Positions 1-27,597 of a DNA stretch of 27,597 nt are shown here, piece after piece; the stretch's first letter is position 1, and the number at the start of each line of letters is the position of its first letter. The stretch is from the IMG/VR virus record IMGVR_UViG_3300045999_004107, positions 1 to 27,597 of that record. The stretch is one strand, 5' to 3'. The translations under genes were made by a program, and so were the position numbers. Below the pieces are notes generated by a model. It did no database searches. It worked only from the letters and a program-made list of their open reading frames with translations, and had not been told where the DNA came from. This stretch comes from a virus.

Positions 1-186
1 TGCGAGGGGGTCAGGATCGTCAAGAAAAGCCCCCATGCCACTGTGAGTCCAGAGTTTTAACTTCACCGCCAGCCGCAGCGCATCGCCATCGTCTTCAATG
101 GGGTTCCACTGGTTAAACTCAATCCGCATCTTTGCTTCTTCCAGACCATAAGCCTTCGCTGCGAGTTCAAGTAGTTCTCTGTCCAT
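1..186 (-). CDS. Partial phage ABA-sandwich-type protein (N-terminal 62 aa)
   Basis: The ATG at 186 opens a frame that stays open for 62 codons and runs off the left edge, so the C-terminus is missing. The product has a short helical start, then a W-N-P-I-E-D-D-G-D-A-L-R-L-A-V-K-L stretch at about residues 27-43. That W-x-P-x-x-D-x-x-x-A-x-x-L signature is typical of the small phage proteins carrying the 'Phage ABA sandwich' domain, whose function is unknown. GAGGGG, inside the last codons of the preceding gene, serves as ribosome binding site. The start lies one base after that gene's stop, so it is the last gene visible in the leftward early operon. The family call is by eye. Confidence 0.72.
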   Translation of the reverse strand, partial: MDRELLELAAKAYGLEEAKMRIEFNQWNPIEDDGDALRLAVKLKLWTHSGMGAFLDDPDPLA

Positions 187-187
187 A

Positions 188-472
188 TCACATCCCCTCA
201 TCGGCCAGTGCTTCGGCCAAGATTAAAAGAAATAATTGTTTCTGCATAGCAGTTGCGTTCATAGTTTTGTCCCAGCAATAACTAAATTCATTTGACCGTG
301 ATAAGTAATCGTCAATCGCGGCGAGGCCGTAGTGACCTAGTACGTCGTGTAGGTACGCCTTTTTCGCGATGGTCTCTGCGGCTTTGCGTACCTCCGTGCT
401 AATCGGGCCGTACTGATATTCAAGTTGGTCAGGACTCGCCCCACGGGCGGCAGCGTGTAGTAAGCGGCTCAT
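188..472 (-). CDS. Hypothetical phage protein, 94 aa
   Basis: This is a small, predominantly helical soluble protein with no family I recognise. It has an amphipathic segment at about residues 25-58 and a hydrophobic, probably helical C-terminus rich in Leu and Ala (about 77-90). No Cys pairs or catalytic motif stand out. Its ATG overlaps the stop of the 39-aa membrane protein gene upstream (ATGA), and it ends one base before the next gene. That packing is the main evidence that it is real. It is probably an accessory early protein. Confidence 0.7.
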   Translation of the reverse strand: MSRLLHAAARGASPDQLEYQYGPISTEVRKAAETIAKKAYLHDVLGHYGLAAIDDYLSRSNEFSYCWDKTMNATAMQKQLFLLILAEALADEGM

Positions 473-588
473 GTCAAATACCCCGCCATAAAAAATAGTG
501 CCACCAACGCAAGCAGCGCGAGGAAAATGGCAACGGCGGTGTCTAGCCAGCCGTAGGCAAATAAATCTTCAATCTCATCGTCTTTCAT
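469..588 (-). CDS. Small single-span membrane protein, 39 aa
   Basis: This short gene fills the only gap in the overlapping chain. It starts at ATG 588 and shares an ATGA overlap with the gene before it (stop at 585-587). Its TGA at 469-471 makes another ATGA overlap with the start of the 94-aa gene at 472. The product has an acidic N-terminus (M-K-D-D-E-I-E-D) and then a strongly hydrophobic stretch at about residues 17-37, rich in Ala, Leu, Val and Phe, ending G-Y-L-T. An inner-membrane microprotein is the obvious reading. Its role is unknown: a superinfection-exclusion peptide or host-membrane modulator are possibilities only. AGGAGA upstream is a good ribosome binding site. Confidence 0.75.
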   Translation of the reverse strand: MKDDEIEDLFAYGWLDTAVAIFLALLALVALFFMAGYLT

Positions 589-830
589 TTGGCTTCTCCT
601 TTAGCTATTGCTGCAGTGGTGCGGACATCCCAATCCTTGACAAGATTGCGCGAACTTGACGCCCGAATGATCTTGCGCGACTCTTTCAATACCTTTAGCA
701 ACTCCTGATTCGCCTCATGGAGTCGGCGCAGTTCGGCAGCGGCTTCTTCTGTGTCTCGCTGGTGCTTATCACCGGCTGCATATAGGTCAAGTCGGTTAGC
801 CAGCCGCAAGGCTTCTGGTTGTGTTGTCAT
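585..830 (-). CDS. Hypothetical coiled-coil phage protein, 81 aa
   Basis: The frame extends further upstream, but the ATG at 830 is preferred. It overlaps the previous stop as ATGA and is preceded by GAGGGAA, whereas the extension translates to an Arg/His/Cys-rich shadow of the previous gene. The product is charged and helical, with a likely coiled coil at about residues 23-50 (Glu/Leu/Arg heptads around R-D-T-E-E-A-A-A-E-L-R-R-L). Small coiled-coil proteins of this look are common in phage early regions and have no known function. Confidence 0.75.
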   Translation of the reverse strand: MTTQPEALRLANRLDLYAAGDKHQRDTEEAAAELRRLHEANQELLKVLKESRKIIRASSSRNLVKDWDVRTTAAIAKGEAK

Positions 831-1042
831 TTCTGTTCCCTCGCTTTCAACATGGCATCTGCCATTTCGTAGGCAATTGCTGCGACTGTCCCGGTGGTGT
901 TGCCCTGCCATGACGGGTCAACTAAAAGAGCCCCCATCGCTTTGCCAGCAAAGTAATCGCGCAGGGTCATGCCTTTGTCGTTCCAAAGATTACCTGCACC
1001 GCCCTCATTGGGAAACGCTGGGCCTCCTGTGCTTGTTGTCAT
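827..1042 (-). CDS. Conserved phage protein of the MTLRDYFAGKAM type, 71 aa
   Basis: The sequence has the layout of a very common phage/prophage small protein: a Gly/Asn/Pro-rich start ending in G-P-A-F-P-N, then M-T-L-R-D-Y-F-A-G-K-A-M (residues 25-36), a variable middle, and an A-Y-E-M-A-D-A-M-L-K-A-R-E helix at the C-terminus. The biochemical role of this family is not established to my knowledge. It is joined by four-base ATGA overlaps to both neighbours, so its translation is probably coupled to theirs. Confidence 0.85.
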   Translation of the reverse strand: MTTSTGGPAFPNEGGAGNLWNDKGMTLRDYFAGKAMGALLVDPSWQGNTTGTVAAIAYEMADAMLKAREQK

Positions 1043-1320
1043 GTCAACTCCTTTAGTTGTGCTTGCAACCGTATATGAAAGCTATCCTCGCCATCGTCAC
1101 CAGACAGCAGCCAGTCAATGCGCTGTGCATAAACGTAAGCCAGCTTTAGTGCCTTTACAGCCTTCTCAAATTCAACGATGGTTTCTGAGGTGTAGTGCCA
1201 ACCAATGTCTGAGCCCCATTCATCCTTTTCAGTGCTGTCGTTATTCAGGATGGCAGAGCCAATGCTATCTGCTATGTCCAGCATAACGTGTTGCTTGTAG
1301 TCAAAGTGTCCGCCGCTCAT
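1039..1320 (-). CDS. Conserved phage protein of the MSGGHFDYKQ type, 93 aa
   Basis: The N-terminus M-S-G-G-H-F-D-Y-K-Q is a hallmark of a widespread phage protein family of unknown function. An A-D-S/E-I segment and a C-terminal A-x-x-x-x-R-I-D-W-L-L-S-G-D-D-G-E-D-x-F region also fit. An in-frame ATG lies two codons upstream at 1326. I chose the ATG at 1320 because it overlaps the preceding stop as ATGA, the rule in this operon, and because GAGGGAG then sits at a proper distance. Confidence 0.85.
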   Translation of the reverse strand: MSGGHFDYKQHVMLDIADSIGSAILNNDSTEKDEWGSDIGWHYTSETIVEFEKAVKALKLAYVYAQRIDWLLSGDDGEDSFHIRLQAQLKELT

Positions 1321-1499
1321 TCCCATGCTCCCTCTTCAAACTCGTTTACATGTTCCAGTGCAAAGATCATTAGCTGTTTGATCACACCGGGTGTAATCTT
1401 CACATCTGATCCTTCTCCATCAACAAACCTGATCCAATCACCATAAACTTGAAGCTTACGTGCGTTGTCTATCTCTGCCCCGTCAGAACTAAGGTTCAT
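1317..1499 (-). CDS. Hypothetical phage protein, 60 aa
   Basis: This is a small acidic protein with alternating hydrophobic residues in the middle (around L-Q-V-Y-G-D-W-I-R-F-V-D) and an acidic tail (E-F-E-E-G-A-W-E). The pattern suggests a short beta hairpin followed by a helix. I recognise no family. ATGA overlaps at both ends place it firmly in the coupled operon, which is the chief reason to call it. Confidence 0.7.
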   Translation of the reverse strand: MNLSSDGAEIDNARKLQVYGDWIRFVDGEGSDVKITPGVIKQLMIFALEHVNEFEEGAWE

Positions 1500-1729
1500 G
1501 TCCGATTTCCCCGTGCCGTTGTTGCCCTGTCAAAGGCTCTAGATAAGTCTCTGTTGCGATCTTTGGTGCCGATTGGTATACGGGCCTTGGCAAACAGGTT
1601 TGCGTTAGCCTCGGCCTCCTCAAACGATTTAGCAAGCCACACTGCCTCTGAGCGGTGCTTGCGTTTAGCAATCGCCTGCTTGATTTGCAGGTCAGTTGCT
1701 TTTTTGGTGACTTCTTCGGAGTCGCTCAT
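1496..1729 (-). CDS. Hypothetical helical phage protein, 77 aa
   Basis: The ATG at 1729 is chosen because it overlaps the upstream stop (ATGA). The upstream part of the same frame is a Gly/Arg/Cys-rich shadow of the previous gene. The protein is highly charged (Lys, Glu, Arg) and probably all-helical, with a central A-I-A-K-R-K-H-R-S-E-A-V-W-L-A segment and a basic C-terminus. It could bind nucleic acid, but no domain is recognisable. Its stop overlaps the next start by ATGA. Confidence 0.72.
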   Translation of the reverse strand: MSDSEEVTKKATDLQIKQAIAKRKHRSEAVWLAKSFEEAEANANLFAKARIPIGTKDRNRDLSRAFDRATTARGNRT

Positions 1730-1920
1730 GCTGTCACCTCTTGAGCCAAGATGGCTTGCAGGCCAGCCAGCAGTTGCTCTGCCTCTGCACGGGTCATGGT
1801 GGCATATGCCGATCCGCCCCGCACCTGCAAGTGCAGCCATGCACCTCCATCATCCCACTCGGAGACGGAAATTTTGGCACCCTCTTGGGTGCTCACGATG
1901 GTTTCGATTTCGTTTGTCAT
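1726..1920 (-). CDS. Hypothetical small beta-rich phage protein, 64 aa; first gene after promoter P1
   Basis: This is the first gene downstream of the leftward promoter/operator at 1957-1993, with AAGGAT as ribosome binding site about seven bases before ATG 1920. The product has a beta-like first half (I-S-V-S-E-W-D-D-G-G-A-W-L-H-L-Q-V) followed by an amphipathic helix (T-R-A-E-A-E-Q-L-L-A-G-L-Q-A-I-L). This beta-plus-C-terminal-helix layout is frequent in small phage proteins of unknown function. As the first gene of its transcript it opens the coupled series down to at least position 1. Confidence 0.8.
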   Translation of the reverse strand: MTNEIETIVSTQEGAKISVSEWDDGGAWLHLQVRGGSAYATMTRAEAEQLLAGLQAILAQEVTA

Positions 1921-1956
1921 TTCGCTATCCTTTTGGTGTTACCGGTCTTGCTGACC

Positions 1957-1993
1957 GTGATGTTAGTGTAACCGCAAATTACACATCAAGCAA
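1957..1993 (-). promoter_or_regulatory. Leftward promoter P1 with inverted-repeat operator
   Basis: Reading leftward, TTGCTT (1993-1988) and TACACT (1970-1965) are separated by 17 bases, a plausible sigma-70 promoter. A perfect inverted repeat, GTGTAA-N7-TTACAC (1984-1966), fills the spacer and overlaps the -10. The 29 bases at 1957-1985 match those at 3037-3065 with three mismatches, so the element is duplicated with its operator. The -35 overlaps the stop of the 55-aa gene upstream. The repressor or activator that binds is unknown. Confidence 0.72.
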
Positions 1994-2153
1994 TACTTGA
2001 CTGTTTTTTAAGGTCTTCCATCTTGAGATGGGCCAGCAGTTGCTCGATCGGCTGGGTGATCCGAGGCTCGTGGTTACGCTGTTTGATATACCGCTCGATC
2101 TCCACAATGATGTAGTCACACCCGTGGTCGAAGCCTTTGATGTATTCGCTCAT
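1986..2153 (-). CDS. Hypothetical phage protein, 55 aa
   Basis: The ATG at 2153 is preferred over a TTG seven codons upstream, because M-S-E-Y-I-K-G-F-D-H-G-C-D-Y looks like a natural N-terminus. The rest is helical and charged, with the pattern Y-I-I-V-E-I-E-R-Y-I followed by I-E-Q-L-L-A-H-L-K. I recognise no family. It ends at the -35 of promoter P1 and begins 11 bases after the stop of the 51-aa gene, so it is the last gene of the P2 transcript before P1 renews transcription. Confidence 0.7.
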   Translation of the reverse strand: MSEYIKGFDHGCDYIIVEIERYIKQRNHEPRITQPIEQLLAHLKMEDLKKQSSIA

Positions 2154-2164
2154 GGTGGACTCGT

Positions 2165-2320
2165 TCACAGGCAATCATGGATGTTTTCACACCACACCTC
2201 GCTGATGACAAACGGTGCCTCATCCACCACAAGGTCAATCGCATCCTGTGCGCTCGGTGCCTCAACCTGATGCTCTGAGGTGATGTTCTTTTCGCTTAAG
2301 ATTTTTACTGTGTAGATCAT
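2165..2320 (-). CDS. Hypothetical small phage protein, 51 aa
   Basis: AGGAG lies seven to eight bases before ATG 2320, a strong ribosome binding site. The longer frame upstream is Ser/Thr/Arg-rich noise antisense to nothing useful. The protein begins with a beta strand (M-I-Y-T-V-K-I-L), then an amphipathic helix (S-A-Q-D-A-I-D-L-V-V-D), then I-S-E-V-W-C-E-N-I. The beta-alpha-beta pattern resembles small DUF-type phage proteins, but I cannot name the family. Confidence 0.75.
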   Translation of the reverse strand: MIYTVKILSEKNITSEHQVEAPSAQDAIDLVVDEAPFVISEVWCENIHDCL

Positions 2321-2354
2321 GGTGTTCTCCTGTGGGGCCGAAGCCCCGTGTGGT

Positions 2355-2660
2355 TTACTTGATGAGATGGTTAACGTACTTGCTCCACTGGCTGTCAGTA
2401 GTCTTGTACTTCTTGATAAACGCCTTGAGCATCCTGATGTCCTTTTGTGCAATCTTGTTGGCGTTTCGGTCGTCACCCATACGCATCTCATCACTGTTGA
2501 TGTGGCCGTCCTCAAAGTAAGTGGAGAGGCGGTACTCAGCCTCGCTCACAATCTCTGCGTCGGTGTAGTCATCTGGCTCTTTGTTGTCGTCGGCGCAAAT
2601 GCACTCAAAGGCAAATTGCATTTCAGGGATTGCCGTTGCGGCTTTTACTATTGCTCTCAT
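2355..2660 (-). CDS. Hypothetical phage protein, 101 aa
   Basis: The gene has a good start with AAGGAAAG upstream of ATG 2660. The product is mixed alpha/beta with an acidic middle (A-D-D-N-K-E-P-D-D-Y-T-D-A-E-I) and a basic, helical C-terminus (A-F-I-K-K-Y-K-T-T-D). Two Cys lie close together (C-I-C, residues 20-22). I do not recognise the family. It is the second gene after promoter P2 and is separated from its neighbours by short gaps rather than overlaps. Confidence 0.72.
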   Translation of the reverse strand: MRAIVKAATAIPEMQFAFECICADDNKEPDDYTDAEIVSEAEYRLSTYFEDGHINSDEMRMGDDRNANKIAQKDIRMLKAFIKKYKTTDSQWSKYVNHLIK

Positions 2661-2702
2661 TTCACTTTCCTTCGCTGTTATGCCCCCAAAGGGGCGTTGG
2701 GT

Positions 2703-2990
2703 TTATTTGCTGGTGACCTTGACAGAGAAAACTGCGGTGGTTTTGGTGTGACGAGCAATCTGCTCGGCAGTAGCACCCAGCTCGGCGAACAGGGCCTTGC
2801 TGTCAACCGTAGAGCGGTTGGACTCAGAGTAGGTGGCGCGGAACAGGTCGCCGTCAACAACCTTGTCGCCACCCATGCTGGCGGAATCCTTGATGGCATC
2901 CTTGATCAGGTCAGCCTGCTTGGTCAGGGCTGCGATCTGGGCCAACAGGGTGCCGAGGGTGTCGACGTCGTGGGTGATGGTAGTGTTCAT
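2703..2990 (-). CDS. Conserved phage protein, 95 aa; first gene after promoter P2
   Basis: The N-terminal half is a helix with heptad character (D-T-L-G-T-L-L-A-Q-I-A-A-L-T-K-Q-A-D, about residues 10-27), ending in D-A-I-K-D. The C-terminal half has a Y-S-E-S-N-R-S-T-V-D-S-K-A-L-F-A-E-L pattern and closes with A-R-H-T-K-T-T-A-V-F-S-V-K-V. Proteins with this helix-then-'R-x-T-V-D-x-K-A-L...H-T-K' architecture are common in Burkholderiales phages. Their function is unknown to me. Being first behind P2 suggests strong early expression. The ribosome binding site is weak (AGAAAGA). Confidence 0.8.
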   Translation of the reverse strand: MNTTITHDVDTLGTLLAQIAALTKQADLIKDAIKDSASMGGDKVVDGDLFRATYSESNRSTVDSKALFAELGATAEQIARHTKTTAVFSVKVTSK

Positions 2991-3036
2991 GTCGCTGGTC
3001 TTTCTGTGTTACCTGACTTGCGGTATTGCTTTGTCA

Positions 3037-3074
3037 GTGATGCTAGTGTAAGCCCAAATTACACAATACGCCAA
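3037..3074 (-). promoter_or_regulatory. Leftward promoter P2 with inverted-repeat operator
   Basis: Reading leftward, TTGGCG (3074-3069) and TACACT (3050-3045) are 18 bases apart. GTGTAA-N7-TTACAC (3064-3046) forms the same perfect 6-bp inverted repeat as in P1, again between -35 and -10. The block 3037-3065 differs from P1's 1957-1985 at only three positions, two of them inside the N7 spacer. Conservation of the repeat arms with drift in the spacer points to a protein-binding operator. Confidence 0.72.
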
Positions 3075-3079
3075 CTATT

Positions 3080-3382
3080 TCAAATTATTTTTATAGGGAC
3101 AAACCCTAATAGGGTTCGGGTGTCGTTTAGCAGGTCGGCTTCGTCGTAGCCGTAGTGCGTGGGGAAGCCCTTTGTGCCGAGCCCGTGGAGGCCCGTCTTG
3201 CCCCTGTGATGCTCTGGGCACAGAGGTATGACGTCATAGTGGCTTGCGCGTCTCCCAGCCCCTGTTCCGGCCCTTGGATGATGTATCTCAGCAGGCGTCC
3301 CCTCGTACCCCATCCTGCGGCAGACAGCACAACCCAGTTCCGCTACCCGGCTCATGTGCTTTTTCTCAGCCAGCGTTGTCAT
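3080..3382 (-). CDS. Ref-like HNH nuclease (RecA-dependent nuclease family), 100 aa
   Basis: The protein has the compact zinc/HNH layout of Ref-family proteins. C18-A-V-C21 is followed by E-I-H34-H35-P, then H-Y-D-V-I-P-L-C55-P-E-H58-H59-R and a Gly-rich tail with G-L-H-G-L-G-T-K-G-F. In phage P1, Ref is a RecA-dependent single-strand-directed nuclease that stimulates recombination. By analogy this protein could cut displaced strands during recombination or host DNA damage. It is shorter than P1 Ref and consists only of the catalytic HNH part. It is the last gene before promoter P2. ATGA overlap couples it to the 66-aa gene upstream. The family call is by motif. Confidence 0.8.
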   Translation of the reverse strand: MTTLAEKKHMSRVAELGCAVCRRMGYEGTPAEIHHPRAGTGAGRRASHYDVIPLCPEHHRGKTGLHGLGTKGFPTHYGYDEADLLNDTRTLLGFVPIKII

Positions 3383-3579
3383 CTGCTCACGGCGTCAATC
3401 TGAGACCTGATCCACTCTGGCCCAAGCCGAATCAGTGCAATCCTCTGGCTCTGGGTCAGCTTGATTGAGTACGTAACCGATAGCGACTCACCTGACCGCT
3501 TATTTTGGTCGATACGCTTGTCTCTTCGGTTGTATTTCCGCTCGTGGCTGATGCGCTCGAACTCTTCATCTTCGGTCAT
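3379..3579 (-). CDS. Hypothetical basic phage protein, 66 aa
   Basis: The start at ATG 3579 is set by the ATGA overlap with the preceding stop; the frame upstream of it is out-of-frame shadow. The N-terminal half is very charged (E-D-E-E-F-E-R, then Arg/Lys-rich K-Y-N-R-R-D-K-R-I-D-Q-N-K-R). The C-terminal half resembles a small ribbon-helix-helix or winged element (T-Y-S-I-K-L-T-Q-S-Q-R-I-A-L-I-R-L-G-P-E-W-I). The I-K-L-T-x-x-Q-R-x-x-L-x-x-L-G-x-x-W-I-R pattern is typical of small Arc/CopG-like phage DNA-binding proteins, so a DNA-binding role is plausible but unproven. Confidence 0.72.
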   Translation of the reverse strand: MTEDEEFERISHERKYNRRDKRIDQNKRSGESLSVTYSIKLTQSQRIALIRLGPEWIRSQIDAVSR

Positions 3580-3920
3580 ATCGTGGCTTTCCCTTCTGCC
3601 CTGTTGCTGGCCTCTTGTGAGCGCCAAACTTCGATCCTTGCCTGCGCGGCTATTAGCATCCACCGCAGCTCCTCGCGGATCTCCACGGCCTGCTGTAAGG
3701 CCAGCAGGTGATCTTTGTATCGTTGCGACGCATACGCCTCGCGCTCTTGCATGACGGCCGTCTTGTGATCCCTCATTTCGGCCTTGATCATCTCCTCAGC
3801 CTTGATCGTCTTGCGTAGCTCTTCCATATAAACCTTGTTGGCCTCGGCCTGCGCGTAAGCTTTGCTCTTGGCAATCATGAAGTCGACCGCAGCTTGAGGA
3901 TCAATCAGTTTTTCGCTCAT
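3576..3920 (-). CDS. Conserved helical phage protein ending in a WRSQEASNR-type motif, 114 aa
   Basis: The start at ATG 3920 is fixed by an ATGA overlap. The protein is nearly all helical: D-P-Q-A-A-V-D-F-M near the N-terminus, a long Lys/Glu/Ala-rich coiled coil in the middle, and a conserved C-terminus L-R-W-M-L-I-A-A-Q-A-R-I-E-V-W-R-S-Q-E-A-S-N-R. That C-terminal signature recurs in phage proteins next to recombination and replication genes, but its function is unknown to me. Its position, two genes after RusA, suggests a recombination or annealing accessory role, which is inference from context only. Confidence 0.8.
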   Translation of the reverse strand: MSEKLIDPQAAVDFMIAKSKAYAQAEANKVYMEELRKTIKAEEMIKAEMRDHKTAVMQEREAYASQRYKDHLLALQQAVEIREELRWMLIAAQARIEVWRSQEASNRAEGKATI

Positions 3921-4120
3921 GCGCCCTCCAAAAATAATGCGTCGCCGGCCTTGATGGGGAACCAGACGCCCCATGCTACGACCTGCTGGACGTCCATGTG
4001 CTCAAGGAACCCGTCAACCGTACCAATCCGGTATTCGGTATCACCGTCCTCGGTCTGGACCTTGGCAATACCAATCTTGCCCTTGCGACCCTCAAACCAC
4101 TTAACTTTCATCGGTGTCAT
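3917..4120 (-). CDS. Hypothetical phage protein, 67 aa
   Basis: ATG 4120 overlaps the rusA stop as ATGA and is the preferred start; the upstream extension is Cys-rich shadow. The product looks like a small beta-barrel or Sso7d/SH3-like protein: alternating strands V-K-W-F-E-G-R-K-G-K-I-G-I-A-K-V, then T-E-Y-R-I-G-T-V, then V-V-A-W-G-V-W-F-P. The basic K-W-F-E-G-R-K-G-K start could contact nucleic acid. I recognise no named family. Its stop overlaps the next start by ATGA. Confidence 0.7.
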   Translation of the reverse strand: MTPMKVKWFEGRKGKIGIAKVQTEDGDTEYRIGTVDGFLEHMDVQQVVAWGVWFPIKAGDALFLEGA

Positions 4121-4539
4121 TCTTTTTCCTTGATCAAAACATCTACACCAGCAGTCGCTGCATACACTTTGCGGACATGACACTCCACGATCTGGCTGTC
4201 GTCAACAAAAATAATGCTGTTCATCGCATCACAGATGCTTTTGGCCACGTTGTCCCAATCAGGCTTCTTGCATGGCCACTCAGAGCCGTTCAAACAGGCC
4301 TCTACGCGCTTTTTGGGGTATGACTTAGGCACTGATAGCCTAATGTAGATTGCAGCCTCTAGCGCCGTTTCTAGCGGTTTGCTGCTGCCCATTGCCTGCA
4401 AAGCGTAAAACCGTACTTGATCTTCGTAGCTGCTTGTTTTGGCGTCGGTGTAGGTTGCAACAAAGTTGCCACGCCGGGCAAACCTTGGCCTGCCTTTGCC
4501 ATGCGGCGGGCCGGGGACGGTGAACATAATTTGCATCAT
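4117..4539 (-). CDS. rusA: RusA-like Holliday junction resolvase, 140 aa
   Basis: RusA proteins are small dimeric nucleases that cut Holliday junctions symmetrically. This one begins with the typical strand and turn F-T-V-P-G-P-P-H-G-K-G-R-P-R-F (residues 6-20). It carries the catalytic core K-P-D94-W-D96-N97-V-A-K100-S-I-C-D-A-M-N, followed by F-V-D113-D114-S-Q-I. These match the metal-binding Asp residues and the conserved Lys of E. coli RusA in order and approximate spacing. Length is normal for the family. ATG 4539 overlaps the previous stop (ATGA); a second ATG follows directly. It probably resolves recombination or replication intermediates made with the SSB-like protein, exonuclease and Ref-like protein. 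Confidence 0.93.
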   Translation of the reverse strand: MMQIMFTVPGPPHGKGRPRFARRGNFVATYTDAKTSSYEDQVRFYALQAMGSSKPLETALEAAIYIRLSVPKSYPKKRVEACLNGSEWPCKKPDWDNVAKSICDAMNSIIFVDDSQIVECHVRKVYAATAGVDVLIKEKE

Positions 4540-4784
4540 TGGTTCTGCACCGGGATGCGGTTGACCATGTGCTCGGCTGCAGTTCGAAGGGCGGTACAAA
4601 CTGTACCCTTGTCCTCAGCGTTGGCCATGTCCAAGAGCATCTGGGCACAGGCCCGGCGCTCGAGGTACATGGCCTGTTTGGTCGTGTGGACAGCGATCAA
4701 CACAATCTCGGCCTTGGCTTCAGCTAGTGCTTGGTTGAACTCGTTCTGCGTAAAAAGGGTTTTGCCCTGTTCAAAAATGTTCAT
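4536..4784 (-). CDS. Hypothetical helical phage protein, 82 aa
   Basis: The product is an alpha-helical protein with an amphipathic N-terminal half (F-N-Q-A-L-A-E-A-K-A-E-I-V-L-I-A-V) and a second helix around Y-L-E-R-R-A-C-A-Q-M-L-L-D-M-A. It has two Cys but no clear metal site. No family is recognised. ATGA overlaps on both sides couple it to the gene before it and to rusA after it, so co-regulation with rusA is nearly certain. Confidence 0.75.
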   Translation of the reverse strand: MNIFEQGKTLFTQNEFNQALAEAKAEIVLIAVHTTKQAMYLERRACAQMLLDMANAEDKGTVCTALRTAAEHMVNRIPVQNQ

Positions 4785-4993
4785 TTCATTGCCCTAATTT
4801 TGGTGTGAATGATTGCAGTGATGCCGGGAAAGTCCTGCTCCAGTTCCTTGAACCGGGCTATCAGGTAATCCCTCCGGCCGTCTTTCAGCGCTTGGTCGCC
4901 ACCGGCCAGAGCCAGCTCGGCGTAGGTCTGGGTCAATGTCTCCAACCAGTCCAAGCGCAGTTGTGATGTCGGCGGTGGTGTGGTCGTGTCCAT
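4781..4993 (-). CDS. Hypothetical phage protein, 70 aa, overlapping another reading frame
   Basis: After a Thr/Pro start (M-D-T-T-T-P-P-P-T-S-Q), the protein has a convincing helical body: L-D-W-L-E-T-L-T-Q-T-Y-A-E-L-A-L-A-G-G-D-Q-A-L-K-D-G, split here across a G-G-D turn, then R-R-D-Y-L-I-A-R-F-K-E-L-E. The 'A-L-x-x-G-x-x-x-Y-L-x-A-R-F-x-E-L-E' end looks like a conserved small phage protein. It overlaps the upstream 80-aa frame by about 200 bases. The ATGA overlap downstream supports its C-terminal boundary. Confidence 0.72.
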   Translation of the reverse strand: MDTTTPPPTSQLRLDWLETLTQTYAELALAGGDQALKDGRRDYLIARFKELEQDFPGITAIIHTKIRAMK

Positions 4994-5036
4994 CTTTTAC
5001 CTCGTCAAGCAGTTTGTGAGCTTCAAAGTAGTTCAC
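4794..5036 (-). CDS. Probable GTG-start phage protein, up to 80 aa, dual-coded with its neighbour
   Basis: GTG 5036 overlaps the previous stop as GTGA, the same coupling used elsewhere in this operon. The first 40 residues (V-N-Y-F-E-A-H-K-L-L-D-E-V-K-D-G-H-D, then I-T-T-A-L-G-L-V-G-D-I) match the style of a small phage family with 'A-H-x-L-L-D-x-V-x-x-G ... I-x-x-A-L-x-x-x-G-D'. Beyond that the frame becomes Arg/Gly/Ser-rich and runs 200 bases across the 70-aa gene. Either the C-terminus is an untrimmed tail or the region is truly dual coding. The N-terminal part is the well-supported portion. Confidence 0.55.
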   Translation of the reverse strand: MNYFEAHKLLDEVKDGHDHTTADITTALGLVGDIDPDLRRAGSGRWRPSAERRPEGLPDSPVQGTGAGLSRHHCNHSHQN

Positions 5037-5278
5037 CACTTTTCTCCAGACTGGTTGTACCAATCGGACACCGGCTTGGACAGGGTTTGCCGGTCTGCCC
5101 ACTGCTTGTAGGTGGACGTTCCTTCGTTCTTCGGCTTCGCGCCCCACTGGTGGTGGCTGCACTTCGGGGGTGATCCCTCCATCCGGACAGACCACAAGTT
5201 CGGACAACCCGGATGCGAGCAATAAAGCTTGTCGTCAGTTTGGACGGGCTCTTCTTTACGAAAATTAGTTAGTGCCAT
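5033..5278 (-). CDS. Small zinc-ribbon-like phage protein, 81 aa
   Basis: The product has C20-S-H-P-G-C25 and, 14 residues later, C40-S-H42-H43. That is a plausible single zinc site around the segment N-L-W-S-V-R-M-E-G-S-P-P-K. This looks like a phage 'zinc-finger-like' small protein; no named family is certain. The C-terminus (S-D-W-Y-N-Q-S-G-E-K-W) is polar. It overlaps the stop of the DUF1376 gene by 14 bases and its own stop forms a GTGA overlap with the next gene. It may assist the adjacent replication protein, but this is inferred only from position. Confidence 0.75.
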   Translation of the reverse strand: MALTNFRKEEPVQTDDKLYCSHPGCPNLWSVRMEGSPPKCSHHQWGAKPKNEGTSTYKQWADRQTLSKPVSDWYNQSGEKW

Positions 5279-6041
5279 GGTATTTCCCCTCTACGATTTT
5301 TGCAAAATTGCTCGGCTTGATGATCCATTCCAAATCGGCGGCAAAAGCCCGCCCGTCCTTCCCGTTGATCTTGCCGACCAGAAAACGGGACTTCTGGATG
5401 TGACCAAAAAAGTCATTGAACCAATCCAAGACCGCATCACCGCTGATCGGCTTCTCTTTGCCCAACTCCGCCGCCACCTCGCGCCAGCGCTGTCTCAGGT
5501 AACCCTGTCGGACAGCGTTCCACACCTCAACCCGGCGCAGGGTAGGCAACTGCTGGTGGTACAGGTCAATGACTGCTTGGTGCTGACAAGCTGGCAATTT
5601 GTCCACAGGTTCACCGTCAGGTGGACAAATATAGGTATCCGTTGTGTTTTGTGTAATGGGTATTGGGTTCTGGGTAATGGGTAATGTGTTATGTGTAGCA
5701 TTGCCTTCGGACTGCATTCGCAATGCGTTCGCATCCCAACGAGCTTTTGCACTCTCAGAAGCCTTCTGGCTTTTATCGCCAGCCTTGGCAATTTCACGCT
5801 GTACACGGTCTGACACCCAGCCTGCTTCAGTGCGAACGAAGAACTCTTGCAATACGATGGCAATGCTTTCGCAATGCGTTCGCATACGAATGTTCCGCGC
5901 CACCTCGTTGATTTCTAGTGGAATTGGCTTTTCGTGCAGATAAACCCAGTCCAGCAGCCGCCGGTAGGCTAGGTCTTCAAGTTCAGAGAGATGCCCAGTG
6001 TGCGACTGATAGTCGCCAATGTTGAACTGGTAATAGTGCAT
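5265..6041 (-). CDS. DUF1376-domain replication-type protein, 258 aa
   Basis: The N-terminal domain, about residues 3-88, is a classic DUF1376: Y-Q-F-N-I-G-D-Y-Q-S-H-T-G-H-L, then E-D-L-A-Y-R-R-L-L-D-W-V-Y and P-I-P-L-E-I-N-E-V-A-R. Such proteins occupy the replication-initiator slot of many phages. A low-complexity linker containing I-T-Q-N-P repeats follows at about 110-135. The C-terminal part has R-V-E-V-W-N-A-V-R-Q-G-Y-L-R-Q-R-W-R and F-F-G-H-I-Q-K-S-R-F-L-V-G-K, like phage replisome organisers. ATG 6041 is preferred over a GTG ten codons upstream because GTAAGG precedes it. The gene contains a duplicated 18-bp DNA element (5717-5734 and 5868-5885), a candidate origin signal. Confidence 0.85.
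   Translation of the reverse strand: MHYYQFNIGDYQSHTGHLSELEDLAYRRLLDWVYLHEKPIPLEINEVARNIRMRTHCESIAIVLQEFFVRTEAGWVSDRVQREIAKAGDKSQKASESAKARWDANALRMQSEGNATHNTLPITQNPIPITQNTTDTYICPPDGEPVDKLPACQHQAVIDLYHQQLPTLRRVEVWNAVRQGYLRQRWREVAAELGKEKPISGDAVLDWFNDFFGHIQKSRFLVGKINGKDGRAFAADLEWIIKPSNFAKIVEGKYHGTN
5717..5885. repeat. Pair of identical 18-bp direct repeats inside the DUF1376 replication gene
   Basis: TTCGCAATGCGTTCGCAT occurs at 5717-5734 and 5868-5885 without mismatch, 151 bp apart. As 151 is not a multiple of three, the copies are read in different frames (R-M-R-T-H-C-E versus A-N-A-L-R-M). They are therefore not a protein repeat. Each copy contains the inverted repeat ATGCG-AA-CGCAT, and partial GCAATGC and GCGAACG pieces lie nearby. 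This resembles iterons or a binding site inside a replication gene, as in the lambda O gene. Between them lies a tract of repeated ATTACCC/ATTGGG-like sequence (about 5645-5690). Confidence 0.7.
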
Positions 6042-6141
6042 TTTTGACCTTACTTCGTTGGTCTGCTTCACTGAAAGAAAACAACGGCAGAAGGGTGAAG
6101 AATCCTCTTTTCCCCCGCTAAGGGTAGCCGCGTTTCAAAAA

Positions 6142-6462
6142 TCATATCACCTTTTTTGGTCTGCCGCCCAGCTTGCCAGAATTTCTGTTGATCTCAACCC
6201 TAGCGGCACGGCTGGCAATCTCTTTGTCAGCCCGGGAATTGATGTAACCCGCGTCAGTCCGTTCAAAGAACTCGTTCAACACCGGCGCAACAACGTCCTC
6301 ATCCAGCCGAACCCGTCGCACTACGGCTGCAAGGTCAAGCGGCAGTGGCTGCTCGCTGATGTAGTACCAGTCCAGCAGGCGGCGGTAGGCCAAGTCCTCG
6401 GCATCAGCAAGGTGCGCTGTCTCGGCAAGGTAGTCACCGATGTGAAACTTGTACCAGATCAC
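6142..6462 (-). CDS. Second, short DUF1376 protein, 106 aa
   Basis: This is a paralogue of the neighbouring replication gene. It has I-W-Y-K-F-H-I-G-D-Y-L-A-E-T-A-H-L, then E-D-L-A-Y-R-R-L-L-D-W-Y-Y and P-L-P-L-D-L-A-A-V-V-R-R. It contains essentially only the DUF1376 domain and ends with a basic G-K-L-G-G-R-P-K-K tail. Translation starts at GTG 6462, overlapping the YdaS stop as GTGA. It may bind the same DNA as the longer protein, or act as a regulator, helper or competitor. A 100-base gap without an obvious gene or terminator separates it from the longer paralogue. Confidence 0.85.
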   Translation of the reverse strand: MIWYKFHIGDYLAETAHLADAEDLAYRRLLDWYYISEQPLPLDLAAVVRRVRLDEDVVAPVLNEFFERTDAGYINSRADKEIASRAARVEINRNSGKLGGRPKKVI

Positions 6463-6668
6463 TTCAGGGCTCCAAAGATGTCAGGCCGGAGGATCTTGCG
6501 CGTCACTTGACCCTTGGTGTACCGCTCAATGGCCACGCTCAACTCGGGGCTGGCAAGGTGCTTGCCGCTGATCACAAGGCTCATCCACGTCTTGCTCACC
6601 CCAAGCTTTCTGGCCATCTCGGCCTTCGCCCCTCGGGGCTTTTCAAGGAAAAATTCAGTCAACGTCAT
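6459..6668 (-). CDS. YdaS/Cro-like helix-turn-helix repressor, 69 aa
   Basis: The protein has the compact YdaS/Cro form: M-T-L-T-E-F-F-L-E-K-P-R-G, a helix-turn-helix at about residues 14-34 (A-E-M-A-R-K-L-G-V-S-K-T-W-M-S-L-V), then S-G-K and P-E-L-S-V-A-I-E-R-Y-T-K-G, closing with R-P-D-I-F. YdaS-type proteins are DNA-binding regulators, often found as Cro-like or antitoxin-like partners in prophages. The ATG at 6668 follows AGGAGATCCA; a TTG further upstream is the -35 of its own promoter and is rejected. It is the first leftward gene of the divergent control region, so it probably controls both divergent promoters. No CI/YdaT partner is visible. Confidence 0.88.
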   Translation of the reverse strand: MTLTEFFLEKPRGAKAEMARKLGVSKTWMSLVISGKHLASPELSVAIERYTKGQVTRKILRPDIFGALK

Positions 6669-6690
6669 TGGATCTCCTGTGTTTAAGTGC

Positions 6691-6719
6691 ATCATACACA
6701 ATAAAAAAATATTTTGCAA
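6691..6719 (-). promoter_or_regulatory. Leftward early promoter of the YdaS gene and replication operon
   Basis: TTGCAA (6719-6714) and TATGAT (6696-6691) are exactly 17 bases apart, close to the sigma-70 consensus, with a T-rich spacer. Transcription leaves leftward into ATG 6668 with an upstream AGGAGAT. The ATTGTGTA in the spacer is shared with promoter P2 (GTATTGTGTAATT), a hint of common regulation. Confidence 0.78.
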
Positions 6720-6724
6720 GGGGG

Positions 6725-6753
6725 TTGTATTTTTAAATTAAACTTGATACAGT
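6725..6753 (+). promoter_or_regulatory. Rightward promoter facing the SSB/exonuclease block
   Basis: TTGTAT (6725-6730) and TACAGT (6748-6753) are 17 bases apart, with an A/T-rich spacer and ATTAAACTTGATACAG before the -10. Its -35 lies only five bases from the leftward -35 (6714-6719), so the two promoters are back to back and cannot easily be occupied independently. This is the expected geometry of a phage transcriptional switch. Confidence 0.72.
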
Positions 6754-6780
6754 AGCTTCACTTTAACTTGAAAGCGAACG

Positions 6781-6879
6781 ATGCGAACCATCTTAACAGC
6801 GATTTTGCGGTTCTTTGTTACCAGCGGGGTCTTTGTGATTCTGTTGGTAAGTTTGGCCTACCTGCTGGTCAAGGACTGA
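6781..6879 (+). CDS. Tiny membrane protein, 32 aa
   Basis: ATG 6781 starts 28 bases after the rightward -10 box. The product M-R-T-I-L-T-A-I-L-R-F-F-V is followed by a hydrophobic stretch (T-S-G-V-F-V-I-L-L-V-S-L-A-Y-L-L-V) ending K-D. This is a single transmembrane helix with basic residues at the N-side. The stop is one base before the next ATG. It is the first gene of the rightward operon, so it would be expressed very early. The ribosome binding site is weak (GAAAGCGA), which lowers certainty. Confidence 0.62.
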   Translation: MRTILTAILRFFVTSGVFVILLVSLAYLLVKD

Positions 6880-6880
6880 C

Positions 6881-7048
6881 ATGAACGAAATTCACGAGCT
6901 GATGCTCGAACGAACGCAAATGCTTGAGGCAGCCCTTCGCCGGGCCGTTGATGGCGTTGCTACCCAAGACGACTGGGACATGATCTGCACGGAGTGCGGC
7001 GTGCCCAATGCGTCTATTTTTAAACCTGAGACTAGGAGCGATAAATGA
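6881..7048 (+). CDS. Hypothetical small protein with a CxxC motif, 55 aa
   Basis: AAGGA precedes ATG 6881, and the stop at 7046-7048 overlaps the SSB-like gene's ATG as ATGA, so translation is coupled. The sequence is helical (L-M-L-E-R-T-Q-M-L-E-A-A-L-R-R-A-V) and ends with C-T-E-C-G-V-P-N-A-S-I-F, a possible single zinc knuckle or redox pair. I do not know the family. Its coupling to the SSB-like gene suggests a DNA-metabolism role, by context only. Confidence 0.72.
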   Translation: MNEIHELMLERTQMLEAALRRAVDGVATQDDWDMICTECGVPNASIFKPETRSDK

Positions 7049-7707
7049 GCTTAACAGCGAGAGACAGCGGCGGCGGTAGCTTTACCCCCGTTCCACCCGG
7101 GATGCACCTTGCACGGTGCTATCGCATTGTGGACATGGGCACCCAGAAAACTGAGTTCCAAGGGCAGGCCAAGCACCTTCAGAAGGTCATGCTGCAGTTT
7201 GAGGTCCACGGCGAGGACGACGCAGGCAAACCCCTGTTGACGGCCAAGGGCGAGCCCATGAGCATCAGCAAGAACTTCACCCTGTCGTTGGCCGAGAAAG
7301 CAACGATGCGCAAGGACCTGCAGGCTTGGCGCGGCAAAGAGTTCACACCGGAGGAGCTGAGGGGTTTTGAGCTGAAGAACGTGCTGGGTGCGTGGGCCAT
7401 GATCACCGCGTCCAAGGCGCTGGGTGGGAACGGCAAGGAGTACACCAACATCGTCTCAATCAACCCAGTGCCTGCGGCAATCAAGAAGGCCGGTATGCCA
7501 GAGGGTTTCAACAAGCTGGCCATGTTCGTTATCTCCAACCCTGACATGGAGCTGTTTGAGACCTTTAGCAACGGCCTGAAGGAGAAAATCACGTCATCTC
7601 CTGAGTGGCGTGCTCGAGGTCCTGCCCCGCAGCCCGCCCCGCAGCCCGCCCCTGACAGGCCGTCAAGCGGGTTCGATGACATGGATGACGACATACCTTT
7701 TAATTAG
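7045..7707 (+). CDS. SSB-like single-stranded DNA-binding protein, 220 aa
   Basis: This is a phage single-strand-binding type protein that would coat ssDNA during replication and recombination. The N-terminal two-thirds are beta-rich (G-M-H-L-A-R-C-Y-R-I-V-D-M-G-T-Q, later F-T-L-S-L-A-E-K-A and T-N-I-V-S-I-N-P-V), consistent with an OB-like fold. A Pro/Ala/Gln linker (A-P-Q-P-A-P-Q-P-A-P) leads to an acidic tip ending M-D-D-D-I-P-F-N. That tip closely resembles the D-D-D-I-P-F tail that bacterial SSB uses to recruit partners. It has AGGAG before its ATG and is followed by nuclease genes. The SSB call rests on the tail and context; the OB core itself is not recognised beyond doubt. Confidence 0.8.
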   Translation: MSLTARDSGGGSFTPVPPGMHLARCYRIVDMGTQKTEFQGQAKHLQKVMLQFEVHGEDDAGKPLLTAKGEPMSISKNFTLSLAEKATMRKDLQAWRGKEFTPEELRGFELKNVLGAWAMITASKALGGNGKEYTNIVSINPVPAAIKKAGMPEGFNKLAMFVISNPDMELFETFSNGLKEKITSSPEWRARGPAPQPAPQPAPDRPSSGFDDMDDDIPFN

Positions 7708-7749
7708 AACGGGCCTATAATGGTTGCTCCAAAGTCACTGGAGTTCAAC

Positions 7750-8178
7750 ATGGCTCGTTCTAAAAGTTGTTTTAAGTGCAATGCCGTCAAGCCTTTGGAG
7801 GACTTTTACAAACACCCTCGAATGCTTGACGGACACGTCAACAAATGCAAGGAGTGCAACAAAAATGATGTCACAGCCAATCGGACTAAAAATATTGAAA
7901 GGGTACGGGCCTATGACAAGGCGCGTAGCAAAGAGCCAGAGCGCATCAAGGCGGCAGCAGAAATTAACCGCGCATGGAGAGCAGAAGATTTGCGAAGACA
8001 AGTGGCTCATTCCAGTGTCGCCAGAGCCGTCCGTAATGGACGGTTGGTTCGACAGCCCTGTTGCCGATGCGGAGAAGCTAAGACAGTCGCTCATCACGAA
8101 GATTACGATAAACCGCTTAAGGTTGTCTGGTTGTGCCAACCCTGTCACAAGCAGCGGCACAAAGAACTAAAGCTTTGA
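7750..8178 (+). CDS. HNH-like zinc-binding endonuclease protein, 142 aa
   Basis: An N-terminal zinc finger is formed by C7-x2-C10 and C33-x2-C36, around the pattern K-P-L-E-D-F-Y-K (residues 14-21). A basic helical middle follows (K-A-R-S-K-E-P-E-R-I-K-A). The C-terminal part is HNH-like: C104-C-R-C107-G, A-H115-H116-E-D-Y-D-K-P-L, then W-L-C129-Q-P-C132-H133-K-Q-R-H137. That arrangement recurs in phage HNH/zinc-finger proteins. ATG 7750 is chosen because GGAG sits before it, rather than an ATG ten codons upstream. A homing-type or repair-type nuclease is likely; the substrate is not visible. Confidence 0.8.
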   Translation: MARSKSCFKCNAVKPLEDFYKHPRMLDGHVNKCKECNKNDVTANRTKNIERVRAYDKARSKEPERIKAAAEINRAWRAEDLRRQVAHSSVARAVRNGRLVRQPCCRCGEAKTVAHHEDYDKPLKVVWLCQPCHKQRHKELKL

Positions 8179-8190
8179 AAGGCAACTGGC

Positions 8191-8475
8191 ATGTACACAG
8201 AACCACGAAAGCTAGCACGACTTGAAGATCCAAGCACCTCAAAGAAGGCTGCACTTCGAGTCGATGAATTCGCTGACAACCTTTGCGCCAAGATCTACCG
8301 TGAGCTTAAACGGGGTGAGGGCACTTTTGAGGATCTTGCAACCCGTCTGAGGTTGCGTCCGGACCAGATCTGGCGACGTCTCCCTGACCTGCAAAAGGCA
8401 GGTTTTGCGGAGCCAACAGAGCAAGAAACCGTTGGCCAGACTGGCCGTTTTCAACGAGTATGGAGAGCAATATGA
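8191..8475 (+). CDS. Winged-helix DNA-binding protein, 94 aa
   Basis: The C-terminal half has winged-helix form: G-E-G-T-F-E-D-L-A-T-R-L (helix 2), L-R-P-D-Q-I-W-R-R-L-P-D-L (recognition helix), then G-F-A-E-P and a wing ending G-R-F-Q-R-V-W-R-A-I. The N-terminal helix (A-A-L-R-V-D-E-F-A-D-N-L-C-A-K-I-Y-R) precedes it. Small MarR-like winged-helix proteins of this kind occur in phage replication blocks as regulators or accessory factors. AAAGG precedes the ATG. The stop overlaps the next start as ATGA. Confidence 0.78.
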   Translation: MYTEPRKLARLEDPSTSKKAALRVDEFADNLCAKIYRELKRGEGTFEDLATRLRLRPDQIWRRLPDLQKAGFAEPTEQETVGQTGRFQRVWRAI

Positions 8476-8645
8476 GAGTTTTATCCGTTAGCTGGGACGC
8501 AGAACGTGACATCACAAAACTCAAATTCAATGATGAATTTTTGTCTTCTGATTGGACTGTCAGGGCCGATGTTTTGAAAGATCTTCTTTGCGAAATACAG
8601 GAAATGTACGACGGGATGCTTTCACCGCAAAGCACAGAGGATTGA
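8472..8645 (+). CDS. Hypothetical phage protein, 57 aa
   Basis: ATG 8472 is chosen by the ATGA overlap with the previous stop; an in-frame ATG lies four codons earlier. The product has a beta start (R-V-L-S-V-S-W-D, K-L-K-F-N-D) and a helix (D-V-L-K-D-L-L-C-E-I-Q-E-M-Y), followed by a short polar tail. No family is recognised. It sits directly before the exonuclease gene (two-base gap) and might be its partner, which is only inferred from position. Confidence 0.7.
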   Translation: MRVLSVSWDAERDITKLKFNDEFLSSDWTVRADVLKDLLCEIQEMYDGMLSPQSTED

Positions 8646-8646
8646 C

Positions 8647-9417
8647 ATGACCATCACAGCAAAAGAACCACGAGCCAGCGAATCTTCGCACTGGTACACC
8701 CGCGACGGGATACCCCGGTACACGGTGATGGGTAAGAACGGCAAGGAGCGCAACACTACGCTCCGCGACGCTCGAACCGAGAGCCTCGTGCCGTCTGTCA
8801 CCACGGTCCTGAACGTGATGGCCAAGCCTGCGCTGATCCAGTGGCTGCAGAAGCAGGTGCTGCTGGCTGCGCTGACCCTGCCGCGCCGGGAGGAGGAGCC
8901 GGAGGAGGACTACATTGACCGGATCATGTCCGACAGCAAGGAGCAGGGCCGATCGGCTGCGGACGCTGGTACGGACATACACGCCTCCATACAGGGCTTT
9001 TACGAGGGTGAGGTGATTACCCGTCACGAGGCTCACGTCAAGGGCACTGTGGCCGCTCTAGACGCCCTCTATGGGCATCAGGGCTGGATTGCTGAACGGG
9101 CCTTTGGCCACAGCCACGGTTTTGGCGGAAAGTGCGACCTGCACAGCACCGAAGGGGACGGGATTGTGGCCGACGTCAAGACCAAGGAGTTCACAGACCC
9201 CGATAAGGTTGATGCTTACGACGACCACCTCATGCAACTGGCGGCCTACCGGGTCGGTCTTGGCATCCCTAAAGCTCGGTGTTCAAACGTGTTCGTCTCG
9301 CGCAGCGTCCCGGGGCTCGTAGTCATCAAGCAGTGGGATGAGGCAGATCTACAACGAGGTTGGGAGATGTTCTGCTCGCTGCTTAAATTTTGGCAACTGA
9401 AAAATCAACATACTTGA
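8647..9417 (+). CDS. PD-(D/E)XK exonuclease (RecB/Cas4-like), 256 aa
   Basis: The protein carries the nuclease core in order. G-T-D-I-H112 (residues 108-112) corresponds to the first helix motif. G-K-C-D164-L-H-S lies on the beta hairpin, I-V-A-D176-V-K178-T-K is the D-x-K catalytic pair, and H-L-M-Q197-L-A-A-Y201-R is the Q-x-x-x-Y-type helix. This is the fold used by phage recombination exonucleases and RecB/Cas4-type nucleases. With the SSB-like protein and the RusA resolvase it would form a recombination or replication-repair set. Upstream AGAGG is a good ribosome binding site. I cannot tell whether it acts on single or double strands. Confidence 0.88.
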   Translation: MTITAKEPRASESSHWYTRDGIPRYTVMGKNGKERNTTLRDARTESLVPSVTTVLNVMAKPALIQWLQKQVLLAALTLPRREEEPEEDYIDRIMSDSKEQGRSAADAGTDIHASIQGFYEGEVITRHEAHVKGTVAALDALYGHQGWIAERAFGHSHGFGGKCDLHSTEGDGIVADVKTKEFTDPDKVDAYDDHLMQLAAYRVGLGIPKARCSNVFVSRSVPGLVVIKQWDEADLQRGWEMFCSLLKFWQLKNQHT

Positions 9418-9424
9418 GATAAAA

Positions 9425-9652
9425 ATGAAATCACATTTGAGTGAAGAGCTGGTCAAACAGATATTTTTCTACAGCGACGAGAAACGTAAGAACCCGCTGA
9501 TTGCTGACGAGATAGACATTGTGCAATTTGCCGAGAAGCTGGAGGCCGTACTGCGCCCCCTGATCGCGGCCGAGGAGCACAAGCGCTGCGTCACGATCGT
9601 GGCTCACATGAACCGCGAAGTGGCCAGCAAGTTGGCCAACCAACGTCCGTAA
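9425..9652 (+). CDS. Hypothetical helical phage protein, 75 aa
   Basis: This last gene of the rightward operon starts eight bases after the exonuclease stop and ends at the convergent terminator. It is largely helical, with L-S-E-E-L-V-K-Q-I-F at the start, D-I-V-Q-F-A-E-K-L-E-A-V-L-R-P-L in the middle and A-A-E-E-H-K-R-C-V-T-I-V near the end. I recognise no family, and its ribosome binding site is weak. Its position implies co-expression with the exonuclease. Confidence 0.7.
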   Translation: MKSHLSEELVKQIFFYSDEKRKNPLIADEIDIVQFAEKLEAVLRPLIAAEEHKRCVTIVAHMNREVASKLANQRP

Positions 9653-9684
9653 AAAGGCCCCCGTCCCGCGAAGGATGGGGGCTT
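9651..9684 (-). terminator. Intrinsic hairpin terminator between convergent operons
   Basis: GCCCCCGTCC (9657-9666) and GGATGGGGGC (9673-9682) form a ten-pair stem (one G-T pair) with a six-base loop. Leftward, the stem is followed by CTTTTT (9656-9651), an excellent U-tract, so it ends the late leftward operon. Rightward it is followed by TTAAAG, a weaker tail, but the stem should still hinder transcription from the rightward operon. Confidence 0.88.
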
Positions 9685-9742
9685 AAAGATACCGCAGGCA
9701 ACTGGAAAGCCACGGCAATCCAAGCGGGGAGAGCCGCTCAAA

Positions 9743-11293
9743 TTAGGGGGAGTACCCGGTGTACTCCTTCATTTTTTGCTTGTAATACTCCGGGTCATCT
9801 CGATAAGCTTGGGCAGCAGTCGCGCCCAAAGACAGCGGGATTCCAACCAGCGCAGCAGGGGGGAACATTGACAAGGCACCGCCAAGGGCGCTTGTCCCTT
9901 TCAGCGCCATTTTGGTCAGATCACGCTGGTCTGCTGGCTTGTCGTACTCGTGCACTATGTCGGCAAGGTCTAGCCCGGCTGAAAGTCCGGCAGCGGGAGG
10001 CAGCGCGTACTTGCCAACCGTGCCTACTGCCGATACAACTGGGCGCATCATCCCTTTGAACATGTTCGTCACGGTATCAAGGCCGGACATTACCCGTGCG
10101 CCCATGCCGGGAGGCGGCGGGGTTGTTGGTATTGGTGGGGGCTTGGGTAGCTGCACCAAGGATCCGGCAGGGGGTGGTGCCGCAGGGCCGGCCATGTGGC
10201 CCGGGGGCAGCTCTGACGGGCCTTGATACACATAGCTGGCCCGGGGGCCACCACCAACGCCTTGGTCAGGCGTCAACAGGCCACCGAACCTTGGGTTTTC
10301 AACATAATTGTTGCCGCCCATGCGTTGAACGTTTCTCATTGCCTCACGACGTTTTTCTGCAAGGTCCCAAGCGCCTCCCTCTTGCTTGGTGTTTGACAAG
10401 GCTTGGCCAGCTTCAATGTCCGTCAAGCCAAGTGCTTTGGCCGTGTTATATGGGATTACACCAGTCTGCCCCTTGGCCATTCGGCCAGCGTCGGCGGGCC
10501 CCATGGGAGTTGGCAAACCGCCGGCGGCAGGTGTACCGGGTTGGCGAATGACGCCCTGTCCCGGGACTCCCTGCACTCCCGGGGATCCCGGGGGGATAGC
10601 GGGAGGTGGCACCCCCATGGAGCGTTGCGCCAAAATGCGAGCGCGTTCTTCCGCACCTGCGCGGTTGGCAAGGGTAGACGTTCTCTGAGTGTCATAGGCG
10701 CTTTTGCCGGTGGCCAAGGCACCAGTAGCAGCACCGGCTCCGCCAAACAGGAATCGTTCAGCAGGGTCTGCGCTGGATGTGTCTGCTGCTGGCGGGGGCG
10801 CGGGCGGCGGCGCATCACCTAGAACCAAGTCGCTTTCGCCTCGTTGTGCTGGTTTTGGCTCCGTGTCAAACGTGCCGTAACCATTGAGAGCCCTAACATA
10901 GTCAAACACGCGAGGGTCTGGATCTTTGCCAAGTTTCAATGCATCAACCGCCCCGGGGCCGCCGTTGTAGTAGATTGCAGCAAGCGTAGGGTCGTTCTCA
11001 GATGCTTGCAAACCAAGTTTCAAATATTCAATCCCGGCCTTGATGTTTTGGTTTGGGATTGACAGCTTTTCCTCGTCGTACCCCATTCCCTTGCCGGTGC
11101 TTGGCATCACTTGCATCATGCCAATTTCACCGCTGGCTCCACGCGGTGCGTTGGTCCGCAGTCCGCCCTCTTTGAACGCAATGGCAACCGCCAACACCGG
11201 GTCAACCCCGGCATTTCTGGCCATTTGAGCAACCTTTACTGCGTTGTCAGATTGCTCTTGATCAAGGCTGCCAATAAACTTTAATTTGTCCAT
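9743..11293 (-). CDS. Virion-associated lytic transglycosylase fused to a Pro/Gly-rich internal protein, 516 aa
   Basis: Residues about 15-135 form an SLT-type lytic transglycosylase domain: V-A-I-A-F-K-E42-G-G-L (catalytic Glu), G-A-S-G-E-I-G-M-M-Q-V-M-P-S-T, N-I-K-A-G-I-E-Y-L and A-A-I-Y-Y-N-G-G. This enzyme cuts peptidoglycan glycan strands. The remainder is Pro/Ala/Gly-rich (P-P-P-A-P-P-P around 164), with a short collagen-like G-x-x run near residue 235 and a hydrophobic Ala/Gly-rich C-terminus. A virion-carried wall-degrading protein that opens a channel at DNA entry is the natural reading. Start ATG 11293 has AAGGTG upstream. It is the last late gene before the terminator. Confidence 0.88.
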   Translation of the reverse strand: MDKLKFIGSLDQEQSDNAVKVAQMARNAGVDPVLAVAIAFKEGGLRTNAPRGASGEIGMMQVMPSTGKGMGYDEEKLSIPNQNIKAGIEYLKLGLQASENDPTLAAIYYNGGPGAVDALKLGKDPDPRVFDYVRALNGYGTFDTEPKPAQRGESDLVLGDAPPPAPPPAADTSSADPAERFLFGGAGAATGALATGKSAYDTQRTSTLANRAGAEERARILAQRSMGVPPPAIPPGSPGVQGVPGQGVIRQPGTPAAGGLPTPMGPADAGRMAKGQTGVIPYNTAKALGLTDIEAGQALSNTKQEGGAWDLAEKRREAMRNVQRMGGNNYVENPRFGGLLTPDQGVGGGPRASYVYQGPSELPPGHMAGPAAPPPAGSLVQLPKPPPIPTTPPPPGMGARVMSGLDTVTNMFKGMMRPVVSAVGTVGKYALPPAAGLSAGLDLADIVHEYDKPADQRDLTKMALKGTSALGGALSMFPPAALVGIPLSLGATAAQAYRDDPEYYKQKMKEYTGYSP

Positions 11294-11302
11294 TTCAGCA
11301 CC

Positions 11303-13099
11303 TTATTTTTTGTTCAACTCTTGTCGGACTCGATCCCGCGCGGCTTTTATGGGATCTGAAACAGGGGGGGTTCTAGCCGGCTGGGTTCCTGTTGGCTGGG
11401 CTCCTGCCGGTGCTGCGGCTGCCGGATTTTGGTACGCCTTTAGTCCTGTTGCAATGCCGGAAATGTCCGCAAAATACTTGTCGTACATACCCATGTACTG
11501 ATCCGAATCCAAGAACTCTTCTGCGGTCATCTTTGATGCCTTGAACGCTCGTGCCGCTTGACGATCAAACTGCCCCTTGGTCGTCAGCAAGTCAGCCTTG
11601 CGACGGACGGATTCAGCAGTGTCCTGCGGGCTGATGTTGGCGCTGCCAAGAATCAAGCGCTCAGGTTGTGACGTGGCCCCCTTCATAGCCTTTTCTGCGT
11701 TCAACTGCATTTGAGTTGCATACATCAAGAAAGTGCGATATGTTGCCTGCTGCTCTTTAGTAAGCCCAGCATTGCGCATAATGTCCTCAATAGCAGGTAT
11801 GCCAATTGAAAAGTTTTTGCCTCCAATACCATCTCGAAAAAGCAATCCAATACCGGACGAAATCTTGTCGTTACTCAAAATTCCAGTCATTTTGTTGAAG
11901 TTTGGATCTGCTGTAAAACTGCGCATAACGTTGGCTGTGGCCAACATTTCACTGGAGTCTTTGCCGCGTGTTGCAAAGTCTTTACGGTTTTCAACTTCTA
12001 TAGCCGTATCGGCTTCTGCAAGTGCTTTGGTTCGTGCGGCTGCTTTTGCACGATCTTCATTAGAACCACTGCCAACGGACGCAGGGGCTTTGCCTACAGG
12101 CACAGCACCACCAGCAACAGGTGCTGCACCTGCTGGCCGGCCAAACGTCCTGCCCGTAAACTTGTCGGCCAAGGCTTTGTACCCGGCCTCATTGCCTTGA
12201 CGTTGAAGCACAGAAAGTTGCAATGCGACAGATTTAGGAACCGTGAAAGTCCCGCCGTTGTAACCTTCGGCAAATATTCTGATATCAACAGGTTCGGCGT
12301 TGCTTGCGTAAAATCTTCCGGTTCTAAGGTTCGTAGTTCCAGACTCTTTTACTTCAAGATTTTTCCGCTCAAGTTCCATACCTTCTTTAATAAGCTCACC
12401 CAAAGGCTTGCCGCTGTTCCGATTTAGGCTGACGTACTCCCTTGCGGTCATGAAGTTTCTATTCTCGGGGAATATCTGAACACCCCCGTCATCTTCAGCA
12501 TTGCTTGGCAAAGCAACTTGAGCTGTTGTAATAGGAGCCAAGGGGCTAGGTTGAACAACACTTGGTGGCCTAACCGGTGCAGCGCTTGCCACGTCAGGAA
12601 CGGCAGGCTCGGGGGCTGTAGGAACTGAGGTGGTCAGCGGTCCACCAACAGGAGAGGCGGCTCTGGAACCAGCCACGGCGGCGGACAAAGGACCCGCCAA
12701 AGGACCGGCCTGCGGCCCGGCTATAGGGCCTGACTGATCTCCTTGAAGCCATTTGGCAATGTCCGCATCTTTAGCCCTCATGCGTTGCAGCTCAACGCCC
12801 TTGCCGGCGGCGGCTACCCGTTGCTGGTCAATCTCCTGCTGCTGTTTAATATCTTCCGCCTGAGCAGCGCTGATGCTTTTTGCAGCATTGCTAAGAGACT
12901 CACCAAAACCGCCGGTTTGCGTCGGGGCTCCAAACCCTTGCGCGGCGGCAAGCCACACCGGGTCAAAGAATCTGTTTTTGCGCGTGTCAAGGGACTGCGA
13001 CAGTCGAGCCAATGCGTCCTGATAGACGCGGTTTGCCTCAATCGTATCGGGATCTTCTCCCGAGACGTAACCAGTGGTTTTTGGTGGTGCGGTAGACAT
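11303..13099 (-). CDS. Putative internal virion/ejection protein, 598 aa
   Basis: ATG 13099 is preferred over a TTG eight codons upstream. No clear ribosome binding site precedes it, which may mean it depends on the gene before it. After an N-terminal helical part, residues about 125-210 are Pro/Ala/Gly low-complexity. A conserved-looking C-terminal region follows, with T-R-G-K-D-S-S-E-M-L-A-T-A, M-K-G-A-T-S-Q-P-E-R-L-I-L and E-E-F-L-D-S-D-Q-Y-M-G-M-Y-D-K-Y. Proteins like this sit beside transglycosylase genes in podoviruses as internal (ejected) proteins. The specific function is inferred from position, size and composition. Confidence 0.72.
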   Translation of the reverse strand: MSTAPPKTTGYVSGEDPDTIEANRVYQDALARLSQSLDTRKNRFFDPVWLAAAQGFGAPTQTGGFGESLSNAAKSISAAQAEDIKQQQEIDQQRVAAAGKGVELQRMRAKDADIAKWLQGDQSGPIAGPQAGPLAGPLSAAVAGSRAASPVGGPLTTSVPTAPEPAVPDVASAAPVRPPSVVQPSPLAPITTAQVALPSNAEDDGGVQIFPENRNFMTAREYVSLNRNSGKPLGELIKEGMELERKNLEVKESGTTNLRTGRFYASNAEPVDIRIFAEGYNGGTFTVPKSVALQLSVLQRQGNEAGYKALADKFTGRTFGRPAGAAPVAGGAVPVGKAPASVGSGSNEDRAKAAARTKALAEADTAIEVENRKDFATRGKDSSEMLATANVMRSFTADPNFNKMTGILSNDKISSGIGLLFRDGIGGKNFSIGIPAIEDIMRNAGLTKEQQATYRTFLMYATQMQLNAEKAMKGATSQPERLILGSANISPQDTAESVRRKADLLTTKGQFDRQAARAFKASKMTAEEFLDSDQYMGMYDKYFADISGIATGLKAYQNPAAAAPAGAQPTGTQPARTPPVSDPIKAARDRVRQELNKK

Positions 13100-13109
13100 G
13101 TTTTTACTT

Positions 13110-14069
13110 TTAAATTGGATCAATTTCGTCTAGATTCAAATCGCTAGGCGTATAAATATAGCCACTGTCTGCAACTGTTTTATCTTTCGTCAAATATTTT
13201 AAAAGGTCTCCGCCCAACCCAGTAATGGTTTGCAAACCTGTGCCGCCGGCAACGCTTCCGACTGCGCTCATAGCTTGAAGAATATCTGCCAAACCGGACG
13301 TTTGGTACGCACCCGCCTTGGGACCGGTGAACGTTACTGTCTGATTCCCGGGCATGGTATAGCCACGCATCAGGTTGGACGCTGCCGTGGCCGTCTTGAG
13401 CGGCTGGTCTAACAGGCTTTGCTCATAAGCCTGACGTTCAGCGCCGGCCTTAGTCAATGCCCCAGCGCCGGTCAGTCCCATATCAAGCTCTTGCTGGGAC
13501 AGCTTGCCTTGCGTACCGGCCACCAAGTTCTGCAACTGGGCCTCGTCCAGTGCGCCCTTCAAAGCTTCGCTGTAGCCCTTTGACAAGGCACCGTACTGCT
13601 GGCCAGTCAGGTTAGATTGAGTGTCCGACATGGACTGGCCAAGGGCATTGGCGTAGCGTTGGCCGCCCAGACCACCGGTGCCGACAAACCCGGCCTTCAT
13701 CGTGGGCAGCAGGTTGCGTTGCACATTCTCTTGCGTCAGCCGCCCCATCTCGTTCACCACGTTGCTGGTGTAAGGGTTCATCAGCGCCTGAATGCGCTCA
13801 GGCGTGATGCCTTTGGCGGCCTGACCCGCAGTGTCTTGCGCAGCCTGCAAACCCGGCTTGTACGACTCTACGACCCCGGGCAGCATCCCGTACCCGGTGT
13901 TTTGCATCGGGTCATACCCGGCAACAGACTGCTCGGGGGTCTTGCCCATAGCCGTTGTGGCTGCGCCAGACAGGCCGGTCAGGTAGTTGGTGTAGTACGA
14001 CGGGGCCGTGTCGACCTTTGTCTCGGTCGTCTTGATGTCCGGCAGCGGTGCGCCTTGAAGGAATGCCAT
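13110..14069 (-). CDS. Putative internal virion protein, 319 aa
   Basis: The protein starts M-A-F-L-Q-G-A-P-L-P-D-I and has T-A-P-S-Y-Y-T-N-Y-L. A helical middle includes N-P-Y-T-S-N-V-V-N-E-M-G-R and a G-F-V-G-T-G-G-L-G-G-Q-R-Y turn, then another long helical, Gln/Ala/Leu-rich stretch. It ends with a Gly-rich, hydrophobic segment (S-A-V-G-S-V-A-G-G-T-G) and an acidic tail. This pattern is common among phage internal/ejection proteins encoded between the tail and the transglycosylase. AGGAG lies within the last codons of the upstream gene, whose stop is two bases away, so the two are coupled. Confidence 0.75.
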   Translation of the reverse strand: MAFLQGAPLPDIKTTETKVDTAPSYYTNYLTGLSGAATTAMGKTPEQSVAGYDPMQNTGYGMLPGVVESYKPGLQAAQDTAGQAAKGITPERIQALMNPYTSNVVNEMGRLTQENVQRNLLPTMKAGFVGTGGLGGQRYANALGQSMSDTQSNLTGQQYGALSKGYSEALKGALDEAQLQNLVAGTQGKLSQQELDMGLTGAGALTKAGAERQAYEQSLLDQPLKTATAASNLMRGYTMPGNQTVTFTGPKAGAYQTSGLADILQAMSAVGSVAGGTGLQTITGLGGDLLKYLTKDKTVADSGYIYTPSDLNLDEIDPI

Positions 14070-14071
14070 GC

Positions 14072-17000
14072 TTATCTCCTAACTTTGCGTTTTTTAAGGT
14101 AATCCAACGGGGACTTCTTAGCCGGGGGCGGTAAGTCTTTTGGTTTGGCCGACCTGTGATACGCCCGAATGGAGTGCATCATGTCGTAGAGTTTATCTGA
14201 ACCGGCCTTGGTTGAGCCATTTCCAAGAGCCGCTACCACGTCCGCTGGGAAAACAAACTCCCCGTCAGCTAACATTGCCGGGATGTCGTCGGACTGGCCA
14301 TCGCCCGGTCCCGTCACGGCATTGCCGGTGCGGAAGTCCAGTCTAGCCTTGCCGGAGTGCTCTATGACCCCTAGGCCGCCTCCGGCGTACTTGCCGTGCC
14401 GGGTAGTACCACCACCGGCAAATAATGGCGTAGCGAGCCCTCCAGCCTTTGAATACAGCGTCTTCTCGCCGGGTTTCTCCGGCAAGTCAATGTCGTTTTG
14501 CGGGCCATAGGTGAAGTAGTTGGAGCCGGGCTCCTCTGAAGCGGAGAGTTCATCTTGCATTTGGGCTGCCTGTTGATTTTGTTGAATTTCTTGCAAATTT
14601 CCTGAATAAGAACCAAGAGCAACCATTTTTAAGTATTTTGCAAGAGGCCCTTCAAATTCTGCAAATCCGCTTGTTTTGAGACCAATGTCAGCAAAACCGG
14701 GCTTGTAAGGGTCCGACGATTCGCTAGATGTTGCAGTTTTTTGTGCTACTTGAGTTGCTTTAGGGGCGGGTGTTGGAACAGGTGTTGGCTTCGGTGTAGG
14801 AGTCGGCGTAGGTGTTGGTGTTGGTGTTGGTGTTGGGGTAACAGTCGGAGTTACTGTTGGGGTAACAACTTCTGTCGGGGTAACGGTAGGAGTTGTAATA
14901 ACCGTGGGGGTCGGAGTTACTGTTGGGGTAACAACTTCTGTCGGAGTTGTTGGCGTGGGTGTCGGGGTCGGAGTTGGAGTGACTGTTGGAGTGACAACTT
15001 CTGTCGGAGTTGTTGGTGTTGGAGTCGGAGTAGGAGTAACCGTTGGGGTTGTAGGAGTAACTGTTGGGGTTGTAGGAGTAACTGTCGGAGTAGGAGTAAC
15101 TGTCGGAGTAGGAGTAACTGTCGGAGTAGGAGTAACTGTTGGGGTAGGAGTAACTGTTGGGGTAGGAGTAACTGTTGGGGTAGGAGTAACTGTAGGGGTA
15201 GGAGTAACTGTAGGGGTGACAGTCGGCGTGACTGTCGGAGTAGTAGTTTCTGTTGGTGTCGGCGTAGGCGTAGGTGTTGGCGTAGGTGTAGGGGTAACCG
15301 TTGGAGTGGGGGTTACTGTTGGGGCAACTGTAGGAGTAACTGTCTCTGTTGGTGTCGGCGTAGGTGTAGGGGTCGGTGTAGGCGTGGGTGTCGGTGTGGG
15401 GGTCGGGGTCGGAGTTACTGTTGGAGTCGGAGTTGGAGTCGGAGTTGGAGTCGGGGTTGGGGTTGGGGTTGGGGTTGGGGTAGGTGTTACGTCAACCGTC
15501 GGTGTCAGGTCAATTGTTGGGGTTGGTGTAGGAGTTGGGGTCGGAGTCAGGTCAACCGTCGGAGTCGGGATGACCGTGGGTGTAGGTGTTAGGTCAACTG
15601 TCGGGGTTGGCGTGACTATGTTTTTCGAGGCGTCATAGGCATCCAGATTGCCATTGAACATGGTGTACGTTGCGTAATCTGGGAAGCCAGCGGCGGTTGC
15701 AGTCTGCTGGTTTGTTGCCGCAGTTTTTGCTGTTGAATAATCGCCATAATTTCCGTTGTACTGCAAAAATGTTGCGTAGTCCGGGAAGCCTGCTATTGTG
15801 GCCATCCGGATGTTTGCAGCATCATTGTTCATTTGTTCGTACGCGGCTACATTCCCGTTAAATTGGATGTAGCTTGCGTAGTCAGGAAAGCCGGCCGTCT
15901 GAGCCGTCTGCAAATTGGCGGCGGCTGTCTTGGCCGCGTTGTATGCGCCGATGTCTCCGTTGTACTGGGTGTAAGTGGAAACATCAGGGAACCCCGCATC
16001 GGTTGCCAGTTTGATGTTGGGGTCTGCCGCCAGCATGTCTGTCGGAACGCTTTGCACAATCTTGGTTGCGAGGCTGACTGCGGCGTCGTCCGACATGCTG
16101 GTCAGGCCAAGGTCTCTCATCATTTCTTGCGCATCGGCGGCGCTTATTGGCTGGCCTGACTCAAACGCAGACATGCCCTGCAAGAAGTTGTCTAGCTTTG
16201 TTTGCGCGTCAGCCTCACTAATCTGGCCTGTGAGGCTGTTTAGAACCTCTTGGGTTGGATTGGCGTAGCCAAGATTTTGAGCGATCTGGAGGGCTTCTGC
16301 GTTGTCTGTTAATAGCGGATCTACAAATGATGCTGGCAAAAAATCATCATAAAATGATGGATCAATTTTTACGTAATCATTGTTTACAACCGCATCGCCA
16401 AAAGTTACGTTTTCTCCGGAAGAATCAACCCCAAGCACGGCGTTGGCTTTTAATGTAGACAGGTCTGCTGTTTTTGCGCCAGATAAAAATTCACCGAGAG
16501 AGACATCATTCCCCGAGTAATCTTTGGCCACGGATACAGTGTCATTGATTGCAGCCGGCGTTATTGCGCCAGTTGCTACCCCCGCGCCAATTGATGCAGA
16601 AGCCCAGCCAGCCGCTACTGCTGACTTCAAATCATTTTCTGTAATTTTGCCCTTTACCGTAAACGTGGTGGCAAGAGTTTGAGGAACTGTTTCAATAAAT
16701 TCCGAAGCTGCATTTACACCAATGGTTGATCCATATTTTGCAGCGGTTTCTTTTAACCCACCTTTAAGGCCATCAAAGTAATGCTTAAAAATCATTTTGT
16801 CAGCAAAATACTCCGCTGGTATTGTGACCGCCGCATGAATTGAGCCGTTAATTAATGCTTTATCTCTAGCAACATCGTCCGGGACTCCTGCTTGTTTTAA
16901 TAAATCGTAGGCCTCTTTTCCACCAGCGCCAAAAGACTCCCAGCCATCAAGGACAGCGGATACGGCAGCAGCCCCAGCTAAAGTTACTGCGGCTGGAGCA

Positions 17001-19834
17001 CTAAATGCTAATGCCGTGCCGCCGGCTATTGCACCAACCAGCCAAGGCAGACCTTCTTGGACACCCTCTTTTCCTATTTCGGAAATGAACCCTAATGGGT
17101 TATCTCTGATGGCCTTAACAATTGCACCGGGCTGATCAAAATATGATAAATTACCAGCGTCTTTCCATTGTTTATTTAAATTGGCTTCTTGTATGGCAAC
17201 ATCTGAACCAGTTGCATCTTTACCATATTGAACTAAATACTTTCCAAGATTTGATACTGAATTTTGAAAACTTGTGCCAGATGCTAATGAAACACCCGCT
17301 GCGTATGTTTCCATTTGCTGACCAAGTGCCGATGCTCCAGTTGCAATTAACTGATCAAGAATTGTTTGAGCCGGGGCTGCTAATTTAATTTTGCCAGCAA
17401 CGTCACCTGCTACGTCATAGCCAGAGTACCTTACGTTGCCAGTGTAAAAATTATCAAGGGCACGGCTTGGATCGTTATAGGCAACTGCTTGTGTACGCGC
17501 ATTTTGCTCATCCGCAGTTATTGTTGTGAGCGTGCTTCCTTTGTAATCAAAAGTTTGATTGGTGCCAAACAGTGAACGAGCAACTTTAAATGCCGCATTT
17601 TGATTGGGGGCATCGTTAATAAGCGCTTGAAAAACATCTTTTTCAGTGGGCCCATCACCCGTCATGCTATAGACGCTGTTGTCGTAGTCAAATTGCGTGT
17701 AGCCAGCAAGACGTGCGGCATTGGCTGCATCTTGTTTGGTGTTGTAGTCCCCGCCATCAAATACCAGTTGTTTGGCAACTAAAGAATCAATTTCTGCATC
17801 TGTTAATTTAAGTGCGGAACCACTACCGTCTTTAAGTTGCGTAGCTTGATTAGTGGTTATATTTGTGCCGCCACCTGCATCAACAGGAGTAGGCGTTACC
17901 ACAGTCCCGGTGCTACCGTCCACTGCACCGCCTACAGTTGGCGTTACGTAACTTGTTCCGGTGCTGCCGTCTGCCGCGCCCCCTTGGGTAGGGGTAACAT
18001 AAGTTGTTCCTGTACTGCCGTCTGCGGCCCCGCCTATGGTAGGCGTTACGTTTGTGCCACTTAAAGGAGGAAGCGCAGTCCCAGTTACATTTGATCCTGT
18101 AACTGGAGTAGTTTCTGTTAAGCCGGCGCGTTGCAGGTTACCAACAACATCTATGTTTGGTTCTGTTTGCCTTACTGTTTTGGCAAATGAGTCAATTTCG
18201 CTTTGCTCTACGCTCGGCCCAAACGCGGTTTGCCAGAAATCTAATGCGGCCGGATCTGGCTCCCTGCCAACAATATCCCGATAGAGCTGTGCAACAGCAC
18301 CTTGCGCGGCGGGGGGATTTGCCGAGGTTTGAACTACATCAAGGGCGCGACTTGGGTCCCTGTAGGCGTCGGCGATCGCTTTTACGTCTGGGGTCAAACC
18401 CGTTGCAGTGTCAATAAAATTGGCAGCAGCTTTTTTGCCTTCTGCAAGCGCGGCATTCAGAGCTGCATTGGTAATGTCTCTGCCCGTTAACGCTGCTGAA
18501 ATCGAGGCTCTGGCTACGTTTTGGGCTGCTGGCGGTAGTTGGCTAAAGCCCGGCATAGCATTGGTAATGCCACTTATTGCTGTTCCGATCGCAGCGCCAG
18601 CCAATGCATTTAGGGGATTTTGACCAGTTAACCCCGAGCTTACAACATTGGTGACGCCTTGCGTTATTCCTGATTTGACAAAAGCTGGAAGGTCAACACC
18701 TTGTAACGCACTGTTTACAGCGCCAGATACGTTAGACCCTACAAAGTTTAAACCGGCAGACAGCACAGCGCCTTTTATGGCTTCGCCTACATCCCCGCCG
18801 TTGGTGGCGGTTTGAATAATAATATTGCCAGCAAGCGTTGCAGCGGTGGCGTTAGTGATCCCCAATGCAGTGCCAATCGTATATCCGGGGGCGGCAAGTA
18901 ACCCTGAGACGGTAAAACCTGACGCAGCAGCACCAGTAGTAGCCGCCAGAGTAGTACCCACCCCACCCGCTGCCGCTGCACCAGCATTTAACAGCCAAGG
19001 TATGCCGTAGTACGCAGCGGAGGCGACTAAAGCTACTTTGGCAACATCTTCCAGTGAATCAAGAAATTGCTCCCCCATAGTTGAGGGATTTTTGGGGATG
19101 TAATAACCTGTTGTATTCCCAGTAGGATCAAATAATGACCCAAGTTCTGGGCTGTGTTTAACTGCAAAACCGATGACGTTAGATGTGTCTTGTACCTCAG
19201 TGTTGTCGTCTCGCCCACCAAGTTTTGTCCCGTACCGTATGTCTACACTGCCAACAGGCACCCCAAGCGAGGCCGCAATTTGTGCTTGGATACTTTGTGT
19301 GGTGGCAGCGGGAGCAGTAGTAGGAGCAGTAGTAGGAGTAGGGGTAGGGGTAGGGGTCGGGGTAGGGGTAGGAGTAGGGGTAGGAGTAGGGGTAGGAGTA
19401 GGGGTAGGAGTAGGGGTAGGAGTAGGGGTAGGGGTCGGAGTTGGGGTAGGAGTTGGTGCAGGATTAGCATTGGTATATTCTTCACCCGCTATGTTCCTAA
19501 AGGCTTTTAATTCATCTGCACTAACATTTGAACCAAATTGTTGGGTAAAGTATGCCAATCCACCGGGGTCAGGCTCTCTTTTAAGCTCCTCTATGTACAT
19601 CCGCCGAATTGCTTCATTTGCTGCATTGGTATATTCTTCACCCGCCATGTTCCTAAAGGCGTTTAGTTCATCTGAACTAACATCTGTACCAAATTGTTGG
19701 GCAAAGTACGCCAATCCACCGGGATCAGGCTCTCTTCCAAGCTCCTCTATGTACATCCGCCGAATTGCCTCCTCTGCTTCGTTCGCACGATAGGTATATC
19801 CCAAAGCTTTGCGACGGTACTCCAAAATATTCAT
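14072..19834 (-). CDS. Giant virion protein with DUF4214 copies, Pro-Thr tracts and repeats, 1920 aa
   Basis: ATG 19834 is preferred because M-N-I-L-E-Y-R-R follows, while the upstream extension is basic noise. In order it has two tandem DUF4214-like units (about 20-115; R-R-M-Y-I-E-E-L-x-R-E-P-D-P-G-G-L), a Pro-Thr tract (about 125-173), a hydrophobic Ala/Gly region, a third DUF4214-like unit (about 514-560; [10 protein letters not shown]), three 17-aa G-G-A-x-D-G-S-T-G-T repeats, and a hydrophobic segment (about 920-970). Four 34-aa F-P-D-Y repeats (about 1275-1408), a 280-aa Pro-Thr tract and a C-terminal domain follow, the last with [20 protein letters not shown]. That C-terminal motif recurs in phage virion proteins. 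It is probably an ejected or internal structural protein. Exact function is unknown. Confidence 0.85.
14765..15612. repeat. Long Pro-Thr-coding tandem repeat tract in the giant gene
   Basis: About 850 bp consist almost entirely of 6-bp units coding Pro-Thr (leftward CC-N AC-N), with interspersed Val, Glu and Asp. Between about 15036 and 15220 the period is 18 bp, giving repeated P-T-V-T-P-T. The plus strand is nearly all G, T and A. Tracts like this can lengthen or shorten by replication slippage in multiples of three bases, changing spacer length without breaking the frame. Confidence 0.92.
15610..15991 (-). repeat. Four 34-aa F-P-D-Y/V repeats in the giant gene
   Basis: Units of 102 bp each encode F-P-D-Y/V-x-x-Y/F-x-x-Y/F-N-G-N/D, followed by an Ala/Thr/Gln-rich helical spacer ending A-G. 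Four copies run in tandem just before the long Pro-Thr tract. They are diverged at the DNA level but keep F-P-D and N-G-N/D, so the protein unit is under selection. I know no function for it. Confidence 0.88.
17885..18060 (-). repeat. Three 17-aa repeats (G-G-A-x-D-G-S-T-G-T) in the giant gene
   Basis: Units of about 51 bp encode V-T-P-T-x-G-G-A-A/V-D-G-S-T-G-T in tandem, read leftward. They lie between the third DUF4214-like unit and the large hydrophobic region and look like an extended, flexible linker. Confidence 0.8.
19317..19460. repeat. N-terminal Pro-Thr tract with a G-quadruplex-like core
   Basis: Hexamers GTAGGG/GTAGGA on the plus strand encode about 48 residues of Pro-Thr leftward. 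At 19341-19368 five runs of GGGG are separated by two-base loops (TA, TA, TC, TA), which meets the intramolecular G-quadruplex pattern. The G-rich strand is the template for the leftward gene. Confidence 0.9.
19467..19778 (-). repeat. 156-bp tandem duplication encoding two DUF4214-like units
   Basis: The block at 19467-19622 is repeated at 19623-19778 with about 14 mismatches (about 91 % identity by eye). It encodes the 52-aa unit containing [10 protein letters not shown] and [11 protein letters not shown] twice in frame. The high DNA identity suggests a recent duplication, or one kept similar by gene conversion. Confidence 0.9.
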
Positions 19835-19850
19835 AAATCGCCAAACCCGT

Positions 19851-20111
19851 TCATGTTGTTTGCGTTGCTGGGTTGACCGCCGCCACCATGGCCTCGGCCC
19901 AATCAAACCAATTGTCGTACTGATCCGTGCGGGGCGTGGCCTCGTTTGCAAAAACGTCAATTGCGTTCAGGCCATTGCCCCACAGCCTCCAGTCCGTCTG
20001 GCCATCGGGAATCTGAAGATTCTGGGCCCCGTACAGCTCGCACATGAGGCTTGCCCACGACTCAAACGTGCTGTAGCGGGGGTCGTAGATCAGCGCAGGG
20101 TTAAGGGCCAT
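19851..20111 (-). CDS. Small conserved virion-region protein, 86 aa
   Basis: GAGG sits ahead of ATG 20111, and the gene overlaps the end of the hub-protein gene by 11 bases. The product has [18 protein letters not shown], then C-E-L-Y-G-A-Q-N-L and [14 protein letters not shown], and finally [11 protein letters not shown]. It is rich in aromatic residues and looks well folded. I have seen this layout near podovirus tail genes, but its function is unknown. A minor structural protein or assembly factor is likely, given its place between the hub protein and the giant protein. Confidence 0.8.
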
Positions 20112-23100
20112 ATGGCCTCACGTCGCCGATCTCGGCACTGAGCAAGACTTTGCCAAGCTGGTAATTTCCGCCGGCCACGTTAGATGTGAATTTAAGACGC
20201 AACTCCCGGCGTTGTTCGCGCATGTCAATTTTTCCGTTGTTGGGTCCAAAAACGTATGGGTCGGACTCCTTGTCCTCGCCCTGCGCAAATGGCCGTCCGG
20301 TCACAATGACCGACATTTCACCAGATTGGATGAAATCCGGTTCAATCCGATCAAGTCGGATCCAGCGGTTTACGCCTTCTGTGGCCAACTGGGACGGGCC
20401 GCCAGAGACCCAACCAAGGTCGTTGGTCTCAAACGAGCTGAGGATGGACTGCACGTTCTGGCCATCAACTTCGTCGGTGCCAATTTCGTGTTGGTACATG
20501 GCAATCAGGTCAGGCGGGGTTGAAAAAGTCAATTCCTCCGAAGCAGTGCTTGTAGCCGCCGCTGACATTTGAATGGCTTGAAGATAAATTGCCGTGACCG
20601 AGATGGCAAACCCAGCCCCCGCGCCGCCCAAACTAGCCGCCGTGGCGCTCAACACGTTGCCGATGACATAACTCGCCCCTCTGGACGTAAGGGTTACGGT
20701 GGTCACTACCCCCCCGGCAACGACGATTGTGGCCTTAGCGCCCAGTCCTGACCCTCCTGTGAGGGTTACGTTGGTGTAGGTTGCATTGACGTAGCCAGCG
20801 CCCGGGGTGATTGCCCCAAGCGCCTTGATGTTGCTGGTCGTAATGGCCACCACGGTCGTACTTGTGGGAATATTGGTGCCAGCAATAACCTGATTGAGCG
20901 CAACCTGCAAGTTGTAGGTGTCGCTGTACAAGAAAACGCTACCAGACACCTCGTTGAAAGTGTCTGTAAACACAAGCTCAGACTCGCTGGCATGCCAGTC
21001 AGCGGCCACGGGAAAGGCGAACACTTGCGAAAAGTACCCGGCAGAGCGCTGGGCACCTCGGGCCTCGCCGGCATCGTACCAAGTGTTCTCGCGCACGTTG
21101 TAGATAACGGCGTCAGTACACTCGGTTGCCTCACCACGCGGATAAAACCACCAGATCTCACCAAAACGAGGAACCTTTGTTGCCCAAACTTTCTGACGCT
21201 GGTCGTAGTTCAGATTGTCAAAGAAGTAGTTCTGGTTCATGCTGTTGGGGATCTCCTTGACCACCCCGTTGTACAGCAGGAAGCGGTCAACGCCGCACCA
21301 GTAATAAACGCCGTCGTACTCAATGGCCGACTGAGAAGACAGGATGGAGGACTGGCTGCTGATGATGTCGTAGCGCCAGTACTGAGCAGGCGTCCCTGTC
21401 CCGCCAATGAATGACACGCGGATGAGGCTGTCAAGGCTCCAGAACAGGCCAGAGGGCGCGTTTGAGCCGCCCCTGACGGGTAGCCCTTGGACAATCTTGC
21501 CAGAGGCTACGTTGACCGCATTAGCGTCGGCAGAGACCCAGTCGCTAGGGTTGCCGGCCGAGCAGTTCTGAATCAGCCCGTTGTTACCATACACGAACAG
21601 GTAAGGGTGCAGGGAGACAACACCGCCAGACACTTCAATGTTGTTGTCAAAAGTCAAAGTTACCGGGCCGCTTGATGTGGCCGCAGCGGACAACACAACT
21701 TTTTGATAGGAACCAAGCGTAAAAACAAACCCAGTTGTTGGCGCAACAATTGTGGATACCGCGCCTCCACCAGAAGTTGCAGACAACGTAAATGTTGTTG
21801 AATAGTTCGTGGCAATAACGTAGTAAGTGCTTCCAGCAGAAAGACCAATGTATCTTTGTATAGTAAACACCAAATTGTTAGTGCTGGTTACTATTGTTGT
21901 AATCGCTGATCCACCAGAGGTAGCAGACAAAGTAAATGTTGACGTGCCATTGGTTGCAATAATGAAGTACGTTGTCCCGGTTATAACTCCCGGGAATGGT
22001 GTTGTAACAAATGTCAATCCAGTAGTTGCACCAAAGGTGTTTGTTATTGAAGATCCACCAGAAGTGGCAGCCAAAGAAAAGGTTGTTGTGCCGTTCGTGG
22101 CGGAAATGTAATAAGTTGCTCCTGAAACAAGTCCTGTTCCATTTGGCCCAGTGAACGTCAGTCCCGCCAAGGTGACAATATTTGTTGCTATTGCCTCCCC
22201 ATTTATTGAAGACGCCAACGTAAATGTTGATGTCCCGTTGGTTGCAATAATGTAATAAGTGATGCCTGCTGTGACACCGCTTGACAATATTGCCGTAAAT
22301 GTTAGCCCAGTGGTTGTGCCTGCCGTTGTTGTCAAGGCTGTGCCGAACAACGCCGCTGACAACGTAAATGTTGATGTCCCATCGGTGGCAATAATGAAAT
22401 AAAACCTGTTGCCATTGATACCAGTTGACGTTCCAGTAAGCGTGCCAGAAACAAAAACTGGCTGGCCAATGTACAGGCCAGTTGTAGCTGTGCAGGAGCA
22501 CTGACCCGCAGTTCCAGTAACGGCAACACCAGCAACTGTTGATGGAGTAGGTGTGCCGCCCACGGTAATTGGCTGGCCTATGTAGAGTCCAGTTGTTGCG
22601 GTGCAAGAAAAAGCGCCATTTACGCTTGTGATTGCAACACCTGCAAGTGTGTTTGTGCTTATTGATCCAGAAACAACTACCGGCTGACCTACCGCAAGGC
22701 CAGTTGTAGCTGTGCAAGAAAAAGCACCGCTTGAGCTTGTGATTGCAACACTCGCCAAGGTGGTGTTAAGCAGCGCCCCGGACACGACAACTTCCTGACC
22801 GTTGTACAAGCCATTGGTTGCGGCGCAAGAAAATGTACCGCCCGTCCCAGTTACCGCAACCGTGGACAAAATTTCTTTTGGCAGCGACCCTGAAACAGTA
22901 ACTGTTTGGTTAATGTAAAGGCCTGAGGTTGACGCACAAGAAAAAGTTCCGCTTGTTCCCGTCACTGCGACCGTGCTTAAATTGGGCGACTCAAGATTGC
23001 TTGAAACAACTGTTGTTCCGGAAGGTATGTTTGTGCCGGTAACAGTCTGGCCAGCGCCAATCAAGGTGTTTGTTTCAGATATGGTGACGGATGTTGTGCT

Positions 23101-23601
23101 GTTTATGTAGGCGTTGGCATCAGTAAAAATTCCAATTCTGGACATGGTCGTGCTATTGATATCGCCAATCAGCACAGGCGTATCAACGTCATTGCTGATT
23201 GAGTCAAGGTTCAGACCGGGGTGGGCCACAAGCGACTGAATGCCATTTCCACCAACGTCATAAAACCCATCAAATTGCCACAAGTTCAAATTTGAAGCCG
23301 TAAAGTTGGCCAACGTAAAATCTACAGCCCCAGCGCCAATACCGTTGTTGTCAATGGTCAGGACTTGCAAGCCGTCGTTGTAGCCGCTAAAAATTGAGGT
23401 AAAGCCGTTCTGCGGGTTTACCCAAATCCCACGAGAGGGGCCTGTGAGTTGATTTGAAATGACGCGGAATCCGCCAATCTTGCGGGGACGGCCGCGTTGA
23501 AAACGCACCCACTCGCCATCGGTGTAAAAAACTTTGTCAAAGACCGTGCCGTCGCGTTGAATGCCCGGCTTTGTGTCAAGGGTAAAAACCTTGGTTGCCA
23601 T
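20101..23601 (-). CDS. P22 gp10-like tail hub/DNA-stabilisation protein with inserted repeat modules, 1166 aa
   Basis: The N-terminus (T-L-D-T-K-P-G-I-Q-R-D-G-T, W-V-R-F-Q-R-G-R-P-R-K-I-G-G-F) and the region about 655-880 (W-S-L-D-S-L-I-R-V-S-F, Y-Y-W-C-G-V-D-R-F-L-L-Y-N-G) resemble the packaged-DNA-stabilisation/hub proteins of podoviruses (P22 gp10 type). These form part of the tail channel. Residues about 208-630 are an insertion of five 37-aa units (F-S-C-x-x-T-x-G-L-Y-x-G-Q) and five ~48-aa units (Y-Y-I-I-A-T-N-G-T-S-T-F-T-L). A third Gly-rich module sits at about 928-1004 (G-A-G-Y-V-N-A-T-Y-T-N-V). It is far longer than typical relatives because of these insertions. GGAG precedes the ATG; the gene overlaps the fibre gene's stop by one base. 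Confidence 0.82.
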   Translation of the reverse strand: MATKVFTLDTKPGIQRDGTVFDKVFYTDGEWVRFQRGRPRKIGGFRVISNQLTGPSRGIWVNPQNGFTSIFSGYNDGLQVLTIDNNGIGAGAVDFTLANFTASNLNLWQFDGFYDVGGNGIQSLVAHPGLNLDSISNDVDTPVLIGDINSTTMSRIGIFTDANAYINSTTSVTISETNTLIGAGQTVTGTNIPSGTTVVSSNLESPNLSTVAVTGTSGTFSCASTSGLYINQTVTVSGSLPKEILSTVAVTGTGGTFSCAATNGLYNGQEVVVSGALLNTTLASVAITSSSGAFSCTATTGLAVGQPVVVSGSISTNTLAGVAITSVNGAFSCTATTGLYIGQPITVGGTPTPSTVAGVAVTGTAGQCSCTATTGLYIGQPVFVSGTLTGTSTGINGNRFYFIIATDGTSTFTLSAALFGTALTTTAGTTTGLTFTAILSSGVTAGITYYIIATNGTSTFTLASSINGEAIATNIVTLAGLTFTGPNGTGLVSGATYYISATNGTTTFSLAATSGGSSITNTFGATTGLTFVTTPFPGVITGTTYFIIATNGTSTFTLSATSGGSAITTIVTSTNNLVFTIQRYIGLSAGSTYYVIATNYSTTFTLSATSGGGAVSTIVAPTTGFVFTLGSYQKVVLSAAATSSGPVTLTFDNNIEVSGGVVSLHPYLFVYGNNGLIQNCSAGNPSDWVSADANAVNVASGKIVQGLPVRGGSNAPSGLFWSLDSLIRVSFIGGTGTPAQYWRYDIISSQSSILSSQSAIEYDGVYYWCGVDRFLLYNGVVKEIPNSMNQNYFFDNLNYDQRQKVWATKVPRFGEIWWFYPRGEATECTDAVIYNVRENTWYDAGEARGAQRSAGYFSQVFAFPVAADWHASESELVFTDTFNEVSGSVFLYSDTYNLQVALNQVIAGTNIPTSTTVVAITTSNIKALGAITPGAGYVNATYTNVTLTGGSGLGAKATIVVAGGVVTTVTLTSRGASYVIGNVLSATAASLGGAGAGFAISVTAIYLQAIQMSAAATSTASEELTFSTPPDLIAMYQHEIGTDEVDGQNVQSILSSFETNDLGWVSGGPSQLATEGVNRWIRLDRIEPDFIQSGEMSVIVTGRPFAQGEDKESDPYVFGPNNGKIDMREQRRELRLKFTSNVAGGNYQLGKVLLSAEIGDVRPYGP
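21715..22990 (-). repeat. Ten tandem beta-module repeats in the hub gene
   Basis: Five A units (V-A-I/V-T-x-x-x-G-x-F-S-C-x-x-T-x-G-L-Y) are followed by five B units (G-x-T-Y-Y-I-I-A-T-N-G-T-S-T-F-T-L-S-A). A units are about 37 aa, B units about 48 aa, and all are read leftward. They are diverged but clearly homologous; the B units keep A-T-N/D-x-T/S-T-F. One A and one B unit also occur in the next gene, at about 24670-24935. Confidence 0.9.
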
Positions 23602-25097
23602 CAGAAAACTCCGCCCTGAACACCCCCAGTAAAGTTGCCGGTGCCGGGAATATTCAGCCCTGTAGCCGTTAAACCAAACAGCTTGACGCCCAAGATTGCA
23701 ATACCAAACTCACCAGAGCCGGGCCGGTAGATGCCCGTTGAGGTCTCTGAAGAAAAGTTTAGCCCCGGAGCGCCCACCGAGCCGTCCACCAAAGACACAC
23801 TTGACGCACCGGCGGCGATCGTTGAGGCGTTGAGCAAGTTAATTGAGTCGCACAGCAAAATTACCTGCTGGCTGGCGGGGATTACCGCCGTGGACCCGCC
23901 GCCGCCTGTGGTGAAGGTAATTTGATAGCCGGGGCCTCCGCCATTGGTCTGGTTTGTGATGTAGTACACCTGAACGGTTTGGGGCAAAACCACAGTCACG
24001 TTGCCTGTCAGGGTGCCGGTGTACTTTTGAATTGTGTTGGCGGCCTCGGCTGCTGTTAGGGTGTAGCTGCCAGACACCACAGCTTTGGTGAGCTGGGTAA
24101 AATTAAACTGAACATTACGGCCCAAACCAACTGTGAAGAAGGCTACGCCAGAACAGCAAAGCACGCAAGAGTCAGCAGGTTGCAATGCAATAGTTGCAGC
24201 GCCGTTTATCAGAATACCGCCAGATGGAGCAATGGTCAACGTGCCAGTTCCACCATTGCGGACCATCATGTACCAGTCATTTCCCAGTGTGACGGCTGAT
24301 GTCAAAGTTAGGGAACCCGCGCCGCCGGTCCAAACGTAGGTTGATGCACGGTCTGTGGCCACCGCAGTGTAGTTTGACGCAAAGGTGTTAACCTCATTGG
24401 CAGCGTTCAAGGTGTTGGAGATGGCCTTCAGACCAAATCCAGCAAGGGTGGCTGCATCAACATTGGATGTGCCCACGCCAAAGGCAATCAGGCCCCATGT
24501 GCCGGCCTCAGTGGCGTTGTCGGTCAGGTAGATGTACTTGGCCTCGCCTGCCGCAATGGTGACGATTGTGGCCCCGTCGTAGTCCCTGACATCAAAGCTG
24601 TAGGAGCCAACATTGCGGAACAAGGCGTCAATGCCAACAGACGCCTGATTTGCAGGCGGCATGTCTAAGGTGAACGAGTCAAGCGTAAAAGTCAGGCCGG
24701 TAGTTGTGCCGGCCGTAGTGGCCACCGCCAATCCGCCTAAAGTAGCCGACAGGGTGAAGGTTGTCGTGCCATTGGTAAGAATGATGTAGTAGGTGGTGCC
24801 GCTGACAAGGCCTGTTGCTGTGCCAGTAAGAACCCCAGTGACAACAACGGCTTGGCCAACAAACAGGCTGGGAGTTGTGGTGCAAGAGCACTCCCCGCCC
24901 GTGCCCGTAACAATGACGCTAGCAAGCACTAGGCCGCTGGAGAGCGACGTGACATCCATGATCCGCGCTGCGGCGTTGTCCGTGACGCTGCCGTTGATTG
25001 GCCACGACAGGGTGCTGTCTGCGGAAAGCGTAATGTCTCGGTAAGAAACGTCGGTCGGCTGGATTACTTGGCCGGTAAATGGCGAATTAAAACTCAT
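23601..25097 (-). CDS. Tail-fibre-like virion protein with an inserted A+B module, 498 aa
   Basis: The N-terminus (Q-P-T-D-V-S-Y-R-D-I-T-L-S-A-D-S-T-L-S-W-P) and the long Thr/Gly/Val beta-rich body fit a fibre or tail-associated structural protein. The C-terminus (S-T-G-I-Y-R-P-G-S-G-E-F-G-I-A-I-L-G) is typical of fibre/appendage proteins. Residues about 55-143 are an insertion with the same two module types as in the hub gene; T-L-D-S-F-T-L-D-M marks the duplicated edge. A Cys pair (C-V-L-C-C) lies in the mid-region. It starts in a TAATG overlap with the adaptor gene's stop. Receptor binding is plausible but not shown. Confidence 0.78.
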   Translation of the reverse strand: MSFNSPFTGQVIQPTDVSYRDITLSADSTLSWPINGSVTDNAAARIMDVTSLSSGLVLASVIVTGTGGECSCTTTPSLFVGQAVVVTGVLTGTATGLVSGTTYYIILTNGTTTFTLSATLGGLAVATTAGTTTGLTFTLDSFTLDMPPANQASVGIDALFRNVGSYSFDVRDYDGATIVTIAAGEAKYIYLTDNATEAGTWGLIAFGVGTSNVDAATLAGFGLKAISNTLNAANEVNTFASNYTAVATDRASTYVWTGGAGSLTLTSAVTLGNDWYMMVRNGGTGTLTIAPSGGILINGAATIALQPADSCVLCCSGVAFFTVGLGRNVQFNFTQLTKAVVSGSYTLTAAEAANTIQKYTGTLTGNVTVVLPQTVQVYYITNQTNGGGPGYQITFTTGGGGSTAVIPASQQVILLCDSINLLNASTIAAGASSVSLVDGSVGAPGLNFSSETSTGIYRPGSGEFGIAILGVKLFGLTATGLNIPGTGNFTGGVQGGVF

Positions 25098-25732
25098 TAT
25101 GAATCCCTCACAATTGCCTGACGATCAGCGGCACGGATGACGTTCTCCGTCTTCAGGACTTCAATGATTTTGTCGTAATTGCTTTGCCACATAGGCATGC
25201 GCTCGTCATTCTTGAGGAACGGCATGGCTTGCAGCAAAGTGCCATACAGCAGCGCCTGTGGGGCGTACTGGGTAAACCAGCTTGATTGGTTTGATGAGTC
25301 CAAGGGTTGCACGCGCTCGTAATACAGAACCTCGTATGAGTAAGCCAGTGTTGGAGTGGGACCTACCAACCAGTGCTCGTAGTCGTAGTCGCAAAAATAC
25401 AGCGGAACGTCAGTGCTGGCCGCTTCTGGCCAATACTCTCGAATGTACTCGTAGGTGCGGAGCAGCACAGGTTTGCGCTTGCCTGCTACGGTAACGTTCA
25501 TTGAAACAGTCTTGCGCCAGCGTGCCGGCTTGGGAATTACGTTCTCGGACGCAACCATAGTGCTTGTGGCCACAGTCAGGTTGCCAAGAAATTTGATCTC
25601 AGCCGCAATTATCTGCTCTGCCAGCATGATGAACTGCGGAATTTTGTCTAAAGTCTGGGCATCTGTGCGTTCCAGATAGGTCTGGATGTCATTGACCAAA
25701 CTGTCATACGTCATGGTTGCGGCGACCGTCAT
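25097..25732 (-). CDS. Phage SU10-type adaptor (head-tail connector) protein, 211 aa
   Basis: The sequence has the layout of podovirus adaptor proteins: helical Y-D-S-L-V-N-D-I-Q-T-Y-L-E-R-T-D at the start, P-Q-F-I-M-L-A-E-Q-I-I-A-A-E-I-K-F-L-G in the next helix, a beta region with P-A-R-W-R-K-T-V-S-M, and R-T-Y-E-Y-I-R-E-Y-W-P. Y-S-Y-E-V-L-Y-Y-E-R-V then leads to the final helix with Q-A-L-L-Y-G-T-L-L-Q-A. Such adaptors form the ring under the portal. GGAG precedes ATG 25732. Length is normal for the family. It is the strongest evidence that this phage is podovirus-like. Confidence 0.82.
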   Translation of the reverse strand: MTVAATMTYDSLVNDIQTYLERTDAQTLDKIPQFIMLAEQIIAAEIKFLGNLTVATSTMVASENVIPKPARWRKTVSMNVTVAGKRKPVLLRTYEYIREYWPEAASTDVPLYFCDYDYEHWLVGPTPTLAYSYEVLYYERVQPLDSSNQSSWFTQYAPQALLYGTLLQAMPFLKNDERMPMWQSNYDKIIEVLKTENVIRAADRQAIVRDS

Positions 25733-25761
25733 TTTGTTCTCCGTTATCCGACGTTAAATTG

Positions 25762-26238
25762 CTAAGACAGAAACAGGGCGCGTTCGTCATTGCGGCGTTT
25801 GACTAGCCCCGGAAGGATTTTACCCCCGCCCCGTGTAAACTTCAAGAACTCGTCTGCCGCCGCTTCAATCTCACCCCGAAGAACCTTCTGACGGAGGGTT
25901 GATCGCTGTACGCCGCCCAAACCGAGATTAAAAGCAAAGCTGACAAGAGCGTCGTTTTGACCTTGGGTAAGCACCACAGGAAAAAGTTTGGCGACCCCAA
26001 CCTCAAATCGGCGGAGATCAGCACTAAGGATTCCATCTACTTCGGCTCCTGAAAATACGCGGTTATCTTCCGCTTTAAGCGGGTAAGCGTCTCTCTGATC
26101 CAGAGGTAAACGACCTTGATCGGGGTATAAAACATGACCAACTCCTACAGTCCAAAGACGCGCTGGGCAACGGTAAGGTTTAAACCGCACACCCTCGTGA
26201 TGTTTGATCATCTCCATGCATCGCGCAGAGACTTTCAT
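25762..26238 (-). CDS. GH24 endolysin (phage lysozyme), 158 aa
   Basis: This enzyme cleaves peptidoglycan glycan bonds at the end of infection. The active-site region is H-H-E15-G-V-R-F-K-P-Y-R-C24-P-A-R-L-W-T30-V-G-V-G-H. It has the GH24 spacing E-x8-C-x5-T, with Cys replacing the Asp of T4 lysozyme, a variant common in phage endolysins. Further family features are T-Q-G-Q-N-D-A-L-V-S-F-A-F-N-L-G, G-G-G-K-I-L-P-G-L-V-K-R-R and E-R-A-L-F. No signal or SAR segment is visible, so export should depend on the holin encoded just upstream (ATGA overlap). Confidence 0.94.
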   Translation of the reverse strand: MKVSARCMEMIKHHEGVRFKPYRCPARLWTVGVGHVLYPDQGRLPLDQRDAYPLKAEDNRVFSGAEVDGILSADLRRFEVGVAKLFPVVLTQGQNDALVSFAFNLGLGGVQRSTLRQKVLRGEIEAAADEFLKFTRGGGKILPGLVKRRNDERALFLS

Positions 26239-26720
26239 TTCTTGCTGAACGCTTGGCTTCCAAACCAGAAAGAAATGACGCTGGCCCAGATGATCTGAGT
26301 TTCGTCATCCCAGATGTTGTCCAGCATGATCTGGAAATCTACACCGTGCTGCCAAGCGTAGACAAACCCAGCAACGTCAACAAACACCAGCAACAGGAAC
26401 AGGCCATAGGTGATAAGGGGACGAACACCAGCACGGAGATTCACCATCCACTGGCTTGCACCTTGACCAATAGCTATGTCGTGAGCGTACAGGGCGCTGC
26501 GCTCTGCTGATGCGGCCTCAATCATCTGGCCCTCTACCCTGATCTCTTCCACCCGTTGCTGGGCTTCAAAACCTGCCTTGCGAAGTTCCAGTTCCCGCTC
26601 AGTCTGGAGGCGAGCCATTGCCATCTCGTGGCTTTTGTCCGCACGGTCTTGAAAGAAACCCAACAGCTTGGGTAAACCACCGGCAAGAAAGCTGACCAGT
26701 GTAGTAATCAGAGTAATCAT
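26235..26720 (-). CDS. Three-transmembrane holin (GTA-type), 161 aa
   Basis: The layout is an N-terminal hydrophobic helix (I-T-L-I-T-T-L-V-S-F-L-A-G-G-L-P-K-L-L), a Glu/Arg/Ala coiled coil (about 25-85), then R-P-L-I-T-Y-G-L-F-L-L-L-V-F-V-D-V-A-G-F-V-Y-A-W (second TM, about 100-125). A third hydrophobic segment ends the protein (I-I-W-A-S-V-I-S-F-W-F-G). The W-M-V-N-L-R-A-G-V-R-P-L-I-T-Y-G motif fits the 3-TM holin family used by gene transfer agents and many phages. It overlaps the endolysin start by ATGA, as expected for a lysis pair, and would form the membrane holes that release the endolysin. Confidence 0.82.
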   Translation of the reverse strand: MITLITTLVSFLAGGLPKLLGFFQDRADKSHEMAMARLQTERELELRKAGFEAQQRVEEIRVEGQMIEAASAERSALYAHDIAIGQGASQWMVNLRAGVRPLITYGLFLLLVFVDVAGFVYAWQHGVDFQIMLDNIWDDETQIIWASVISFWFGSQAFSKK

Positions 26721-26722
26721 AA

Positions 26723-27178
26723 TCAGCCCTTTAAGTCAAAACTCAGGTTTGCATGGCGGGGGTACTGCACAACGCGCTCCCCCTCGGGGCATTTGTACTT
26801 AATCGTTGCCAGCAGTGTGGCTGTGCCGGGTGCAATCTTCTCTTTTCTCACCATCGTGAGTTGGTATGTAAACGTGTCAATTGTTGGCCCAGCGGGGCCG
26901 CTGAACTTACTTGCCGTTGTTGTTGCCTCATGCACCATGCCTGCGGCGTCACGGATGCTTGGCGTAAAACTCTCCACCGAGCAATCATCCCGCTTTTTAA
27001 TCCGCGCCACTGTCACATTGATAGGCTTCCCGGCTTCGGCAACAATCTTAAAATGCTCTGGTGACCATTCAAGGATAGCCCGGTCAAACCAACCAAACTT
27101 GTCTGCAAGCGTGTACCCGCCGCCAATGGCTGCAATGCTGGCTGCGACTGCTCCAATGGCTTTGGTTACATCAATCAT
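26723..27178 (-). CDS. Membrane-anchored lysis-cassette protein, 151 aa
   Basis: An N-terminal hydrophobic helix (A-I-G-A-V-A-A-S-I-A-A-I-G-G-G-Y-T-L, about residues 7-24) is followed by a polar domain that looks beta-rich. That domain has F-K-I-V-A-E-A-G-K-P-I-N-V-T-V-A-R-I, then T-I-D-T-F-T-Y-Q-L-T-M-V and A-N-L-S-F-D-L at the end, with two Cys. I recognise no family. It sits between a tiny membrane protein and the holin, so a role in lysis (spanin-like, or a holin regulator) is plausible. A classical Rz/Rz1 pair is not seen in the window. Confidence 0.75.
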   Translation of the reverse strand: MIDVTKAIGAVAASIAAIGGGYTLADKFGWFDRAILEWSPEHFKIVAEAGKPINVTVARIKKRDDCSVESFTPSIRDAAGMVHEATTTASKFSGPAGPTIDTFTYQLTMVRKEKIAPGTATLLATIKYKCPEGERVVQYPRHANLSFDLKG

Positions 27179-27197
27179 TTGTCTGTCTTATTCCACA

Positions 27198-27368
27198 TCA
27201 ACGTCCAAAGGTCAGAGAGGCGTAGACGATGGATGCCATGGAGACAATCAAGACGCCAGTAGTCTTCATAATCACACCCTCAAGCCTCTTGAGCCTCGCA
27301 TTGATCTGTGCATACCGTTCTGCACAAACGGCCTCATGGCTTGTCAACCGGATGTCAATATCACTCAT
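27198..27368 (-). CDS. Small membrane protein next to the lysis genes, 56 aa
   Basis: ATG 27368 has AGGA upstream and the product is a credible folded peptide. It begins M-S-D-I-D-I-R-L-T-S-H-E-A-V-C-A-E-R-Y-A, then has a basic helix (I-N-A-R-L-K-R-L-E-G-V-I-M-K) and one hydrophobic helix (G-V-L-I-V-S-M-A-S-I-V-Y-A, about residues 38-50). This D-I-x-x-R-L-x-x-H-E-A-V-C-A-E-R-Y form, with a C-terminal TM, is a common phage pattern reminiscent of XhlA-type lysis accessory proteins. It is the first gene of the lysis cassette and precedes the 151-aa gene by 19 bases. Confidence 0.8.
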   Translation of the reverse strand: MSDIDIRLTSHEAVCAERYAQINARLKRLEGVIMKTTGVLIVSMASIVYASLTFGR

Positions 27369-27377
27369 ATAAATCCT

Positions 27378-27597
27378 TTAGCCAATGCGATACAAAATGT
27401 AATTGCTAACTGAGGTGCGGCGAATACGGAACCGGGCAGAAATGCCGGTTAACACCGTAAGAGTACCGATGTTTGTAACCCCGGTATTGACCGCCATCGT
27501 AACCGTACCGGATGCGGTATTAACTATTGAAAAATCAAACCCAAGGTCATCGCCTGACCAGCTAATTAAAGTGTCCAAAGTAGACCCTGTAGTTCTT
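27378..27597 (-). CDS. C-terminal end of a virion protein (5' end off the window)
   Basis: The frame stays open to the right edge, so this is only the last ~72 residues. They are beta-rich: S-W-S-G-D-D-L-G-F-D-F-S-I, then T-V-T-M-A-V-N-T-G-V-T-N-I-G-T-L-T-V and finally R-F-R-I-R-R-T-S-V-S-N-Y-I-L-Y-R-I-G. This resembles the C-terminus of tail or fibre-like structural proteins (ending F-x-I/V-R-R-T-x-x-x-x-Y-x-L-Y-R). The stop is ten bases before the 56-aa gene's start, so the lysis genes are read from the same late transcript. Confidence 0.75.
   Translation of the reverse strand, partial: RTTGSTLDTLISWSGDDLGFDFSIVNTASGTVTMAVNTGVTNIGTLTVLTGISARFRIRRTSVSNYILYRIG

Follow-up and report, generated by a model that had tools for sequence, protein, structure and literature searches.

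A podovirus nozzle arm best read as one FCCH-like domain recursively inserted into itself

The window analysed was an entire record, a linear IMG/VR virus contig of 27,597 bases. One of its proteins is a podovirus nozzle, and it quite probably carries an arm based on a small host module (H), in which one domain resembling the FCCH domain, made of the halves A and B, is nested five levels deep. As part of the same explanation, the number of levels would change by whole A+B pairs, and H together with its arm would be exchanged among phages as a cassette.

To begin with, the open reading frame (ORF) at 20101..23601 (minus strand, 1166 aa), the hub or 'stabilization' protein, was assigned as a nozzle from its matches to solved nozzles and to phrog_3287, and from its position adjoining an SU10-type adaptor gene. 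The solved nozzles matched by phmmer were 9nwi (4e-8) and 8zkm/8zkk (6e-8 and 8e-8), and a profile search of the hub against 9nwi, 8zkk and 8zkm with hmmsearch gave 8e-9. Moreover, a full-length AlphaFold2 (AF2) model built from 73 homologues (pLDDT 78, mostly 72–95 in the arm) was aligned by VIA to the Pa223 nozzle 9nwi_Y over 441 residues in the model range 2..1163 (Z 20.4), followed by 8zkk (Z 19.7) and 7z4b (Z 18.0), with 437–450 residues in the range 2..1164. Given both the sequence matches and the whole-chain alignment of the model, the hub was taken as a nozzle of the propeller kind that bears sizeable additional segments. It is a nozzle of the P22 gp10 / T7 gp12 / SU10 gp17 / Pa223 type, with a platform and a seven-bladed propeller (blade count taken from DSSP), the propeller being interrupted by two H modules.

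The tail module was identified by the SU10-type adaptor protein (25097..25732, minus strand; PF24175 SU10_adaptor, E 3.5e-22), which is followed by a tail-fibre-like protein (ORF 23601-25097) and then by the nozzle ORF downstream. Elsewhere on the minus strand, a 1962-aa ORF at 14072-19960 with DUF4214 matches, long Thr-Pro repeats and a weak tape-measure match probably encodes an ejection or internal virion protein, and the SLT transglycosylase domain protein encoded at 9743-11293 resembles internal virion proteins that are ejected and carry lytic domains. Furthermore, a phage lysozyme gene (PF00959) and that of a phrog_6637 protein, overlapping by a few bases at 25762-26720, are likely a lysis pair. 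No near relatives among annotated phages were found by DNA search. A nozzle 81% identical was present in a 27-kb contig (L434, CAMDXR010000008.1) within a metagenome-assembled genome of Limnohabitans sp. Rim8, which is a weak hint of a freshwater Burkholderiales host, or else phage DNA that was binned there.

The host module H is about 75 aa long and appears in two copies in the hub, each split after its strand 3 (TTVV). In particular, the motifs GTNIP, TTVV, SAAATS and LTF start at aa 189, 196, 638 and 649 in copy 1 and at aa 908, 915, 1013 and 1024 in copy 2. An earlier note on this DNA had proposed two copies of a host module split at one equivalent place, and both points were borne out, as the copies were homologous in a profile-profile comparison (hhalign, E 1e-17, probability 98.9%, 35% identity) and the break fell in the loop between strands 3 and 4 in both. 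For copy 1, the N-terminal half (strands 1-3, ending TTVVSS) lies at 22990..23130 on the minus strand, as delimited by intact H in homologues and by the match to 8eci_1, and the C-terminal half (strands 4-5: KVVLSAAATSSGPVTLTF) at 21640..21705 on the same strand, as delimited by homologues, the alignment to copy 2, the AF2 model of H+AB and the 8eci_1 match. The interval between them holds exactly the five A and five B repeats that had been described (22980-22420 and 22419-21706, respectively). For copy 2, also on the minus strand, the halves lie at 20830..20979 (N-terminal, from the hhalign match to copy 1 at E 1e-17) and 20521..20583 (C-terminal, QAIQMSAAATSTASEELTF, from the alignment to copy 1). 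They flank the Gly-rich module G (GAGYVN...), reported before and placed here at about 20584..20829 (minus strand) from the site-2 states in homologues and a match to phrog_438 (baseplate wedge). The span originally given, 20590-23050, covered most of this arrangement, but the complete H-to-H span is about 20521-23130.

The modules were also correctly taken as inserted, because homologues with an uninterrupted host exist for both sites. At site 1, H was uninterrupted in 112 distinct nozzle ORFs, and at site 2 four states were found: empty (GB2A, MW202545), H alone (L013), G alone (37 homologues) and H split by G (120). Split H (model 1..164) matched a continuous domain, residues 8-89 of Bridgette 8eci_1 (Z 9.9, 31% identity, VIA-align), which together with the AF2 model of H+AB favours the view that the two halves of H may form one domain around the insert. 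Matches of H to the designed propellers Tako8/Ika4 were discarded, being a short match of the strand that follows the insert. Two types of H/AB junction were observed in arms with a single AB level (n=1), namely VGLVSTTLTLAG (L027, L181, L220) and TNL-RVPVLNAV, and they may mark separate insertion histories.

Regarding the repeats themselves, A and B had been considered separate surface modules; instead, each is half of a single barrel of about 85 aa that resembles the FCCH domain of E1 enzymes. The N-terminal halves A1-A5 (22420..22980, minus strand; repeat analysis and AF2 strands) have a period of 37 aa, with lengths of 37, 37, 37, 37 and 39 aa, and the C-terminal halves B1-B5 (21706..22419, minus strand; repeat analysis and mirror-ordered signatures) have a period of 48 aa, with lengths of 48, 48, 48, 48 and 46 aa. 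An AF2 model of H+AB from 53 sequences reached a pLDDT of 93.8 and a pTM of 0.84. In this model, strands 41-57 and 129-141 each crossed the H/AB border unbroken, so that a two-stranded ribbon appears to connect H with AB. The AB unit (model 48-135) matched continuous domains by VIA-align, namely FCCH domains of E1 and phage tail-tube proteins, with Z of 5.5-7.0 over 73-78 residues, a Z of about 7 being middling by the tool's scale. The best FCCH match was 7sol (Z 7.0, rmsd 2.4, 74 residues), 2v31 gave Z 5.5, and the E-values of AB against FCCH by Foldseek were 0.29-0.63. A Pfam search with 53 members (E up to 1) gave no match of AB to a curated FCCH family, and no Pfam family was found to match AB or H. 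Homology between H and AB in sequence was also considered and rejected, as the alignment of TTVV with YYII was suggestive, yet its probability was 5% and not significant.

Complete AB units were found singly in the n=1 hubs and in the adjacent tail protein, and also as an ABAB tandem. In the window, a single uninterrupted AB lies near the N-terminus of the tail-fibre-like protein (24672..24929, minus strand), as located by a comparison of gaps among homologues: 26 of them had an 88-residue gap containing AB at this site, while in 197 the gap was 1-4 residues long and lacked AB. The same AB domain is therefore an independent insertion in this neighbouring gene. Nested or tandem AB was also seen in L423:69-4382, L420:2859-5651, L430, L449 and L471, where the proteins had matches to the tail sheath, to head closure Hc3 and to further families of nozzles.

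Among the alternatives, the one that survives best is that H provides one privileged, tolerant 'socket' that repeatedly gains surface modules, putatively altering host interactions. This was still considered unlikely. It agrees with the strand 3/4 loop being shared by AB in copy 1 and G in copy 2 across many lineages, and to that extent the single socket of the earlier note stands. However, H was split after strand 4 (VMSNNATAST / NPVTVTF) in a sister nozzle clade (L396, L407, L412), with the arm in the strand 4/5 loop, and G and H each occurred alone at site 2. Nor is the socket the only one, since in the recursion the insert enters AB at its own A|B loop, and the AB of the tail protein sits at an unrelated site. 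Overall, the propensity for insertion seems to be a property of AB no less than of H.

The state of the arm changed at least 27 times on the nozzle-core tree by parsimony; when only strongly supported branches were counted, n=3 and n=5 still required five or more changes apiece. Moreover, cores with 96% amino-acid identity carried unlike arms (L004, n=5, vs. L018, n=1; L051, n=1, vs. L021, n=3). The DNA of L004 and L015 was ~97-98% identical over the downstream core, but 64-65% over the N-terminal half of H and 55-72% over the repeats. At equal core identity, the DNA identity of H was 65%/64% in the 11 pairs with different arm states vs. 76%/79% in the 63 pairs with the same state. Since H diverges together with the arm in the different-state pairs, H and arm behave as an exchanged cassette, which also counts against the socket. 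A recent insertion in place was thus rejected for the near-identical pairs, in which H differs as well and exchange fits better; the claim that the modules had been gained in place gave way to a cassette that looks exchanged and not recently inserted. The assignment of L081 to n=1 by gap length was an artefact from a G module elsewhere and was dropped.

The length of the segment between the same two core positions was quantised, with values of 59-63 aa (H intact), 149-152 aa (AB), 320-325 aa (AAABBB) and 490-493 aa (AAAAABBBBB). A total of 72 distinct hub arms had n=1, 22 had n=3 and 19 had n=5, the number of A being equal to that of B in every one. Only n=0, 1, 3 and 5 were found among hub arms, whereas a step-by-step nesting predicts n=2 and n=4 too. 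As these two occur in other proteins (AABB and AAAABBBB), a law of odd level numbers was dropped, and the gaps in the hub clade may be a chance of history. Short sequence marks further distinguished the repeats: QCSC in A and TTAGTT in B characterized an uninterrupted AB (inner marks), while Q[TS] in A and N[YF] in B characterized repeats adjacent to the host (outer marks). In n=1 arms, both A and B bore inner and outer marks, the inner one coming first in A, and the AB of the tail protein had neither of the host-adjacent marks.

It could also be argued that the modules form an integral part of the nozzle, the short homologues having arisen by deletion from an ancestor whose arm had five levels. 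In favour of this, the identities of core and arm were correlated within arm states (r 0.57-0.74), which indicates that arms are partly inherited with the core. However, H, AB and G are all absent from the 511-aa nozzle of Caulobacter phage GB2A and from the solved nozzles of 512-521 aa, and the order of the marks in n=1 arms is unlike that of a simple A1/A5 fusion. A deletion origin was thus regarded as improbable.

Slightly less credit still was given to A and B being two independent tandem arrays, solenoid-like or of small domains, that expanded side by side with no recursion. In the window protein, all A are adjacent and all B are adjacent, which permits such a block-wise reading, and covariation does not single out the mirror pairs. 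In particular, the covariation and mirror-tree tests of pairing were weak (the mirror order was the best of 6 for n=3 and ranked 26 of 120 for n=5), as were the tests of A/B pairing by within-protein distances, and when the middle repeats of n=3 arms were compared with those of n=5 arms for orthology, the result was symmetric and uninformative. On the other hand, independent arrays sit badly with the equal numbers of A and B in every hub arm and with the lone AB being modelled as one barrel with high confidence, and under them strings that are branched yet balanced, such as AABABB or AAAAAABBBBBABB, would be meaningless. A divergent nozzle clade (L396, L400, L407, L412) had 7-8 AB units arranged as AAAAAABBBBBABB and AAAAAAABBBBBBABB, and the other proteins reached by the arm search had AABB, AABABB, AABABBAB, AABABABBAB and AAAABBBB. 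Each of the 157 complete ORFs in which both A and B occurred gave a balanced-bracket string; in total there were ten different strings, for which the chance of all being balanced with numbers fixed and order random is ~1.6e-7 (product of 1/(n+1)). When these profiles were then applied to 43 additional ORFs, 38 were balanced and the other five had a lone B or extra partial matches; ABABB appeared in two of these later ORFs, one of which was inspected.

The signatures were, in turn, ordered as a mirror. QCSC was found mainly in A_n (19/22 arms with n=3 and 18/19 with n=5) and TTAGTT only in B_1 (18/22 and 19/19, respectively), while Q[TS] was found in A_1 (22/22 and 19/19) and N[YF] in B_n (17/22 and 14/19), both being rare elsewhere. 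Moreover, AG[TSA] was present in 137 of 143 B repeats coming right after an A and in none of the 128 coming after a B (p 6e-71); in the divergent proteins, including AB pairs in the middle of a string, the figures were 39/45 and 2/87 (p 1e-24). As judged from these sequences, such an order would be expected if the closed domain at the centre of the nest were A_n-B_1 and the one on its outside A_1-B_n. With A and B as halves of one domain, the nesting inside H becomes a recursion of five levels, and the best reading of AAAAABBBBB is A(A(A(A(AB)B)B)B)B, a single domain recursively self-inserted. An assembly artefact that collapsed or expanded repeats is hardly credible, for although the close relatives all come from metagenomic contigs and repeats are easily misassembled, the repeat copies within a protein differ by ~38-54% on average and the same arms, with position-specific sequences, recur in many independent metagenomes.

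According to the recursive reading, the small beta module H would sit between two propeller blades of the nozzle, and an FCCH-like AB would be inserted in its strand 3/4 loop. This AB would itself be split between its strands 2 and 3, the next AB filling the split, up to five levels in all: H(A(A(A(A(AB)B)B)B)B)H. In this scheme, the A strands would run outwards and the B strands would return, each barrel thus being completed by A_i and B_(6-i), with the putative pairs A5-B1, A4-B2, A3-B3, A2-B4 and A1-B5. If these pairs are in physical contact and the domains stack linearly, each subunit would carry six domains, H and five AB, stacked into a linear arm. Gain or loss of levels would involve entire A+B pairs, and phages with nearly identical cores would swap H and arm together, giving 0, 1, 3 or 5 levels. 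Growth in place, by AB going into AB, is suggested by the inner signature, no recent event having been seen. Taken together, we find it rather more plausible than otherwise that an FCCH-like barrel has nested in itself to seven levels with branching, and that phages swap whole cassettes of it, providing near-identical nozzles with an evolvable, length-tunable arm.

As to function, SU10 gp17 (7z47, 7z4b, 7z4f) belongs to the same propeller/platform nozzle family as the hub, and there too extra beta domains are inserted into the propeller. These are four Ig-like 'nozzle domains' between blades 2 and 3, whose L-shaped arrangement straightens on infection and so lengthens the tail by 277 A, and a fibre-dock loop is located at blade 1, near the C-terminus (PMC9509320). 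The SU10 sequence showed no A/B repeats, and an Ig-like fold was not among the listed structure matches of AB and H, although either could be Ig-like. The whole-length alignment with SU10 gp17 was set aside, as only a region of ~95 columns aligned, and weakly (probability 16%, E 0.0017). By strand order in the AF2 model, the hub arm leaves the propeller after two blades, and site 2 and the SU10 fibre dock lie at about the same place (24 and 30 residues past a shared, weakly aligned anchor). On these two positions, and by analogy, we propose that site 2 may be a fibre-dock decoration and give about even chances to the arm being the counterpart of the SU10 nozzle domains, that is, a tail-tip nozzle or extension that would position fibres at the cell surface, the number of levels setting its reach.

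The natural series of levels (0, 1, 3 and 5, with depth 6-7 in the sister clade) occurs in homologous genes, some with cores ~96% identical, which allows the origin of nested domains and the effect of arm length to be studied. It also opens a question of folding, as the halves of a domain can be hundreds of residues apart. Furthermore, the balanced-bracket rule is a means to find and annotate such proteins, which by eye resemble two tandem arrays. To our knowledge, a domain inserted recursively into itself is a great rarity, and no report of FCCH-like domains self-nested in phage proteins, or of recursive self-nesting in them, was found in the open-access literature.

Compared with known systems, AB aligns over its whole length with the FCCH domain of the E1 ubiquitin-activating enzyme as one continuous domain, and it also matches FCCH-like domains in phages, namely the tail-tube proteins of T1 (9l0f) and FCWL1 (9jlf) and the phi92 endosialidase (4hiz). 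It differs from these systems in having no significant sequence match to them and no ubiquitin-related context, and no self-insertion was seen within the aligned ranges of the matched domains. Similarly, the H-like domain in the virion protein of Arthrobacter phage Bridgette (8eci chain 1) is uninterrupted. The closest parallel is Si3 of the cyanobacterial RNA polymerase beta' subunit (rpoC2), where SBHM/HABAS domains are recursively nested (PMC13114784, PMC10802570), reportedly to six levels (PMC13114784). In both cases one small beta domain, recursively self-inserted, forms a long arm on a larger protein, with discontinuous domains made from distant segments. However, the fold, the protein and the biology are different: Si3 is fixed in a cellular enzyme, whereas the hub arm is FCCH-like, present in virions and polymorphic (0, 1, 3 or 5 levels) among near-identical genes, and the nesting of AB reaches up to seven levels in the sister clade and extends to several virion proteins. 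Recursive nesting itself was thus already known from Si3, the deepest case found described; what is new is the branching, the natural series of levels in near-identical genes and a depth of seven (AAAAAAABBBBBBABB), which, as read from the repeat strings, would exceed the six levels of Si3.
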